Source: Desulfosporosinus sp. Sb-LF
GTDB lineage: Bacteria; Bacillota; Desulfitobacteriia; Desulfitobacteriales; Desulfitobacteriaceae
Reading direction: 5' to 3'
Assembly: GCF_004766055.1 (NCBI RefSeq)
Contig: NZ_SPQR01000001.1
Span: 186,001-250,000, forward strand
DNA: 64,000 nt
The number at the start of each line of letters is the position of its first letter. Position 1 is the stretch's first letter. Position numbers and translations under genes: made by a program. Positions 1-64,000 of this stretch are shown one piece after another. The notes under the pieces were generated by a model. It did no database searches. It saw nothing but the letters and a program-made list of their open reading frames with translations, and was not told the origin of the DNA.

Positions 1-1146
1 GCTGCTGCAGCTACTGGGGTTAGTGGTAACATCATCTCTGCTGCTGTAGGACGTCAGCTCCCTTTCCTTTCCGTTTTTGTTCCCTTATATTTAATAATTG
101 TAATGGCTGGTTGGAAAGGTGCCAAGGAAGTCTTACCCGCTATTTTGACCGCAGGTGTAACCTTCGCCATTGCCCAGTGGTGGTCTTCAAATTTCCTCGG
201 ACCTATGCTCCCCGACATTATTGCTTCGCTATTTTCACTCGTTTGCTTAGCAACCTTACTCAAATTCTGGAAACCAAAAAACATCTGGCGTTTCCCAAAT
301 GAGAAAGGTGAAAAGGTTGAGCAGTATAAAAAATATACTGGCGGTCAGATCCTTAAAGCATGGTCTCCATTTATAGTACTCACCCTCATAGTAGCTATTT
401 GGGGTACAAATAGTTTTAAAGATTATGTTGGTAAAACTCTCAAGTGGTTTGTAATGATCCCTCACTGGCCTGGTCTTGATGGCTTTGTTATGAAAGCAGC
501 GCCAATCGTTAAGAAACCTACCCTCTACGCTGCAAATTACAAGTTTGATTTCTTTGCATATGCAGGGACCGCGATTCTAATCACAGCGGTTATTACCATG
601 ATTATTCTTCGTATAAGCCCGGCTAGATCAGCTAAAGTGGCTGGAACAACGCTAAAAACACTTATCTATCCCGTCATCACGATTGGTTCGGTATTGGGCT
701 TCGCTTATATTGCAAACTACTCTGGGCTTTCTTATACCCTCGGTCTTTTGTTTGCCCAAACAGGCCATGCATTCCCGTTCTTCTCTCCAATGCTAGGTTG
801 GCTCGGCGTATTCTTAACGGGTTCTGATACCTCAGCTAACGCTTTATTCGGTCAACTCCAAAATGTTTCAGCTCAACAAATCGGTATTAATCCTATTCTG
901 GCCATTGCGGCAAATAGCTCCGGTGGTGTTATGGGGAAAATGATTTCGCCACAATCCATTGCAGTTGCTGCAGCAGCAACCGGCTTAGTTGGTAGAGAGT
1001 CTGACCTCTTCCGTTTCACACTAAAACATTCGATCTTCCTCTTGTTGCTCGTTTGTATCATGACTTATCTCCAGGCGTATGTGTTCCAAGGCATGATGCC
1101 AACAATTGCAGGTATAATGCCGATGATCGCATCAATACTGCACTAA
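1..1146 (+). CDS. lldP: L-lactate permease, 5' part missing
   Basis: The frame is open from base 1, so the gene starts outside the window; 381 C-terminal residues are visible. It is a very hydrophobic protein with about ten membrane segments and resembles the LctP/LldP lactate permease family, whose members are usually about 530-560 residues, so roughly 160-180 residues are missing. Features in keeping with the family are the polar loop after residue 100, the Gly/Ser-rich segment reading FFSPMLGWLGVFLTGSDTS, and the NSSGGVMGKMISPQSIAVA segment near the end. It probably imports lactate or glycolate by proton symport for the dehydrogenase encoded next. A strong terminator follows, so it is probably its own transcription unit. 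The family call is fairly sure; the exact substrate is not. Confidence 0.85.
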   Translation, partial: AAAATGVSGNIISAAVGRQLPFLSVFVPLYLIIVMAGWKGAKEVLPAILTAGVTFAIAQWWSSNFLGPMLPDIIASLFSLVCLATLLKFWKPKNIWRFPNEKGEKVEQYKKYTGGQILKAWSPFIVLTLIVAIWGTNSFKDYVGKTLKWFVMIPHWPGLDGFVMKAAPIVKKPTLYAANYKFDFFAYAGTAILITAVITMIILRISPARSAKVAGTTLKTLIYPVITIGSVLGFAYIANYSGLSYTLGLLFAQTGHAFPFFSPMLGWLGVFLTGSDTSANALFGQLQNVSAQQIGINPILAIAANSSGGVMGKMISPQSIAVAAAATGLVGRESDLFRFTLKHSIFLLLLVCIMTYLQAYVFQGMMPTIAGIMPMIASILH

Positions 1147-1175
1147 ACTTAGATTTCACCGAATAATGTTATTTG

Positions 1176-1212
1176 TGGGAAGTGGTTTCATAAAACCACT
1201 TCCCATTTTTTT
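1176..1212 (+). terminator. Rho-independent terminator after the lactate permease
   Basis: A perfect 13-bp stem (1176-1188 with 1193-1205) closes a 4-base loop and is followed by seven T residues (1206-1212). It separates the permease from glcD. Confidence 0.9.
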
Positions 1213-1283
1213 GGTAAAAAAGGGAATTATAAATTTATATTGAAATATAGATACAATTGAATTAATATAAAGGTATAGAAAAC

Positions 1284-1294
1284 TGGTCTGACCG
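1284..1294 (+). promoter_or_regulatory. Candidate FadR/LldR-type operator upstream of glcD
   Basis: The 11-mer TGGTCTGACCG is a near-palindrome fitting the TGGT-N3-ACCA pattern bound by FadR-subfamily GntR regulators such as LldR, with one mismatch in the last base. It lies 68 bp before glcD. A related half-site, AGGTCTGA, lies at 4206-4213 just before the gene of the FadR-type regulator itself (4228), which would fit repression of the dehydrogenase and autoregulation. This rests on pattern match alone. Confidence 0.45.
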
Positions 1295-1361
1295 TCAGAA
1301 CGTTAGACGTTCGACAAATAAACGATAACAGTATGTTGATAAGTTTTAAGGGGGTTAAAGA

Positions 1362-2750
1362 ATGTTAGATCGTCAAGTCTTACAGGAACTTATTCAAGTG
1401 CTCGGCTCTGAAAATGTTCTCACTGAGCAGGAAGACTTACTCACCTATGCTTACGATGCAACCGCGGCGATGAAGCATCAAAAACCAGATGTTGTAATTA
1501 CGCCCGTCTCCACTGAACAAGTAGTGGAAGTCGTGAAAATCGCTGCTAATTACAAAATCCCAATCTATCCGCGAGGTTCTGGAACGAACCTCAGTGGGGG
1601 GACTATTCCGGTTCAAGGGGGTATTGTCCTCTCCATGCTCAACTTGAACAAAATCCTTGAAGTTGATCAGGATAATTTAACGGCGACAGTTCAGCCAGGA
1701 TTGATTATACAAGCCCTCAACGATGAAGCCGGAAAGTATGGATTAATTTATCCGCCGGATCCCGGTACAGTTACAACAGCAACCATGGGTGGCTCGGTTT
1801 CAGAGTGCTCGGGAGGGTTACGAGGTCTGAAATACGGTGTAACAAAGCATTATATCATGGGTTTAAAGGTGGTCTTAGCCAATGGAGATGTTATTCGTTG
1901 GGGAGGAAAAACGGTTAAAAATGTTACGGGGTATGATTTAGTAGCCCTCTTCACTGGCGCAGAAGGAACCTTGGGGATTATTACTGAAATAATTGTCAAA
2001 CTGATACCAGCTCCTGAGGCACGGAAAAGTATTTTAGCAGTCTTTGATGATCTTGATAAGGCTGGAAAGGCTATCGCAGCAATTATTCGTAATAAAGTGA
2101 TACCTGCAACCCTAGAGATTATGGATAATGATACTATCCAAACGGTAGAGCACTTTGTTCATGCGGGGCTCCCGATCGATGCCGAAGCGGTCCTCTTGTG
2201 TGAGGTCGATGGATATAAAGAAGTTGTCGCTAGGGAATCGGTTTTGGTTGAACGGATTTTGAAAGAAGAAGGGGCCGTTCAGGTCAATATTGCTAAAGAT
2301 GATAAAGAACGCGATCTTCTATGGTTGGCTCGCCGCACTGCCCTGCCGGCTCTCGCACAAAAAAGACCAACGACTGTACTTGAAGATGCGACCGTACCAC
2401 GTAGCAAAATACCAGATATGCTTAAAGCAATTCGTGGAATAGCTAAAAAGCATAATCTTCAAATTGCAACGTTTGGACATGCTGGGGATGGTAATTTACA
2501 TCCCACAATTTTGACCGATGAACGAGATGTGGAAGAAATGAAACGGGTGCACCTGGCGGTCGACGAGATTTTCCAGGTAGCTATTTCCCTAGGTGGAACT
2601 CTTTCGGGCGAACATGGGATCGGTATCGCTAAAATGAAATATCTTAATATGGAATTTGGAGAAGCTGGCGTAGCAGCATTGCGGCGTATTAAAGAAGCCC
2701 TGGATCCAAACTATGTGTTGAACCCAGGGAAGATTGTAAGGAGGGACTAA
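1362..2750 (+). CDS. glcD: FAD-linked 2-hydroxyacid (glycolate/D-lactate) dehydrogenase, GlcD type
   Basis: A 462-residue flavoprotein of the FAD-binding-4/FAD-oxidase-C family, full length for GlcD. It oxidises a 2-hydroxyacid such as D-lactate or glycolate to the 2-oxoacid and passes electrons to its iron-sulfur partner. The nucleotide-binding motif PRGSGTNLSGG is at residues 70-80; the C-terminal FAD-oxidase motifs are GHAGDGNLHP near residue 375 and GEHGIGIAKMKY near residue 417. The ATG at 1362 has an AGGGGG ribosome binding site about 8 bases upstream. The stop is 2 bases before the start of glcF, so the two are co-translated as one complex. Which hydroxyacid is used cannot be told from the sequence; the neighbouring lactate permease favours lactate. 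Confidence 0.9.
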   Translation: MLDRQVLQELIQVLGSENVLTEQEDLLTYAYDATAAMKHQKPDVVITPVSTEQVVEVVKIAANYKIPIYPRGSGTNLSGGTIPVQGGIVLSMLNLNKILEVDQDNLTATVQPGLIIQALNDEAGKYGLIYPPDPGTVTTATMGGSVSECSGGLRGLKYGVTKHYIMGLKVVLANGDVIRWGGKTVKNVTGYDLVALFTGAEGTLGIITEIIVKLIPAPEARKSILAVFDDLDKAGKAIAAIIRNKVIPATLEIMDNDTIQTVEHFVHAGLPIDAEAVLLCEVDGYKEVVARESVLVERILKEEGAVQVNIAKDDKERDLLWLARRTALPALAQKRPTTVLEDATVPRSKIPDMLKAIRGIAKKHNLQIATFGHAGDGNLHPTILTDERDVEEMKRVHLAVDEIFQVAISLGGTLSGEHGIGIAKMKYLNMEFGEAGVAALRRIKEALDPNYVLNPGKIVRRD

Positions 2751-2752
2751 TC

Positions 2753-4054
2753 GTGTCCGTATATGATTCACTGGATTCGATTACCGAAGAACTCCATAAA
2801 TGTATGAAATGTGGGAACTGTCAGGCAGTATGTCCCATTTATAAGGAAACACGTCAAGAAGTTGGAGTAGCAAGGGGAAAGATTAGTTTAGCGGAATATC
2901 TTCTCTCGGGAGAAATAGAAATGACTGAGGGAATGGCGGATCGTTTTTCACTTTGCACAACTTGCATGGCTTGTAACAATAATTGTCCGTGCGGAGTTCG
3001 GTTTGATAAGATTATCCTTGCTGCTAGGGCAGAAGCTGTTCGTAAAAAGGGGTTACACTCGGTCAAAAAAATCGCCTTTACGGCATTAAAGATGCAACGG
3101 TTGTTTGATCTGGGTATGAAGACAGGGAGTGTGTTCCAGGGTGTAGCCTTGAAGCATTTGCCTCATAAAAGCGATCGTATAGCTCGAATGCGTTTTGATA
3201 TTGGGATTGGAACGGATAAAGTGTTCCCGATGTTAGCGAAGAAGACTTTACGATCCGAGTATCCAGAAGTGATCCGGGTCAAAAGTCCTAAGATGCGAGT
3301 GGCATTTTTCACTGGTTGTATGATCAACTATTTTTATACGGATATGGGTAAAGCTGTGGTCGAGGTTCTTACTGAAAATGATATTGAAGTTGTTATACCG
3401 AAGGGTCAGGGGTGTTGTGGTATCCCTGCCTCTGTGAATGGCGATGTCATCTCGGCTCGTGCTCTGGCAAGACGTAATTTGAGAGAGTTTGAGAAAAAGG
3501 GGGCAGACGCTTTGGTAGTGGCCTGCTCTTCTGGAGGAACAGCTTGGAAGCATGTATTTGCCGAGTTACTTGAGAATGACCCTGAATTCAAAGCCTTAGC
3601 TGATAAATGGGCTGGCAAATCGTATGATATTGCTGAGTTCTTAGTCCATCAAGTACCGTTTAAAAAGGAAGGCTTAGGTCGCGTCTCCCGAAAAGTGACG
3701 TATCATGATCCTTGTCACTTAAACCGCGGGCAGGGAATTAATCAGGAGCCGCGTGAAATTCTTAAAAGTATACCTGGTGTTGAACTGATCGAAATGAAAG
3801 AACCTGGTCGTTGTTGTGGGATGGCTGGATCTTTTAGTCTCGTTCATCCAGATCTATCCGTGCAGATTTCGGACCGTAAAACTGCGGATATTGCTCAAAC
3901 TCAAGCGGATTCAGTGGCAACGGGTTGTCCAGCTTGTCGCTTACAATTGCAAAGTGGAGTCGAAAATGCTGGACTGGAGAAACAAGTAATGCATACAATT
4001 CAGATTTTAGCAGAATCTTATCGTGCAGGTAAAAAAGAAAAAAAGCGTTCTTGA
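2753..4054 (+). CDS. glcF: Iron-sulfur subunit of the 2-hydroxyacid dehydrogenase, GlcF type
   Basis: A 433-residue protein that takes electrons from the GlcD flavin and hands them to the membrane pool or to an electron-transfer protein. Two ferredoxin-type [4Fe-4S] motifs lie near the N-terminus (CMKCGNCQAVCP at 17-28 and CTTCMACNNNCP at about 68-79). Two CCG domains follow, with GCCGIPASVNG near residue 222 and CCGMAGSF near residue 358, the layout of GlcF, GlpC and LutA. The start is a GTG preceded by AAGGAGGG, only 2 bases after the glcD stop. Full length for the family. A terminator follows. Confidence 0.9.
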   Translation: MSVYDSLDSITEELHKCMKCGNCQAVCPIYKETRQEVGVARGKISLAEYLLSGEIEMTEGMADRFSLCTTCMACNNNCPCGVRFDKIILAARAEAVRKKGLHSVKKIAFTALKMQRLFDLGMKTGSVFQGVALKHLPHKSDRIARMRFDIGIGTDKVFPMLAKKTLRSEYPEVIRVKSPKMRVAFFTGCMINYFYTDMGKAVVEVLTENDIEVVIPKGQGCCGIPASVNGDVISARALARRNLREFEKKGADALVVACSSGGTAWKHVFAELLENDPEFKALADKWAGKSYDIAEFLVHQVPFKKEGLGRVSRKVTYHDPCHLNRGQGINQEPREILKSIPGVELIEMKEPGRCCGMAGSFSLVHPDLSVQISDRKTADIAQTQADSVATGCPACRLQLQSGVENAGLEKQVMHTIQILAESYRAGKKEKKRS

Positions 4055-4101
4055 TTGGTTGAACGCCGTACTACCTTGAATGTTTTTTCCGGGATTCTTG
4101 T

Positions 4102-4138
4102 ACATGGAAACGTTTTCAGAAAGCGTTTCCATGTTTTT
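4102..4138 (+). terminator. Rho-independent terminator after glcF
   Basis: Perfect 11-bp stem (4102-4112 with 4124-4134) followed by a short T tract. It ends the glcDF unit before the regulator gene. Confidence 0.85.
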
Positions 4139-4227
4139 GAAAAATGATGGATTTTGGCTCAATCTCATGCTACACTTGAGTAATAATATGGGTTGACGGT
4201 AGAACAGGTCTGAAGGAGTGAAAAAGG

Positions 4228-4932
4228 GTGATCTTAAAGCCCATTAAAACTCGGAAAATCTATGAACAGATCGTAGATCAAATAGGGCAGCTCGTCGTTG
4301 AAGGACATTTAAAACCTGGCGACCGTTTGCCTTCAGAGCGCGAATTAGTCGATCGGTTTCAAGTCAGTCGTTCATCGATTCGTGAAGCTATCAGTGCCCT
4401 AGAGATGATGGGTCTGATCGAAGTCCGTTCTGGGGAAGGTACGTACATTAGACAGGTTAATATCGAATCGGTGGTTGCTCCTCTCGCTTGGATGCTATTC
4501 ATTGAAAAAGATACGGATCAGGAACTTTATGAAGCTCGTAAGATCCTAGAGGTTCAGGCTGCGGGGCTAGCCGCTGAGAGAGCAGATGAAGAAGAGATAC
4601 ATGGTATGTTTAAAACCTTAGAAATTATGAGGCTAGATCTCGCCTTGCATCGTTCGGGTGAGGATGCGGATCATTATTTTCATTATGCAATTGCCAGGGC
4701 AACTCATAATAAGATCCTGATTCGTCTGATGAATACTATTTCCGATACTATGCAAAAGGCCTTGAGAAATAGTCGTGCCAAGCTTGCAGAGGACCGGGAC
4801 ACGGACACGCCCCAGAAATTATATGACGATCATTATGCTCTTTATCAGTCGATTAAAGACCACGATGTAGAGAGAGCCCGACAAGCCATGATGGATCACT
4901 TAGTAGGTGTCGAGAACCAGCTTTCGAAATAG
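4228..4932 (+). CDS. GntR-family regulator, FadR subfamily (LldR/GlcC-like)
   Basis: A 234-residue transcription factor with a GntR winged helix-turn-helix at about residues 9-75 (the LPSERELVDRFQVSRSSIREA segment is typical, here split by no gaps) and an FCD effector domain at about 95-225. FCD domains of this group bind small carboxylic acids such as lactate or glycolate and release DNA. Its place between the dehydrogenase genes and a polyferredoxin gene suggests local control of hydroxyacid oxidation. The GTG start has AAGGAG 9 bases upstream; ATG alternatives lie inside the DNA-binding domain. Candidate operator sequences are present before glcD and before this gene. The ligand is inferred from context. 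Confidence 0.85.
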   Translation: MILKPIKTRKIYEQIVDQIGQLVVEGHLKPGDRLPSERELVDRFQVSRSSIREAISALEMMGLIEVRSGEGTYIRQVNIESVVAPLAWMLFIEKDTDQELYEARKILEVQAAGLAAERADEEEIHGMFKTLEIMRLDLALHRSGEDADHYFHYAIARATHNKILIRLMNTISDTMQKALRNSRAKLAEDRDTDTPQKLYDDHYALYQSIKDHDVERARQAMMDHLVGVENQLSK

Positions 4933-4947
4933 CTGGAGGTTGAATAG

Positions 4948-4987
4948 AAGAGGCGGATACACTGGGCGAGTGTTTCGCCTCTTTTCT
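4948..4987 (+). terminator. Terminator after the FadR-type regulator
   Basis: Imperfect hairpin: AAGAGGCG at 4948-4955 and ACACT at 4959-4963 pair with AGTGT and CGCCTCTT at 4969-4983, with a small internal bulge, followed by a T-rich tail. Confidence 0.75.
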
Positions 4988-5043
4988 TATCAAATTAGGG
5001 AAGGCTGATAGTTTACAGGAAAAATGATAGTGAGGATAAAAGC

Positions 5044-6105
5044 ATGACATGCAAAATGGTGTACCACAACGGAAATTGTCTTAATACGAAAAAACCTTAT
5101 GCTCGTGCTTGTCGATTGTGTATAGAGAATTGTCCGCACCAAGCGATCACGGAATATCGCCAGTTGGAACCAAGACATTGTACGGAATGTGGCGTATGTA
5201 TGGCCGCCTGTCCAAGTGACGGGTTTGTTGATCAGACAATGGATAAACTACATGATTATCTCTTCGAGTCAAACGAAATTGTTTTAAATTGTCCGCAGTC
5301 GATCGCTCTTGGTTTTGAGATCCCATGTTTGGGGATGCTGGATCGTGACGGTTGGATGACCCTTATGCTCTTGGCGAAAGAAAAATCTGTGACAATTCTA
5401 ACAGGTAATTGTGCCGAGTGTGAAGACCGTCGAGCATGTGCCTCCAGTGTTCAGACCTTTAAACTGATTCATGTAGATTGGCCGGAACATTCACCCATTC
5501 GTATACAAGTCCGGCCAGATAAAGATGCAGTCGAACCACAGACTTTAGCGGCACCTAGCCCAACTGTACGACCTGCTGAGGGGATTGGTTGGCGTCAGAA
5601 AGGCAAGGAAAAGATCGAAGAGTGGTTACCTAACTTGGCTGCCGATGAGACGTATCCTATTCCAAAATATCGGCAGTGGCTCATTGAATCATTGGGGCAT
5701 TTAATGGAAGAAAAAATCCCATTCCGTGCTTTATTTGTAGCAGATTCGTGTACCAGTTGCGGGGTTTGTGCAGCAATTTGCCCACAAGGTTCATTACAAA
5801 AGAGGGAAGAAATGAATCCTAGTCCCGAGGATCCTACCAAAGAAGATAGAATTTTATCAATGCAGCTCATTTTCGAACCACAAAAATGTGTTCATTGCCA
5901 ACGTTGTATAGAAACTTGTCGCTCCCAGGCCTTGTCCTTTAGCCTTAAACCGTTGAATCATCGTTTAATGACGGGTAAAATTTTGATTTACGAGGGGAGC
6001 CCCAGGTATTGCAGCCGATGCGGCAAACGGATTTTTGATAACGCGGATTTATGTTTGGTCTGTTCGACCAACGATCCGGACAGCCACGGATTTATCATCC
6101 CCTAG
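5044..6105 (+). CDS. Polyferredoxin with four [4Fe-4S] motifs and a C-terminal zinc-ribbon-like motif
   Basis: A 353-residue cytoplasmic protein with two pairs of ferredoxin-type cysteine motifs. The first pair lies at residues 23-57 (CRLCIENCP, CTECGVCMAACP), the second near 236-291 (CTSCGVCAAICP, CVHCQRCIETCR). A CxxC...CxxC motif (CSRCGKRIFDNADLCLVC) ends the protein and could bind zinc. It should act as an electron-transfer protein. No catalytic domain is visible in the middle third, although that part has extra cysteines (NCAECEDRRAC). It follows the lactate/glycolate locus, so it may take electrons from GlcDF; this is inference. The ATG at 5044 has a weak TGAGGA site. Its last 57 bases overlap the convergent PAP2 gene. 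Confidence 0.75.
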   Translation: MTCKMVYHNGNCLNTKKPYARACRLCIENCPHQAITEYRQLEPRHCTECGVCMAACPSDGFVDQTMDKLHDYLFESNEIVLNCPQSIALGFEIPCLGMLDRDGWMTLMLLAKEKSVTILTGNCAECEDRRACASSVQTFKLIHVDWPEHSPIRIQVRPDKDAVEPQTLAAPSPTVRPAEGIGWRQKGKEKIEEWLPNLAADETYPIPKYRQWLIESLGHLMEEKIPFRALFVADSCTSCGVCAAICPQGSLQKREEMNPSPEDPTKEDRILSMQLIFEPQKCVHCQRCIETCRSQALSFSLKPLNHRLMTGKILIYEGSPRYCSRCGKRIFDNADLCLVCSTNDPDSHGFIIP

Positions 6106-6954
6106 AGGACCTTCCCAACCGAATCGACGAAATATATAAGGGGCTCCGAAGGATGTCCATAGTCCTCCTAATGTGAGGACTGGTAGGTAAACCCAGGGGT
6201 AGTAATGGGTTAGCGGGTGCCAAAGCCAGACCCAAAGTCCAAGAATGGCGAGCCCAACAAGTGTTTTACAGATGGAGAAAGCGAATCGCGTATGCTCCCG
6301 ATAATCCAGAAACGAGTCCTCCAAAAAATATCCACTGGTAAAACCGATAACAAAGCCGACCATTTGCCACCCTTCATGGGTGTGGTAAACAAGTAAAAAA
6401 ATCAGAGGAAGTGTAACGGACAAGAGGAGTTTTGAGGGTAAAGGAATTGGAAGCCTAAACAGGGTTTCATCAAGTTGCTGAAACCCTAAGACTATGAGAG
6501 CACCTAATAAATACCCGCCCAAGACGTCACCAGGCCAGTGTAATCCTAGGTAGAGTCTCGAAAATCCTATTCCCACAATCATGAAAATTCCTATTCCAAG
6601 CAATCTCTTTTGACTCCTCCAACGTTGCCATAGGTAGGGGTAAAAAGTGGCAACACCTTGACTATGACCACTGGGAAATGAATTTCCTGTAGCGGATGAA
6701 AGATAAATGGAACGGACACCCGATTGGCCGATCGGCCGTTGGGTGTGAAAGAACCCTTTGAGAAAGCCATTAAAAGCCATGGATGTTAGAAATAAAACGG
6801 CTAGTCTAAAACCAAAACGTTTGTCTACATTCCAAAAGAGAACCGAAATTATGAGTATATAGGTTGGTTCACTTCCTAAAAAACTGAGCAAAATGAAAAA
6901 GGCATCAGTACTCGTATTGTGAAAGGATTGAATCGTTTGGTAGAAGCTTAGCAT
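6049..6954 (-). CDS. PAP2-superfamily membrane phosphatase
   Basis: A 301-residue integral membrane protein with the three acid-phosphatase motifs: K66 to R72-P73 (ending HTQRP), PSGH at 94-97, and SR-x5-H-x3-D with His139 and Asp143. Such enzymes remove phosphate from lipid phosphates such as undecaprenyl pyrophosphate, phosphatidate or phosphatidylglycerophosphate. About eight membrane segments are visible, with a longer hydrophobic C-terminus than the minimal PAP2 fold. It is transcribed convergently with the polyferredoxin gene and shares 57 bp with its 3' end. The ribosome binding site is weak (AGGGTAGGA about 15 bases upstream), so the start is not certain. The exact substrate cannot be told. 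Confidence 0.85.
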   Translation of the reverse strand: MLSFYQTIQSFHNTSTDAFFILLSFLGSEPTYILIISVLFWNVDKRFGFRLAVLFLTSMAFNGFLKGFFHTQRPIGQSGVRSIYLSSATGNSFPSGHSQGVATFYPYLWQRWRSQKRLLGIGIFMIVGIGFSRLYLGLHWPGDVLGGYLLGALIVLGFQQLDETLFRLPIPLPSKLLLSVTLPLIFLLVYHTHEGWQMVGFVIGFTSGYFLEDSFLDYREHTRFAFSICKTLVGLAILGLWVWLWHPLTHYYPWVYLPVLTLGGLWTSFGAPYIFRRFGWEGPLGDDKSVAVRIVGRTDQT

Positions 6955-6972
6955 ATAGTGTGTAATCCTACC

Positions 6973-7242
6973 CTAAGCATGGTGGCCGCCGCAATCGCAG
7001 TGGGCACTCTGTTCGTGTGTCTTTTTCTTCTGTTCACGAAAAAGCTGATCGATCATATGGGTCACATGTGAAATAGGTTGTTGTTGAATGTCTTTAGCTA
7101 AAGCCAGAATTTCTTGAATTTCTTCTGAGCTTATGCCCAACGTTAAGGCTTCTGTGACTGCTAGGCGGAGCGCGGCAAGAGCATTACAAGCTGCTGCTGC
7201 AGAAATTTGTGTTACCGCTATCGTGCGTTGATCGAGACTCAT
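6973..7242 (-). CDS. Small helical protein with His/Cys-rich tail, carboxymuconolactone decarboxylase-like
   Basis: Read from the ATG at 7242, which has a good AGGAGG site 8 bases upstream, this is an 89-residue protein; a longer frame starting at 7326 lacks such a site. The middle part is a helix pair (AAACNALAALRLAVTEALTLG, then a KDIQQQ region) reminiscent of the helical core of carboxymuconolactone decarboxylase/AhpD proteins, but the Cys-x2-Cys pair is incomplete. The end is rich in His and Cys (SAHCDCGGHHA) and may bind metal. It lies 18 bp upstream of the PAP2 gene on the same strand, so the two could be co-transcribed. No function can be named. Confidence 0.6.
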   Translation of the reverse strand: MSLDQRTIAVTQISAAAACNALAALRLAVTEALTLGISSEEIQEILALAKDIQQQPISHVTHMIDQLFREQKKKTHEQSAHCDCGGHHA

Positions 7243-7621
7243 GAAACATTCCTCCTGATTTGCTATTTCAGTATATTGACAAAGAGATTTACTCTCAATC
7301 TTAGCACAGAAGACTTCCGAGATCAAAAATACCCTTAATTCACTTTCAGCATGAGGTATGTTAAGATACTTTAATAGAGGTGGTAAGAATTAGAAAATCA
7401 CAAAAAATTAAACCATAAATCGGTTTAATTAGAATATGTTTCTATATCTTTGGCGTTTCTTTTGGAATGTCTTTTTTGACTTGAGGGTTTTAAAAAGAAG
7501 AAACGTTAAATAATATCGTTAGATTTGTAAATATGTAATTTAAAGTCTTACTTAAGAGCTCTAGGTGTCGCTTGTGGCGGCTACTTGCTTGATAAGAACC
7601 TAAGAAGAGAGGAATAAACGA
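7243..7621. other. Intergenic region between divergent genes
   Basis: An AT-rich stretch of 379 bp between the small helical protein (minus strand) and the flavoprotein gene (plus strand). It must hold the promoters of both. No hairpin, repeat or clear consensus promoter was seen. Confidence 0.5.
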
Positions 7622-8875
7622 ATGAGCGAATATCAGGTTATTGTGGTGGGTGGCGGAGCAGCAGGAATGATGGCCGCCGGACAAGCCGCAAAAGGCGGTG
7701 CAAGGGTTCTATTGCTAGAAAAGAAGGAACGCTTGGGTCGAAAAATAGCCATTTCAGGCAAAGGACGCTGTAATATAACCAATGAAGAAAATGTGTCGGA
7801 TTTTATTAACCACTACCCCGGGAATGGTCGCTTCTTACATGGTATTTTGCGAGATTTTGATAACATAGCCTTACGGGATTTTCTTGCCGATTACGGGGTA
7901 GAGACGAAGGTTGAACGGGGAGGAAGAGTTTTCCCTGTTTCTGATGACGCAGAAAAGGTCGTTGAAGCCCTGGAAGCCTTTCTTGCCGATAAGGGAGTAG
8001 TGATTCGTTCCGGCATGGCGGTGGACGAGATAATGATTGAAAACGGACATGTCATCGGAGTGCGAGGGACGGGCCAAAAACAGTACTTAGCACCTGTGGT
8101 AATAGTTTGTACAGGAGGATCCTCTTACCCTGCGACAGGATCAAACGGAGATGGCTTTCGGCTTGCCAAGAAACTAGGGCACCGTGTAATCACCCCGCGG
8201 CCTGCTTTAGTTCCCCTAAAAGCGTCCGAAGAGTGGGTGAAGGAGTTACAGGGGTTAGCCTTGCGAAATGTTGAAGCCTCGTTGTGGATTAGTGGGAAGA
8301 AACAATCGACAGAGTTTGGGGAAATGTTGTTTACGCATTTTGGGGTATCAGGTCCCATTGTTTTAACGATAAGCCGTCAGGCAGGGGATGCGCTGCGCGA
8401 AGGACAAAAAGTTGAGTTGCACATTAATCTAAAGCCTGCTCTTTCAGCTGAACAGTTAGATGCCAGGGTCCAACGGGATTTCCAAAAGTACAGCAATAAG
8501 CAGTTCAAGAATGCGTTGGATGACCTCCTACCTCAAAGCCTGATTCCAGTCATGATTCGCTTATGCGGGATCAACCCAGACGGGGTAGTGCATCAAATCA
8601 GCAGAGAAGAACGTAAACGCTTGGTCGGTTTGCTGCATGGATTACCCATTACTATTACAGGGACACTTTCTATAGAAACTGCAATTGTAACCGCAGGGGG
8701 GGTCGATGTTAAGGAAATTAACCCTAAAACAATGGCCTCAAAATGTGTTGAAGGGCTTTATTGGGCAGGCGAGGTCGTGGATGTCGATGGCATTACGGGT
8801 GGGTATAATCTCCAGGCTGCGTTTGCTATGGGCTTTCGAGCTGGACGTGCAGCAGGCAAGGGCACATTATCATAG
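7622..8875 (+). CDS. HI0933/BaiN-family FAD-dependent oxidoreductase
   Basis: A 417-residue flavoprotein with an N-terminal dinucleotide-binding motif VVGGGAAGMMAA (residues 8-19), the family motif KIAISGKGRCNITN near residues 41-54, and the C-terminal FAD-contact motif WAGEVVDVDGITGGYNLQ. Full length for this family. Members include BaiN, reported in bile acid metabolism, and YhiN-like proteins of unknown role; sequence alone does not give the substrate. An AGAGGAA site lies 9 bases before the ATG. The next gene begins about 45 bp downstream on the same strand, so the pair could be co-transcribed. Confidence 0.85.
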   Translation: MSEYQVIVVGGGAAGMMAAGQAAKGGARVLLLEKKERLGRKIAISGKGRCNITNEENVSDFINHYPGNGRFLHGILRDFDNIALRDFLADYGVETKVERGGRVFPVSDDAEKVVEALEAFLADKGVVIRSGMAVDEIMIENGHVIGVRGTGQKQYLAPVVIVCTGGSSYPATGSNGDGFRLAKKLGHRVITPRPALVPLKASEEWVKELQGLALRNVEASLWISGKKQSTEFGEMLFTHFGVSGPIVLTISRQAGDALREGQKVELHINLKPALSAEQLDARVQRDFQKYSNKQFKNALDDLLPQSLIPVMIRLCGINPDGVVHQISREERKRLVGLLHGLPITITGTLSIETAIVTAGGVDVKEINPKTMASKCVEGLYWAGEVVDVDGITGGYNLQAAFAMGFRAGRAAGKGTLS

Positions 8876-8921
8876 GTCTGATTAAGACTTTAAGTGCATA
8901 AACTCTTTCGAGGTGTTTAGC

Positions 8922-9392
8922 ATGCGACGAAGCGTATTAGAATGGATGTGGAATACAGTTCAGCAGGGAGAACGCAGGATAATTAGGATTATGGTTCTGG
9001 CCTCAATTTTGCTTGTTTTAATGCAGTTGAGTGCAGTTAGGGATCCACTTCAATTCTATATGGCGGTGGCAGCAAAGGTCGAAGCCCCTCCTATGGATCT
9101 CCCTCCTCTTGCAAATCCGACGCAAGCAGCAGTTAAAACTTGGCAGATTACTTTAAAAGCGACACCGGCTGCACCTATCCGGGTGCTCCAAAATGGAAAG
9201 GTGACTGCCACCCTTGCCAAAGGGGAACAGCAAATGACGGTTTCATCAGGTCAAATTCAACTAGATGGGATAGGTGTGTCTCAATCTATTAAGGTTCAAG
9301 TTATTAAGAAAGATGCCCAATTGCTTGAGCCCCGTCAAAATCAGATTTTCGTGGTGCAAGGGAACATTCAGAACGTGGTGGTGAAACCATAG
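8922..9392 (+). CDS. Hypothetical membrane-anchored protein
   Basis: Read from the ATG at 8922 (AGGTG 7 bases upstream) it has 156 residues; a GTG at 8913 would add three. One hydrophobic segment (IMVLASILLVLMQLSAV) lies near residues 24-40, preceded by a positively charged stretch, so the N-terminus is inside and the rest probably outside the cell. The outer part is Pro/Ala-rich and then beta-strand-like, with an alternating pattern and a QNGKVTATLAKGEQ repeat-like stretch. No family was recognised. It follows the HI0933-type flavoprotein gene on the same strand. Confidence 0.6.
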   Translation: MRRSVLEWMWNTVQQGERRIIRIMVLASILLVLMQLSAVRDPLQFYMAVAAKVEAPPMDLPPLANPTQAAVKTWQITLKATPAAPIRVLQNGKVTATLAKGEQQMTVSSGQIQLDGIGVSQSIKVQVIKKDAQLLEPRQNQIFVVQGNIQNVVVKP

Positions 9393-9626
9393 TATTGCAA
9401 ATCACTTGAAGGAGTACTATAATTGTTAAAATATAGTCTTGGTTTTTTCTTAAACAATGGGAGATGAAGGAGGGGAGTACGGTAGGACGGAGTATGCTTT
9501 CGTGCTATATAAGGAACTTAAGAAATGATTCGCATTTATTTAAGTTGTAGTTAATGATAGTGGGATGGTTACCGAAAAAAGTATAGATACTGAAAGGTGT
9601 CTTTTTCTAGGGAAAGGAAGTACGCG

Positions 9627-10046
9627 ATGATGGCACAAAGCAAGAAAATTGCGCTTGCTGCATTAAAGATGGCCATGTCAGAGAGCCGAGAAGAAGAGGT
9701 TCATTTGAAGGAATCATTTCATCGACTTGGGGTTAAAACCGCAGCAGTCGATTACGGTGGAGAGTACGTTAGTTCCGTTCGCAAGATTGTAGAACGCGCT
9801 ATTGTAGCCGCTAAACGAGAAGGGGCTATTAAAGAAACACACGGGGATGAAGGGGCAGTTGCGGGTGCCACTCGCGAGGCCTTAAGTCAAATTATGAACA
9901 AGGCCATGGGTCTAAACATTGGGGGAAAGATTGGAATTGCTCGTCAAGATGACCATTTAAGTGTTGCGGTCTTTTTTGGAATTGGGCTTTTACATTTGGA
10001 CGAGGTGGCTGTGGGACTTGGACATCGCGTTGCTCCCAAAGAGTAA
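9627..10046 (+). CDS. hutP: HutP-family RNA-binding antiterminator
   Basis: A 139-residue protein resembling HutP, the histidine- and Mg-dependent protein that lets RNA polymerase read through the hut terminator in Bacillus. The long helix (SSVRKIVERAIVAAKREG) and the C-terminal strand GGKIGIARQDDHLSVAVFFG followed by GLGHRVAP match the HutP pattern. The ATG at 9627 has GGAAAGGA 8 bases upstream; a GTG at 9597 lacks one. No histidine-utilisation genes are in the window. Instead it lies 12 bp before aroH, which suggests that it may control the aromatic amino acid genes. The family call is fairly firm; the target is inference. Confidence 0.78.
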   Translation: MMAQSKKIALAALKMAMSESREEEVHLKESFHRLGVKTAAVDYGGEYVSSVRKIVERAIVAAKREGAIKETHGDEGAVAGATREALSQIMNKAMGLNIGGKIGIARQDDHLSVAVFFGIGLLHLDEVAVGLGHRVAPKE

Positions 10047-10058
10047 GGGGGTTAGCAC

Positions 10059-10427
10059 ATGGTACGAGGAATACGAGGCGCGACGACGGTAGATCGCAAT
10101 GATGCTAAGGAGATTCGGGAAGCGACCCAAGAACTTTTGAGATCGATCATGTCTGAAAATTTACTTTGCACGGATGACTTGGTTAGTGCTATTTTTACTG
10201 TAACCCCGGATTTAAATGCGGATTTTCCTGCTTCAAGTGCACGTGAAATAGGTTGGCAGTTGGTACCGCTCCTTTGTTCGACAGAAATCCCAGTGCCAGG
10301 TGCGCTTCCTCACTGCATTCGAGTGTTGTTGCACGTTAACACTGCGCGAAATCAAACGGAAATCAGGCACATGTTTTTACGCGATGCGGTAATATTACGT
10401 AAAGATCTTTTAGACGCTGATCCGTAA
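10059..10427 (+). CDS. aroH: Chorismate mutase, AroH type
   Basis: A 122-residue monofunctional chorismate mutase of the trimeric AroH fold, which turns chorismate into prephenate for phenylalanine and tyrosine. Family signatures are the N-terminal VRGIRGATTV with the substrate-binding arginine, FPASSAREIGW near residues 62-72, and the VPGALPHCIRVLLHVNT strand near 84-104. Full length compared with the about 120-127 residues of the family. GGGGG precedes the ATG. It is the first enzyme gene of a run of aromatic synthesis genes that continues with aroF, tyrA and aroA. Confidence 0.92.
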   Translation: MVRGIRGATTVDRNDAKEIREATQELLRSIMSENLLCTDDLVSAIFTVTPDLNADFPASSAREIGWQLVPLLCSTEIPVPGALPHCIRVLLHVNTARNQTEIRHMFLRDAVILRKDLLDADP

Positions 10428-10764
10428 GTTGATCTGTTTTAGGGGTTGTGATAACAGACCTTTCTGTGGTAAGATAGTCTAAATAAAAAAGAACTTTCGG
10501 TAAGTGAGCTGGCTTTGTATGGCAAAGTCAAATGTAGAATGGCGGACATGGGATTCTTGTGGGTGCTTCGCGTAGAAGAACTCGCGCGTATTTAAGTAGG
10601 ATAGTAGGATGGGAGCGATTTGGAGTCAAAGCACCCTCTATTCAGGGTGCTTTTTTGTTCTATTTTTGAACATGTCAATTGCAAAAATGTAGGAAAAGCA
10701 GGCACTAGAAGAAACGCTAAAAGATGGAGAGCACATGTAGGATGGTAGAAAGGGGTCGGGAAAA
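10428..10764 (+). promoter_or_regulatory. Leader region of aroF with possible transcription attenuator
   Basis: This 337-bp gap between aroH and aroF ends in a strong terminator (10628-10656). The 8-mer GGGTGCTT at 10561-10568 is fully complementary to AAGCACCC at 10629-10636, the left arm of that terminator, so an upstream pairing could prevent it. A small hairpin (TGGCTTTG with CAAAGTCA, about 10510-10530) lies further up, and four TAG triplets occur at 10573, 10597, 10602 and 10605, with GTAGGAT present twice. T-box signature sequences were not found. With a HutP-like RNA-binding protein encoded just upstream, regulated termination is plausible but unproven. Confidence 0.45.
10628..10656 (+). 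terminator. Rho-independent terminator in the aroF leader
   Basis: Perfect 10-bp stem (10628-10637 with 10644-10653), 6-base loop, T run to 10656. It lies about 110 bp before aroF rather than directly after aroH, which fits an attenuator as well as a simple end of the aroH unit. Confidence 0.85.
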
Positions 10765-11808
10765 ATGATTATTGTTTTGAAAAAGGGTGCTACAGTAGAA
10801 CAGATTGAAGAGGTCTCCACACGGTTAACGGAAGAGGGCTTAAAAGTTCATCTTTCACAAGGGGTAGAGAAAACGATCATGGGGGCCATTGGAGATCGCA
10901 TGCGAATTGAAGCCCTTGATTTAGAGGCTTTACCTTGGGTTGAAAAGGTCGTCCCTATTATGGCACCTTATAAACTAGTTAGTCGTGAATTTCATCCTGC
11001 GGATACTATTATCCGAATAGGCCGCCAAGAAATTGGCGGTGGTAAAATCCACGTAATGGCTGGACCGTGTGCTGTTGAGAGCAGAGCTCAGATACTGGAA
11101 ACTGCACATGCTGTGCAGGAAGCTGGTGCGACCTTCTTACGTGGAGGTGCCTTCAAGCCGCGTACTTCCCCTTATTCTTTCCAAGGACTAGAGGAAGAGG
11201 GATTGCGTTATTTAGCAGAAGCACGTGAGGAAACAGGACTTTTAGTCGTTACGGAAGTAATTGACGCGCAGGATGTTTCTTTGGTCGCTGATTATGCGGA
11301 TGTTCTCCAAATCGGTGCTCGGAACATGCAGAACTTTATCCTCCTTAAAGAAGTAGCTAAGTGTGGGAAGCCAGTACTACTTAAAAGAGGGCCGTCCGCG
11401 ACATTAGAAGAATGGATGATGGCAGCGGAGTACATCATGGATGGAGGGAATTATCAGGTTATGTTCTGTGAGCGGGGAATCCGAACGTTTGAAAATTATA
11501 CTCGAAATACGCTTGACTTAAGCATGGTCCCTGCTCTGCATGCTCTTTCTCACCTCCCGGTCATTGTTGACCCCAGTCATGGAACTGGGCGCTGGCAACT
11601 GGTTCAACCTATGGCGAAGGCAGCATTGGCTGCTGGAGCAGACGGCTTGATTGTTGAAGTTCACCCTCAGCCCGAGAAGGCCGTTTCAGACGGAAAACAG
11701 TCTTTAACACCTGAAAAATTCCAAGTTATGATGACTCAATTAGCGAGACTTTCTCATGCACTTGATCGTCAATTGGGGGACGTTTTTCATGTTGACAGAC
11801 GGATATAG
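10765..11808 (+). CDS. aroF: 3-deoxy-7-phosphoheptulonate synthase (DAHP synthase), AroF/type I-beta
   Basis: A 347-residue enzyme catalysing the first step of the shikimate pathway, phosphoenolpyruvate plus erythrose 4-phosphate. Residues 1-70 form a ferredoxin-like regulatory domain as in the Thermotoga enzyme, expected to bind Tyr or Phe for feedback inhibition. The catalytic barrel starts near residue 90 with the AGPCAVES motif and includes FLRGGAFKPRTSPY, QIGARNMQNF and the PSHGTG motif. The ATG at 10765 has AAAGGGG upstream. tyrA overlaps its 3' end by 20 bp, so they are translationally coupled. Confidence 0.93.
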   Translation: MIIVLKKGATVEQIEEVSTRLTEEGLKVHLSQGVEKTIMGAIGDRMRIEALDLEALPWVEKVVPIMAPYKLVSREFHPADTIIRIGRQEIGGGKIHVMAGPCAVESRAQILETAHAVQEAGATFLRGGAFKPRTSPYSFQGLEEEGLRYLAEAREETGLLVVTEVIDAQDVSLVADYADVLQIGARNMQNFILLKEVAKCGKPVLLKRGPSATLEEWMMAAEYIMDGGNYQVMFCERGIRTFENYTRNTLDLSMVPALHALSHLPVIVDPSHGTGRWQLVQPMAKAALAAGADGLIVEVHPQPEKAVSDGKQSLTPEKFQVMMTQLARLSHALDRQLGDVFHVDRRI

Positions 11809-12709
11809 TCCCTCAGGGACCAAGGGGAATTTGACACCAGGATGGTCAGGCCTTCGTACTCCGAAGGCTTGCATCATTGGTTTGGGATTAATTGGTGGAT
11901 CGTGGGCAGGTGCCCTGCACCATGCTGGATGGGAAGTCCTTGCGGTTGATCCGGAGAAAGCTAGTATCGACGAAGCTTTGAGTCGAGGGTGGCTTGAGGA
12001 AGGCTGGACGTCCATGCCTCATTTTCTAGAGGTTGATTTGGTCGTTTTAGCTCTTCCTCTTCAGCAATTGACATACGGGTTAGAGAATCTAGTGGGTAGG
12101 GTTCCTAAGGGGACGATCGTGACCGATGTAGGAAGCTTAAAGAAAGAAATTTGTGAAAAGTCGTTTGAAATCGATCATAGGGGTTCTAGCGACTTCTTTT
12201 TTGTGGGTGGTCACCCAATGACAGGCTCTGAATTGTCTGGGTTTAGAGTAGCAGATCCCAATCTGTTTCGAGGGTATCCCTATGTATTAACCCCTGCGGC
12301 AGGTTGCCCCCAAGATGTTGTACAAGCTTTAGTGAAGGTTGTACAACATCTTGGCGCTATAGTCGTGTTCCGTGAACCTGTGGATCATGATCTTGAAGTG
12401 GCAATGGTCAGTCATATTCCCCATTTTTTGGCGGTTTCCTTGACGTTAGCTGCGCAGGATGCCTCAAAAGAGGGGGAACCGGTTTTGGAATTAGCCGGAC
12501 GTAGTTTTCGAGATTTAACGCGTATAGCTGATAGTTCTCCTGAAATGTGGAAGGAAATTATGGTGAGAAATGCTGATGCAATTCTCGGTGGGCTTACTCT
12601 CTGGGAACATAAAATTAGGGAAATGCGAGAGTTCCTTCAGCAAGGAGATGGGGAGTCTGTTGCCGAAGCTTTTAGAAAGGCCCATTTAGTTCGAGAATGC
12701 ATCAAGTAA
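11789..12709 (+). CDS. tyrA: Prephenate dehydrogenase
   Basis: A 306-residue NAD-dependent enzyme converting prephenate to 4-hydroxyphenylpyruvate for tyrosine. The Rossmann motif IIGLGLIGGSWAG lies at residues 29-41, and the family motif GGHPMTGSE near residue 140 is present, as is the helical dimerisation domain. The ATG at 11789 has GGGGGA 8 bases upstream; an in-frame start at 11756 lacks a site and would only lengthen the overlap. There is a 27-residue non-conserved leader before the Rossmann fold, longer than usual. No C-terminal ACT domain is seen. Overlaps aroF by 20 bp and is followed by aroA after 34 bp. Confidence 0.9.
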   Translation: MLTDGYSPSGTKGNLTPGWSGLRTPKACIIGLGLIGGSWAGALHHAGWEVLAVDPEKASIDEALSRGWLEEGWTSMPHFLEVDLVVLALPLQQLTYGLENLVGRVPKGTIVTDVGSLKKEICEKSFEIDHRGSSDFFFVGGHPMTGSELSGFRVADPNLFRGYPYVLTPAAGCPQDVVQALVKVVQHLGAIVVFREPVDHDLEVAMVSHIPHFLAVSLTLAAQDASKEGEPVLELAGRSFRDLTRIADSSPEMWKEIMVRNADAILGGLTLWEHKIREMREFLQQGDGESVAEAFRKAHLVRECIK

Positions 12710-12743
12710 TCCGACAAATCATGGACTTAGGGGGTTAGTACCT

Positions 12744-14030
12744 ATGCGAGGTGTGTTTATAATGCCGGTCACTAGCGTTGCAGGAGAAATCCGAGTCCCA
12801 GGTGATAAATCTATTTCTCATCGGGCAGCGCTTTTGGGCGGGATGGCTCATGGAGAAACCTATATTTCGAATTTCTTACTAGGTCAGGACTGTTTGAGTA
12901 CGCTTCGGTGTTTAAAACAACTTGGAGTGTCTTGGGAGAGGCAGGGGTCTGAGGTTCGAATTTGTGGCCAGGGTATGGAAGCTTGGCGGGAGCCTTCTGA
13001 CGTACTGGATGCGGGGAATTCAGGGACGACTTTACGACTGATGCTTGGTGTGTTGGCAGGAAGTCCGTTTTCCGTCACTCTAACTGGAGATGCATCTCTA
13101 CGTTCACGACCGATGCGGCGTGTCACTGACCCTCTCAAGCAGATGGGTGCCCAGATCATGGGTCGCCAAGGGGGTAATTTGGTGCCTTTGACGATGAACG
13201 GTGGTCAGTTGCAAGGGCATACTATTCGAACTCTAGTGCCTTCGGCCCAGGTGAAATCGGCCATCATCTTAGCAGGTCTGAGAGCGAAGGGAGAAACAAG
13301 AGTTGAAGAACCCGCTCGTTCGAGAGATCATACCGAACGGATGCTCAGGGGATTTGGAGTCGATGTCCATAGTGAAGGGACAGAGATCTGGGTTCAAGGG
13401 GGCGGGCACTTAACTGGTCAAGACGTTTCAGTGCCTGGAGATATTTCATCGGCTGCTTTTTTTCTCGTCTTAGGAAGTCTAGCAGGAAGTGGAGAAATGA
13501 TTCTGCCAGATGTCGGTGTGAACCCGACCCGTACCGGGATTTTAGACGCGTTGCGAGCTATGGGAGCAGATATTGAGGTGACGGATGTTTCGGAAGTATG
13601 TGGTGAGCCTAGGGCAACTTTACGAGTTCGACCTGCACGTCTCAAAGGAACTGAAATTGGTGGGGATTTAATTCCACGATTGATTGATGAAATCCCAATT
13701 TTGGCGTTGGCGGCAAGCTTAGCCGAAGGAGAAACCGTTATACGGGGTGCAGCAGAACTACGAGTTAAAGAGACCGATCGCATCCGTACAGTCGCCAACG
13801 GATTGAATACTTTGGGGGCAAAAGTTGAGGAACTTCCCGATGGGTTGCGCATTCAAGGTCATTCTTCCTTACGTGGCGGACTCGTGAGTAGCCATGGGGA
13901 TCATCGGTTGGCGATGGCGTGGGCGATCGCTGGACTGGTATCGAAGGAAGGAGTTAGTGTGGAAAATATGGATGCTGCAGATGTTTCCTATCCAGATTTC
14001 TTACACGTGATTAAGCAGGTTATTCAATGA
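12744..14030 (+). CDS. aroA: 3-phosphoshikimate 1-carboxyvinyltransferase (EPSP synthase)
   Basis: A 428-residue EPSP synthase, which joins shikimate 3-phosphate and phosphoenolpyruvate. Signatures: GDKSISHRAALL near residue 19-30, LDAGNSGTTLRLM near 88-100, SRPMRRVTDPL near 117-127, and KETDRIRT near residue 341. Full length. The ATG at 12744 has AGGGGG 8 bases upstream; a second ATG six codons later is possible but has no site. The stop overlaps the azlC start as ATGA, so the export genes are coupled to the aromatic operon. Confidence 0.95.
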   Translation: MRGVFIMPVTSVAGEIRVPGDKSISHRAALLGGMAHGETYISNFLLGQDCLSTLRCLKQLGVSWERQGSEVRICGQGMEAWREPSDVLDAGNSGTTLRLMLGVLAGSPFSVTLTGDASLRSRPMRRVTDPLKQMGAQIMGRQGGNLVPLTMNGGQLQGHTIRTLVPSAQVKSAIILAGLRAKGETRVEEPARSRDHTERMLRGFGVDVHSEGTEIWVQGGGHLTGQDVSVPGDISSAAFFLVLGSLAGSGEMILPDVGVNPTRTGILDALRAMGADIEVTDVSEVCGEPRATLRVRPARLKGTEIGGDLIPRLIDEIPILALAASLAEGETVIRGAAELRVKETDRIRTVANGLNTLGAKVEELPDGLRIQGHSSLRGGLVSSHGDHRLAMAWAIAGLVSKEGVSVENMDAADVSYPDFLHVIKQVIQ

Positions 14031-14758
14031 AAAGCGAAACATCAGTTGAAGTTAATAAGGGATTTACGTATGGATTGCGTCAATCCCTGACGATCGTGAT
14101 CGGGTATGCTCCAGTAGCGGTGACCTTTGGAATCTTAGCGTCGCAGTACGGTCTGGCAGTTTGGGAAGCCGGACTGATGTCTATCTTTGTTTATGCAGGT
14201 GCCTCGCAGTTTATTGCGATCGAAATGATCCATCAGGGGGCTACTGTTTGGATGATCGGCTTGACTACATTGATTATTAATATTCGTCATTTGCTGATGA
14301 GTTTGTCGGCCGTTCCCTTTTTCCCGGAAAGAACTCTCCCCTGGTCTTTGGGGCTAGCTCAAGGGCTAACAGATGAAACATTTGTGCTTAATACGAAGAT
14401 TCTAAAAGATGTTCATGAAGAGGAAACCCGCCGCCGAGTCATGCTTGGGATTAACCTAGGATCTTTTTCTTCTTGGGTTATTTTTACCATCCTTGGTGGT
14501 GTCATTGGAAAATGGTTGCCTATCCAGTTTTCGGGTTTTCAATTCGCCCTCTTAGCCTTATTTATTATTTTGACGACAACGTCGCTCTCAAAGAAAAATT
14601 ATATGACATACCTCTTGGCCGCGATCCTGGCTATCGTTTTTAAATTGCTTATTCCAGGGAAAATCTATCTTATTTTAAGTGTGGCCTTCGCCGCTGGAAT
14701 TGGGGCATGGTGGCGCAAAAGAGAGAAGGAGGAAAGTCGGTGTCACTCCAATTTCTAG
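14027..14758 (+). CDS. azlC: AzlC-family branched-chain amino acid exporter subunit
   Basis: A 243-residue membrane protein of the AzlC/BrnF (LIV-E) family, the large subunit of a two-part exporter for branched-chain amino acids and some analogues. Signatures are the N-terminal GYAPVAVTFGILA and YAGASQFIAIEMI, followed by NIRHLLMSLS. About six to seven membrane segments. It starts within the aroA stop (ATGA overlap) and itself overlaps azlD by 19 bp, so all three are coupled. Its position in an aromatic operon raises the question whether it exports an aromatic compound; the family knowledge is for branched-chain amino acids. Confidence 0.9.
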   Translation: MKSETSVEVNKGFTYGLRQSLTIVIGYAPVAVTFGILASQYGLAVWEAGLMSIFVYAGASQFIAIEMIHQGATVWMIGLTTLIINIRHLLMSLSAVPFFPERTLPWSLGLAQGLTDETFVLNTKILKDVHEEETRRRVMLGINLGSFSSWVIFTILGGVIGKWLPIQFSGFQFALLALFIILTTTSLSKKNYMTYLLAAILAIVFKLLIPGKIYLILSVAFAAGIGAWWRKREKEESRCHSNF

Positions 14759-15060
14759 AGACGGTATTATTAATGACTTTAGTCACATATGGCTCGAGAG
14801 TTCTTCCTTTCCTTCTGTTCAAAGGAAAGGATGTGCAAGGTTTTGCACGGGACTTCATAGAACTCGTCCCGATTGCTTTACTAGCTGCCTTAGTCGTACC
14901 GGAGTTAGTGACACCGGGAGGGACAATTGCCCTAACGCATAACCCCTTTTTATGGACTGGGGTCTTAACCTTTCTTTTTGCTAGATTTGTACCCAATCTT
15001 TTTCTGGGAATTATCTTCGGAATGACCACGTTCTGGGGATTAGATAAGTTACTGCAGTGA
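14740..15060 (+). CDS. azlD: AzlD-family exporter subunit
   Basis: A 106-residue protein with four membrane segments, the small partner of AzlC in the LIV-E exporter. The motif YGSRVLPFLLF near the N-terminus and the central VPIALLAALVVPEL segment are typical. The GTG at 14740 has AAGGAGG 7 bases upstream and gives the usual family length; an ATG at 14707 would add residues with no similarity. It overlaps azlC by 19 bp. A large terminator-like hairpin follows. Confidence 0.9.
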   Translation: MSLQFLETVLLMTLVTYGSRVLPFLLFKGKDVQGFARDFIELVPIALLAALVVPELVTPGGTIALTHNPFLWTGVLTFLFARFVPNLFLGIIFGMTTFWGLDKLLQ

Positions 15061-15117
15061 ATCTTGAATAAAAGGCTAACTGCTAGAGCCAGAGATTCAT
15101 ATCGTTCTTGAAATAGG

Positions 15118-15182
15118 CCACTTTTTTCTGACTACTGTTTAACATGAGATTTGACAGTAGGCAGAAAAAGGTGGTGTTTTAT
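15118..15182 (+). terminator. Large imperfect hairpin terminator after azlD
   Basis: Arms at 15118-15138 and 15154-15174 match at 19 of 21 positions around a 15-base loop and are followed by a T-rich tail. It closes the aro-azl unit. The arms carry A/T tracts on both sides, so it may work in either direction. Confidence 0.75.
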
Positions 15183-15345
15183 TTCTTGATGGATTATTGT
15201 ATTATGTAGCTAAGTTCGAAGACTAGGTCTCGCTTTTTTTGCGTGAGACTAAGGCCTACTCGATGCGTAGATTGCTAAAAGAACACTTTGCCAGCGAAAT
15301 GTCCGTTTTAAGGGAACAAGTTTTGAGTTGATTAGGAGGGGTTTT

Positions 15346-15619
15346 GTGCCGAAAGAATTAACTCACTGGCATATTGCTCGCCAAGCTTTGCAAAAGGGAG
15401 TCCCGCGACAGGATGACGCTCAAGGAACTTTGTGATTTGGGTGTTCAGAAGGTTTGCACCTTGATTAATCAACTGGGGTCTCAATCCATGGAGAGGTGGC
15501 CGTCACAACTGCGAGAGCTTCCGCCACTGTCACTTGATAGTGGGTTACCTTATGTTCCAGTCTCTCAAATGCATTATTACCGCACGGAGCCCATTGAACA
15601 ACATTTGCGGGTGAAATAA
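15346..15619 (+). pseudogene. Probable remnant of a zinc-dependent phospholipase C-like gene
   Basis: The GTG at 15346 has an ideal AGGAGGGG site and begins a protein-like stretch (PKELTHWHIARQAL) that resembles the start of zinc-dependent phospholipase C-family proteins, but the frame stops after 29 codons at 15433-15435. A second, overlapping frame from 15374 or 15413 runs to 15619 and encodes up to 81 residues without recognisable similarity. The likeliest reading is a gene cut down by deletion and frameshift; a genuine short gene in the second frame is the alternative. A good terminator directly follows, which suggests that the 3' end of the original unit is kept. Confidence 0.4.
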
Positions 15620-15621
15620 AG

Positions 15622-15648
15622 AAAACTCCGAGAAAATCTCGGAGTTTT
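15622..15648 (+). terminator. Rho-independent terminator
   Basis: Perfect 12-bp stem (15622-15633 with 15637-15648) around a 3-base loop, flanked by A and T tracts, so it can serve both the fragment upstream and the minus-strand gene downstream. Confidence 0.85.
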
Positions 15649-15698
15649 GATTATTAGTAGTAAGTAAAGCTACCGTTGATTGAAGTATAGTGATATTG

Positions 15699-15893
15699 TT
15701 ATCTTGGAAAGCTATTCGGCGTGGAATCGTCGTTCATCATGTCCATGTCTTCGTCGTCACTGGAACAGCCGCACCCGCGTGACATAAAACAATAACCATT
15801 TTCCTCGTATTTTTTACCGAGATAAAAGGCACCGACAAGACTAAGTGCATAAAGAAATCCATGGGCATGGTGGTTTCTCCGATGATAAAACAT
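15699..15893 (-). CDS. Hypothetical small membrane protein
   Basis: A 64-residue protein read from the ATG at 15893, which has AAGGGGGA at the right distance; a further ATG at 15911 overlaps that site and is less likely. It has a His/Arg-rich start (YHRRNHHAHG), one membrane segment (FLYALSLVGAFYLG), a Cys-containing turn (CFMSRGCGCSSDD) and an acidic Met/Asp-rich tail. No family recognised. It is transcribed towards the 15622-15648 hairpin. Confidence 0.6.
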   Translation of the reverse strand: MFYHRRNHHAHGFLYALSLVGAFYLGKKYEENGYCFMSRGCGCSSDDEDMDMMNDDSTPNSFPR

Positions 15894-15975
15894 TTTAATT
15901 CCCCCTTTCATTTTAGAATGGCTTTTTTAGGTAGAATTCATCCGGGAAATTTAAGGAAAAAATGGGGGTTATTTT

Positions 15976-16650
15976 GTGCTTTATGATGTTTTGCTTTGGG
16001 ATTTAGATGGAACATTGACAGACCCGAAAGTAGGGATTACACGTTCTGTTCAATACGCATTGAAGAAGTTGGATTTTCCTATTCCAGAGGCTGATGATTT
16101 AGAATGGATTATTGGACCGCCCTTAAAGGAAAGCTTTAAGATACTTCTTAAAACAATGGATGAATCTCTTCTAAACCAAGCTATCGAGCTTTATAGGGAA
16201 CGTTTCTCAGAGATAGGTCTCTATGAAAATAATGTTTATCCTGGAATTCCAGATTTGCTGGTTCGGTTAAAAGATAAGGGCTGTATGCATCTGTTGGCAA
16301 CGTCAAAACCAAAGGTCTTTGCAGAAATAATTCTTAAACATTTCTCACTCGATTCTTGCTTTAGTGTCATCATGGGAAGCGAGTTGAATGGTCAATTTGT
16401 AGAGAAGGATGTTTTGATCGCCGAAGTGCTGAAAAAGGTGCCCGTCGGTTCAATGTCGAAAGTGGTCATGATTGGGGATCGGCGTTTTGATGTTTTTGGA
16501 GCTAGAGCCAACCATATCGATATTATTTCTGTTGGTTATGGGTATGGAACCGTTAAAGAATTGCAAGATGCAGCGCCTGATTTTATCGTGCCGAATGTTA
16601 GCGACTTAGAAAGGTTATTATTTTCTGGAGCAGAATCACTCACAGTTTAA
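15976..16650 (+). CDS. HAD-superfamily phosphatase, phosphoglycolate phosphatase-like
   Basis: A 224-residue hydrolase with the haloacid dehalogenase motifs: the nucleophile motif DLDGT at residues 9-13, LATSKP (motif II) near 110, the lysine near 139, and MIGDRRFDVFGA (motif III) near 160. The cap domain type and the GPPLKESF segment place it near Gph/PgmB-like and 5'-nucleotidase-like members. The GTG at 15976 follows GGGGGTT. It would remove phosphate from a small metabolite such as 2-phosphoglycolate or a nucleotide; the substrate cannot be read from the sequence. Confidence 0.82.
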   Translation: MLYDVLLWDLDGTLTDPKVGITRSVQYALKKLDFPIPEADDLEWIIGPPLKESFKILLKTMDESLLNQAIELYRERFSEIGLYENNVYPGIPDLLVRLKDKGCMHLLATSKPKVFAEIILKHFSLDSCFSVIMGSELNGQFVEKDVLIAEVLKKVPVGSMSKVVMIGDRRFDVFGARANHIDIISVGYGYGTVKELQDAAPDFIVPNVSDLERLLFSGAESLTV

Positions 16651-16651
16651 A

Positions 16652-16891
16652 CTATTGTTGAACAGGGTAACGTACAGCAGCATCTAAATAGACATAATTC
16701 TCGTCTTTTTCTTGACGAACCATCCCCACGATACCTCCATCTTTGGTTTCCTCCAGAAACTGATGGACAGCAAACTGATAAGCACGTTCGTCCCACGGGT
16801 CCAGGAAATGGGCAACCGTATTGAAATAGGTCTCTAAGGGAATTTTATAATGTCGATGATAAACTTGTAGTGTTGTATCTGTTAGATGCAT
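16652..16891 (-). CDS. Hypothetical small protein
   Basis: A 79-residue, soluble, acidic protein, convergent with the HAD phosphatase gene and ending 2 bases after it. The ATG at 16891 has AAGGAGGG 8 bases upstream, which argues that it is a real gene. Aromatic residues are frequent (YHRHYKIPLETYFNTVAHFLDPWDERAYQF). No family was recognised and no motif suggests a role. Confidence 0.65.
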   Translation of the reverse strand: MHLTDTTLQVYHRHYKIPLETYFNTVAHFLDPWDERAYQFAVHQFLEETKDGGIVGMVRQEKDENYVYLDAAVRYPVQQ

Positions 16892-16975
16892 ACGAATTCC
16901 CTCCTTTTAATCGTTAGTCTCGGAAAATACTTGAAGAAATATGTGTTCTTAGTAAGGAAAAGAGGGAGCGTGAGT

Positions 16976-17698
16976 ATGGCCGAAGAAATTGAATCGAATT
17001 CTGGCCTGTTAGGCAATCCTTCGCAACGAAACTTGAATTGGATAGATCTTTTAATGGTTTTGGGCGGAGTTGTCGCTTTATATGTTATCTTATCTTTGGG
17101 AACCCTCGAATTAATGGAGTGGTGGCCTCATGAGCGTGTCTTAATGTATCTGAATGCGTTTATGACTCAGTTATCCTTCGCACTCTTAATTTGGATTCTG
17201 AAGAAAGTTCGGCATTGGAAATGGACAGATCTTGGTTGGCGGGGAGTACCGCTTAAAGAAGTAATCCCAAAGGTCTTGGGAATCTATGCCTCAACATGGG
17301 CGGTCAATATTATCTATGCCCTTGTCTTATACAAGCATGGGTTAAATCCTCCGACAACAGATGTATATACCAAATTATTAGGGCAAGCTACATGGTATAC
17401 TTTGATTCTTAATTTGCTTTTAGCAGGTGTCGTGGCTCCTTTAGTGGAAGAAACATTATTTCGAGGAGTTATCTTTGGAGGTTTACAAACATACTTCGGA
17501 AAATGGACCGCAGCGTTGATTAGTGCCGCGATATTTTCCGGTCTTCATCTCCAACTCTACGGATTTGTTCCGCGTTTTATCTTGGGAATCGCCTTGGTTT
17601 ACCTTTATGACAAGTATAAATCCCTTTATCCTTCTATTGCGTTACATGCATTGAATAATATAGTTGCAACATTGATCGCGACTAGTTTATCAATTTGA
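16976..17698 (+). CDS. CPBP-family intramembrane metalloprotease (CAAX-type)
   Basis: A 240-residue membrane protein with about seven segments. The CPBP (Abi) motifs are present: EETLFRG near residue 158, FSGLHLQLYGF near 194, and HALNN near 225; these hold the glutamates and histidines of the active site. Family members cleave prenylated or other membrane-embedded proteins, and in Gram-positive bacteria some give immunity to bacteriocins. The ATG at 16976 has GAGGGAG 7 bases upstream; an upstream in-frame ATG at 16886 would add 30 basic residues and overlap the divergent gene. cmk follows after 18 bp. Confidence 0.85.
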   Translation: MAEEIESNSGLLGNPSQRNLNWIDLLMVLGGVVALYVILSLGTLELMEWWPHERVLMYLNAFMTQLSFALLIWILKKVRHWKWTDLGWRGVPLKEVIPKVLGIYASTWAVNIIYALVLYKHGLNPPTTDVYTKLLGQATWYTLILNLLLAGVVAPLVEETLFRGVIFGGLQTYFGKWTAALISAAIFSGLHLQLYGFVPRFILGIALVYLYDKYKSLYPSIALHALNNIVATLIATSLSI

Positions 17699-17716
17699 AT
17701 AAAAGGAGCATGAAGT

Positions 17717-18379
17717 GTGAGACAAAGAGAGTCATTACAAATTGCGATTGATGGCCCTGCTGGTGCGGGTAAAAGTACGGTTGCCAAGATTGTAGCTCAA
17801 CGTTTGAACTTATTTTATGTGGATACTGGTGCCATGTATCGAGCAATTGCTTATAAGGCGCTAAAAAACGGAGCGTCAATCGAAGACGAACTGAGTGTAA
17901 GCCAAATTGCTCAATCGACGGAGGTTGTTCTTGATCATTCGGATGAAGGAATTGTTTGGTGCGATGGAGAGAATGTCACTGAGGCTATACGTTGCCCCGA
18001 AATTTCACGAGCTGTTTCAACGGTCGCGGCTTATCCTGGGGTCAGAGAACGTCTAGTTGAACTTCAACGTTTGGAGGGTAGTCGTGGAGGTGTGGTCATG
18101 GATGGCCGTGATATTGGCACCCATGTTTTGCCAGAAGCAGATATCAAAATCTTCTTAACGGCCACTCCCGAGGAGCGGGCAAAGCGCCGTTGGGCCGAAC
18201 TTAGCCATGCCGGGAAAGATATATCCCTCGAAGAGGTCACACGAGATATGCAACGACGTGACCGTATGGATACAGAACGAGAGGTTTCTCCACTAAAACC
18301 TGCGAGAGATGGCATTGTTCTCGACACCACGGGCTTAAGTGTCGAAGAAATCGTGGCGAAAATTGTAGCGTTGGCTTAG
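17717..18379 (+). CDS. cmk: Cytidylate kinase
   Basis: A 220-residue enzyme that phosphorylates CMP and dCMP. The P-loop GPAGAGKST is at residues 13-21; DTGAMYRA near 35-42 and [12 protein letters not shown] near 128-139 are diagnostic. Full length. The GTG at 17717 has AAGGAG upstream. It lies in the order cmk, plsC, ispH-rpsA, a common conserved arrangement in Clostridia, with an 11-bp gap to plsC. Confidence 0.95.
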
Positions 18380-18390
18380 GAGGTGGGTTA

Positions 18391-18987
18391 ATGTCGTTAT
18401 ACGATTTTGCGAAAGGGTTTTTCCGTCTTCTGTTTAAGTTAATGGGATGGAAAGTCAAAGGAGCGGAGAACTTACCCACAGAGGGTCCCGTTATTCTAGC
18501 GATTAACCACGTTAGCCTTTGGGACCCAGTTGTCGCGGCCTGTAGCCTTTCACGCCAGGTTTCCTTTATGGCTAAAGAGGAGTTATTCCGTATCCCGGTT
18601 TTAGGGCGTATTTTCTCTAAGGTTGGTGCCTTCCCAGTAAAAAGGGGGCAAGGGGATATGAGTGCAATACGAAAATCTTTGGAAATTTTAAAAGAGGGTC
18701 GAGTATTGGGACTTTTTCCTGAAGGCACACGGTCACAGACAGGAGAAATTCAAAAGGGCTTACCGGGTATGGTTGTTTTAATGGAGAAAAGTAAAGCGAC
18801 CGTTGTTCCTGTTAAGGTTTATGGGACAAGGAACCTGTTTACCAAAGGATGGGGAAATATTGGGGTCGTGGTAGGAAAACCTTTGACTGCTCAGATGCTA
18901 AAGGCACCTGAAGGGGTTACAAATCGAAGGGAATGGATTGCCGACCGCATTATGCAGGCATTGCTTGAATTGCCTGAAGCAAAGTAA
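18391..18987 (+). CDS. plsC: 1-acylglycerol-3-phosphate O-acyltransferase
   Basis: A 198-residue membrane-associated acyltransferase that makes phosphatidic acid from lysophosphatidic acid. The catalytic HX4D motif is His40 to Asp45 (NHVSLWDP), followed by FMAKEELF and the substrate motif FPEGTRSQTG near residue 111. AGGAGGTGG lies 8 bases before the ATG. Full length for the short bacterial PlsC type. Between cmk and ispH-rpsA. Confidence 0.92.
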   Translation: MSLYDFAKGFFRLLFKLMGWKVKGAENLPTEGPVILAINHVSLWDPVVAACSLSRQVSFMAKEELFRIPVLGRIFSKVGAFPVKRGQGDMSAIRKSLEILKEGRVLGLFPEGTRSQTGEIQKGLPGMVVLMEKSKATVVPVKVYGTRNLFTKGWGNIGVVVGKPLTAQMLKAPEGVTNRREWIADRIMQALLELPEAK

Positions 18988-19068
18988 CATAGATTCCTAC
19001 AAATTAGCAGGAATTTAAGAATAGAGTGGAGAACTAGTTCTTTACGAATTTTGGGGAGGGTTCTTGGT

Positions 19069-21060
19069 TTGAACGTTAAACTAGCGGCAAAAGCTGGGTT
19101 TTGTTTTGGGGTAAAGCGTGCCCTGGAAATGGCAGAACGGACAGTGGAAACTTCACCAGCAGTGTCACTTGGGCCACTCATTCACAATCAGCAGGTTGTG
19201 AAACGATTGGCTGACCGCGGAATTCATGTCGTGGATACTTTAATCGAAGTAACCGCCGAACAAGCCCTGATTATTCGGTCCCATGGTGTAGCACCAAGCG
19301 TCTACAAAGGAGCTGAGGATAAAGGCATTCAAGTGGTGGATGCAACATGCCCTTTTGTTCAGAAAGCTCAACGACTAGCTGCCAAATCGGCTCAAATGGG
19401 GCAACAGGTGATTGTCATGGGGGATAAACTCCATCCTGAAGTTCAAGGGATTCTGGGTTGGGCTGGAGAACAGGCCATACCCATCCAAACGGTCGAGGAA
19501 GCGAAGGAGCTATCGTTTTACCCACGATTATCCGTTCTGGCCCAGACAACTCAACCCGCGGAAAACTTTAAAAGAATAGTTCAAGAGTTAAAACTCCATA
19601 CTGCGGAGCTTACTGTTCACGACACGATCTGTAACGCAACGGCTGAACGACAAAAGGTTGCCAGTGAGTTAGCGGAAACTGTGGACGTGATGGTAGTTGT
19701 CGGTGGGCGCAATAGTGCAAATACCCAAAAATTAGCGATTATCTGTGCGGAAAGAACGAAAACCTATTTAATTGAAACGGCGGATGAATTAGAAAATACC
19801 TGGTTTGAAGAGGCTAAATGTGCAGGGTTAACCGCAGGGGCTTCTACACCAGATTGGATAATCGAGGAGGTATATAAGAAAATGTCTGAAATGAATGAGA
19901 CTGAAATGGACATGGCTAGTTGGGAGGAAAGCTTTCAAGAACTTCATCTTGGCGCCCGAGTTACCGGTACGGTTGTTAAAATAACCAACGAGGAGATCTT
20001 TGTTGATATCGGTTGGAAATCTGAGGGCGTGATTCCAATGAATGAGTTGAAGATCGCTAGAAAAACACGTCCTGAAGAGATTGTTTCTATTGGAAATAAA
20101 ATTAGCGCTGTTGTGATTCGCGTCGAAAATGAGGAAGGGTATACAGTGCTCTCTAAACGAAAAGCGGATGAAGAGGGTGCAGTGGATCGATTAGAGAAAT
20201 TAGCTGAGAGTAAAGAAGAGATTCCAGCAGTCGTCGTTGAGGTTGTCAAGGGCGGTTTGGTAGTGGACGTGGGAATGCGCGGCTTTGTTCCTGCCTCTCA
20301 AATTCAACTGGGGTATGTTGAGGACCTAAATCAATTTTTAGGTCAAACCTTACGTTTACGGGTTATCGAATTTGATCCTTCTAAGCGAAAAGTAGTTCTT
20401 TCCCAAAAAATTATCTTAGCCGAAGAGCAAGCGATTAAGCGCAAACAGTTACTGGAAACCCTTAAAGAGGGAGATGTAGTAACTGGGGTCGTTCGGCGGA
20501 TCGTCGATTTTGGGGCCTTTGTGGATATCGGTGGAATGGATGGACTGCTGCATATTTCGGATATGGCCTATACACGGATTAAGCATCCTTCAGAAATGGT
20601 AACGATCGGAGACGAAGTGGAAGTTCAAGTGTTAAAACTTGAGCAACAGACTGGAAAACTGTCTTTGGGGCTAAAACAACTCAAAGAAAGTCCATGGGTT
20701 CGAGTTGCAGAAAAATATCCTGTGGGGTCTTTGGTTAATGGCAAAGTCATACGCATTGTTACGTTTGGGGCCTTTGTTCAACTCGCAGAGGGAGTGGACG
20801 GGTTAGTTCATATTTCCCAATTAGCGGATCATCGTGTCAATAAAGTGGAAGAAATTCTTAAAATCGGGGATTTAGTGAGTGCTAAGGTTATTGAATGTAA
20901 GCCAGAGGAGAAACGAATTAGCTTAAGCATTCGGGATCTGATGCTGGACGCAAGCCAAGCTGATGATGAGCTCGCCTTGGCTTCTCAACCAGAAATCAAG
21001 CCAGTAACCATCGGTGATATACTTGGCAAGGGAATCCTTGCTGAAAACCGAGAGGAATAG
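19069..21060 (+). CDS. ispH: Fusion of 4-hydroxy-3-methylbut-2-enyl diphosphate reductase with ribosomal protein S1 repeats
   Basis: A 663-residue two-part protein. Residues 1 to about 280 are IspH, the last enzyme of the MEP isoprenoid pathway, with the three cluster-binding cysteines in GFCFGVKRA (Cys12), ATCPF (near 96) and TICNAT (near 192). Residues about 295 to 620 hold four S1 RNA-binding repeats, each with a VDIG or FGAFV core. Such IspH-RpsA fusions are known from Clostridia; whether the S1 half works in translation is not settled. The TTG at 19069 has GGGGAGGG 8 bases upstream; an earlier in-frame TTG at 19051 lies within that site. Confidence 0.93.
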   Translation: MNVKLAAKAGFCFGVKRALEMAERTVETSPAVSLGPLIHNQQVVKRLADRGIHVVDTLIEVTAEQALIIRSHGVAPSVYKGAEDKGIQVVDATCPFVQKAQRLAAKSAQMGQQVIVMGDKLHPEVQGILGWAGEQAIPIQTVEEAKELSFYPRLSVLAQTTQPAENFKRIVQELKLHTAELTVHDTICNATAERQKVASELAETVDVMVVVGGRNSANTQKLAIICAERTKTYLIETADELENTWFEEAKCAGLTAGASTPDWIIEEVYKKMSEMNETEMDMASWEESFQELHLGARVTGTVVKITNEEIFVDIGWKSEGVIPMNELKIARKTRPEEIVSIGNKISAVVIRVENEEGYTVLSKRKADEEGAVDRLEKLAESKEEIPAVVVEVVKGGLVVDVGMRGFVPASQIQLGYVEDLNQFLGQTLRLRVIEFDPSKRKVVLSQKIILAEEQAIKRKQLLETLKEGDVVTGVVRRIVDFGAFVDIGGMDGLLHISDMAYTRIKHPSEMVTIGDEVEVQVLKLEQQTGKLSLGLKQLKESPWVRVAEKYPVGSLVNGKVIRIVTFGAFVQLAEGVDGLVHISQLADHRVNKVEEILKIGDLVSAKVIECKPEEKRISLSIRDLMLDASQADDELALASQPEIKPVTIGDILGKGILAENREE

Positions 21061-21085
21061 CGTTCAAATGATTATGGTTTACCCC

Positions 21086-21122
21086 AAAATGACTTCTTGC
21101 TCTTGGTGCAGGAAGTCATTTT
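21086..21122 (+). terminator. Hairpin after ispH-rpsA
   Basis: An 11-bp stem (21086-21096 with 21112-21122) around a 15-base loop. The T run is part of the stem only, so it is a weak terminator by itself. Confidence 0.55.
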
Positions 21123-21152
21123 CCAGTGGGGCATAGAAGAAAGGTGAGTCAG

Positions 21153-22307
21153 ATGGCTAAACGAAAACCCGCTCAGCCCATTGATTTCCCCATCTTGTAT
21201 TTGACACTGGCACTTTTAGCCTTCGGTTTAATTATGGTGTTGAGTGCTGGGGCAGTACGTGGGTTCAATGCTACACAAAACACGTATTTTTATGTACTTC
21301 AACAAATGAAGTGGGTGTTAATTGGTTCGGTATTTGCGTTTGTAGCCATTAAAATCCCTTATGCGTTTTTGCGGCGTTTCACGGGGATCGGCGTCCTTGT
21401 TAGTCTTGGATTACTCACTGCGGTTATCTTCACAGATGCAGGGATTGCGGCGAAAGGCTCAGCCCGTTGGATTTCAATTGCGGGTATTACAGTTCAGCCT
21501 TCCGAAATAGCCAAACTTTCCTTGGTGCTTTTTTATGCGCATATCTTAGATCGATATCCAATCAAGCGTGGTAAGGATTGGCGCGTCCCACTGGGTATAC
21601 TTCTTTCGGTTACTGTTTTCATCTTGGCCCTTGTTTATAAACAGCCAGACTTAGGAACGACAATGGTTTTAGCGCTAACTAGTGCTGCGATGCTTTTACA
21701 AACGGAAATTCCGACGATCTGGTTTATAGCGGCTGCTCCAACGTTTGGTTTACCACTTCTTTATTTGGTTCACCGCACGGAGTATCAATGGAAGCGAATT
21801 CTGGTCTGGTTAGATCCCTGGAAATACGCTATGGACTTAGGATATCAGATTACCAATGCAGAAATCGCCTTTGGCTCAGGAGGCTTGTTTGGAGTCGGTT
21901 TGGGGCGAAGTTTGCAGAAATACGGTTTTCTTCCAGAAAACTATACGGACACGATTTTTGCCATGGTCGGGGAAGAGTTAGGCTTAGTGGGAACGGTGCT
22001 GTTATTAATCCTCTTTGTGGCGTTATATGCACGGATCTACCGCGTTGTCAAGGAATGTCCCGATCGTTTTGGGCAGTTATTAGGCTTTGGGTTGGTCTCT
22101 GAGTTGGCAATTCAAACGACGATTAATTTGGCAGTTGTGACCGGGGTCTTTCCGGTTACAGGGATTACTCTGCCCCTAATTTCGTATGGCGGGAGTTCTC
22201 TAGTTATAACCTTAACGGAACTGGGGTTGCTCCTGAATTTATCTCGATATCGGCAAAAAATAACAACCGTTCGGACTGAAGCGAACCTCCCAGATATCAC
22301 CGTGTAA
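21153..22307 (+). CDS. SEDS-family peptidoglycan polymerase, FtsW/SpoVE type
   Basis: A 384-residue polytopic membrane protein with ten hydrophobic segments. Signature stretches are VLSAGAVRG near the N-terminus, KGSARWISIAGITVQPSEIAKL with the conserved region before segment four, GVGLGRSLQKYGFLPENYTD and FAMVGEELG, and the closing PLISYGGSSL. Such proteins polymerise lipid II glycans together with a class B penicillin-binding protein. The ATG at 21153 has AAAGGTGA upstream. The gene is away from a division cluster, so a role in elongation, division or sporulation cannot be told apart here. Confidence 0.88.
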   Translation: MAKRKPAQPIDFPILYLTLALLAFGLIMVLSAGAVRGFNATQNTYFYVLQQMKWVLIGSVFAFVAIKIPYAFLRRFTGIGVLVSLGLLTAVIFTDAGIAAKGSARWISIAGITVQPSEIAKLSLVLFYAHILDRYPIKRGKDWRVPLGILLSVTVFILALVYKQPDLGTTMVLALTSAAMLLQTEIPTIWFIAAAPTFGLPLLYLVHRTEYQWKRILVWLDPWKYAMDLGYQITNAEIAFGSGGLFGVGLGRSLQKYGFLPENYTDTIFAMVGEELGLVGTVLLLILFVALYARIYRVVKECPDRFGQLLGFGLVSELAIQTTINLAVVTGVFPVTGITLPLISYGGSSLVITLTELGLLLNLSRYRQKITTVRTEANLPDITV

Positions 22308-22318
22308 ACTCCTTCTAT

Positions 22319-22993
22319 ATGGGAATAATATGGATTAGGGGTCCATATAAGGAGGGGTTTATTCTGTTTTTTCCCTATGGTGAGTGGGTTATTCTATTCT
22401 TGGTACTCGTAACTTGGGCCGAACAAAGAGCCTCTCGAACATTTTTTCTTATGTTGACGATCGCTTGGCTTATAGGATGGATAATAGAGGTCGTCTTTCC
22501 TTCGACGATGCCTTGGCACTGGCACTATGCACGCCTTGCGGTCATGCTGGTTTTTTGGATATGGGCGTGGCAACGGACTAAACGGCGGATTTTCCCGCTT
22601 ATTTTTACCAGCTTCATTTTAAGTGTTGAAACACTTTTTCTAGTGAATGATCCTGGGGTTATTCCCTATGGATCATGGCTTTTTAATGCTGTGCTCGTCT
22701 TAGTTGCGTGGCTAACATCTAAGTCGGATTGGGGAATAGCAGCTGCCTTAATCGGAAGCTGGCTTTTGAACCAGGCTTTAGTGCGGTTTACGTATGAGGG
22801 GATCGTAAGGCATGCAGACTTTCCTGATCCTTTTGTATGGAATTTCAGTGTAGGATTATTCACGGTCTGGGCTGGTCTTCGTCAAGGGTACCGATTGTAT
22901 ACGAAACGGGAAGTGCAAAAAAGGGTCACGGAGCTTCCACTTATGAATGGTGTAGGGGCCTATGAACCGTCAGAAGAGCGTGAACTACAGTAG
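22319..22993 (+). CDS. Hypothetical polytopic membrane protein with uncertain start
   Basis: Up to 224 residues with about seven hydrophobic segments rich in Trp, and a soluble C-terminal tail of 30 residues. No family recognised. The ATG at 22319 has no ribosome binding site. A perfect AAGGAGG lies inside the frame at 22349-22355, which points to a start at the CTG at 22364 (8 bases on) or the ATT at 22361, removing 14-15 residues. The gene begins 11 bp after the FtsW/SpoVE-type gene and could be co-transcribed with it. Confidence 0.65.
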   Translation: MGIIWIRGPYKEGFILFFPYGEWVILFLVLVTWAEQRASRTFFLMLTIAWLIGWIIEVVFPSTMPWHWHYARLAVMLVFWIWAWQRTKRRIFPLIFTSFILSVETLFLVNDPGVIPYGSWLFNAVLVLVAWLTSKSDWGIAAALIGSWLLNQALVRFTYEGIVRHADFPDPFVWNFSVGLFTVWAGLRQGYRLYTKREVQKRVTELPLMNGVGAYEPSEERELQ

Positions 22994-23080
22994 CAGATGC
23001 GTTAAATTTGTAGTATACTTGTAAACGATCAAGGCTGGGATAATATGCCATGATCTGGAACGTCAGGAGGATGAAATATT

Positions 23081-24409
23081 TTGCCTAAAGGGCTTGTGGT
23101 CGCATCGGTCGACACAGGAAGTATTGCTGAAGAAATGGAAATTAAAGTCGGCGATCGCGTTCTGGCAGTAAATGAAGAGGACTTGAACGATATCGTTGAT
23201 TTTCAGTTTGGTATCTCAGAAGATGAGTTTACGCTTCTTATTGAAAAGGTAAATGGAGAGCTATGGGAGATTGATATTGAGAAAGCTCCCGGAGAATTTT
23301 TGGGTTTAGAAGTATCGGTAAGTGCTGATGGTCTAAAATTCTGTCGTAACAATTGTACGTTTTGTTTTGTGGCACAACTGCCAAAAGGAATGCGATCATC
23401 TCTTTATGATAAAGATGACGATTACCGCTTATCGCTTACCCAGGGGAGTTTCATCACCTTGTCTAATTTGAGTGATGAAGAATTTGAACGAATTCTTGCA
23501 CTTCATCTAAGTCCACTGTATATTTCTGTCCACGCTTGGAATTCTGAGGTACGGGTTCGTATGATGAAAAACCCGCACGCCGGAAAGCTCCCTGAGCAAG
23601 TCAGACGTTTAGTTGAGGCTGGTATTGTAGTTCATGCTCAAGTTGTATTAGTCCCTGATCATAACGATGGAGATGTGTTGAAAGAAACAATCGAGCAGTT
23701 AAGTGAACTGTATCCTTCCGTACAATCGATTGCTGTTGTACCAGTGGGGTTAACTCGCTACCGCGAAAAGCTCACTACACTACGTGGATTTACAGCACAG
23801 GAAGCATGTCGAATCCTTGATCAAGGTGAGGAATGGCAAAGAAATTTCTTTGCACAGACAGGTCGGCATCTCGTCTACTTTGCGGATGAATTTTACGTTA
23901 TGGCTAGACGAAAGTTTCCAGAGGAAGCTGTGTATGATGATTTCCCACAATTAGAGAATGGTGTTGGAATGGCTCGGAATTTTATCACTGAAGTCGAATC
24001 TGGATGGAATTCGCTGCCGGATCGGATAACAGAACGTCATGTACATCTCATCACCGGAACATCAGCACAGGAGTTTTTTGAATCGTGGAGGGACCGCTTA
24101 ATGGCTGAAGTGAGCGGGCTGAAGGTCACGATACATGCGATTGTCAATGTTTTTTTTGGTCCATCTGTGACCGCTGCTGGATTACTAACGGCCCAGGATA
24201 TCGCTCATCAATTAGGGGATTTGTCTGGGGAGGAGTTTCTTATTCCACGCGTGATGCTCAAGGCGGATGAAGACATCTTCCTTGATGATCAGAGTGTGGA
24301 GTGGTTAGAGAAAAAAGTAAATGGTAAGGCACGAATTGTCGATAATAATGGCCTGGCGTTTTTAGATCAGGTAATTGGATATTCTTTGGAGGTGGAACGT
24401 TTTGAGTAA
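23081..24409 (+). CDS. DUF512 protein with PDZ-like start and radical-SAM-like cysteine motif
   Basis: A 442-residue protein of the DUF512 family (related to TIGR03279). The first 60 residues form a PDZ-like domain ([13 protein letters not shown]), followed by a cysteine motif [10 protein letters not shown] near residue 89-98 that suggests an iron-sulfur cluster of radical-SAM type, then the DUF512 region to the end. The reaction is unknown to me. The TTG at 23081 has AGGAGG 10 bases upstream. It overlaps der by 8 bp, so the two are translationally coupled; the der neighbourhood suggests a housekeeping role, perhaps in ribosome or RNA biology, but this is inference. Confidence 0.82.
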
Positions 24410-25733
24410 ACCCGTTGTAGCTATTGTGGGACGGCCGAATGTCGGCAAGTCAACGTTGTTTAATCGAATTACTGGCGGACTTGTGGCGATTGTTGAAAAT
24501 ATGCCGGGTGTGACTAGAGATCGTCTATATCGAGATGCGGAATGGCTTGGACGGAAGTTCGCCTTGATCGATACCGGGGGGATCGAATTTAAGGATGAGG
24601 GGACGCCGATTGCTTCCCAAATGCGGCGTCAGGCGGAAATCGCCATGGAAGAAGCGGATGTGATTATTTTTGTCGTGGATTCCCAAATTTCTCCCACGCC
24701 GGATGATGACATGATTGCGCGAACGTTGCGTAAATCTGGAAAACCAGTCTTGCTCGCCGCGAATAAAGTAGAGAATTTCGAAAAAGCTGAAGGCCAACTT
24801 TTTGAATTTTACAGTTTAGGGTTAGGGGAACCTATTCCCATTTCTGCAGTTCACGGCATGAACACGGGAGATTTACTCGACCTGGTAATTTCTAATTTTC
24901 CGGAGAATGATGACGAAGAGTATGATCCCGATGTGATACGTATTTCTGTGATTGGTCGCCCTAATGTCGGAAAATCATCCTTGGTCAACACGATGCTGGG
25001 GAAAGAACGAGTCATTGTCAGCAATATTCCCGGGACGACTCGGGATGCGATCGATACCCCTTTTGAGCATGAAGGGAAGCATTATATCCTCATTGACACG
25101 GCAGGAATGCGCCGTAAAGGACGTATCGACGAATTAACAGAGCAATATAGCGTCGTTCGCTCTCTTCGCGCGGTCGATCGTTCGGATATGATTCTCATGC
25201 TTATAGATGCCACAGATGGGGTTACAGAACAAGATAAAAAAATAGCTGGATATGCCCATGATGCGGGTAAAGGAATCCTATTAATTATTAACAAATGGGA
25301 TCTTATCGAAAAGGATGAGAAGACGATCAATAAGTTTGAAAAGTCTGTTCGCGAAGAATTAGGCTTTATGCAGTATGCACCCACGATGTTTATTTCCGCA
25401 AAAACAGGACAACGGGTTAATAAAATTTTAGATCTCGTTGATTTCGTGGTGGAACAAAATGCTACCCGAGTGACGACGGCCACGTTGAACACCTTATTGA
25501 GAGAATGGCTGCATCTCAACCCGCCCCCCTCAGATAAAGGACGGCGTTTAAAGGTCCGCTACATTACTCAAGTGGGAGTTAAGCCACCAACCTTTGTGTT
25601 CTTTGTCAATGACCCAGAACTGATGCATTTTTCGTATAAGCGATATCTTGAAAATCAGATGCGGAAACATTTCGGGTTTGAGGGTTCACCCATTCGAATC
25701 GTTATTCGACAAAAAGATGAAGAGAAGGAGTAA
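24402..25733 (+). CDS. der: Ribosome assembly GTPase Der (EngA)
   Basis: A 443-residue GTPase with two tandem G domains and a KH-like C-terminal domain, needed for maturation of the 50S ribosomal subunit. First P-loop GRPNVGKS at residues 10-17, second near 184; G3 motifs DTGG and DTAG, and NKWD/NKVE G4 motifs are present. The TTG at 24402 has GGAGGTGG upstream and gives the standard start SKPVVAIVG. It overlaps the DUF512 gene by 8 bp; plsY follows after 3 bp. Confidence 0.96.
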
Positions 25734-25736
25734 ATC

Positions 25737-26339
25737 ATGTCACGCTACCTGATTTTTATTTTAACGTATTGCTTGGGTATAATTCCGTTTGCCTATTTAG
25801 CGGGACAACTTAAAGGAATTGACGTGCGTCGGCATGGTAGCGGAAATATCGGAACGACGAATGCCTTTCGACTTCTAGGAGCTAAACTGGGCATTTTGGT
25901 GCTGCTCGGAGATTTCCTGAAAGGGGCATTGGCGGCCACCGTCGGTTACTGGGCATTGGGACCTTGGGGAGGAATTATAGGTGGTTTGCTAGCAATGGCG
26001 GGTCATAGTTGGAATCCACTCTTTGGCTTTCGTCCAAGTGGAAAAGGAGTCGCGGCTGGGTTCGGAATTATCACCGTCTTAATGCCGAAGGTCATGTTGG
26101 TGGCAATTGCGTTGTTTCTTCTGGTGGTAGCGGTGACACGTTATGTTTCCATGGGCTCTGTTGTCGGGGCCCTTACAGTAGCTATTGCTGTCTTTGTTTT
26201 TCCTGAACCAATAGCCTATCGTTTTTTTGGATTGATCGCTTCATCCATCGTATTGATTCTTCATCGGGCTAACTTTCAACGTGTATTACAAGGAACCGAA
26301 CATCGGTTTGGCGATAAAAACAATCCTAAGGATTTGTAG
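25737..26339 (+). CDS. plsY: Acyl-phosphate:glycerol-3-phosphate acyltransferase
   Basis: A 200-residue membrane enzyme making lysophosphatidic acid from acyl phosphate, the step before PlsC. The three cytoplasmic motifs are visible: [15 protein letters not shown] near residue 36, [18 protein letters not shown] near 86-104, and a less sharp third loop ([17 protein letters not shown]). AAGGAG precedes the ATG. Co-transcribed with der; gpsA, which supplies the glycerol 3-phosphate, comes 98 bp later. Confidence 0.95.
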
Positions 26340-26437
26340 TGAGGGGGACTCTACCCCACCTTGAGCTGCACGGACTCGTATTTAGAAGAGTCTTAGTGCT
26401 TAAGGTTAAGTATCTTGGTGTAGAGAGGAGTAAACAT

Positions 26438-27451
26438 ATGCCCGATATAGCGGTTTATGGGGCCGGGAGCTGGGGTAGTGCTTTGGCTGTGCTCTTAGTG
26501 AATGCAGGCCATCGGGTTGCGCTTATCGGTCGTCATCCAGATGAGATGGAAATTATGAGGACTCACCGCGAAAATGCACGTTATTTGCCGGGCGTTGTTT
26601 TGCCTCCAGGGCTTGTACCAACAACGGATCTCTCGCCGTTAAACGCTGATCTGGTTGTTTTTAGTGTGCCGTCCCATAGTGTTAGGCAAGCTGCTCGATC
26701 GGTCAAGCCTTATCTAAGGCCGGGTTGCATTGTGGTCAATACTGCCAAGGGGTTAGAGGAAGAAACCCACCTACGCCTCTCAGAGGTATTGACAGAGGAG
26801 CTTCCACAAAATCCGATTGCGGTATTGTCTGGCCCCAGCCATGCAGAAGAGGTAGGGCGGGATATGCCAACAACCGTTGTGGTTGCTTCGGACGTGAAGA
26901 CTGCAGAAACCGTGCAAGATATGATGATGGCGCCAAAATTTAGAGTCTACACAAACCCGGATGTCATCGGAGTTGAATTGGGTGGAGCCTTAAAAAATGT
27001 CATCGCGTTGTGTACAGGAATTGCCGAGGGGTTAGGGTTTGGAGATAACACCAAAGCAGCTTTAATGACCAGAGGATTAGCTGAAATTGCACGCTTGGGC
27101 GTGGCATTGGGAGGTCATCCGTTAACGTTTGCCGGGTTATCGGGCGTTGGGGACCTCATCGTTACTTGTACGAGTCCACATAGTCGCAATCGCCGGGCTG
27201 GTGTAGCGCTCGGTGAGGGTAAACCCTTAGAAACGGTGCTTCAAGAAGTGGGCATGGTGGTAGAAGGGGTAAAAGCTGCCCGTGTTGCACACCAACTTAG
27301 CGTAGAGAAACATATTTCAATGCCCATTACAGAGCAAGCCTATAAAGTCTTGTTTGAAGGTGCTGATCCCAAAGTTGCTGTTACGGATTTAATGATGCGT
27401 GGGAAACGCCATGAACTTGAAGAAGTTGTTGAGATGAGCTGGCTAAAATAG
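26438..27451 (+). CDS. gpsA: NAD(P)-dependent glycerol-3-phosphate dehydrogenase
   Basis: A 337-residue soluble enzyme that makes sn-glycerol 3-phosphate from dihydroxyacetone phosphate for phospholipids. The nucleotide-binding motif GAGSWGSALAVLL begins near residue 7; NTAKGLEE, LSGPSHAEEV, ELGGALKNVIALC with the catalytic lysine, and GLSGVGDLIVTC are all present. The ATG at 26438 has GAGAGGAG 7 bases upstream; the frame is open further up but lacks a site there. A terminator follows. Confidence 0.95.
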   Translation: MPDIAVYGAGSWGSALAVLLVNAGHRVALIGRHPDEMEIMRTHRENARYLPGVVLPPGLVPTTDLSPLNADLVVFSVPSHSVRQAARSVKPYLRPGCIVVNTAKGLEEETHLRLSEVLTEELPQNPIAVLSGPSHAEEVGRDMPTTVVVASDVKTAETVQDMMMAPKFRVYTNPDVIGVELGGALKNVIALCTGIAEGLGFGDNTKAALMTRGLAEIARLGVALGGHPLTFAGLSGVGDLIVTCTSPHSRNRRAGVALGEGKPLETVLQEVGMVVEGVKAARVAHQLSVEKHISMPITEQAYKVLFEGADPKVAVTDLMMRGKRHELEEVVEMSWLK

Positions 27452-27480
27452 TGCGCATATTTTCAGGTTAAGTTTCATAG

Positions 27481-27522
27481 ACGTAGAAGAGGTTGTTTTA
27501 AATGCCTTTTCTACGTTTTTTG
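27481..27522 (+). terminator. Rho-independent terminator after gpsA
   Basis: 12-bp stem with one G-T pair (27481-27492 with 27505-27516), 12-base loop, T run to 27522. Confidence 0.85.
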
Positions 27523-27529
27523 TTTGTTG

Positions 27530-27561
27530 TCATATTTGCCCAAAAGAATCAATATACTTAT
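27530..27561 (+). promoter_or_regulatory. Candidate sigma-E-type promoter of spoIVA
   Basis: TCATATT at 27530-27536 resembles the -35 element and TATACTTA at 27553-27560 the -10 element (CATACA-T type) of mother-cell sigma-E promoters, with a spacer of 16, one or two bases longer than usual. spoIVA is a sigma-E gene in Bacillus and Clostridia, which is the main reason for the call. Confidence 0.3.
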
Positions 27562-27683
27562 ACTGCTTAATGTGCTAGTCCAGTCATCGGGAATCCACGT
27601 GGTACAGGGAGGTGGAAGGGGAGATAAGGTGGAGGCCCTTCCCCAATTTTTGGGACAGCACTCAAAAGGGAGGGAATTTACTA

Positions 27684-29168
27684 ATGGAAAAATTAGACAT
27701 TTTCAGGGATATCGCTGAACGAACAGGAGGCGATATCTACCTCGGTGTCGTCGGGCCAGTCCGTACAGGAAAGTCCACCTTTATCAAACGATTCATGGAC
27801 CTCCTAGTCCTGCCTAACATTCAAGATGCTTTCGAGCGGGAACGGGCTAAAGATGAACTTCCTCAAAGTGGGACGGGGAAAACGATCACGACGACAGAAC
27901 CAAAGTTTATTCCATCAGAATCCGTGGAAATCGTAGTAAAAGACTCAATCCACATGAATGTCCGCTTAGTTGACTGTGTAGGCTACAGTGTGGAAGGTGC
28001 ATTAGGGTACGAAACTGAAGATGGCGAAGAGCCACGCATGATGAAAACGTCATGGAGTGATGAACCCATGTCGTTCCAGGATGCAGCCGAAATGGGCACC
28101 CGTAAAGTCATTACGGATCATGCTACGATTGGGGTTGTGGTTACGACCGATGGGTCGATCACAGATATTCCGCGGGATGCATACCTCGACGCAGAGGAGC
28201 GAGTTATTTCCGAGTTACGTCAGATGGGAAAACCCTTCGTAGTACTCTTAAATACAACCCGTCCCTATGCGGAAAATACCATGGAATTATGCCGTTCTCT
28301 TGAAGAAAAGTATGGAATACCTGTGATTGCGGTGAATTGTCTTGAAATGACACAAGAAGATATCACGCAAATCCTCGAAGAAGTATTGTATGAGTTCCCC
28401 GTGAAAGAAGTTAACATCGATCTTCCCAAATGGGTCGAAGAGCTGGATGTATCTCATCCGATCCGTGCCGCCTTCGAAGAAACAGTGCGTAAAGCAATCG
28501 AGAATGTTCGGCGTTTACGGGACATCGATCTAGCCTTAGATGCATTAACGGAATGCGAATATGCACAGGATGTACTCCTCAAAGAGATGAACTTAGGCAC
28601 CGGGGTTGCCAATATTGAAATCACTGCTGTTGAAGGACTCTTTAAAACAGTATTACAAGAACTCACGGGGATTGAAATTGAAGGTGATCATTCCTTACTT
28701 CGCCTAGTGTTAGATTATAGCAAGGGCAAAAAGGAATGGGATAAAATGTCTGCGGCAATCGAAGAAGTCCGTATTAACGGCTATGGCGTTGTCACTCCTC
28801 AACTCGAAGAAATGTTCCTAGAAGAACCGGAACTTGTTAAACAAGGTGGACATTATGGGATCAAGCTGAAAGCCAGTGCCCCATCACTCCATATTATCAG
28901 AGCGGATGTCACGACAGAAATTACGCCCCTGATCGGAACAGAAAGGCAAGCGGAAGAACTCGTGAAGTATATGCTCGATGAGTTTGAAAATGATCCGAAG
29001 AAGGTTTGGGAATCTAATATTTTCGGTAAGTCATTGCATGACTTAGTTCGTGAGGGAATCCAAAATAAGCTCTACAAGATGCCAGAAAATGCTCAACATA
29101 AGCTACAAGACACTTTGCAAAGAATTGTCAATGACGGCAACGGGGGACTCATTTGTATCATTATCTAA
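27684..29168 (+). CDS. spoIVA: Stage IV sporulation protein A, spore coat morphogenetic ATPase
   Basis: A 494-residue protein, matching the about 492 residues usual for SpoIVA. It polymerises on the forespore surface, using ATP, to form the base layer of the spore coat and is needed for the cortex. The Walker A motif GPVRTGKS is at residues 24-31; the DCVGYSVEGALGYETEDGEE-type region (residues 97 on, quoted in part) and the conserved C-terminus ending in GGLICIII are present. The ATG at 27684 has AAGGGAGGG 8 bases upstream; earlier in-frame starts have none. It proves that the organism's lineage forms endospores. Confidence 0.97.
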   Translation: MEKLDIFRDIAERTGGDIYLGVVGPVRTGKSTFIKRFMDLLVLPNIQDAFERERAKDELPQSGTGKTITTTEPKFIPSESVEIVVKDSIHMNVRLVDCVGYSVEGALGYETEDGEEPRMMKTSWSDEPMSFQDAAEMGTRKVITDHATIGVVVTTDGSITDIPRDAYLDAEERVISELRQMGKPFVVLLNTTRPYAENTMELCRSLEEKYGIPVIAVNCLEMTQEDITQILEEVLYEFPVKEVNIDLPKWVEELDVSHPIRAAFEETVRKAIENVRRLRDIDLALDALTECEYAQDVLLKEMNLGTGVANIEITAVEGLFKTVLQELTGIEIEGDHSLLRLVLDYSKGKKEWDKMSAAIEEVRINGYGVVTPQLEEMFLEEPELVKQGGHYGIKLKASAPSLHIIRADVTTEITPLIGTERQAEELVKYMLDEFENDPKKVWESNIFGKSLHDLVREGIQNKLYKMPENAQHKLQDTLQRIVNDGNGGLICIII

Positions 29169-29231
29169 TGTCCCTCACTGGCTCTATCAAATGCTAATAG
29201 GCTTAGACCCTCAGGGAGAATGAATGACTAG

Positions 29232-29282
29232 AAAAGGAACGTCTGGATTACCGCATTCGTGCGAGATCTGACGTTCCTTTTT
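29232..29282 (+). terminator. Rho-independent terminator after spoIVA
   Basis: Perfect 12-bp stem (29232-29243 with 29270-29281), 26-base loop, T tail. Confidence 0.8.
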
Positions 29283-29370
29283 AGTGACTATCAGAATTCT
29301 TGCCAAACTCATACGAATTAGCTTATAATATGTTTGATATAGTAAGCAAGGGGTAGATAGGAGAGATTTG

Positions 29371-29817
29371 GTGGCTGGCAGGACCCATGATTTTTTAATT
29401 GTAAGTAAAGCTATTTTGCCGGAAGCCATTTTGAAGACCGCAGAGGCGAAAGAACTACTAGTCAAAGGGGATGTAGACACGATCAATGACGCGGTCGAGC
29501 GTGTCGGACTTAGTCGAAGTGCCTATTACAAATATAAAGATGGAGTGTTTCCTTTTTATGAGGCCAGTCGGGAAAGGATCATTACGATTTCCCTAGCGCT
29601 TGAAAACAAAGCGGGAGTACTCTCTCACGTTCTGAATTTCATTGCCTCTGTAAAAGGCAACATTCTAACGATTAATCAAGGGATCCCTCTGCAAGGAATT
29701 GCTAATGTTTCTGTTTCCCTAGAAACTGCCGAAATGGCAGATACTCCGGAAAATCTTCTCACAGGGCTTGGGAAAATCCACGGTGTAAGAAAGATAGAAG
29801 TAATCGGGCAAACTTAG
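29371..29817 (+). CDS. pheB: ACT-domain protein, PheB/UPF0735 type
   Basis: A 148-residue protein with an N-terminal helical part containing a helix-turn-helix-like stretch (DAVERVGLSRSAYYKYKDGVF) and a C-terminal ACT domain (residues about 72-147, LALENKAGVLSHVLNFIA). The layout is that of the PheB/UPF0735 family. ACT domains bind amino acids; in Bacillus the gene lies next to prephenate dehydratase, so a link with phenylalanine synthesis has been assumed. The GTG at 29371 has AGGAG 7 bases upstream; the TTG at 29368 would be too close. It stands alone here. Confidence 0.85.
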   Translation: MAGRTHDFLIVSKAILPEAILKTAEAKELLVKGDVDTINDAVERVGLSRSAYYKYKDGVFPFYEASRERIITISLALENKAGVLSHVLNFIASVKGNILTINQGIPLQGIANVSVSLETAEMADTPENLLTGLGKIHGVRKIEVIGQT

Positions 29818-29878
29818 GGTTGCGTTCCTAGCGTTAATATGATACTCTATAAAAGTCCTTCAGGTAAGGGCAATAAGT

Positions 29879-29955
29879 CGGGGCGTGGCTCAGCTTGGTA
29901 GAGCGCTACCTTGGGGTGGTAGAGGTCGCATGTTCAAATCATGTCGCTCCGACCA
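29879..29955 (+). tRNA. tRNA-Pro, anticodon GGG
   Basis: A 77-base cloverleaf with encoded CCA. Acceptor arms CGGGGCG and CGCTCCG pair with one G-T; the anticodon arm CTACC/GGTAG encloses the loop TTGGGGT with anticodon GGG; the T-arm loop TTCAAAT is standard. It reads proline codons CCC and CCU. The integrase remnant 113 bp downstream is oriented with its 3' end towards this tRNA, so the tRNA 3' end is the likely attachment site of the element. Confidence 0.95.
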
Positions 29956-30038
29956 GTAATATCAAGGGTTTCAGGGTTTTTTGATTTCCTGAAAGTCGTA
30001 ATATACTGCAACGTTACTGCAATTGAATCATTGAAATT

Positions 30039-30067
30039 AATCCTCTCAACTTTGAGGGGATTTTTTC
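30039..30067 (+). terminator. Hairpin between tRNA-Pro and the integrase remnant
   Basis: About 10 bp of stem (30039-30048 with 30053-30062, one G-T pair), short loop, then a T tract on the plus strand. It should end the tRNA transcript. Confidence 0.7.
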
Positions 30068-30068
30068 T

Positions 30069-31237
30069 TTAATAAATTATTCTTTTATCGGATGCATTTC
30101 TTTTTATTTCGGGCATTACATGGGCGTATGTGTTACCGGTTATCGATATATCTGTATGTCCTAAGAGTTCTGAAACGGTTTTTATGTTTTCGCCTTCTTC
30201 AAGTAGCCTCGTCGCGTAGGTATGCCGTAATGCATGAAGATTTATCCCATTTGATATTCCGGCCCTTTCTCTTGCTTCATAAAACTTTTTAGTTAGAAAT
30301 CTTGGGTTTATTGGTTTTCCGCTATTCGTTTTCCGCTATTCGTGCAAAAGATAAGGTCATTATTCACATAGTTTTCTTTAGCGTGCCGTTTGATTTTTCC
30401 TTGTTTCATTCTGTGTAATTGAATTGCTACTGCTATTTCGTTTGGAATTGGTAGTAGTCTTTTTGATTTTTCAGTTTTAGGGTTTTCCATGATTAAGCCT
30501 TTTGATTTTGTTCTTACAAGTGCTTGAACTATATTGATCGTTTTCTTACGAAAGTCTATATCTTGCCATCTTAAACCTAATACTTCTCCAAGTCTTAACC
30601 CAGTCCCTAGCAGTGTCAAAAATGCTGCTCTTAAAATTTCAGTTTCAATGGAATCTATGAATGCACTCATTTCATCTTTTGTCATGGCTTTAATTTGTTT
30701 TGTTTCAAGTTTTGGCAAAGTAACGGCTGTTGCGGGGTTCCAGCTAATTAGTCGATTCTTTATCGCTTGGCCTAAACAGGAGTTAATAATTTGGTGATTT
30801 CTCCTAATCGTAGCGGATGCGGATTTGTTGGTTTTCATTTTGTTGTAAAGTTTCTGTATGTCATTCGTATTAAGGTTTCCTAGTGGTATGTTCCCTAATT
30901 CGGGATATATATGGTTTTTGACTGACCTTTGGTAGTTCTCCCAAGTAGCTAATCTCGCTTCCATTTTCTTGTAGTTATCCATCCGGGTTATTAACCATTC
31001 CCCGAAAGTCAGTTTTGATTGAGCTTGAAGATCTATTCCTTTCTCAAGTTCCTTCATAGCCCCTTTCATTTTGGCTTTAACTTCTAGCCTTGTTTTACCG
31101 TAGAATGTTTTGCGTTTAGGTTTCCCGGTGTCTGGATCGGTTCCTATTGTTATTTGGCTTACCCATTTACCTTCGTGTATTCCACTTTTCCTTTGATGGA
31201 TACTTCCTTCTCCATTTGCGTTTCTTTGCTTTTTCAT
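30069..31237 (-). pseudogene. Tyrosine-family phage/ICE integrase, broken by a 14-bp tandem duplication
   Basis: The reading frame from the ATG at 31237 encodes an AP2-like arm-binding N-terminus, a SAM-like core-binding domain and the first catalytic arginine (TGLRLGEVLGLRW), but stops at 30308 after 309 residues. The cause is visible: the 14-mer TTTTCCGCTATTCG is present twice in tandem (30315-30328 and 30329-30342). Removing one copy restores a continuous 384-residue frame ending at 30069 with the second half of the active site (HALRHTYATRLLEEG, LGHTDISITGNTYAHV, catalytic Tyr). The gene is therefore a recent, single-event knock-out. It is oriented with its 3' end towards tRNA-Pro. Confidence 0.92.
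30315..30342. repeat. 14-bp perfect tandem duplication in the integrase
   Basis: Two adjacent copies of TTTTCCGCTATTCG. The extra copy shifts the integrase frame. Slipped-strand loss of one copy would repair the gene exactly. Confidence 0.95.
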
Positions 31238-31263
31238 ACTTTCATCCTTTCTTTTCTTTATTT

Positions 31264-31652
31264 ATCCGCATAATAGGTTTTTTTACCATTTTGGACCGAA
31301 TAGTTGTAGTTGCCATTATCCAATAGTTCTTCGAATGTGTTTTTGAAGTCTTTTCTGTTTTGATTTGCTATATTTGTATATTTATTAGCAATATCCATGT
31401 ATGTTTGATTTCTGTAATTTGTATAATTTAAATAGTTTGTATAAAAGCATTTCTTGTATTCATTATTAAATCTTTTGTAATATCTTCTATTGGTTTGAAA
31501 TAGGTCGATTTATTAATTAGGTTTAGAGTTTGTTCGTTTTTGTCGCAAATTACTAATGCATTTAATAATATTGATTTATATTTATTTATGTTCATTTGGT
31601 TCCATGGGATATTATGTTGTTCTGATAACAAATTGTGAATGTCAACGAATTT
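31264..31652 (-). pseudogene. Fragment of an unknown gene cut by the insertion sequence
   Basis: Just inside the integrated element, on the minus strand, one frame (up to 31652, where the insertion sequence ends, to 31428) encodes a Asn/Lys-rich helical segment (KFVDIHNLLSEQHNIPWNQM and onward), and a second frame after a shift near 31435 continues it (NRKDFKNTFEELLDNG ... GKKTYYADK) to a stop at about 31264. The apparent protein would be about 135 residues plus whatever lay upstream of the insertion. No family recognised. AT-rich composition differs from the backbone. Confidence 0.45.
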
Positions 31653-31654
31653 TT

Positions 31655-33531
31655 GGCTCTTTCCATAGTTAGTTGAATTTTGGCCTTTTTTCAAGCCGTA
31701 ACAGTTTTTTCCTTAACATTTCAAAACTATTGCGACCATACATTATCCTCTTTATAACCTTAAGCTTATTTACGCTGCCTTCGGCAAGTCCGTTATTGTA
31801 TTCATATTTAATGGCATTTTTTACAGCCGTAATATCTCTGGTTATGCCATTTATAAACGAAGTTATTTCACGAATATTTAAGCCCAAAGCCCTATGTATC
31901 CACTGTTCAATCATACCAACATTTTTATCCAACAACATTTTCCGGAATTCATTAACGATGTCTATGAGCTCCTTGTACCGAGGATATTGACTATTTACTC
32001 TGTCTAAACATTCGCTGTTCAGTCCTTTAATTTTCCCAACCTGTTTGAATAATAGCTTTATTAACAATTTACGTTCTACTAATTCGATATTCTCTGGCGC
32101 TATATTATTAGCATTGTAAGTATTCTGAATCAACCTTTTCAAGCCTGCTGCATAAGTTCTTAGAGTAGAGGAAGAACCTTTATAACCTACTTGACGAATT
32201 TTGGCTTCAATTGCGGTCAAGGCAATACCTTTATCAATTAGCACATTTATTTCACCTAGGTATGGGTCTAAGATACTTCTTCTCTTAACACTATAACTTC
32301 CATGAATTGCTGTTACACTTTCATTTAGATATCTTTTAACCGTCTGCCTAGATAATTGCAGCTCTTTGGAAATTGATCTTATAGAGAACTTTCTCTTATG
32401 CATATCTTTAACGGCATTTATCAGTTCCAGCTTCTTTAACACTATTTGCTCATGTAACAGATCCACACTGCTTCTTACATACTGAATACGGGCTTCCTCG
32501 CTCATACAGATTAATTTATCCAGTGTTCGAATATCTATATGCAACTGCTTGCAAAGCTGTTTTTTGCAAGACCTTCCGCGAGCATAGAAAGCGCTTGGTT
32601 TAACTTTTCTTCTAATGTTAGTTTTTTGTTAGTTACAGATAGTCCCGATGTTGCCGTCACATCTACTTGAGGCTTTTTAGGCACCGTAATAATTATTTTG
32701 GCCTTAAAATATTTCATAAGAAACTCTTTGCAATACGAAGTTAAATTCTTAAGTATATGAAATCTGTCACTTACCTGGACAGCTTTGGGATGTGCCTTAG
32801 TTATAGCATTATGGTATGTGATCGAGCCGTCTTTAGAAACGACTTTGAGGTTTGGATAGGTCTTTAACCATTCTATAACGTCTTCGCATTCCCTCGAAGG
32901 AATCAAATCAATCACACGGTGAGTTTCAATATCAACCATGATTGTTCCATAAGATTCCCTTTTCCTAATTGCAAAGTCATCAATACAAACCATAGAAACG
33001 GATTCTTTATCAATTATTAGTGCGTCTTTTTTTTAAAAGATTGCAGATGGTGCTCTTGCCCACTTTTGCAATACTAGTATTCAATATAGCAGATGCTGTT
33101 AGAGAGCTTACATTCAGGGATAAATTGATGATTGCCTCTTCGAGGCGTTTTGTCTTCTTCCCCTTAACGGGTAGGAAGTCATAAGTTTCTGCAAAAGTGG
33201 TGTGTTCACAATCCGGATTATAGCAGAGCATCTTTCTGTTGCTAAGAATTATGATCACTTTCTTATTCTGCATCGGTAAGTCTTGAAAACTTCTTTCATA
33301 ATGGGAATGAGTTTTTGATGAAGGTTTTCCGCAAAAGGGACAGATAAGTTTTTCTCGTATTGACACAACTTTGATATAAATAGTATCCTCAATGATCTTA
33401 TGACTGACATACTCTAAATTTCTATCTAATAACTTAACAAATTCATCCATAGAATGGCCTCGTTTCAGCGTTTCTGACCATTCTATTATACCATAATTTA
33501 CCGCATTTTTCAACTAAGTATGGAAAGCGCC
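31655..33531 (-). mobile_element. ISL3-family insertion sequence, 1877 bp
   Basis: Terminal inverted repeats are visible: GGCTCTTTCCATAGTTAG and three more bases at 31655-31675, against the complement of 33511-33531, matching at 19 of 21 positions. The GGCTCTTT start is typical of ISL3 elements. It encloses a transposase in three frames. Flanking 8-base target duplications, expected for the family, were not found (GAATTTTT left, ACTTTTAC right), so the element is old or its neighbours have rearranged. Confidence 0.85.
31669..33513 (-). pseudogene. ISL3-family transposase, interrupted by two single-base frameshifts
   Basis: Three consecutive frames add up to one ISL3 transposase. The N-terminal part (33513-33010) has the zinc-binding motif CPFCGKP...CYNPDCEH and a helix-turn-helix. 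The middle part (33000-32535) has the DDE region with VCIDDFAIRKRESYGT and VQVSDRFHILKNL. The C-terminal part (32544-31669) has a second helix-turn-helix-like stretch (IRSISKELQLSRQTVKRYL) and the helical tail with the final catalytic Glu near NGLAEGSVNKLKVIKR. The first break is at a run of eight A (33027-33034), the second at GCAAAAAAC near 32560; the two shifts are in opposite directions. The second reads A_AAA_AAC, a possible -1 slippery heptamer. Confidence 0.85.
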
Positions 33532-33720
33532 ACTTTTACATTATCATTTACAATATCCAAGTGCAACTAATGTCTACGGATGGACTGATAAGGCAGTTTA
33601 TTTCAGCACATATACTATCTATTTTACTCATAGATTAGATCACAACTATCTATTTTACAAATACAAGGTTGGGCTATACAATTTATTTAAGATTTGAAAG
33701 CGAAAAGGGAGTGAGAGTTT

Positions 33721-34095
33721 ATGACGCAATGGTTACGTTTTACTTCGCAAATTGCTTTGCTTTGGCTAATCTATAAATTGGGAAATATTGTGGCTGAAAC
33801 AACCAACTTCCCCATTCCGGGAAATGTTTTCGGAATGATTATCTTGTTTTTATTGATGCTGACAGGGATTATTCAACTCGAATGGATAGAAGAAGGAGCT
33901 GATTTATTGTTCAAACATCTTGCTTTTTTCTTTATTCCGATTGCCGTAGGGCTCATGCAGTGGATTGGATTATTTAAGTTAAGCGGGTTACAGCTTTTAT
34001 TATCAATTATTCTCGGCACTGCAGTTTGCATCATGGTCATGGGCTCTGTGGCCACATTTTTTGTAAGGTTTCGTTCTCAGAAAGGAGGATGCTAA
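33721..34095 (+). CDS. lrgA: CidA/LrgA-family holin-like membrane protein
   Basis: A 124-residue protein with four membrane segments and the family signature FPIPGNVFGMIILFLLML with the loop ELGADL-like EEGADLLFKHLAFFFIPI. In staphylococci LrgA and CidA act as holin-like regulators of murein hydrolase activity; in other bacteria the LrgAB pair has been linked to pyruvate uptake. GGGAG precedes the ATG. lrgB starts at the next base after the stop. Confidence 0.9.
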   Translation: MTQWLRFTSQIALLWLIYKLGNIVAETTNFPIPGNVFGMIILFLLMLTGIIQLEWIEEGADLLFKHLAFFFIPIAVGLMQWIGLFKLSGLQLLLSIILGTAVCIMVMGSVATFFVRFRSQKGGC

Positions 34096-34788
34096 ATGAA
34101 CCTGACGCTTTTATTGATTACGATGGCCGTCACGGTAGGTGCCTATATTCTTAGCCGCTTATTAAATAAGCGTTATCCCAGCCCACTCATCAATGTGGTA
34201 TTCCTAAGTACTGCCATCATCATTGTTGTCTTTTGGGTTTCCGGAGTTACCGTGAGCCAGTACCAGTCCGCCAAGAATATTTTGACTTATCTTCTGGGTC
34301 CGGCCACAGTTGCCTTAGCCGTTCCTCTCTACCGGAACAGAAAGATATTGTCACAAAACATCCTTCCTGTTGTTGTTGGAATCGTGTTAGGAACAACGGC
34401 CAATATCATCACGACCGTATTGGTAGCTGAATTTTTAGGATTAGATAGGCTGATTGTTGTATCCTTAGCCCCCAAATCCGTGACCGTCCCCATCGCTGTG
34501 AATATTTCCACCATACTTCACGGCGATCCGACCCTAACTTCGGTTTTAGTCATTGCTACCGGAATGATAGGGACATTTCTAACCCCCATTCTGTTAAACC
34601 TGCTCAAAGTGACCAATCCGCTAGCCCGTGGGATAGTTTATGGAACGACGGCCCATGGGCAAGGTACGGCATCTGCGCTGTCTGAGGGAACGCTACAAGG
34701 CTCCATGTCCGGGGTAGCCATGGGAATTGCCGCGATTTACAGTTCGGTTGCGTCTCCGTTTATAGTCTGTCATTTATTAAGCCGGTGA
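34096..34788 (+). CDS. lrgB: LrgB-family membrane protein
   Basis: A 230-residue polytopic protein, full length, with LrgB signatures YLLGPATVALAVPLYRN, LAPKSVTVPIA, GTAHGQGTASAL-type stretch (YGTTAHGQGTASALSEG) and the antiporter-like helices. It works with LrgA. AAAGGAGG lies upstream of the ATG. The pair is immediately outside the right end of the ISL3 element, separated by 189 bp of AT-rich DNA that must carry the promoter. Confidence 0.92.
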   Translation: MNLTLLLITMAVTVGAYILSRLLNKRYPSPLINVVFLSTAIIIVVFWVSGVTVSQYQSAKNILTYLLGPATVALAVPLYRNRKILSQNILPVVVGIVLGTTANIITTVLVAEFLGLDRLIVVSLAPKSVTVPIAVNISTILHGDPTLTSVLVIATGMIGTFLTPILLNLLKVTNPLARGIVYGTTAHGQGTASALSEGTLQGSMSGVAMGIAAIYSSVASPFIVCHLLSR

Positions 34789-34799
34789 GGGAGGGTTTC

Positions 34800-34904
34800 A
34801 AAAAAGAGCGTATCGCACATCGAACTACTGCGTGAAGGCAATTTCAAATTTTTAAGTGAAGAGGAATTGCCTGCCAGCTATAAATCCGGAAGAATGTTTT
34901 TCTA
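34800..34904 (+). pseudogene. Short 3' gene remnant, possibly of an IS21-type transposition helper
   Basis: A 34-codon open stretch ending in SEEELPASYKSGRMFF and a stop at 34902-34904 reads like the end of a real protein. It has no start. Directly behind it are two copies of the TGCACCCCC motif, and a third 220 bp on. This arrangement recalls the repeat-rich end of an IS21-like element following its last gene, but the fragment is too short to be sure. Confidence 0.3.
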
Positions 34905-34914
34905 ATGAACATTT

Positions 34915-35138
34915 TGCACCCCCTAAAAAGCAAATGCACCCCCCTTATTTGGAAAGCGGAAGTACATCGTTAATTTGTATCAACAGTTGAGTTATTAGAC
35001 AAATAAGAACTTAATCTTTGATACAATTACTTAACCTGAAAGTCCAGTATTACTGGGATTTTTCGCTTTTCATGCGGCTTTCAGGAGTTTTTTAAAGTGA
35101 TTATAAAATAACGAAAGAGCTAAAATGCACCCCCCTTG
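34915..35138. repeat. Three TGCACCCCC motifs in a gene-free stretch
   Basis: TTTTGCACCCCC near 34914-34925, AATGCACCCCCCTT near 34933-34946 and AATGCACCCCCCTT near 35124-35137. The last two share 14 bases. They may be transposase binding sites at the end of a lost insertion sequence. The rest of 34905-35444 has no gene; a hairpin (TCCAGT/ACTGGGA inside CTGAAAG/CTTTCAG, about 35037-35092) is the only other structure seen. Confidence 0.5.
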
Positions 35139-35444
35139 GGATAAATTCTACCTTTCGTTAAAAAGTATAGGCATCGTTAAAAGGTTTAAGAAAACGTTAA
35201 AATGTAATAAGTAATGGATGAAATATATTTCATGGAATGAACAGCAATTGATATAAGTTTATAGGCTAGGCTGTAAAAGTCTTCTCTTCCAAAGAAAACC
35301 CAAAGTTGGAAAATACGGGAAGATAAAATATAATGTAAGTGAATGGGAATTTGTTATCTGCTTACCATTTTTTTATGGTAAGGATGGGTTTCTGGAAATT
35401 CATATATGAAAGAAAATAGCCGCAGAAAGAGGGGAGATGAATAG

Positions 35445-36459
35445 GTGACACGTATAATAAAGGTTCCAGCCAAAAATATTGGTGCTAACCGTTATGGCTA
35501 TTATAAAAGGTTGTTAGAACGAACAGATTTATCAGATATTATAACCCATCTCACCAAGCCTACCCAGGATGATTTAAACGCAATTTTCAGAGATGTAACT
35601 AAAATTGATTCAGCTGTTATTCACAAAATAAATTGTGCGGCGGTAGATCGACTAGTTCAAATACTAAAAGACCAATGTATTTTAGGAAGTACTACTGCTA
35701 CAGGTTTTATTGCTGGAAAGAGGCCTGCAGCTTGTTTTCAAGATGTTCCTTTGTTGTCTATACTGAAAATATAAGAATAGAATTAGAAGCCTTGTCAATT
35801 AGCAATTACGCTAAGTTACGATACAGCGGAGTAGGTATAAGCTTTGATCGATTTTACCTCTATTCCAACGGCGCGAGGCCGGTAATATATGAAGAAAAAG
35901 AAACTGCAAAGAAACTATTAGGTTTCAACGAAGATGAGTACTGGAGAATTGTCAATTTTCAACTAGAAAGAACAGATCCTTATGTAGAAGGGTTATTGGG
36001 GGGGCATCTGAGCCAATAATTTCACATGAACTAGAAACTAAGATAATAGATTGGACTCACGAAAGAGAATGGAGAATGCCAGATTATTTGAGCTTTAATT
36101 TACTAAATAATTTCACATTAAATAATCATATTACTTTAATTTTTCCAGATCGAGCAACTTACGAGTTTTTTATAGAAAGGCTGCAGACAGATGGCCGAGA
36201 AGAACAATATCTTATTGAAAACACAGAAGATGAAGTAGTGTATAAGCTGGAATATCTATCAGAAGTAAGGGTCGGTCGTTTAGATGAACTAGAAGATAAT
36301 TTGGGAGATAACATCTATAACAATGACTTTTTAAAAAAACTTGAGCAAGCAAGGATATCTGATGAGAAATACATAGACATAGCTTTTGAAGACATTGTCC
36401 CTAACTCAACAAACTATTTAGAATCCAACTACCATATCGTGATATTGGATGAACTGTAG
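35445..36459 (+). pseudogene. AbiGi-type abortive-infection antitoxin gene with two frameshifts
   Basis: Three frames join into one protein of about 335 residues resembling the AbiGi family, the antitoxin half of an AbiG-type (type IV toxin-antitoxin) phage defence. Frame one (35445-35774) ends after AGKRPAACFQDVPL; frame two carries the family core RYSGVGISFDRFYLY and GARPVIY and WRIVNFQLE; frame three, entered at a run of seven G (35998-36004), has IIDWTHEREWRMP and a variable C-terminus. The first shift is near 35750. The GTG-started frame has an AGAGGGGAG site. No AbiGii toxin was seen next to it. Confidence 0.75.
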
Positions 36460-36604
36460 CCTCATTACCGCAGTAGAGGCGAGGGGACTCGGACTCTTTC
36501 ATTAATGTGTTTATTACATCAATGAGTCTTCTATGTAGCCGATTTGGCATCTCCAGGCACGTTGGTGTTACTTCATTTGAAATATGTTTCCATGGATGCA
36601 GCAG

Positions 36605-37552
36605 GACGAGAGCCGATCGATCTCGGAAAACTCAATTTGGGGTATTCGGAGGCGATTTGAACAGGGTAGAGTTGCGGTTAATCATACTAAATTTCTGGCA
36701 TATGACAGAGACGAAGACGGTAACTTAATCATCAATGAAAAATAATCCAAGATAGTAAGACGAATTTACAACGATTATTTGAACGGCAAGGGACCAAACA
36801 GAATAGCAAAAGAACTGGAGGAAGAAAGAGTTCCAAACTGGAACGGTAAAGCAAAGTGGTATGAAAGCAGTATTCAGAAAATGCTCTCTAACGAGAAATA
36901 CAAAGGAGACGCTTTGCTCCAAAAGACCTACACGGTAGATTTTCTTTCAAAGAAAAGGGTTGTAAATAACGGTGAGGTTCCGAGATATTATGTTGAGGAG
37001 AGCCATCCGCCTATTATCGATAAAGAAATATGGGAAGCAGTTCAGCTTGAAAAAGAGAGAAGGCGGGCTTTTGCCGAGAAACACCAGATCCAAAAGATTG
37101 ACTATGCATCTGGGGACCATCCTTTTGCCGGAAGGGTCATTTGTGGTAATTGCGGAAAGGCCTATGGCAGAAAGGTTTGGAATTCACCGGATGAAAACTT
37201 AAGAAGAGTGATCTGGCGGTGCAATAGTAAGTATCAGACTAAGGGACAAATCGGCTGTGATAGCAGACATATTAATGATAAACTTCTATATTCAGCATTT
37301 GTAAATACTTATAATGTCATCGTGGAAAACAAAGACTATTTCATGAAAAAGTGGACGGAGTAAAATAGTAGTGAAGATGTTTTGGAGAGAGTAACGGTCA
37401 AGCGTTTTATTAGCATATTTCAAGCAGCAGGTCCCATTGAAGCGTTTGATTCGGATTTATACTTCAAGCTCATTGAGAAAATGACAGTTCATGATGACAC
37501 AAAACTGATATTGAGCCTGTTGGATGGCTCTGAAATCGAGTGTGAAATCTAA
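36605..37552 (+). pseudogene. Large serine recombinase, C-terminal remnant with two in-frame stops
   Basis: One continuous frame from 36605 carries the end of the resolvase domain (DESRSISENSIWG), the recombinase domain (YNDYLNGKGPNRIAKELEE ... NEKYKGDALLQKTYTVDFL), the zinc-ribbon domain (FAGRVICGNCGKAYGRK and the second Cys pair) and the coiled-coil tail to 37552. In-frame TAA codons interrupt it at about 36743 and 37361. The N-terminal catalytic domain with its active-site serine is missing, so the protein cannot recombine DNA. It probably marks another lost mobile element. A strong terminator follows. Confidence 0.88.
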
Positions 37553-37558
37553 TAGAAA

Positions 37559-37608
37559 AAAGACTAGTCAACGAAGGTGTGTTTACCTGGTTGACTAGTC
37601 TTTATTTT
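37559..37608 (+). terminator. Rho-independent terminator after the recombinase remnant
   Basis: Perfect 14-bp stem (37559-37572 with 37590-37603) and a T-rich tail. Confidence 0.85.
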
Positions 37609-37646
37609 TTCATTTCATTAAACGAATAAGGTCGAAAAAATGAAGT

Positions 37647-37673
37647 AAGGGTATCCATTTTGTGGATACCCTT
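37647..37673. terminator. Second hairpin, possibly for the minus-strand gene downstream
   Basis: Perfect 11-bp stem (37647-37657 with 37663-37673) with a 5-base loop. No clear T run on either strand. It lies about 160 bp beyond the 3' end of the small carboxymuconolactone decarboxylase-like gene. The rest of 37674-37831 shows nothing. Confidence 0.5.
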
Positions 37674-37831
37674 TGCCTCTGTACGCTGTATGTATACTTA
37701 CATCTGACACTCAATCAAAGATTGAAGTTTAGATAAACATCTTAAATATTAGTCAAGTCATAGATGTTTTGGAAAAGCGCGATATCTTTTTACAAACCAA
37801 GAGTATATTCTAATGCTTACGATTAAATACT

Positions 37832-38137
37832 TTATTCATTTTTAAAAGCTGCTGTGGAAGCTGTCAAAATAGGATTGCTAAAAGCAAAGTAAGCGACACG
37901 CAAAGCTTCGGCAATTTCTTCATTACTTGTCCCAATCGCTTTTAGCTCTTCGGATACATTGGCAACACCGCCAGTTGAACCATAAGCTGCATCCAAGACT
38001 AAAGCTAAAAGTAATTTTGTTTTATAGTCCAGTGCACCTGGAACCATGGCTGACATCATTACCTTTTCGATTGCTTCTGCAAATACCGGATCATTTTTTT
38101 CCAAGCTTGCAAAGTACGGTGGCTTCAAAACTTGCAT
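37832..38137 (-). CDS. Carboxymuconolactone decarboxylase-like protein lacking the redox cysteines
   Basis: A 101-residue all-helical protein of the carboxymuconolactone decarboxylase/AhpD superfamily (LALVLDAAYGSTGGVANVSEELKAIGTSNEEIAEALRVAYF). AhpD-type peroxidase members need a Cys-x2-Cys pair and a His; this protein has no Cys and no His at all, so it belongs to the non-redox branch or has lost activity. It lies 46 bp downstream of the NCS1 permease on the same strand and is probably in one operon with it. AAAGGATG precedes the ATG. Confidence 0.75.
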   Translation of the reverse strand: MQVLKPPYFASLEKNDPVFAEAIEKVMMSAMVPGALDYKTKLLLALVLDAAYGSTGGVANVSEELKAIGTSNEEIAEALRVAYFAFSNPILTASTAAFKNE

Positions 38138-38183
38138 TTTACATACATCCTTTCTTATAAATTTATGATTTAACTACCATTTA

Positions 38184-39587
38184 CTAGTTAACATTTACAG
38201 CACTCTCGTTAAAACTTGTATCTTTAAATATATTTTTTCTTAATAATGGATATAGGATCACTGAGACAATTACAGCTGTGATAAATAAGATCGGAATAAC
38301 ATTAGCCAGCAAGAAGGAAATCGCTGTAGCAGCTGTAATAGTTACTACTCCTGCCCAGTTAAACTGCGGCGCCTTCATTGTCGAAACATCTCTACCTTTT
38401 TGGACGATAAAGTAGTCAGCTAACATAATGGTCGCTTGGCTAGTAGTCAATATGCCCAAAAGCGACAGCCAGCTGGTGAGTACTCCAATCAAATTACCCC
38501 AAATCAAGAGAAGACCGATAGCATTAGCTATGACAATCATCCAAAAACGTCCTGGTTTCCAGCCAAAAGCATCACCAGCATTTGTTAGTGCCAAAGAAGC
38601 TAAATAGCAATTCAAAACCTGCACTTTGCCCTGAGCCAAGATCATCAGGATTAAACCTATTACGCCTCCCAGGATAACGAAGTCGCCTCCAACGTTAGTA
38701 AGTGCGGCTTGACCTGCAGCAACAATGTCCATACCTTGAGCCATATAATATTTTTGCAGAGTCGCATAACCGGCATACACAATGATAGAACCTGTCAGCA
38801 AGATAATGATATCCATCATAATATTACCAAGGAATGCAGCAATAGCAACATCTTTTGTGGATTTTGAGAATCTGCCGAAGTCAGCATCCGCTAATGCGAG
38901 GGCTCCAGCCGAGCCAATCAAAATATTAATAACTTGAATGAAATGACTCTTCGTATCTCCGCCTGGTAAAACCGGACCGTGTGTTAAAATTTGTCCCCAA
39001 GATATTCCTGATGTTGCGGCAGCTTGGAATACCATGTAGCACATTATTACTAGGAAGCCAACAAGCATAATAGATGATACCTTAGTGACCAATTTGATAC
39101 CGAAAGCGGACAAAAGAATCCAGAGAACAGTTAGGATTGCATAAATTGCAATTGCGTTTGTAAGTGTTGCCGGCATTTTAAAGAAGAATAAAATCGTTTC
39201 GTAAATCAAAACGTTTTCCATAGCCAGCATACCAATAATCAATAAATTATAGCAAATAACAGAAATAACTGACCCTTTGACACCGAAACCATAGAAACGT
39301 GACATAACTGTGTTAGAAAGACCTTGTTTGTAAGCCATGTGTCCAATCAATGCACCTAAGGTTCCACCAAGGATACAAACAATAATAGCAGCGATAATTC
39401 CGACCCAGATCCCTGCAATGAAAGTACATGTCGCTCCAATGAGCAGCTGAGCTAATGTTGAGATAGCTCCCATGGTATTCCAAGATATTGAAAGCCATCC
39501 TTGTCTTTCTGAATCAGGCACTCTAGTAAGAGCATTATCTTCCATTACTTCTTTTAATTCTTTATGATCTAAATTTTCTCCACTCAT
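38184..39587 (-). CDS. NCS1-family nucleobase (cytosine/purine) permease, CodB-like
   Basis: A 467-residue membrane protein with twelve hydrophobic segments, full length for the purine-cytosine permease family. The N-terminus (DNALTRVPDSERQGWLSISWNTMGAISTL), a GALIGHMAY loop and the DADFGRFSKSTKD motif near residue 239 fit NCS1 transporters of cytosine, allantoin or hydantoin. It probably imports a nucleobase or ureide with protons or sodium. It is transcribed towards the small helical gene; the hydrolase gene lies upstream on the same strand. The substrate is not determined by sequence. Confidence 0.88.
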   Translation of the reverse strand: MSGENLDHKELKEVMEDNALTRVPDSERQGWLSISWNTMGAISTLAQLLIGATCTFIAGIWVGIIAAIIVCILGGTLGALIGHMAYKQGLSNTVMSRFYGFGVKGSVISVICYNLLIIGMLAMENVLIYETILFFFKMPATLTNAIAIYAILTVLWILLSAFGIKLVTKVSSIMLVGFLVIMCYMVFQAAATSGISWGQILTHGPVLPGGDTKSHFIQVINILIGSAGALALADADFGRFSKSTKDVAIAAFLGNIMMDIIILLTGSIIVYAGYATLQKYYMAQGMDIVAAGQAALTNVGGDFVILGGVIGLILMILAQGKVQVLNCYLASLALTNAGDAFGWKPGRFWMIVIANAIGLLLIWGNLIGVLTSWLSLLGILTTSQATIMLADYFIVQKGRDVSTMKAPQFNWAGVVTITAATAISFLLANVIPILFITAVIVSVILYPLLRKNIFKDTSFNESAVNVN

Positions 39588-39750
39588 CTATATTCTACAC
39601 TCCCTTTACAGATTTTCTCAACTAAAAGTCCAGAGTTATAAGCGGTAGGCCGTCGTGAAAAAATAAAGAAGCGGTGGTGCGTTGACGAGGCAGTCTCTAA
39701 TAGAAAAGTTGATTATATCAAAAATTACCCCATCACACGTGTTCCACCGC

Positions 39751-39933
39751 TCAAATATTTTTGCCTTTGCCGCTAGATCGAATCTTGCCAAGCAGCATAG
39801 CTGGAGTTTCCTTTAGCATGACGTTGATATCAGACTCACTAACCCCTTTTTTAATAAGAGTCAGTATTAACAATTTGATGCCGTCAACCAATTCGTTTCC
39901 CGGCTGGCCAGAGTCGGTGGTGAGCACTATCTG
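39751..39933 (-). pseudogene. C-terminal fragment of a second DUF6282-type hydrolase
   Basis: Sixty codons ending at 39751 read IVLTTDSGQPGNELVDG ... GVSESDINVMLKETPAMLLGKI plus a short tail. This aligns closely with the end of the intact hydrolase at 40193 (LLVTDAGLPGYDEVPAL ... GISEADLNVMCKDAPAALIGKI). It has no start and joins abruptly at 39934 to unrelated or inverted sequence. Confidence 0.8.
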
Positions 39934-39960
39934 GCGCTATCGCCACAGTGGCCATGCTGG

Positions 39961-40078
39961 GCTATGCCGGTGTTCATGTGTACCTGGCCAGGAATGACAA
40001 ACTGGATTATCAACTACGACTATCCCTTCGATTTGATAAATCATATTATCAAGGAGCGCGGTCCAGGGAATGTCCGCG
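39961..40078 (+). pseudogene. Inverted middle fragment of the second DUF6282-type hydrolase
   Basis: On the opposite strand to the preceding fragment, the stretch TWPGMTNWIINYDYPFDLIN then HIIKERGPGNV matches the segment of the intact hydrolase just before its C-terminus (AMTNWIVAYDYTIELTKRLIKERGPEHI). Together with the fragment at 39751-39933 it shows that a paralogous gene was broken and part of it inverted. Between here and 40192 only a short hydrophobic minus-strand frame (about 30 codons, 40055-40144) is seen. Confidence 0.75.
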
Positions 40079-40192
40079 CAGCGTGCCTACGATGATGACG
40101 ACAACAGCGGCAACTATGCCAAAAAAGCTGAACCAAGCCATTGCATAATCCGCTTCGCATATTTTGTATGAGTATCTTAAGTTGCCGTCCGA

Positions 40193-41257
40193 TCAGATTT
40201 TGCCGATCAGCGCCGCCGGGGCGTCTTTGCACATGACGTTAAGATCCGCCTCGCTGATGCCGTTTTTGAGAAGGGTTTCGATCAGCACCCTCAGAGCCGG
40301 CACTTCATCGTAACCCGGCAACCCGGCATCCGTGACCAGCAGAATGTGCTCGGGTCCGCGCTCTTTGATCAGGCGCTTGGTCAACTCGATGGTATAGTCA
40401 TAGGCCACAATCCAGTTAGTCATGGCGCTCCAGGGGACAACGGAGTTGGAGCATATTTCCACATACGATCCCAAATCAATCAGTTCCAGAGCCTCTTCCA
40501 CGGAGTTCAATGTCAGCTCCTGGGTAATGTGGTCATGTACAACTCCGACGTTCATACCCCTTTGCTTGACATATTTGGAAACGTCGTATTTCTCTTCGTT
40601 GGAGACGTGGCAGGTGGCCAGGCAACACCGCTCGCCCGTGCTGTTAGTGTTGTAGTCGTGCAGGATTTCCAGCACGCCAATCATCTCTGGGGTCAACGTA
40701 CCGCTCATATCGGAGACCCGGTAGCCTTTGGTTTCGTCGCCAAAAACTTCCTGCAGATGTGCCGAGTCGTTAGCAGGCAGCCAGATTTCCTTGCAGCGCC
40801 CGATGCTCAGGGCCTTTTTCACGGCTTGAAGATTCATGCCGCCGATGGATTTATCCAAAACGATGCCGCCAAACACCTGAACGGGCGTAAACTCCTCACC
40901 GCGCTTGGCTTTGTCCGCCGCCAACGCATCCAAGCTTCGTTGTAAAACGCCGGCCATCATGTTGGTTGGAGTGTCTTGGTCTTTAAACACTACGGCCTTC
41001 ATCTTCTGTTCGCTGCAACTGATGGCTGTGTCATAGTAGTTTGACCGGCCCTCAAGCCAAGCGGTGGGTGCGCCATGGGTGTGAAGCTCAATGCTGCCGG
41101 CCATAACGCGGTCGATTACTTCGGGTTTAATGTATTCGCCAGGAGTGAAATACAGGTACGGCCATGCCGGGTGGGCTCTTTTGATCAGTTCCTCTTCGGT
41201 AATCATGCGACCGAATTTCTTTTCTTTCCATTCCGCAATCTGCTTTGATTTGGACAT
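40193..41257 (-). CDS. Predicted metal-dependent hydrolase, DUF6282/amidohydrolase-like
   Basis: A 354-residue protein with features of a metal-dependent TIM-barrel hydrolase: the HxH motif in IELHTHGAPTAW near residue 58, a conserved lysine and histidines in ATCHVSNEEKYDV and VVHDHITQE, and an acidic residue in LLVTDAGLPG. It is unlike the well-known amidohydrolases and best fits the DUF6282 group, whose reaction I cannot name. GC content and codon use are higher than in flanking DNA. AGAAGGGA precedes the ATG. Neighbours (nucleobase permease, reductase, isomerase remnant) suggest a role in nucleobase or ureide breakdown. Confidence 0.7.
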   Translation of the reverse strand: MSKSKQIAEWKEKKFGRMITEEELIKRAHPAWPYLYFTPGEYIKPEVIDRVMAGSIELHTHGAPTAWLEGRSNYYDTAISCSEQKMKAVVFKDQDTPTNMMAGVLQRSLDALAADKAKRGEEFTPVQVFGGIVLDKSIGGMNLQAVKKALSIGRCKEIWLPANDSAHLQEVFGDETKGYRVSDMSGTLTPEMIGVLEILHDYNTNSTGERCCLATCHVSNEEKYDVSKYVKQRGMNVGVVHDHITQELTLNSVEEALELIDLGSYVEICSNSVVPWSAMTNWIVAYDYTIELTKRLIKERGPEHILLVTDAGLPGYDEVPALRVLIETLLKNGISEADLNVMCKDAPAALIGKI

Positions 41258-41592
41258 AATGAACGCTCCCTTCTAAAATAGAGGTTTTTTTACGTCAATA
41301 TCCCGGCCGGAAATATTAACACCAAACAAATTAGTTTTGAAACACAACTGTTTTGCAATTCAACTGTTTGATTAAATATATACCTTAATATTGATTTTTG
41401 TCAATGGTTTTAACTGCAAAAAGGTTGCGAAAATTATGTCACATATGCACAACAATTTATGGGGCATATCCGACTGTTTTTCCGCATCGGGAGTTTGACG
41501 TCTCTTGGAGCGTTAACCCCCTTTGAAGTCCGGCAGCGCTTCCTGATGCCGAGCGCGCAGCGGATTTTACCACCAAGTTATTGCCCATGCCT
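41258..41592. other. Intergenic region between hydrolase and marR-type gene
   Basis: Two minus-strand genes are separated by about 335 bp. The AT-rich first part (41260-41400) should hold the hydrolase promoter; no clear operator or consensus promoter was identified. No gene seen. Confidence 0.5.
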
Positions 41593-41653
41593 ATCGCACT
41601 ACAAAAAGCTGACGGTCGGTATTATACCGGCCGTCAGCTTTTTGTAGTGCGAT
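41593..41653. terminator. Very long bidirectional terminator hairpin
   Basis: Arms of 30 bp (41593-41622 and 41624-41653) pair with a single G-T wobble. The inner stem AGCTGACGG/CCGTCAGCT is followed by five T on either strand, so it can end transcription in both directions. The outer arm includes the stop codon of the MarR-type gene. Confidence 0.8.
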
Positions 41654-42087
41654 CATTGGGATTCGTCTTTGCGATATGACATCATGTTTTTGGTCAAACG
41701 GGATAAATAGTGGATGCACTGCTCTTTTTCTTCAGGCGAGAACCCTTGGAAGGTAATCTGCTCCAGTTCATCATATACCACATCCAGTCGTTTTTGTATC
41801 TCCCTGCCCTTGTCGGTGACGAACACGTTGACCTCGCGGGAAGATAGCGGGTTCCGCTTGCGGCGCAGTGTGCCATCTTCCTCCAGTTTCGCCAAAAAAT
41901 TGCTGATGGAGGACTTATCCAACGAGAACTCGTCACAGATCTCTCGTTGAATGCAGCCGTCGTTGACATACACATAATCCAAAATCCGTGGCTGCCCCTT
42001 CTCCAATCCGCATTCGCGAGCTCTGGTGAAGAGATATTTCCTCATCGAATAGTACAGTCTTGGTAAAAGACGCCAAATTGTGTCCAT
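41653..42087 (-). CDS. MarR-family transcriptional regulator
   Basis: A 144-residue winged helix-turn-helix protein. The recognition region CIQREICDEFSLDKSSISNFLAKLEEDGT and the wing RKRNPLSSREVNVFVTDKG are typical of MarR. It would bind DNA as a dimer and respond to a small ligand. The ATG at 42087 is preferred; a much longer open frame reaches 42417 but its extra residues are not protein-like. The ribosome binding site is weak (GGATGT). It lies upstream of the hydrolase and permease genes on the same strand and may control them. Confidence 0.82.
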   Translation of the reverse strand: MDTIWRLLPRLYYSMRKYLFTRARECGLEKGQPRILDYVYVNDGCIQREICDEFSLDKSSISNFLAKLEEDGTLRRKRNPLSSREVNVFVTDKGREIQKRLDVVYDELEQITFQGFSPEEKEQCIHYLSRLTKNMMSYRKDESQ

Positions 42088-42622
42088 GTTCTTACATCCA
42101 TTTCTAAATAGTGAAAGCCCACCGGCAACAACGCCTGTCCGCGATAAATCATCACGGGAGGCAAACCGGACAGATATCAAATTATTATGCCATATTCCCC
42201 GGCAAATTACCATTGGATATATAAAAAAAGTGGACACCAAAGTAGAAACAGATAGTAATGATAATGGCGGATTTATCATTACTATTTTAAACATAATATT
42301 ATTTGCATCACATACGGCAACTACAAGGTTATTGTTATTAACCAAACCATAATTAGAAACCCATGCTGAAGCCTTTAATTTCTCAGTACGGGCACTACTT
42401 ATGGGAAGGCCAACCAACGGTAAATGCTAGTGCCCTGAATCACAATATATCTAGAGTCAACTAAATTATCGTCGTTTTAATCAATTACAACAATTCACAA
42501 AGACCTTAATGCAACATCTTTTTCCCAAAAAAGTCCGGCATTTTTCTAGTCCCCTTACCAGGAGGTACAAAGGTGTTGGAGGTTTATTAAAGGTTGAGGT
42601 AAGAGAGGTATTGTGACAAAAG
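42088..42622. other. Intergenic region upstream of the MarR-type gene
   Basis: About 535 bp, AT-rich, between the MarR-type gene start and the next hairpin. Open stretches on both strands lack ribosome binding sites and protein-like composition. No gene is claimed. Confidence 0.5.
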
Positions 42623-42657
42623 AAAATGCCAGTCGGGTGACCTCGACTGGCATTTTT
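42623..42657. terminator. Bidirectional terminator downstream of the GarR-type reductase
   Basis: Perfect 13-bp stem (42623-42635 with 42644-42656), 8-base loop, with T-rich tails on both strands. It lies about 210 bp beyond the 3' end of the reductase gene; the stretch 42658-42863 shows no gene. Confidence 0.8.
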
Positions 42658-42863
42658 CATAGCTTACTGACTCAAGCATAATTTTGAGTATTTATTGGAA
42701 CATCACAATATCATACAGTGACAAATCTATAATCCTTCTAAATATATAATAGCGTAGTCGAAATTATCTAGAAGGAGGAGAAGATACGTAACAATTTGAG
42801 TTGATGAAAGATTAGTTATGGCTCATGTTAACAAGTTTCTATATTTATAGTTGTACTTTTTTA

Positions 42864-43754
42864 TTAAGATAGGACTTTTACCTGAATACCGTTAAGTTTT
42901 TCGTAGAATTGCACCAAGGCCGAGTGGTCAGCATGTTTTAAACCGTTGTTTTTTAAAAACTGCATCATCTCCATAACGCTGGCGTTTAGCGGTAAAGCCG
43001 CCCCCAAGGCGTGCCCTGTATCTAAAACGTTATTCAAATCTTTAATATGCAGGTCAATGCGAAAGCCCGGGTCAAAGGAGCGCTTGAAGATCATGGGAGC
43101 TTTTGCATCTAAAACCGTGCTTCCGGCGAGCCCCCCTCGAATCGCCTGATAAACCCGTTCGGGGTTCACGCCTGCTTTCGTGGCCAACGCTAATGCTTCT
43201 GAAATAGCTGCAATGTTTACTGCAACAATCGTCTGATTAGCCAACTTAGTTACGTTTCCCGCTCCGATATCCCCACAAAGTACTGCAGATGAGCCCATGG
43301 CTTTAAAGATAGGAAGGCAGGTATCAAAGTTATCTTCTTTACCGCCAACCATAAAAGCGAGCGTCCCGTCAATGGCTTTAGGTTCACCGCCACTAACCGG
43401 CGCATCCAGCATGCGGACTCCTTTCTCGGAGAGTCTCGCTGCAATTTCACGGCTTGCTTCGGGCGCGATCGAACTTGTATCAATTAGAATGGTCCCTGGA
43501 AGGGCTCCTTCCAACACACCGTTAGTTCCGAGAACGACTTCCTTGACCTCCGGAGAATTAGGGAGCATTGTAATAACCACTTGGCATTGCTCGGCGACCT
43601 CTTTAGGGGACGATGCCGGTGACGCGCCCAATTCAACTAATTCCTGAACGGGAACTGTCGAACGATTATAAACAATAAGCGAATACCCCGCTTTTAGAAG
43701 GTTTTTACTCATGGGCTTACCCATAATTCCTAGTCCAATAAAACCAATTTTCAT
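42864..43754 (-). CDS. garR: 2-hydroxy-3-oxopropionate (tartronate semialdehyde) reductase or 3-hydroxyisobutyrate dehydrogenase family
   Basis: A 296-residue enzyme of the beta-hydroxyacid dehydrogenase family. Rossmann motif GFIGLGIMGKPMSKNLL at residues 4-20, substrate motif DAPVSGGEPKAIDGTLAFMVGG near 117-138, and the catalytic lysine in GNVTKLANQ near 170. Close in pattern to GarR/GlxR, which reduce tartronate semialdehyde to glycerate in glyoxylate and allantoin breakdown. The hydroxypyruvate isomerase remnant immediately upstream supports that choice over 3-hydroxyisobutyrate dehydrogenase. GGAGG precedes the ATG. Confidence 0.85.
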   Translation of the reverse strand: MKIGFIGLGIMGKPMSKNLLKAGYSLIVYNRSTVPVQELVELGASPASSPKEVAEQCQVVITMLPNSPEVKEVVLGTNGVLEGALPGTILIDTSSIAPEASREIAARLSEKGVRMLDAPVSGGEPKAIDGTLAFMVGGKEDNFDTCLPIFKAMGSSAVLCGDIGAGNVTKLANQTIVAVNIAAISEALALATKAGVNPERVYQAIRGGLAGSTVLDAKAPMIFKRSFDPGFRIDLHIKDLNNVLDTGHALGAALPLNASVMEMMQFLKNNGLKHADHSALVQFYEKLNGIQVKVLS

Positions 43755-43836
43755 ACCTTAACATCCTCCGTTTCTATACCTGCTTATAAAAGCGATGTTA
43801 CGAGTCTAACCCATCCTAACTATGGCTTTTACCTTC

Positions 43837-44930
43837 TTACTTGCTTACCGAGCTGCTTTTTAGCCCGTAGCCAAGCTCTTTAAGCCAATTCAGCGAAGCC
43901 TCTGTATTCGGTGTGGGAACATACTCCATGGAAACATAACCGTGATATCCCAAAGCATCTATTGTCCGCAGTAGAAAAGGGAAATTGAGTTCGCCGGTAC
44001 CCGGCTGATGCCGCCCTGGGTTATCAGCAATTTGGATATTTTGAATTTTATCCAGATGGGTTTTGAGGGTCCCGGCAATTTCTCCCTCTTCTCTTTGGGC
44101 ATGATAAATATCATATTGAAGATAAACATTGGGGTGGTCTATCTCGGCCAAGAGGTCCAAAGCGTCTTGTGTTTTATTTAAAAGGAACCCGGGAATATCA
44201 AAATGATTGACCGGTTCAATGAGAAGCTTGATGCCTGCCTTCTCAAGTTGTTCTGCTGCGTAACGGAGGTTTTTTACTAGAACTGCATGCTGTTCTTGGC
44301 GAAGACCAGGGATCTTTTTGCCAACTAAACAATTGAGGCGAGGCGTATCAAATTCTTTTGCATAGGCAATGGCTTTTTCAATACCCTGACGAAACTCGCT
44401 TTGGCGTCTGGGATCCGCAGCAATACCTCTCTCTCCGCTTAATATTCTCTGCAACTCCGAATAAGCTTTAAGCGGGATATCCTTCCATTTATCGCTGACT
44501 ATGCTGTCTTTTTCTCTTATTCTGTGGTAAGGGAATAGGGTTACAAGATAATTTCCTATCATTCCTGTCACAACACCGGGGTATTTTGCAAGAAGAATGT
44601 TCTCAGCCGTAGCACGAACATCGGAAAATCTATGTCCGTGTACCTTCATTTTCCCTTCCATAATTACAACAATATATGGGCTCGAGAGGTTCCAGCCCCA
44701 CTCTTGTCCTTTAGTTTTAATAAAATCAGAATTATTGAATAACAGGTTAAGTATCGATTCATCCCTCAAGTACTGCTTTAACTCTATCTGCTCCTGCCGC
44801 TTCGTAATTTCTACCAACATAGCCGAACAAAGAAATTCAACGCTCTCGATTTCCTTAGACGATAAGTTATCATTATCTGCCAAAACCCACAAATAACCCT
44901 CTTTCCTTAGATTAGCAATAGGCCAACAAT
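43837..44930 (-). pseudogene. Chimeric gene: PucR-type regulator middle part fused in frame to the C-terminal two thirds of hydroxypyruvate isomerase
   Basis: One open frame of about 350-360 codons is made of two unrelated halves. Residues 1 to about 140 (counted from a TTG at 44892; WVLADNDNLSSKEIESVEFL ... SSPYIVVIMEGK) resemble the middle of PucR/CdaR purine-catabolism activators, ending before their DNA-binding domain. From residue about 151 (GERGIAADPRRQSEF) it is hydroxypyruvate isomerase (Hyi), with NLRYAAEQLEKAGIKLLIEPVN, LQYDIYH and PGRHQPGTGELNFPF, lacking the first 80 residues of that enzyme. The frame is open upstream to about 44930 with no convincing start. A deletion joining two neighbouring genes explains it. 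Function is unlikely. Confidence 0.82.
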
Positions 44931-44974
44931 AGAAAAAGTATTACATTTACCGGATGTACTAAACCAAACTCGAT

Positions 44975-45148
44975 ACTGTGCAAAAGCAAAAAATCTATAT
45001 ATCTGATGTTAAGAATTTGAATGACCCATTTGATACCAAAGCATATAGGTATGAATTGTTCGCAGACTTATGTTGACAAGCTCATCAGAATAGCAAATGA
45101 GTTGCAAATACCAGCTTTTCGAATGGTATTTAACGAATATGACGCTCG
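44975..45148 (+). pseudogene. Short remnant, possibly of a DUF2971-type gene
   Basis: The plus strand reads KQKIYISDVKNLNDPFDTKA, a stretch typical of DUF2971 proteins, up to a stop near 45072; another frame then gives KLIRIANELQIPAFRMVFNEYD to about 45150. No start, several stops. DUF2971 genes are common in mobile and defence regions, as is the AbiGi-like gene seen earlier. Confidence 0.4.
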
Positions 45149-45334
45149 CTGAGCCGGCATTTGTGGTCCTGGCAGCCTGCGCTCGGGCAGTCTCCCCTCG
45201 TAGCCTCGGGAAGCCGGCCCTCGCTTAGCGCGCTGCTTCGGGTCTTTGCTTAGGTCATTTACTCTGGGCGGCTGGATCAAGATGCTCACTCGTACCTCGT
45301 TGCGCTCCCTAGCAGCCTACTCCGTAAATAGCTT

Positions 45335-45357
45335 ATCCTGTCCACATCCGCTTCCCA
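45335..45357 (+). repeat. Dispersed 23-bp repeat, copy 1
   Basis: ATCCTGTCCACATCCGCTTC plus CCA, identical to 49895-49917. The sequence around the two copies differs, so the shared element is short. Confidence 0.9.
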
Positions 45358-45740
45358 GCACTTGTTTTCTGTCTTGGTTTGTCGGTCCTCGTACCTCGGT
45401 GCCGGACAAAGCCTTCGCCAGAAAAAAGCGCTCGAAGGCGGAGTGCATGTTAAAGCTTATGTCCGCTATGTTAGCGGGCCGATGTAATTCTCACCGGATT
45501 TGCTTAACCCGCTAACAAAGCTAGGCCCGCGGTTATCCGGCCAAGGAGACGAGGCCCGCGGCCGCGAGTGGGAACCGCTCCACTTAAATCGTTGCGGTAC
45601 CCGCTCGCTTTGATTGCTTATCCTGGGTTACCCGCCGGGTTCGTTCCTCGCTTCCTCGGGCCGCTACCAGCTAGGCTGCATTTATTGCACTAAGCAGAAA
45701 GTATAACTTTCGTTGTATACTGCAAGAAGGCTAATACGTA

Positions 45741-45757
45741 CGAAGACAGTGTCTTCG
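45741..45757. repeat. 17-base palindromic repeat, copy 1
   Basis: CGAAGACAGTGTCTTCG forms a 7-bp stem with a 3-base loop. An identical copy lies at 45820-45836, each preceded by a GCTAA-N4/5 stretch, so the repeat unit is about 28-30 bases. Confidence 0.85.
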
Positions 45758-45819
45758 TCTGGAGCATAGGCGTAACTAGGCAGCCGCCTGCGCAAGCTTC
45801 TTCGCTAAGCTAACCCGTG

Positions 45820-45836
45820 CGAAGACAGTGTCTTCG
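45820..45836. repeat. 17-base palindromic repeat, copy 2
   Basis: Second identical copy of CGAAGACAGTGTCTTCG, 79 bp after the first, and immediately followed by the 18-bp repeat that recurs before polC. Confidence 0.85.
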
Positions 45837-45837
45837 G

Positions 45838-45855
45838 TCGCCAGCCAAGTTTTCT
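45838..45855 (+). repeat. Dispersed 18-bp repeat, copy 1
   Basis: TCGCCAGCCAAGTTTTCT, identical to 56447-56464, which lies just upstream of polC. Confidence 0.85.
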
Positions 45856-45934
45856 ATATCCGACCTTGCCCGCGCGCGGTAGATCGCCCCTCGGAATGGA
45901 AGTCTTAGCCCAGCGGCATGGTAGTTAAGCTTTG

Positions 45935-45963
45935 TTGACAAATTAATTTGGCTAACATATAAT
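45935..45963 (+). promoter_or_regulatory. Perfect consensus sigma-A promoter
   Basis: TTGACA at 45935-45940 and TATAAT at 45958-45963, with exactly 17 bases between. Transcription should start near 45970 and read through a structured leader into the hypothetical gene at 46138. Full consensus on all counts is rare and implies strong transcription unless the leader terminates it. Confidence 0.9.
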
Positions 45964-45997
45964 GTAAAAAATAGAATATTTAAATAGATATACTAAT

Positions 45998-46117
45998 GGA
46001 GTACGCGATACACTTCGATAAAGTGTGTGGGGCTGGGCTAGCGCAAGAGCTGGCAGCAGGATAAAATACCTGTGGGACTATAATTCTAATATAATTATAA
46101 TCCCACAGGTATTTTCG
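45998..46117 (+). ncRNA. Structured leader RNA ending in a strong terminator; possible riboswitch or small RNA
   Basis: After the consensus promoter the transcript would hold a hairpin (ACACTT/AAGTGT, 46011-46028 region), a GC-rich part with GCTGG...GCTGGCAGC pairing possibilities (46030-46058), and then a long hairpin in which 46063-46077 and 46101-46115 pair perfectly and the stem continues inward through TATAATT/AATTATA, closing with a T tract. An arrangement of compact domain, terminator and downstream gene is that of a riboswitch, but I do not recognise the class. A free-standing small RNA is the alternative. A cation efflux gene lies two genes downstream. Confidence 0.45.
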
Positions 46118-46137
46118 TTAAATTGGGGGTGGCATTC

Positions 46138-46554
46138 GTGAATTCGCTGGGTTTTAGCATCATACATAAAAATAAATTGTTTTGTATAGTATTTCTCTTA
46201 CTATTCTCGTTGATGTCTGTGTATATGCCTCATAGCTTAGTTGAGAACTCAGAGCAACATATTTATGAAACTTCGTTTAATTTTATTATAAATAATAACA
46301 AACCAATCGCAAATCTGAGAAAATTACATGAGAAATTAAAGTCATTTGTTAGCAAACTATTCAGGATGACACAAATATTATCGAATAGGGGTGTTTTAGC
46401 AACTATTCTGTTGACTTTGTTCAATATGCGACTTGGGCGCTTTTCTAAAGAGTCTATTCATCATGCATTCCTTTTCCTCTGTTTCTACTTCTATGGGAGT
46501 AAATACAAGCACGATAGGAATCACTCTGATTTGTTACCAGTAATGGGTGTCTAA
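46138..46554 (+). CDS. Hypothetical membrane protein
   Basis: Read from the GTG at 46138 (GGGGGT 7 bases upstream), 138 residues. One hydrophobic segment near the N-terminus (LFCIVFLLLFSLMSVYM) and a second, aromatic-rich one near the C-terminus (HAFLFLCFYFYG), with a basic middle part. It is the first gene behind the consensus promoter and structured leader. No family recognised. The next gene, a broken cation efflux gene, starts 84 bp on. Confidence 0.5.
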   Translation: MNSLGFSIIHKNKLFCIVFLLLFSLMSVYMPHSLVENSEQHIYETSFNFIINNNKPIANLRKLHEKLKSFVSKLFRMTQILSNRGVLATILLTLFNMRLGRFSKESIHHAFLFLCFYFYGSKYKHDRNHSDLLPVMGV

Positions 46555-46638
46555 AGTTAGACATTTCATTGCGTAACTAAAGAAAAATCTTAGGGTGTTT
46601 TTTGTTGTACTTAAATATTAGTAGGAGTGGGGGAAATC

Positions 46639-47590
46639 ATGGCTATTGACAAACAGAAGGCTGCGTTGAGTTCCGTTTTTGCAGCAATTTTCCTCACATC
46701 GATGAAAATTATAGTAGGCATCTTCACAGGAGCCTTGGTATTTTATCCGAGGCGCTGCATTCAGCGTTAGACTTAGGTGCCACAGTTATAACCTTTTTCG
46801 CTGTAAGGTTATCCGACAAACCAGCAGATGATGAGCATCACTACGGACATGGTAAGATCGAAAGCCTTTCTGCGTTGATCGAAACAGTTTTACTTTTTCT
46901 AACCTGTGGCAGGATCATTCAAGAGACAGTGCAAAAGCTTTTTTCGGCAAAGGTGTGGAATTGGTTAGGATTCAATGGGGCGTATTAACGATGATTATTT
47001 CAATCATTGTTGATGCTTCAAGAGTGAGAGTTTTAAAGCAAGCTGCTAAGGAACATGGAAGCCAGGCCTTGGAAGCAGATGCACTGCATTTCAGTAGTGG
47101 TATTTGGAGCTCATCGGTTGTTGTTGGGGGTTTAGTCTTTGTATGGATGGGTGATTACTTCAACATACCTGTTTTGAAGTACGCAGATCCCATAGCGGCT
47201 TTGGGCGTCGCGCTGCTTGTTATTAAGGTGAGCATCAAGCTTGGTAGGGAGACCATTGATGTTTTGTTGGATACGGCACCCAATGGTATGAAGGAAATGA
47301 TTGAAATGGAAATTGGCAAAATGCCAGGTGTTCTTCAGATTAATGAAATCAGGATTAGACCCTCAGGGGCAGTTCGGTATATCACTATAAATGTCGGTAT
47401 TGACCCAAATCAAAGCCAAAGAACGGTTCATACCTTGGTTCACGAAATCAGGGAAACGATTTCAATGAAAATACCGAGGTGTGATATTGTGGTCAGCACA
47501 TATCCAATTGAGGTAGTTAGAAGTGCTGATACCAGCATGGAGAAGGGCATCATGATTTACAACGTAAAGACACTAAATAATGATTATTAG
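46639..47590 (+). pseudogene. Cation diffusion facilitator (CzcD/MntE-like) with two frameshifts
   Basis: Three frames join into one CDF metal exporter of about 316 residues. Frame one (46639 to about 46738) has the first membrane segment; frame two has SEALHSALDLGATVITFFAV and the HHYGHGK metal-binding stretch; frame three (from about 46950) has IQWGVLTMIISIIVDASRV, EADALHFSSGIWSSS and the cytoplasmic domain. The first break is one missing base in TTGGTATT near 46738, the second near 46950. If both are sequencing errors the gene is intact. AGTGGGGGA precedes the ATG. Confidence 0.82.
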
Positions 47591-47601
47591 GAGGGTTGAC
47601 T

Positions 47602-47811
47602 TTGAGCTCATTTTCAAGATCAAAAAATAGAGGACATTACCCGGATCCGAATCATGGCGGCGGGCATTATAAAAGGCCGCATGGCTCGGGAGGAATACTA
47701 GGTAAAATATTTGAGGCCTTGACAGGTTCGAGAAGGCATTCACAGTCTGGTTCAAATCGCCACGACAGGTATTCATCGAGTCATCATCGTCGTAAGAGTT
47801 CATGGTCTTAA
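47602..47811 (+). CDS. Small basic Ser/His/Gly-rich protein coupled to a protein kinase
   Basis: Read from the TTG at 47602 (AGGAGGG 6 bases upstream), 69 residues, strongly basic and low in hydrophobic residues: it contains HYPDPNHGGGHYKRPHGSGG and ends in a serine-rich SSSHHRRKSSWS tail. It is probably disordered except for a short hydrophobic helix (GILGKIFEALTG). Its last 10 bases overlap the kinase start, so the two are translationally coupled. A kinase substrate or nucleic-acid-binding partner is a reasonable guess. No family recognised. Confidence 0.6.
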   Translation: MSSFSRSKNRGHYPDPNHGGGHYKRPHGSGGILGKIFEALTGSRRHSQSGSNRHDRYSSSHHRRKSSWS

Positions 47812-48533
47812 ACCTATTTAGACGGGACAAATTATATAAGCCGTCTGAGCAAATAGCTAACTATACAATCGAGAAAACGATAGGAGAAGGCCGATTTGGT
47901 ATCTGCTATCAGGTTTCTCAGGATCAGAAATCGTATATTCTCAAGCAACTAAAAAGGGGAATGCTCAAGAAAGCCGGAGTAAAGGCTCGGTTTGAGGAGG
48001 AAATTCTAAGGAGCTTACATCATGAGAGCGTTCCTCGGTTTATTAAAAAGATTGAATGTGAGGACTTCTACGGCTATGTACTTGAATTTAAGGCAGGTAA
48101 AACGTTCGAGGACATAATTTATCTTGACAAACACGTGTTTGAAAGAGCAGAGATCTATAAAGTAGGACGCCAACTTGTCGAAATTTTAAAGTACTTGCAT
48201 TCAAAGAGCATAGTCCATAGAGACATAAGGGTGCCAAATACATTGTATGATGGTCAAAAGGTTAACCTTGTTGATTTTGGGCTTGCTCGTTGGATTAATA
48301 ACGAGAAATACAGGGCAGATATGGATTTCGCATTTTTGGGAGACTTCCTTCTGCACCTGTATTACTCTTCTTTTGAACTCACAGGCTTCAAGAAGCGCCC
48401 TTGGTATGACGAATTGCTGTTGCAGCCAAAGGAACTGTTACTTTTAAAAAGGCTAATGGGTGTCGATCAACGGTATACAAGTATTTTTGACGTTGAACAA
48501 GATTTTCACGAGACGTTTGAAGCTAATAAATAA
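47802..48533 (+). CDS. Eukaryotic-like protein kinase, single-domain
   Basis: A 243-residue kinase domain with no membrane segment. Visible: glycine loop GEGRFG at 28-33, ATP-anchoring Lys48 (YILKQLK), a glutamate-rich helix C near 66-68, catalytic loop HRDIRVPN with Asp141 and Asn146, and DFG at 158-160. In the catalytic loop the lysine usual for Ser/Thr kinases is replaced by Arg143, and the C-lobe is short, without a clear APE motif. It overlaps the small Ser-rich gene by 10 bp and is followed after 17 bp by a membrane peptide gene. All three are intact in a region full of broken genes. The target is unknown. Confidence 0.85.
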   Translation: MVLNLFRRDKLYKPSEQIANYTIEKTIGEGRFGICYQVSQDQKSYILKQLKRGMLKKAGVKARFEEEILRSLHHESVPRFIKKIECEDFYGYVLEFKAGKTFEDIIYLDKHVFERAEIYKVGRQLVEILKYLHSKSIVHRDIRVPNTLYDGQKVNLVDFGLARWINNEKYRADMDFAFLGDFLLHLYYSSFELTGFKKRPWYDELLLQPKELLLLKRLMGVDQRYTSIFDVEQDFHETFEANK

Positions 48534-48550
48534 AGAGGTGTAGTGAAACG

Positions 48551-48811
48551 GTGGATTATGAAGAAATTATAAGAGGGAGTGGGCTAGAGAAAAAAGCCTT
48601 GAAGGTAGTACGCAGAGGATGCTTATTTCTTGTCATTGCGTTTGTAGTTCTACTTGCCTGCCTAATAATACTGGCTTTCAATTACCATGCTCAGATATAT
48701 GGCGGATTCATGAGCATAATTAATTTTATATTTGGAGATTCACCGAATAATGTGATCAGGGGTTATTTGAAACAGTTTGCCGATAGCTTTATTAAGAATA
48801 TGTTTAATTAA
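48551..48811 (+). CDS. Small single-span membrane protein
   Basis: An 86-residue protein with a basic N-terminal part (LEKKALKVVRRGC), one strong membrane segment (LFLVIAFVVLLACLIILAF, residues 26-44) and a C-terminal amphipathic part. GTG start with AGAGGTG about 10 bases upstream. It directly follows the kinase gene and probably belongs to the same operon. It might anchor or sense for the kinase; this is inference. No family recognised. Confidence 0.6.
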   Translation: MDYEEIIRGSGLEKKALKVVRRGCLFLVIAFVVLLACLIILAFNYHAQIYGGFMSIINFIFGDSPNNVIRGYLKQFADSFIKNMFN

Positions 48812-48842
48812 AATTTACCAGTCACAAAGACTAGGAGGGTGT

Positions 48843-49295
48843 ATGGAGATTATTCCTCAAGTAATGGACTTTGTAGTAAACATTGATAAACATTTGCTTT
48901 GGATAATGCAAAATTATGGTACCTGGGCGTATTTAATACTGTTTCTGATTATTTTTTGTGAAACAGGACTTGTTGTAACACCGTTCCTGCCTGGAGATTC
49001 ATTGCTCTTTGTAATTGGAGCTTTAGGTGTGACAGGGACTGTTGATTTTAAGACGGTCGTCGTTTTCTTGATCATTGCAGCAGTTGGCGGAAACACCCTA
49101 AACTATTTCATCGGGAAAATGATAGGTCATAGGATTTTAGAAAGCACTAAATTTCCCTTCATTCATCGGATTATTAAGAAGGAGTATATAGAAAGGGCTT
49201 ATTCGTTCTATGATAAGCATGGGCGAAAGGCAATATTATTATCAAGGTTTTTACCCATTGTAGGCGGGTCCAAAAAGCTCTGTGTAAATTGGTAG
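48843..49295 (+). pseudogene. DedA-family membrane protein, 3'-truncated
   Basis: 150 residues from the ATG at 48843 (GGAGGGTG upstream). The first 140 residues are a typical DedA/SNARE-associated protein: ETGLVVTPFLPGDSLLFVIG, GNTLNYFIGKMIG and YDKHGRKAILLSRFLPIV. After residue about 140 the conserved FAPFVAG-type region and the last helices are replaced by junk. The break at about 49256-49275 coincides with the broken end of a phosphoesterase gene on the other strand, so a rearrangement joined the two. Confidence 0.85.
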
Positions 49296-49616
49296 ACCGT
49301 TTTCTCGAATGTCGTGATTACCCAAAGTTGTATAGAGTGGAACTTGAAATTTGGAAACAGTTTCGTAAAAAAGCCTATACTTATTAGGTTCTCCTCCGTA
49401 GACGAGATCGCCGTTGTCTACAACAAATGCAGGTTTAATAGCGTTAATGTTACCATTCCAGTCATAAGTGGAAATAGATGTATAGGGATCAAAGGACAAC
49501 GATAAGGGTACGAAACCCTGTTGGACCTTGAAATTCTTGTAGCTATGTAAGATAAAGGCACTTGTAACCCCTTAACCAATTACAAGCAATATTAGGACCA
49601 ACCATTTCTTTCGCAT
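49251..49616 (-). pseudogene. Secreted metallophosphoesterase, 3'-truncated with an in-frame stop
   Basis: From an ATG at 49616 (GGAAGGTG upstream) a signal-peptide-like start (MRKKWLVLILLVIG) is followed by an in-frame TAA and then continues in frame: FVVDNGDLVYGG and LYTTLGNHDIREN carry the GDxxY and GNHD metal-binding motifs of calcineurin-like phosphoesterases. It ends after about 120 codons at the junction with the DedA gene; the rest of the enzyme is missing. Confidence 0.8.
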
Positions 49617-50066
49617 TTATTCACCTTCCATGGTTTACCATTTAGGTAATCATAACCGTTTTCTTCAACGATTACCCCTACGAGGAATCTCATTGATTTT
49701 CAATTTAAAAATTACACGTAAAAACCTCTAAAATTGTCTAAAATAAGTACAAATGTCGGCTTGCATATCTGGTTACTCTTATCAAATCACTTTCAAAGTA
49801 CTTCGCACTATCCACTTTTGAGAATAATCTCCGAAATTCCGGAGCCATGGCTCTTAAAATCCAGAATGATGGTTCGTTTTAACCCGGAGTATTCATCCTG
49901 TCCACATCCGCTTCCCAAAATGCTTGACCCGGTGTTAACTCCAGATGATAGACTATGACACAAGGTTGATTTCTTGCAAATTATTGTCGGTAGAGTTTTT
50001 AGAATTAATGTTGAACAACAAATCTGAACAATTATAAAAGCATTTGAAAGAAGGGAGAAAATAGGG
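49617..50066. other. Gene-free stretch between two pseudogenes
   Basis: 450 bp without a convincing gene. It contains the second copy of the 23-bp repeat at 49895-49917, embedded in sequence unlike that around the first copy. Nothing else was recognised. Confidence 0.5.
49895..49917 (+). repeat. Dispersed 23-bp repeat, copy 2
   Basis: Identical to 45335-45357. Same orientation. Confidence 0.9.
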
Positions 50067-51205
50067 ATAAAAAAATTAGGTTTTGGATGTATGAGGTTAC
50101 CACTCCTGGACAAAAATGACCAGACTTCTTTTGATACAGAAACGCTAAACAAACTGGTATACCTTTTTGGAGAAAAAATTTACTTACTTTGATACGGCTT
50201 ATGTCTATCATAGCTACATGAGTGAAGACGTCATGAGAGAAGCTCTTGTAAAAAGGCATAAACGAGATGATTTTCTCTTGCCACAAAGCTTCCGATGAGA
50301 GACATAAAAACTGTGGAGGATCAAGAAAAAGTATTTAATGAACAGCTGGAAAAATGCGGTGTCGAGTATTTCGATTATTATCTGCTCCATAATATTGGCG
50401 TTATTTCCTATAAGAAGGCGTGTGAACTTGACAGTTTTAGTTTTGGAATCAAAAAAAAGAAAGAAGGTAAGATCAAGAAGCTGGGTATGTCCTTCCATGA
50501 TACACCGGAATTACTGGACGAGATTTTAACGGCCCACCCTGAATTGGATTTTGTTCAGCTACAGATCAATTATATCGACTGGGAAAACCCAAGCATTCAA
50601 TCAAGAAGGTGCTATGAGGTAGCCAGAAAGCATCAGAAACCGATTATCGTCATGGAACCCTGTAAAGGAGGCACTCTTGCTTTAGTACCAGAAAAAGCAG
50701 AAAAGCTAATGAAAGAATACAATCCCGAGGCTTCTGTTCCATCCTGGGCAATACGTATGCTGCCAGTCAGGAAGGTGTCTTCACGGTGCTCAGCGGAATG
50801 AACACAATGGAGCAGGTGCTTGATAATACTTCCTATATGGCGGACTTCGAACCGCTGAACGAAGAAGAGTACAGGATTATCCATCAGGTCGTTGAAATTA
50901 TCAATGAAAATACGGCAATTGCCTGTACAACCTGCCGATATTGCGAAAAGGGCTGTCCGAAACAGATTGCGATACCGGATTACTTCGCTTTGTATAACAG
51001 TGCCAAACGAGCAATGACGACCAATTTCTCAAGTCAGTTTGTCTATTATATAAACCTTACGGCCAATAATCATGGTAAGGCGGGTGATTGCATCGGCTGT
51101 AAGGAATGTGAAAAAGCCTGTCCTCAGCATTTGAGGATAACAGAGCATTTAAAAGATGTATCAGATATGTTTGATGTAACACCCCAGTTTCCTACGAGAA
51201 AGTAA
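50067..51205 (+). pseudogene. Aldo/keto reductase with C-terminal ferredoxin domain, decayed
   Basis: The gene encodes an aldo/keto reductase fused to a two-cluster ferredoxin domain (CRYCEKGCP and CIGCKECEKACP), a type common in anaerobes. Decay is visible in several places: the expected start codon is ATA at 50067 (IKKLGFGCMRLP follows, with AAGGGAG upstream), and the frame shifts near 50176, 50275 and 50770. The catalytic region (FTYFDTAYVYHSYMSEDVMREAL) is in the second frame, the barrel in the third (50295-50801), and the ferredoxin part in the fourth (50786-51205). If these are assembly errors the protein would have about 375 residues. Confidence 0.85.
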
Positions 51206-51372
51206 AATTAAAAATCATAAATATGGGAGAAATACATAAATCATCAAGAAGGGGCCCTGACATTTCAGGGTCCCTTCCATTATTTAAGGTCTGAGCCTTT
51301 TAAACATCTCGCTGAGTCAACGTCTTACTTGAAACAATTACAATACTCTTTTAGCACCAACATATACAGACC

Positions 51373-51577
51373 TCAATAGGGACCAAGATTATAAATGGTA
51401 ACACCTTTAGAACTGGACGAATTGATGAACTGACCGTTTCCGATGTAGATGCCGTCGTGGTCGACATTTCCGTTTTTAGTAAGACATACGTACATAACCT
51501 GAACAGTCAAAACCAGTCGCTTGAGATGTCCCACCCCATAAATAAGGGATACCGATATACTTTTTTGAGGTAGTCAT
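51373..51577 (-). pseudogene. NlpC/P60 cell-wall hydrolase remnant
   Basis: An ATG at 51577 (AGAAGG upstream) begins GIPYLWGGTSQATGFDCSGYV, the catalytic-cysteine region of NlpC/P60 endopeptidases, and stops after 31 codons. Another frame continues with NVDHDGIYIGNGQFINSSSS and ends at 51373. The segment normally found between these, with the loop before the catalytic histidine, is deleted. There is no signal peptide or SH3 part in front. Confidence 0.75.
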
Positions 51578-51677
51578 AATAGCATTTACCTTCTCTTAAC
51601 GGGGGTGGGTATTATTCGATTGTCTGCTTTTAGTAGCATAAAGAGAAGTAATAAACTCAATCTAGCTCTCCTTCTTC

Positions 51678-51731
51678 TTCATGAGAAATTCACAACTCAT
51701 TCACAGGATAATCGAATTGATCCAATATACT
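51678..51731 (+). promoter_or_regulatory. Promoter with three TTCAYR/TTCACA half-sites, candidate OmpR/PhoB-family operator
   Basis: Half-sites TTCATG (51678-51683), TTCACA (51689-51694) and TTCACA (51700-51705) follow each other at exact 11-bp steps. TATACT at 51726-51731 would be the -10 box, 20 bases after the last half-site. Direct repeats with 11-bp period are the usual binding pattern of OmpR/PhoB-family response regulators, which replace the -35 box. The repeat-protein gene follows. The same layout occurs at 53184-53237. Confidence 0.7.
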
Positions 51732-51797
51732 TTGAGACATAAAGACAAGGGTTGCTTTTGAAAGTGAACTTTGGGAAAACCTTAAGGAGGTAAAACA

Positions 51798-52853
51798 ATG
51801 AATAAGACAAAATGGATTGTAGGACTCTCAATTGTAAGCGTAATGGCGCTTTCGGCTACGGCCTTTGCACTAAATTCGGGCTCGGTTGCAGCAAAGTCCG
51901 TAGGACAGACCCTTGGTTTTGTACCGGCTGTAGCAACAACTCAGATTCAAGAAACGACTCCCAAACCTGTAACACTAACACTTTCTTCCACGAATAATAG
52001 CCCGGATTCTGTTACTACTCCGGAAGCAAACGGATATAGTGGCGGCTACGGTATGATGGGAGGCCAGGGTGTTAATGGATATGGCGGCGACTACGGTATG
52101 ATGGGAGGCCAGGGTGTTAATGGATATGGCGGCGGTTACGGTATGATGGGAGGCCAGGGTGTTAATGGATATGGCGGCGGCTACGGTATGATGGGAGGCC
52201 AGGGTGTTAACGGATATGGCGGCGGCTACGGTATGATGGGAGGCCAGGGTGTTAATGGATATGGCGGCGGCTACGGCATGATGGGAGGCCAGGGTGTTAA
52301 CGGATATGGCGGTGGTTATGGCATGATGAGCGGAGGCTATAACGCTAAAAGCTTAGGAGTTGATCTCACCAACGGTGAAGTTGCCTCATCTGATCAAGCG
52401 GTGGCAATTGCAAAAGCTTATACACAAAAAGTTAATCAGGACCTTGTTGTTTCCCAGCTTCATGAATTTTCAAATGTTTATGGGGTAGAGTTTAAAGAGG
52501 AAAAGACAGGGGCTAAAGCCTATGAAATTATGGTTTATAAGAATGGAGGACAGATTATTACTAACATGGGGCCGAATATTATGTGGAACACCAAATATGG
52601 ATATATGAATTGGGGAAACAATGGAGACGTTACAGTAAGCGAAGAACAGGCTACGAATAACGCCCAAGAGTTTGTAACCAAGATGGGCCAAGGATACTCG
52701 ATCGGAAAACCTGAACTAGCACCAGGGTACTATGAATTTATGGTTCAAAAAGACGGCAAGAATTATGCAGAGCTTGATGTAAATGGATATACGGGACAAG
52801 TCTGGCTTCAGAATTGGCAGGGACCGATTATTCAATCCATTGATGTTAAATAA
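51798..52853 (+). CDS. Exported protein with seven 15-residue Gly/Tyr/Met repeats and a PepSY-like C-terminus
   Basis: A 351-residue protein. Residues 1-24 are a signal peptide (cleavage after ATAFA likely). After a Thr/Ser-rich linker, residues about 79-183 are seven repeats of the type GYGGGYGMMGGQGVN, the first and second with single changes and the last diverging to SGGYN. The C-terminal 165 residues hold two similar halves (AIAKAYTQKVNQDL and NNAQEFVTKMGQGY, each followed by beta-strands), which recall PepSY domains. AAGGAGG precedes the ATG. The protein is likely outside the membrane. Met/Tyr-rich repeats might bind copper or form a flexible surface spacer; no family is known to me. Confidence 0.8.
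   Translation: MNKTKWIVGLSIVSVMALSATAFALNSGSVAAKSVGQTLGFVPAVATTQIQETTPKPVTLTLSSTNNSPDSVTTPEANGYSGGYGMMGGQGVNGYGGDYGMMGGQGVNGYGGGYGMMGGQGVNGYGGGYGMMGGQGVNGYGGGYGMMGGQGVNGYGGGYGMMGGQGVNGYGGGYGMMSGGYNAKSLGVDLTNGEVASSDQAVAIAKAYTQKVNQDLVVSQLHEFSNVYGVEFKEEKTGAKAYEIMVYKNGGQIITNMGPNIMWNTKYGYMNWGNNGDVTVSEEQATNNAQEFVTKMGQGYSIGKPELAPGYYEFMVQKDGKNYAELDVNGYTGQVWLQNWQGPIIQSIDVK
52032..52346 (+). repeat. Seven tandem 45-bp units within the repeat-protein gene
   Basis: Units start at 52032, 52077, 52122, 52167, 52212, 52257 and 52302. Units 3-6 differ only at one or two silent third positions, so the array was recently expanded or is kept uniform by recombination. The unit length is a multiple of three, so copy-number change keeps the frame. 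Confidence 0.95.
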
Positions 52854-53088
52854 TTGTTATTACGCAATACCCCTTACCCCTTTTGCCTCAACCTAACAGG
52901 GGGATCAAATGTGTCGTAAACACATGCCATTATTATAGCTCAGGGGATCATCGCCATGCTGATAAAATAGAGGTTCAATCCCCAAATGCAAAAAGTACTG
53001 ACATGACTGACTGTTCAACTTTTCTCCCCGAGTAATTAATGGAGGTTACTACCTAGAACGCAGAAGGTACAGCGTAGATCATCCGATG
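52854..53088. other. Gene-free stretch after the repeat-protein gene
   Basis: About 235 bp with no gene or clear signal of its own; a terminator follows at 53089. Confidence 0.4.
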
Positions 53089-53137
53089 AGAAAAATGGCT
53101 ACTCTTAGATTTAAGAGTAAGCCATTTTTCTATTTTT
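53089..53137 (+). terminator. Rho-independent terminator
   Basis: Arms at 53090-53107 and 53112-53131 pair along about 18 bp with one bulged base, followed by a T-rich tail. Confidence 0.8.
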
Positions 53138-53183
53138 GTTGTCACTTGTTCGATTACGTTTGTTTGCATTCTCTTTATCCCTC

Positions 53184-53237
53184 TTCATAGGAAATTCACA
53201 AGTTTTTCATGAGAAGATCGTATCCTAGCGTTACACT
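53184..53237 (+). promoter_or_regulatory. Second promoter with three TTCAYR/TTCACA half-sites
   Basis: TTCATA (53184-53189), TTCACA (53195-53200) and TTCATG (53206-53211), again at 11-bp steps, with TACACT at 53232-53237 exactly 20 bases after the last half-site, as in the promoter at 51678-51731. The stretch GAAATTCACAA is identical in both. A common response regulator is the simplest explanation. Confidence 0.65.
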
Positions 53238-53305
53238 AAGGACATGGAAGATCAGCTAGCAAAGAAGCAAGCTATAAAATGAAGAATTAAGGGGAGGAAT
53301 ATATA

Positions 53306-53620
53306 ATGGGGAAATTCTATAAAAAAAATCACGGCGATCGTAGGAACCGCAACGTTAGCAATTGGGCTTATGGCTTTACCAGCTTTAGCAGGAACGACCC
53401 AGCAACAAGGAAATAGTTGGTTTGGCCAAATGCAAGCGTTTATGCAAAGTAGTTTTTCACCCCAACAACATCAAGCGCAATGAATTCAGATCCAGTTGTA
53501 AAGTCTCAAATTGGCCAAGATAATCTTGATAAAATGAACCAATTTATGAGTCAATTCGGAGGGAACATGATGACTGGCGGAGGGAACGCTCCCAGTTCGA
53601 GAGGTACTATGATGAATTGA
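53306..53620 (+). pseudogene. Small secreted Gln/Met-rich protein, two frameshifts
   Basis: With GGGGAGGA before the ATG at 53306, the frame MGKFYKK runs into a run of eight A and leaves the frame. One base shorter, it continues as a clean signal peptide (ITAIVGTATLAIGLMALPALA) and a secreted part (TQQQGNSWFGQMQAFMQSSF) until a stop near 53481; a second shift there restores GQDNLDKMNQFMSQFGGNMM and the end at 53620. The whole would be about 104 residues. Either two homopolymer errors or true decay. Confidence 0.7.
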
Positions 53621-53706
53621 AGTGGGATTGGGAACACAGGTAAAACATTTTGGGTTCGGTAACGGTAAAATAACTCGGAGAAACATCTAAAAAGGGGGAA
53701 TCTAAA

Positions 53707-53931
53707 ATGATGCTAGGTTTTATACTAATTGTCATTGTCGTTTATTATATGATTAATTCATCAAATTTGGGACAGTCGTGTTGTAGGAACAATCAAGCTC
53801 ATGCGCATACTTCACTTAATATTTTGGATGAACGCTATGCACGTGGTGAGATTGATCGAGAAGAATATTTAGAACGCAAACAAGAACTCTCAGGGCAAAA
53901 ACAGTCAATATCCCTCAAAAAGGGACAATAG
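53707..53931 (+). CDS. Small membrane protein with SHOCT-type C-terminal domain
   Basis: A 74-residue protein: membrane segment MLGFILIVIVVYYMI at the N-terminus, a His/Cys-containing linker, and a SHOCT domain (LNILDERYARGEIDREEYLERKQEL, residues about 36-61). SHOCT is a short C-terminal helical pair thought to mediate oligomerisation. AAGGGGG precedes the ATG. It is in line with the secreted gene upstream and the second SHOCT gene 71 bp downstream. Confidence 0.82.
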   Translation: MMLGFILIVIVVYYMINSSNLGQSCCRNNQAHAHTSLNILDERYARGEIDREEYLERKQELSGQKQSISLKKGQ

Positions 53932-54002
53932 AACTATTAGTATATTTGAATTGGGATCATGGGCAAGGAGTATGTCTGAATTAATTTGAAGGAGGAATTC
54001 AT

Positions 54003-54296
54003 ATGATGAGTGGTTGGGGTAACATGATGGGCGGATGGGGAAACGGTTATGGATACGGCGGATATGGAGGCGGTTATGGTTGGATGGGAATGATGGGGTT
54101 AATGATGCCAATTATCTTCGGGGTAGGGATTATTCTACTTGCTATCTATGTCTTTCGACGCAACAATTCGAGAGTTCAAACAGGAGAGTTTGGCAGACAC
54201 AACAGTGGTTTAGACATCCTGCGTGAACGTTATGCGCGTGGCGAGATAGATTCCGCTGAATACCGAAGCCGAAAACAAGATTTAGAGGGTAAATAA
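54003..54296 (+). CDS. Small Gly/Met/Tyr-rich membrane protein with SHOCT-type domain
   Basis: A 97-residue protein. Residues 1-33 are Gly/Met/Trp/Tyr-rich (MMSGWGNMMGGWGNGYGYGG), very like the repeats of the exported protein at 51798. A membrane segment (residues about 34-52) and a SHOCT domain (LDILRERYARGEIDSAEYRSRKQ) follow. AAGGAGG precedes the ATG. The domain order and shared composition tie it to the same envelope module. Confidence 0.85.
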   Translation: MMSGWGNMMGGWGNGYGYGGYGGGYGWMGMMGLMMPIIFGVGIILLAIYVFRRNNSRVQTGEFGRHNSGLDILRERYARGEIDSAEYRSRKQDLEGK

Positions 54297-54386
54297 GAAA
54301 GAATAGGACCTACATAATTGTGCACGAAATGTCGTATGAATGCATTCAACACCTGCTATTATATCGATATAGGAGGTGTCAGCTAA

Positions 54387-55259
54387 ATGGATTTGCTTAA
54401 AAGCATGAATGAAACGTTAAGGTATATTGAAGAAAATCTTACCAATGATATTGATTTTAAAGAGGTTGCGCGGCTGGCTTTTTGCTCGGAATATCATTTC
54501 ACAAGAATGTTTTCTTTCCTAGCAGGTGTGACGCTCTCTGAGTACATCCGCCGCAGACGCCTTACTCTTGCAGCATTCGAGCTTAAAGATAGTAACGTAA
54601 AAGTCATTGACATTGCAATGAAATACGGGTACAACTCATCAGATTCTTTTGCAAGGGCTTTTCAAAATTTGCATGGTGTAACACCGTCCGAAGCTAGAAA
54701 TAATGGCCATTCACTTAAAGCCTACCCACCAATGACCTTCCAGTTATCCATTAAAGGAGGAATTGAAATGAACTATCGAATTGAAGAAAAAGAGGCATTT
54801 AATATTGTTGGCATTAAGAAAAGAGTTCCGATAATTTTCAACGGGGTTAATATGGAGATTGCCTCTATGTGGAAAAGTTTAGATGCTGAAATGATCAATA
54901 AGCTTAAAGAACTTTCTAATGTCGAGCCTAATGGGTTGCTTAGTGCATCTACAAACTTTTCTGAAGATAGGATGCAGGAAAAAGGGGAGCTTGATCACTA
55001 TATTGGTGTAGCAACAACGAAGGAGTGTCCAGATAATTTAACACAGCTTAGTGTCCCTTCATCAACATGGGCAGTATTTGAAGCAATCGGACCATTTCCC
55101 GAGACGCTGCAAAATGTATGGGGACGCATTTATTCCGAATGGTTTCCATCCTCAAACTATGAACTAATACAAGGTCCAGAAATTCTCTGGAATGAGAATA
55201 AAGATGTAACCTCACCAACATTTAGAAGTAATATATGGATACCGATTTCGAAAAAGTAA
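54387..55259 (+). CDS. AraC-family regulator with GyrI-like effector domain
   Basis: A 290-residue regulator. The AraC double helix-turn-helix occupies residues 1-105 at the N-terminus ([21 protein letters not shown] and [32 protein letters not shown]), and a GyrI-like/BmrR effector domain for small, often lipophilic compounds fills residues about 128-290. Same layout as Rob-type and YdeE-type regulators of Gram-positive bacteria. AGGAGG lies 10 bases before the ATG. It may be independent of the envelope module upstream. Confidence 0.88.
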
Positions 55260-55566
55260 TATAGGGCGTGATATTATTAAGTATTCGAAGAGTTGTTTGA
55301 CAGCTCTTTTTCATTGCGCGTAACGCATGGCGATTAGGAGTAATCTTAACAGATTAAGCAGAAGGCAACGTTCGGAATAGCTATCTTAAAGGACTATAAA
55401 GTCACCCTTACAGACATAAGACAGCGCTTTGCCATAGTTAAATTCTACCGATAAGAATACCCCTAAAGTGGACAAAGAATATCGAACTAACATATACGCA
55501 AACCCTCTTCTTCAGAAGTGTCAGGGGAAAATGAATATGTATCTCCTTTGTCTAAGATAATTAAGA
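55260..55566. other. Gene-free stretch after the AraC-type gene
   Basis: About 305 bp with many stops in all frames. No gene, repeat or clear promoter was recognised. Confidence 0.4.
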
Positions 55567-55588
55567 AACCGTCCTTTTCGGACGGCTT
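55567..55588 (-). terminator. Terminator of the 43-residue peptide gene
   Basis: Stem AACCGTCC/GGACGGCTT region (55567-55574 with 55580-55588) followed on the minus strand by TTTCTTAATT. It lies just beyond the stop of the small minus-strand gene. Confidence 0.7.
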
Positions 55589-55593
55589 GACTC

Positions 55594-55725
55594 TTAACAA
55601 TCTTCTTCGCATTCCTTTGTTTTGCTGATCCAAATTGCAGCTCCTGTAGCAACGGCAAGGATGAATAACGAAGGAGGGCTGAATAAACTATTAGGCTTTT
55701 TAGTTCTCATTTTTATACCAAACAT
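55594..55725 (-). CDS. 43-residue membrane peptide
   Basis: A short gene on the minus strand: ATG at 55725 with AAGGAGG 8 bases upstream, basic N-terminus (GIKMRTKKPN), one membrane segment (SLFILAVATGAAIWI) and a Cys/Glu-rich end (KECEEDC). Directly followed by a terminator, which makes a real gene likely in spite of its size. No family recognised. Confidence 0.6.
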   Translation of the reverse strand: MFGIKMRTKKPNSLFSPPSLFILAVATGAAIWISKTKECEEDC

Positions 55726-55843
55726 TCATAAAACCTCCTTACAAAATTATATTGACAATTTAGGTTTTCTAATTTATGACCAAGCAATACCAGTTAAAAA
55801 ATGTAAGCCGGGTTTTACAAAATTATGAAAGGAGAGCCATCCA

Positions 55844-56059
55844 ATGCGAAGAAAAGACCAGTGAGCGCATCAAGGCTGCATGAATCACGAGGCAGTGCAA
55901 TGATTCAACAGTTTTGTCATTGCCAATGCTATAGGAAAGAAGGTATATTTATCTAGTAAAACAAAGGCCGTATGCATCAATTGTAATATTTGCGCGATTA
56001 TGTGTGATTCAGATCAGCCAACACGATGTTACATAAGCGTTGAGGAAGGTGTGTACTGA
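55844..56059 (+). pseudogene. Cys-rich small protein frame with two in-frame TGA codons
   Basis: The ATG at 55844 has AAAGGAG at ideal distance. The frame is interrupted by TGA at 55862-55864 and 55901-55903 and by nothing else, and then encodes a protein-like Cys-rich end (GKKVYLSSKTKAVCINCNIC, then MCDSDQPTRCYI) up to TGA at 56057. Both interruptions being TGA could mean nonsense decay of Trp/Cys codons, or selenocysteine insertion; no convincing insertion hairpin was seen. Only 2 bases separate it from the acyl carrier protein gene. Confidence 0.45.
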
Positions 56060-56061
56060 AA

Positions 56062-56307
56062 ATGGAAGACAGAGTACTTTTCACTTTAAATCATATTTTA
56101 CAAAATAAGAAGAGAAAAATAACCCTGGAGAGCCGTTTGCGGGAAGACTTATTTGTGGATTCGATAGATATGTCGATGATTATTGCGGACCTAGAGGATG
56201 AATTCGAGATAACCATGACTGATGACGATTTTGCAAATGTGGTTACCGTCAATGATATTGTAGAAAAACTGAGAGCTAGAGGTTTATCCGATTACCGATT
56301 GGGTTGA
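56062..56307 (+). CDS. acpP: Acyl carrier protein
   Basis: An 81-residue acidic helical protein with the phosphopantetheine attachment motif DSIDM (Ser near residue 36; the usual form is DSLDM) and the flanking pattern of acyl carrier proteins. It lacks fatty-acid synthesis neighbours, so it is probably a second, specialised carrier. It begins 2 bases after the Cys-rich frame, which may have served with it. The ribosome binding site GAGGAAGG is rather distant. Confidence 0.85.
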   Translation: MEDRVLFTLNHILQNKKRKITLESRLREDLFVDSIDMSMIIADLEDEFEITMTDDDFANVVTVNDIVEKLRARGLSDYRLG

Positions 56308-56405
56308 ATTCTCAATACATTAATCAGTGGACGAGTGGTAGGGTTCTATTGAGTTGCCTGGACAAATTTACCTTTCCAGAGGACAGTCATTGATGGTAAG
56401 ATTAG

Positions 56406-56442
56406 ATAGACACGATTTAATGCCAAGTCGTGTCTATTTTTT
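56406..56442 (+). terminator. Rho-independent terminator after the acyl carrier protein gene
   Basis: Perfect 10-bp stem (56406-56415 with 56428-56437), 12-base loop, T run to 56442. Confidence 0.88.
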
Positions 56443-56446
56443 ACTA

Positions 56447-56464
56447 TCGCCAGCCAAGTTTTCT
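56447..56464 (+). repeat. Dispersed 18-bp repeat, copy 2
   Basis: TCGCCAGCCAAGTTTTCT, identical to 45838-45855. It lies between the terminator and polC. Confidence 0.85.
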
Positions 56465-56501
56465 TTAAACGGAAAAATTTTTAGGAGAGACTGACAAGTA
56501 C

Positions 56502-59500
56502 ATGAAACGAATAAGTGAAGTTTTTAGTGATCATGAAGCAGCGGGGAGCCTCCATACTGCTATTATACAAGCAGTGGTCTTAACTAAAAGTACGAAAACC
56601 CTCGAGATGAAAATCAGCTCTGATCAATATATTGAAACAAGGGACATCGAATCCCTGAATCAGTTTATCAGAGAACGATTATCCTTAAACAATTCAATCA
56701 TCACGGTCGTTTACACCGAGGGAACCCATAGAAAACCCTTAGAAGAGGAACTCCAAACGATGTTGTCATCGTTGACGGAAAAACATCCGATCTTAAGGGG
56801 AGCTCTCAGAACGTGTGACTATGAAATAGTTCAAAATCATTCGGTCAAATTTACCTTCAAAACGGCAGTTTCCTACTTATTGAAAGCGAGGGGTTTCGAT
56901 AAAAAAATCCAAGAGGCTATTAGAAACTTCTACGACGCAACCTATCAGATCGATTTTGTCGATAATGTAAGCAGTGAAGACTTAGAAAGACAGCAAGAAG
57001 ATACACAAGAAATGGAAAATATGCTTCTTCAAAGGGAAGTGGCACCAACACCAGCCTCTGAATTGCCTAGGGAGGCTAAGCCAATAAAGCCTGAGAACAA
57101 CGGAGAAACCGACAGAAAAAAAGGCGATCCTTCCTTGATCTTAGGCAGAAATGCGACGATCAAGGACAAGATCATAAAAATTACGGACATAACACCGGAT
57201 GAGGGTAAGATTGCTATACAGGGCGAACTATCCAATATCGAAGCCAGGGAATTAAGAAGCGGTAAAACCTTAATTTCCTTTGATTTATACGACGGCTCAA
57301 GTTCCATGACCTGTAAGGCGTTCATCAAGGCTGGTGAAGATGGTGAGATAGTATCCAGGCTTAAAAAAGCTAAGGGTGTCAAGCTTGCGGGAAATGCAGG
57401 CGTTAGCCAGTTTTCTGGAGAAATTGAGCTTATTGCCAATACCATCGTGGAAACAGCAGGCGTGAAAAAGGTTCAGCGGCTGGATAGGGCAGAGGAGAAA
57501 CGGGTCGAGCTGCACCTGCATACCCAAATGAGCCAGATGGATGCCATGACTAGTGCTACTGATCTGATTAAACGAGCCATGAGCTGGGGTATGAAATCCA
57601 TTGCCATTACAGATCATGGCGTGGTTCAGTCGTTTCCCGAGGCCCACAAGCTCTTAGGACGAGATAATCCGGACATGAAGGTTATCTATGGAGTCGAGGC
57701 CTATTTGGCACCGGATAAAAAGCCTTCCGTAACCAACACCAAGGGTCAGAGTATGGATACAACCTATTGTGTCTTGGACTTGGAAACAACAGGCTTCTCA
57801 CCTGTCACCGAAAAAATCACGGAAATAGGAGTAATGAAACTCAAGGATGGAAAGGTCATCGATGAGTTCAGCTGCTTTGTTAATCCCCAAAAGCCGATCC
57901 CAGCAAGGGTCATAGAGGTTACCAACATCACCGATGATATGGTCAAGGATGCCGAAACCATTGATCAGGTCTTTCCTAAACTGCTGGAATTTATCGAGGG
58001 AAGCGTTTTGGTAGCCCATAATGCTGAATTTGATATCGGTTTCTTAAAGCACAATGCCAAAGTCCTACGCTATGACTTTGATTACACCTATTTGGATACT
58101 TTGTCCTTGGCAAAGGAGCTCTTTCCGGAATACAAAACGTATAAATTGGGAAGAATCGCGAAGAACCTGGGCTTTAAAGTAGAGGTAGCACACAGGGCCT
58201 TAGATGATGTGGATACCACGGTGAAAGTTTTTAAGGTGATGCTTGAAAAACTAAAGCAACGGGGAGCAGAAACCCTTGAGGACATCGATTACTATGGCTC
58301 TGATGAGGAGGCGAAGAAAGCTGAGTATAAGAAGCTTAAAACCTATCATGCCATCATCTTAGCCAAGGACTATGTCGGATTAAAGAATTTATATAAGCTG
58401 GTTTCCTATTCTCACTTGGATTACTTCTACAAAAAACCACGGATCTTAAAGAGCCTTTTTAAAAAATACTCGGAAGGATTAATCCTCGGCAGTGCCTGTA
58501 GTGAAGGCGAGCTTTACCAGGCCATTTTGCTTGGAAAATCTAATCAGGAAATTGAAGCCATTGCTGAGGCCTACGACTATTTAGAAATCCAGCCTCTCGG
58601 GAACAATGATTATTTAGTCAGAACCGAGCAGGTGCCCGACAAAGACTATTTAATGACAATAAACCGCAAAATTGTGGCTCTGGGTGAAAAATTAAACAAG
58701 CCCGTCGTCGCGACGGGTGATGTTCACTTTATGGATCCAGAAGATGAGATCTACAGGCGAATACTCGAAGCGGGTCAAGGCTTTAAGGATGCCGATCATC
58801 AGGCCCCCTTATATTTAAAAACCACCGAAGAGATGCTTGAGGAATTTTCCTATTTAGGAGCGGCAAAGGCTTATGAGGTGGTCGTCACCAACACCAATCG
58901 CATCGCCGATCTGTGCCAACCGATCAGTCCTATTTCAGCGGAGAAGTGCGCGCCTCATATTGAAGGCTGCGAGCAGACGATTAAGGATATTACCTATGAG
59001 AAGGCCCATGCCCTCTATGGAGACTCTTTGCCGGACATCCTTCAGCAAAGGCTCGATAAAGAACTGGATTCCATCATTAAAAACGGCTTCTCTGTCATGT
59101 ACATCATCGCGCAAAAGCTAGTCTGGAAATCGAATGAGGATGGCTATCTGGTCGGCTCTCGAGGATCAGTCGGTTCTTCGGTGGTTGCCTATTTGACGGG
59201 TATCACGGAAGTCAATGCTCTGCAGGCCCATTACCGGTGTCCCAGTTGCCAGTATTCGGACTTCTCCGATTATGGTATTAAAATCGGCTTTGACTTGCCT
59301 GATAAGGATTGTCCGGTTTGCGGAGCAAAGCTGGCGAAAGATGGCATCGATATCCCCTTTGAGACCTTTTTAGGTTTCAATGGTGACAAAGAGCCCGATA
59401 TTGACCTGAACTTCTCAGGAGAATATCAGGCCAAGGCCCATAAATATACAGAAGTTATCTTTGGCAAGGGTACAACCTTTAAGGCCGGAACCATCGGTAC

Positions 59501-60839
59501 GATCGCCGAAAAAACTGCCTTCGGCTACGTGAAAAAGTATTATGAGGAAAAAAACCGCATAGTAAATAAGGCAGAAACTCTAAGAGTCTCCAAAGGCTGT
59601 ACCGGTATCAAAAGAACCTCAGGGCAGCACCCGGGAGGAATCATCGTCGTGCCGAAGGGACGAGAGATCTTCGAATTTTGCCCCGTCCAGCATCCTGCCG
59701 ATGACTCCAATTCGGAGATCATAACTACTCATTTTGATTATCACTCTATTGATTCCAACCTCTTAAAGCTGGATATACTGGGTCATGATGACCCGACCGT
59801 CATACGAATGCTTCAGGATATCACCGGCGTAGACCCTCAAGCGATACCCATGGATGATCAGGAGACGATGTCCATATTCTGCTCCACGGAAGCCTTACAG
59901 GTAACCCCAGAGCAGATCAATTCCAAGGTCGGAACCTTTGGAATTCCTGAGTTTGGTACGAAGTTCGTCAGAGGAATGCTTTTAGATACAAGGCCTAAAG
60001 CCTTCGCGGATTTAATCTGTATATCGGGGCTTTCCCATGGTACGGATGTGTGGCTGGGAAATGCCAAGGACTTGATTGATTCGGGAACCGTGACATTAAG
60101 TGAAGCGGTGTGTACCCGGGATGATATTATGACGTATTTGATTAGTAAGGGTCTGCCGCCCAATACGGCGTTTAAGATCATGGAGCTGGTTCGTAAAGGA
60201 AAGGCCTTATCGAACCCTGAAAAATGGGCCGAATATGAAGCGTTGATGAGGGAGCATAAGGTACCGGAATGGTATATCGATTCCTGCCGAAAAATAAAAT
60301 ACATGTTCCCTAAAGCCCACGCTGCAGCCTATGTTATGATGGCCTTCCGAATAGCCTGGTTTAAGGTGCACATACCCCAGGCTTATTACGCCGCTTACTT
60401 CACCATTCGAGCCAAGGCTTTTGACGCTGAATTTATGATTTTCGGCAAAGAAAAAGTTAAGGCCAAGATGAAGGAAATTGAGGCGCTGGGCAATCAAGCT
60501 ACTCCTAAGGATAAGGATATGTACGATGATTTGGAATTGGTGTTGGAGATGTATGAAAGGGGCTTTAAATTCCTGCCCATTGATTTATACAAATCCCATG
60601 CCTCAAAATTCCTGCTCGAGGAGGAAGGCTTAAGACCGCCCATCAACAGCATATCCGGCATGGGAACCGTTGCAGCCGAGGGTCTCTATAACGCAGCCAA
60701 AGAAAAGCCCTTCAACTCCGTAGACGATGTCAAGAAACGGGCTAAGATCGGGAATGCCACCATTGATTCACTTCGGAAATTTGGCTGTTTTAAAGGAATT
60801 CCGGAAAGTGATCAGATGAGTCTTTTTGATGTCGTTTAA
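56502..60839 (+). CDS. polC: DNA polymerase III alpha subunit, PolC type
   Basis: A 1445-residue replicative polymerase, full length for PolC. In order: N-terminal domain to about residue 190, OB fold (about 220-330), PHP domain beginning with HLHTQMSQMDAMT near 336, the inserted DEDD 3'-5' exonuclease (CVLDLETTGF near 422 and LVAHNAEFDIGFL), second half of PHP, and the polymerase core with GSRGSVGSSVVAYLTG near 884, a four-Cys zinc motif (CPSC...CPVC, about 912-945) and the catalytic acidic motif EPDIDLNFSG near 965. ATG at 56502 with AGGAGAG rather far upstream. It normally elongates the leading strand in low-GC Gram-positives. Codon use and length show no sign of decay. Confidence 0.96.
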   Translation: MKRISEVFSDHEAAGSLHTAIIQAVVLTKSTKTLEMKISSDQYIETRDIESLNQFIRERLSLNNSIITVVYTEGTHRKPLEEELQTMLSSLTEKHPILRGALRTCDYEIVQNHSVKFTFKTAVSYLLKARGFDKKIQEAIRNFYDATYQIDFVDNVSSEDLERQQEDTQEMENMLLQREVAPTPASELPREAKPIKPENNGETDRKKGDPSLILGRNATIKDKIIKITDITPDEGKIAIQGELSNIEARELRSGKTLISFDLYDGSSSMTCKAFIKAGEDGEIVSRLKKAKGVKLAGNAGVSQFSGEIELIANTIVETAGVKKVQRLDRAEEKRVELHLHTQMSQMDAMTSATDLIKRAMSWGMKSIAITDHGVVQSFPEAHKLLGRDNPDMKVIYGVEAYLAPDKKPSVTNTKGQSMDTTYCVLDLETTGFSPVTEKITEIGVMKLKDGKVIDEFSCFVNPQKPIPARVIEVTNITDDMVKDAETIDQVFPKLLEFIEGSVLVAHNAEFDIGFLKHNAKVLRYDFDYTYLDTLSLAKELFPEYKTYKLGRIAKNLGFKVEVAHRALDDVDTTVKVFKVMLEKLKQRGAETLEDIDYYGSDEEAKKAEYKKLKTYHAIILAKDYVGLKNLYKLVSYSHLDYFYKKPRILKSLFKKYSEGLILGSACSEGELYQAILLGKSNQEIEAIAEAYDYLEIQPLGNNDYLVRTEQVPDKDYLMTINRKIVALGEKLNKPVVATGDVHFMDPEDEIYRRILEAGQGFKDADHQAPLYLKTTEEMLEEFSYLGAAKAYEVVVTNTNRIADLCQPISPISAEKCAPHIEGCEQTIKDITYEKAHALYGDSLPDILQQRLDKELDSIIKNGFSVMYIIAQKLVWKSNEDGYLVGSRGSVGSSVVAYLTGITEVNALQAHYRCPSCQYSDFSDYGIKIGFDLPDKDCPVCGAKLAKDGIDIPFETFLGFNGDKEPDIDLNFSGEYQAKAHKYTEVIFGKGTTFKAGTIGTIAEKTAFGYVKKYYEEKNRIVNKAETLRVSKGCTGIKRTSGQHPGGIIVVPKGREIFEFCPVQHPADDSNSEIITTHFDYHSIDSNLLKLDILGHDDPTVIRMLQDITGVDPQAIPMDDQETMSIFCSTEALQVTPEQINSKVGTFGIPEFGTKFVRGMLLDTRPKAFADLICISGLSHGTDVWLGNAKDLIDSGTVTLSEAVCTRDDIMTYLISKGLPPNTAFKIMELVRKGKALSNPEKWAEYEALMREHKVPEWYIDSCRKIKYMFPKAHAAAYVMMAFRIAWFKVHIPQAYYAAYFTIRAKAFDAEFMIFGKEKVKAKMKEIEALGNQATPKDKDMYDDLELVLEMYERGFKFLPIDLYKSHASKFLLEEEGLRPPINSISGMGTVAAEGLYNAAKEKPFNSVDDVKKRAKIGNATIDSLRKFGCFKGIPESDQMSLFDVV

Positions 60840-60891
60840 TAACCTTTGGGGACTGGTTAATAATTGGAAATAAGTAATGAGGAGTGTTAGC

Positions 60892-61512
60892 ATGGAAAGT
60901 AAGACTGCGAATTCCATAAAACTTAAAACCCAACCCGTTGCTGTATTTCGTACTGAAGTCAAACCTGAAGGGGCCTTACAGTTTAAGGAAGGGAAATGGG
61001 GCTGCGCGATTTCAATTAGGCTTTATTGAATATTTTTTGTCGACTGGTGGTGTAGGTGGTAAAGAAGGAGAATTTTATAAGAAAAGTCCTGAGCTAGCAG
61101 CAAAATTTGCTGATGGGTTACCTGATGTTGCTACAAAAACTTATATTGTTTTTAAACCCTTAACAGAATTGGCTGAGGATGAAACGCCGGAAATTATCAT
61201 CTTTTTAGTCAATGCAGATCAAATATCCGCACTAGTGCAGTTCGCCAATTATGATAAGTCAACCCAAGACAATGTTAAAATAGAGTTTGGTGCTGGCTGT
61301 CATCAATCCGTACTTTATGCTCTAGAACAAGTAGATGTAGATAATTCAAAGTGCGTTGTAGGGTTAACTGACCCCTCGGCACGTAATTTCTTGACAAAGA
61401 CATCCTTTCCTTCAGTATCCCTTATAAACGTTTTTTAGAATTGGAAGAACAAGTGGATGAGAGCTTTTTGACCAAAGAAACGTGGTTATCAATTACGTCA
61501 CGGATTAACTAG
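60892..61512 (+). pseudogene. DUF169 protein with internal deletion and frameshifts
   Basis: GAGGAG lies before the ATG at 60892. The N-terminus ([20 protein letters not shown]) is of DUF169 type, but the frame breaks after GKWGCAI near 61010, where about 30 residues of the family are missing. The next frame ([20 protein letters not shown] to NFLTKTSF) covers the rest, and the last 35 residues ([18 protein letters not shown]) lie in yet another frame ending at 61512. DUF169 proteins of anaerobes have no established function. Confidence 0.78.
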
Positions 61513-61648
61513 CATCGCTTGTAATTAGTTCTATTTTTCGTCTAAAGTTGGATTCAAACATCTCATGAAGAACTCTTTCAGAGACTAGTAATTAAAATTT
61601 CGGGATATTATATGGGACGAATGGTCGGACCAATGAGGAGGGTTAACA

Positions 61649-61855
61649 ATGCCGTTTATCAAACTTGAAGCTGGGAAAATGGACAAAGAGACAAAAGAAA
61701 AACTAATTAGTGGTTTAACTACAGTAGCGAGTGAAACTCTTGGTATCCCGAAAGAAGCGTTTACGGTATTACTCAAAGAAAACGAGATGGATAACTGGGG
61801 TGTTGGAGGTAAAGTGCTTACCAAAGTAATGGCAGAAAGAGCAAATAAACAATAG
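61649..61855 (+). CDS. 4-oxalocrotonate tautomerase-family enzyme
   Basis: A 68-residue protein that keeps the catalytic N-terminal proline directly after the start Met (PFIKLEAGKMDKETKEKL), as in 4-oxalocrotonate tautomerase, DmpI and YwhB. Such enzymes interconvert keto and enol forms of 2-oxoacids. AGGAGGG precedes the ATG. The C-terminal part differs from the usual VSIDEV-type motif (FTVLLKENEMDNWGVGGKVL has it in altered form), which is typical for DmpI-like members. It stands alone. Confidence 0.88.
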   Translation: MPFIKLEAGKMDKETKEKLISGLTTVASETLGIPKEAFTVLLKENEMDNWGVGGKVLTKVMAERANKQ

Positions 61856-61913
61856 CGTTTAAAACAAGTTCAGAAGGCTTTCTGGTGCACCACTTGCTCC
61901 TGTGCAACCAATC

Positions 61914-61958
61914 ATAAACCCACCGGTCCTTACGATTGTAAGTGGCCGGTGGGTTTAT
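61914..61958. terminator. Hairpin after the tautomerase gene
   Basis: Perfect 13-bp stem (61914-61926 with 61946-61958), inner stem CTTAC/GTAAG, short T-rich tails on both strands. It can serve the tautomerase and the convergent CWB2 gene. Nothing else was seen up to 62105. Confidence 0.75.
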
Positions 61959-62105
61959 TAATACAAGTATTTTGGGAAAATAAACAGATTAAATGGGTAA
62001 AAGTTGATGAACCCTTTAAAGGATCGACTGAAGAAAGCTGATCACAACTGGCGAAGGCCCTGCGCATCACTGGATTGATTTTCTCCATATGAGCTTTAGC
62101 TGTGA

Positions 62106-64000
62106 TTAACGCACAGTGAACGTCATCTCAGAAATTTGGCGGTCATCCGGAATAAAGTTATAGCCACCGATCGTTGCTTCAATTCCAAGCCGATACGTGT
62201 GACCTGTAGCCAGTTTTGAACTGGGAATGGTTAAACTACTCCTGCCTATCTCAGAATCTGAGAAGCCATCACCGGTCTGATTGATGGTTAAATCTTTAAG
62301 CAGGTAACGATAGGATACAAGCAACATTTTGTAGCGGTCTTTCCAATCAGAGCTATCCCAGGTTATGGTCAGATCTTGCTTGGGCACCGTTGCTTCGTTG
62401 GCAGGTGAAGTAATGGTCGGCGGCTTTAACGTATGAATCATAATCAGAACTCCGGACGAAGGGTAAAAACCTGCTTGGATATACCACTCTTTGTAGCCAG
62501 GCGCCAAACGATCGGTTCCAGTCGTTCCTGCCACCGAAATGCGACAATCGTTTCCTTCAGTAAAAATTGACCCTGGCAAAGTGTAAGTGTTGACGTCGCC
62601 AACATAAGCCCAAAAGACCACCCCGCGTTTGGAATCACTCACTCTGACAAGATAATTCGGAGTTGAAAGTCCAGACCATTTCAGGGTTAAATCTTTCTTA
62701 GGATATACGCAGTCGTCCCAGAGTTTATCCAAGGAACCCCCATTTTCATAGGGCCCTTTTAGACTGGGGTCGGGATTGGACGCCCCTAAAATTTGCGGTT
62801 CGGTCACTATTGGACTGTTAGCAGGGGGCGTTAGAGGATTAAGCGCAGCCGACGCAGGCGAAGCATTAGGTATATGCATCGCTGGATGGTTTGGATCAAA
62901 AGTATCGGCTATCGACTCCATCGTTTTATCCGACACGACACCCGTTCCCCCTAAGACCATCGTTTCTCTAATTTGCCCGATCTTTGATTTCAAGAAGTTT
63001 TGAGCGACCGTCGGTAGCTCTTTGCTCACCAGGACAATCGGACTATTGGTTCGGGCCGCCAACACGGAACCTGCTAAAGCATCAGGAAAGTTCTCTCCTG
63101 TGGCCACAAACACGGTGTTCAGATCGGCGTTCATGCCCTCGGCAATGGCAATAGCCGAATCATATTTGTCCATACCTGAGAAACGCTTCATACCGGGTAG
63201 TTGGTTGGCAACCTCCGCACTAATAACGGCCGTTCCACCAACAACCGTCGCCTCCGACACTTGCAACTCTTGGATAGCGTCCTGAGTGTAACTGGGCAGA
63301 CTGTACGTTTTAGTCAAGAGAATGGGAATCTGCTGATAAGCCGCTAACGAGGACACCGCTAAAGCGTCTGGGAAATTTCCGCCATAGGCTATCACGGCTT
63401 TGCCGGGAGCAGCTAGATTTTGTTCTTTAAGATAGTGGGCAATTTTTGCCGCTGTTTCATATTGATCATATCCGCCAATCCTGATTACATTTTGATACTC
63501 TGCTTTTAACGTCTGTTCGATTTGCGTTGAGACAACCGCCTTGCCTCCCAGGATGAAGACCGTCTTAGGATTTAAGCGTTGAAGTTCCTTGGCCGTTGCT
63601 GCTGTTAATTGGTTGGAGTCTGTCAGAAGAATCGGGGCCTTCACCGCTGAGGCTAATACCGTTCCCGGCAGTGCATCGGCATAGGATTTCTCATTGACTA
63701 AAATTGCTGCTTCTGTGCCATACGCCCAGCCAGTCTGGGCAATCTCCACAGCGGTATCCGGCGCAGCCTGACCGGCTTTACGGAAGTACTCCGGAGTTGG
63801 CAGGGTTGATATAGCCTCTGGCATGGAAACGTGTTCGGTGAGGCCCAGTCCTAATTGTCCAGAGTCATTATAGCCCCAGGACATGGTGCTGAATGCGGCA
63901 CAGAGCGCATGATATCCACCGGCAGATATACTTTGGTCCACTGAAGGTATGAGGGGAATGTTTTCGATCGGTTTAGGCGTCGACTCAAATTTTGCAGTGC
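62106..64000 (-). CDS. Surface protein with RCC1-like repeat, three CWB2 cell-wall-binding repeats and Ig/FN3-like domains, start outside the window
   Basis: The frame is open to the right edge, so 630 C-terminal residues are seen. From the left edge of the visible part: an RCC1-type repeat (SISAGGYHALCA, WGYNDSGQLGLG), then three CWB2 repeats (ILGGKAVVSTQIEQ; VVGGTAVISAEVANQL; VLGGTGVVSDKTMESI, each with ADAL/PDALA motif), which bind secondary cell-wall polymers, then a Pro-rich linker and two beta-sandwich domains of Ig/FN3 type (TLKWSGLSTPNYLVRVSDSK and ITWDSSDWKDRYKMLL). Such proteins are S-layer-associated surface proteins in Clostridia. An internal GTG at 63941 would be a poor start as it cuts the RCC1 repeat. 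Confidence 0.85.
   Translation of the reverse strand, partial: TAKFESTPKPIENIPLIPSVDQSISAGGYHALCAAFSTMSWGYNDSGQLGLGLTEHVSMPEAISTLPTPEYFRKAGQAAPDTAVEIAQTGWAYGTEAAILVNEKSYADALPGTVLASAVKAPILLTDSNQLTAATAKELQRLNPKTVFILGGKAVVSTQIEQTLKAEYQNVIRIGGYDQYETAAKIAHYLKEQNLAAPGKAVIAYGGNFPDALAVSSLAAYQQIPILLTKTYSLPSYTQDAIQELQVSEATVVGGTAVISAEVANQLPGMKRFSGMDKYDSAIAIAEGMNADLNTVFVATGENFPDALAGSVLAARTNSPIVLVSKELPTVAQNFLKSKIGQIRETMVLGGTGVVSDKTMESIADTFDPNHPAMHIPNASPASAALNPLTPPANSPIVTEPQILGASNPDPSLKGPYENGGSLDKLWDDCVYPKKDLTLKWSGLSTPNYLVRVSDSKRGVVFWAYVGDVNTYTLPGSIFTEGNDCRISVAGTTGTDRLAPGYKEWYIQAGFYPSSGVLIMIHTLKPPTITSPANEATVPKQDLTITWDSSDWKDRYKMLLVSYRYLLKDLTINQTGDGFSDSEIGRSSLTIPSSKLATGHTYRLGIEATIGGYNFIPDDRQISEMTFTVR

Follow-up and report, generated by a model that had tools for sequence, protein, structure and literature searches.

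Two promoters with shared operator repeats in Desulfosporosinus sp. Sb-LF point to a predicted copper- or silver-responsive regulon of Met-rich proteins

Background

The activators PhoB and PhoP take the place of the -35 element at their promoters. The Bacillus PhoP box covers the -35 region with several short repeats in direct orientation, about 11 bp from one another, and the half-site of HssRS and HitRS, with TTCATA, is also found at 11-bp steps. In Gram-positive bacteria, the HssRS and HitRS regulators act at a direct repeat within the promoter, according to the available part of the source (PMC3968170). The CopRS system of Corynebacterium glutamicum consists of an OmpR-family regulator and a kinase, and activates its own operon and the gene of a putative copper export ATPase; its CopR has a single binding site, TGAAGATTT-NN-TGAAGATTT, which is an 11-bp direct repeat (PMC3353115, available part). 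In E. coli, CusS senses extracytoplasmic copper, partly via a flexible loop with a Met triad (PMC10100754, available part).

Here, we describe a 64-kb stretch of DNA from Desulfosporosinus sp. Sb-LF, called the window (C1:186001-250000; the genome has 4.27 Mb in 30 contigs; positions without a contig prefix are those of the window). Two promoters in the window appear to share their regulatory repeats because both belong to a larger conserved gene-control circuit of this sulfate reducer. From the look-alike pair we predict a regulon, name a candidate for its regulator, and propose an operator model and a signal open to testing.

Results

Two promoters with the same array

The initial annotation had described a pair of promoters with triple TTCAYR-type hexamers and a -10 box at fixed spacing, and we could confirm both, at 51678-51731 and 53184-53237 (Table 1). 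In both arrays the hexamers follow one another in 11-bp steps and, by direct reading, the -10 box lies 20 bases after the third hexamer. They have GAAATTCACAA in common, letter for letter, and array 2 fits the longer pattern used across the genus with no mismatch. Without mismatches, the triple hexamer has exactly two matches in the 64-kb window, which are these two arrays, for a chance expectation of about 1e-4 (arithmetic for three 10-bit hexamers over 128,000 positions). With up to three mismatches there are seven matches, against 2.37 on average in shuffled sequence (seven were reached in 2 of 100 shuffles), two of the seven being the known arrays shifted one unit onward. A 66-position weight matrix, whose training sites include both window arrays, detected no third site in the window at a score of at least 8, and none in five Markov-shuffled windows.

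Table 1. Promoter elements and genes of the window, and sites elsewhere in the Sb-LF genome
Feature	Coordinates	Strand	Details
Operator array 1	51678..51716	+	TTCATG 51678-51683, TTCACA 51689-51694, TTCACA 51700-51705, ATCGAA 51711-51716
-10 box of promoter 1	51726..51731	+	TATACT
351-aa protein	51798..52853	+	Signal-like N terminus, repeats of GYGMMGGQGVNGYGG, PepSY domain at the C terminus (PF03413, 25.8 bits, cutoff 24)
Operator array 2	53184..53222	+	TTCATA 53184-53189, TTCACA 53195-53200, TTCATG 53206-53211, ATCGTA 53217-53222
-10 box of promoter 2	53232..53237	+	TACACT
Broken Gln/Met-rich protein gene	53322..53632	+	Matches in two frames, 53322-53462 and 53480-53632
74-aa protein, SHOCT domain	53707..53931	+	PF09851, E 3.1e-9; paralogue behind the C5:19761-19814 site
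97-aa Gly/Met/Tyr-rich protein, SHOCT domain	54003..54296	+	PF09851, E 4.7e-8; paralogue behind the C5:19761-19814 site
Own-genome site	C5:12862	+	
Own-genome site	C5:19761-19814	-	
Own-genome site	C5:22635-22688	-	

The three half-sites reported before are present at 11-bp steps, but the array has four, the last one being degenerate (ATCGWA) and standing in the same 11-bp register downstream of the third hexamer in both arrays. From its sequence, the array can be divided into two 22-bp repeats, TTCAYR-N5-TTCACA followed by TTCAYR-N5-ATCGWA, ending 9 bp before the -10 box. A good -35 element is absent, with ACAGGA and ATGAGA found at 17-bp spacing, and neither window promoter is listed by the consensus promoter scan. 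By analogy with known activators, this layout fits a protein that would substitute for the -35 element, and direct repeats before a promoter without a good -35 support the OmpR/PhoB-class activator layout that had been proposed, with binding as a prediction.

The gene expected behind promoter 2 had been assigned to a Gln/Met-rich protein; the family is right, but the window copy is a broken remnant. In a genome search by tblastn with the intact paralogue (L009:19201-19695), its middle part had no match and an in-frame TGA was found, and the ORF list holds no plus-strand ORF of 50 aa at 53322-53632. Because this gene is broken, promoter 2 would mainly serve the two SHOCT genes in Sb-LF. Both Gln/Met gene copies of the genome, one intact and one broken, sit behind a site, and the PepSY family has just one further match, a fragment of 47 residues on C4. 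Elsewhere in the window, an apparent aldo/keto reductase-ferredoxin gene lies in two overlapping frames (50295-51205), a possible second frameshift.

Five sites in the Sb-LF genome

A search of the whole genome for the triple hexamer with at most one mismatch returned eight rows, four of them exact, and the reversed control returned one. Two of the eight rows are one place (C1:426595/426606). At C1:426595, an exact triple hexamer, and at C5:333895 the rest of the motif is absent; both look like chance and were rejected as regulon members. Five promoters are left, and the longer pattern returns exactly these five full sites, with none in the reversed control. The check for random genome-wide occurrence, which the initial annotation had named as an argument against shared control, was run here and across the genus and did not refute it.

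Three of the five promoters surround an OmpR-family regulator/histidine kinase pair on C5. The site at C5:12862 is followed by a 700-bp gap, then by genes for a Met-rich protein (YtkA model, below cutoff) and a polyferredoxin (Fer4_5; below cutoff on NapH models), then by the response regulator (C5:15808-16500) and the histidine kinase (C5:16502-17905). Regulator and kinase may be transcribed from the 12862 promoter, although an inverted repeat separates the polyferredoxin and regulator genes. Consistent with the earlier statement that the regulator is not encoded in the window, the 64 kb hold no candidate with linkage to a site, and the candidate is this pair at C5:15808-17905. Behind C5:19761-19814 we found the intact Gln/Met protein and two SHOCT proteins, in the same gene order as at window promoter 2.

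No gene was found behind the promoter copy at C5:22635-22688 (minus strand; L010:2575-2688 corresponds to G000:C5:22575-22688). A hairpin follows it directly (124-base stretch, -34.5 kcal/mol, computed without a shuffle control), and the copy may represent a short RNA or a unit that has decayed. The nearby ArsP_1-family permease gene (L010:2802-3890) was rejected as a target, as the site stands behind the gene and not before it. In this genome no site precedes a copper ATPase gene, and for its two matches to the CopA of the regulon (45% and 35% identity) the stretches examined contain no site.

Conservation of the motif in the genus and family

The pattern TTCAYR-N5-TTCACA-N5-TTCAYR-N20-TAYACT was found without mismatch at 60 sites in 19 of 29 Desulfosporosinus genomes, and the longer motif, with up to three mismatches, at 109 sites in 25 of 29; genomes with sites hold 1 to 17 each. 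A chance origin was rejected, as the reversed control is 0 for the exact pattern and for the longer motif, both in the genus and in the own genome, and 1 for the one-mismatch hexamers. The set of 110 sites used below consists of the 109 sites of the longer pattern and one from record L044; records L001-L008, duplicates of longer stretches, were left out.

Among 56 non-redundant sites of the 110, conservation sets in one T before the first half-site and ends about 12 bases past the -10 box, which itself (columns 49-54) is conserved at a fixed distance that is partly imposed by the search pattern. In this column analysis the conservation of the fourth half-site is biased because the longer search pattern holds part of it. 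In a less biased set of 59 sites that match the shorter pattern exactly, NTCGNA is found at the fourth position in 50 and ATCG[AT]A in 39; two of the 60 exact sites lie outside this set (G017:C26, with GTCTAA at the fourth position, and G019:C5, with ATAACA). The spacers, whose positions are free in the search pattern, are AGAAA in 49 (spacer 1) and ACTTT or ACTCA in 50 (spacer 2) of the 59. The half-sites are retained in a diverged array of G020, where the fourth is the canonical TTCACA in exact register.

The roughly 12 bases conserved after the -10 box read AAGGACATGGAA, or TTGAGACATAAA in the PepSY type (51732-51743 and 53238-53249 in the window). In many loci a sequence like ATCAGGGTCCCTTC abuts the first half-site (upstream of L134:16797, L149:4067 and L151:13823); it probably represents the right-hand arm of a terminator that lies upstream. 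One diverged site (L187:62-115) has four canonical half-sites and lies about 80 bases before a gene, near the regulator gene; the product of the gene that follows is presumably a sigma-I-type protein.

The kinase of the C5 pair has matches at E<=1e-60 in 25 of the 29 genus genomes. Pattern site and kinase are both found in 24 genomes and both lacking in three, with one discordant genome each way (Fisher p 0.004, relatedness uncorrected); since the genomes are related, these counts are not independent. In G011, the genome with the kinase only, a weaker site lies 1.2 kb from the kinase gene. Of 34 near-full kinase loci (40 matches minus 6 partial ones), 28 share a contig with a site no more than 10 kb away; these loci come from 24 of 25 genomes. 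The G011 site was added by hand to this count, which is 27 of 34 loci and 23 of 25 genomes without it. A separate kinase search in named genomes returned 21 loci, 18 from Desulfosporosinus and three distant ones from other bacteria.

The genome G020, scored as having neither site nor kinase, encodes the regulator at 93% identity and, at the edge of the stretch examined, kinase residues 1-33, with a weak site nearby. In G014 and G024, also scored as having neither, only distant homologues were found. Two good sites (scores 89 and 86) are present in G010, an assembly listed as 9% contaminated, together with no orthologue of kinase or regulator (best matches 36% and 52% identity).

Beyond the genus, sites are limited to 3 of 16 family genomes, and 7 of the 10 family genomes with a clear kinase orthologue (52-60% identity) have none at the same stringency. 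Because most family genomes with the kinase orthologue lack a site, either the operator diverged or the link is largely bound to the genus.

Gene families behind the sites

We compared reference proteins by tblastn with up to 3.5 kb behind each of the 110 sites (contig ends shorten some of these stretches). Within 600 bp, the family that comes first is Gln/Met at 51 sites, PepSY Gly/Met at 18, SHOCT at 16, CopA at 7 (six at 492-506 bp, the seventh a partial alignment), a 132-aa protein with no family match at 5 and others at 2, with none at 11, a tally that includes partial alignments with out-of-range starts (sites 20 and 69 among them). At a 45% identity limit, a listed family is found within 600 bp of 98 and within 3.5 kb of 102 of the 110 sites, and the other 8 have no listed family within 3.5 kb.

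Homologues of CopA, CopZ or CopB lie within 3.5 kb behind 27 of the 110 sites, from 10 of the 29 genomes; in this count tandem sites share genes, and the single G008 entry is a partial alignment. CopA scores above the cutoff for copper-translocating ATPases (TIGR01511) and CopZ above that for the CopZ metallochaperone (NF047957), while the putative CopB-like label comes from a reading of the sequence. At 6 of the 110 sites the regulator itself (at least 75% identity) is found downstream on the same strand. A regulon of Gly/Met- and Gln/Met-rich proteins, which look exported as suggested before, is upheld, but it is wider across the genus, where it is predicted to take in copper ATPases, CopZ-like chaperones and the regulator.

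A subtype of the site was also recognized: of 21 sites whose third half-site is TTCA[CT]A and whose -10 box is TATACT-like, 17 precede a PepSY gene. A DsrJ-like gene (L139:1861-2268 and similar; NF038038, 156.7 bits, cutoff 100) occurs behind 8 of the 110 sites, at a distance of up to 3.5 kb.

A candidate sensor and regulator pair

The C5 pair consists of an OmpR/PhoB-family regulator with receiver and Trans_reg_C domains (PF00072 and PF00486) and a kinase with HAMP, HisKA and HATPase_c domains (PF00672, PF00512 and PF02518), all above cutoff. Comparison with solved structures confirmed an OmpR-family regulator and nothing further. We examined 36 kinase loci, 30 from the genus and six from other genera of the family, and all 36 encode a loop with an MM pair and 5-10 Met in 51 residues (for example MEDMMHGQGGMSMSMSMSMGM). 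This loop is predicted to be extracytoplasmic because the region precedes the HAMP domain. The regulator is present at all 36 loci with 74-100% identity and a nearly constant C-terminal stretch, GDDRVIDAHIKKIRQK; one regulator copy (L066) carries a stop. A fragment of a second kinase of this family lies about 29 kb beyond the window (G000:C1:279385-279786; 83% identity over residues 331-464).

The scores of the pair stay below the cutoffs of the heavy-metal models, with 170.5 vs 279.2 bits for the regulator (TIGR01387) and 217 vs 292.55 bits for the kinase (TIGR01386), and also below that of the PhoB model (TIGR02154; 231.7 vs 296.2 bits). Because the curated heavy-metal cutoffs are missed, we say that the pair may work like CusRS/CopRS and do not class it there.

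Discussion

We consider it likely that the two window promoters belong to a CusRS/CopRS-like activator circuit for copper (or silver) that is driven by the C5 pair. The motif, its conservation, its position before genes and its linkage to a kinase-regulator pair are the observed parts of this circuit, from which we infer that the regulator binds and activates, which metal is sensed and what the Met-rich proteins do. One OmpR-family response regulator (C5:15808-17905, with its kinase) would activate both promoters. The Met-rich loop of the kinase would most likely bind Cu(I) or Ag(I), and the phosphorylated regulator would then occupy the four half-sites at 11-bp steps as two dimers, replacing the missing -35 element and recruiting RNA polymerase. 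The targets would be Met-rich surface and membrane proteins that bind metal on the outside of the cell, joined in relatives by copper-exporting ATPases and copper chaperones. Features of this functional class are present, namely the Met-rich predicted sensor loop and, in relatives, the copper export and chaperone genes among the predicted targets. Against this reading stand the lack of a copper ATPase behind any Sb-LF site, the G010 sites with no orthologous pair, the scarcity of sites in the rest of the family, the sites with no gene, a 700-bp gap or no listed family behind them, and the sub-cutoff heavy-metal scores of the pair. One activator acting on many promoters, with Cu(I) or Ag(I) as the signal, is the simplest account.

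The same kinase-regulator pair might instead respond to envelope or acid stress or to a general metal signal in the manner of BaeRS or CpxRA, with the copper genes as a side branch. The best NCBIfam matches, all below cutoff, are BaeS for the kinase and MtrA, PhoB and BaeR for the regulator, a cell-wall-binding (CWB2) protein lies within 3.5 kb behind 7 of the 110 sites, the SHOCT and PepSY proteins resemble envelope proteins, and the Sb-LF genome has no copper ATPase behind any site. The retention of the Met-rich loop at every kinase locus and the recurrence of CopA, CopZ or CopB behind the sites nevertheless make this reading unlikely. We regard it as quite improbable that the sites are bound by a phosphate regulator of the PhoB/PhoP type, or by some other OmpR-family regulator of this genome, and that the linkage to the Met-loop kinase reflects only shared gene content. 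The spacing and the four-repeat layout do match Bacillus PhoP boxes, and G010 has sites without an orthologue of the C5 regulator. This reading is weakened, however, by the sub-cutoff PhoB score of the regulator, by the nearness of most kinase loci to a site and by the tallied families, which are of metal or envelope type (phosphate genes are outside the list of the tally). A copper-like metal is the likely signal, and not phosphate, because across the genus the regulon also includes copper P-type ATPases, CopZ-like chaperones and, at a few sites, the regulator itself.

Recent duplication of promoter-gene cassettes could also leave look-alike promoters with no shared regulator, and the conservation of the spacers and of the bases after the -10 box is as in recent copies. 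Conservation is sharp at the first half-site and fades past the start region, however, the array precedes unrelated gene families, and the diverged G020 array retains its half-sites with a canonical fourth, so that we give duplication without shared control hardly any credence.

Returning to the copper or silver circuit, a further step is offered tentatively and may well not hold. In this genus of Gram-positive anaerobes, repeated duplication of the promoter cassette, with 1 to 17 copies in genomes that have it, might have put the unlinked Gln/Met, PepSY Gly/Met-repeat and SHOCT families under one copper or silver sensor, as a previously undescribed layer of metal buffering at the cell surface whose copy number would track metal exposure. 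The analysis also proposes a role, surface metal binding, for several unannotated Met-rich protein families. Among the titles and abstract openings listed by searches of open-access PMC text we found no description of the regulon, which is weak evidence of absence, nothing linking SHOCT with copper two-component systems and nothing relevant on copper, transcriptomes or kinases in Desulfosporosinus.

Comparison with described systems

The Desulfosporosinus arrays differ from the Bacillus PhoP box in the hexamer and in the genes controlled. As far as the available parts of the sources go, HssRS and HitRS differ in responding to heme or an envelope signal and in having other targets (PMC3968170). 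CusRS resembles the candidate pair in that the sensor loop of CusS bears Met residues, as does the Met-rich loop of the Desulfosporosinus kinase; in contrast, CusRS controls RND efflux, whereas the Desulfosporosinus sites precede genes for small Met-rich proteins and P-type ATPases, and the pair misses the heavy-metal cutoffs (PMC10100754, available part). In operator form, the nearest described parallel appears by analogy to be the Corynebacterium CopR: the complement of TGAAGATTT-NN-TGAAGATTT carries TTCA at 11-bp steps, as in the Desulfosporosinus arrays. CopR has two repeats in one binding site, whereas Desulfosporosinus has four half-sites and 1-17 promoters with a site per genome, and the extracytoplasmic region of CopS has about 30 aa, whereas that of the Desulfosporosinus kinase is longer and Met-rich (PMC3353115, available part).
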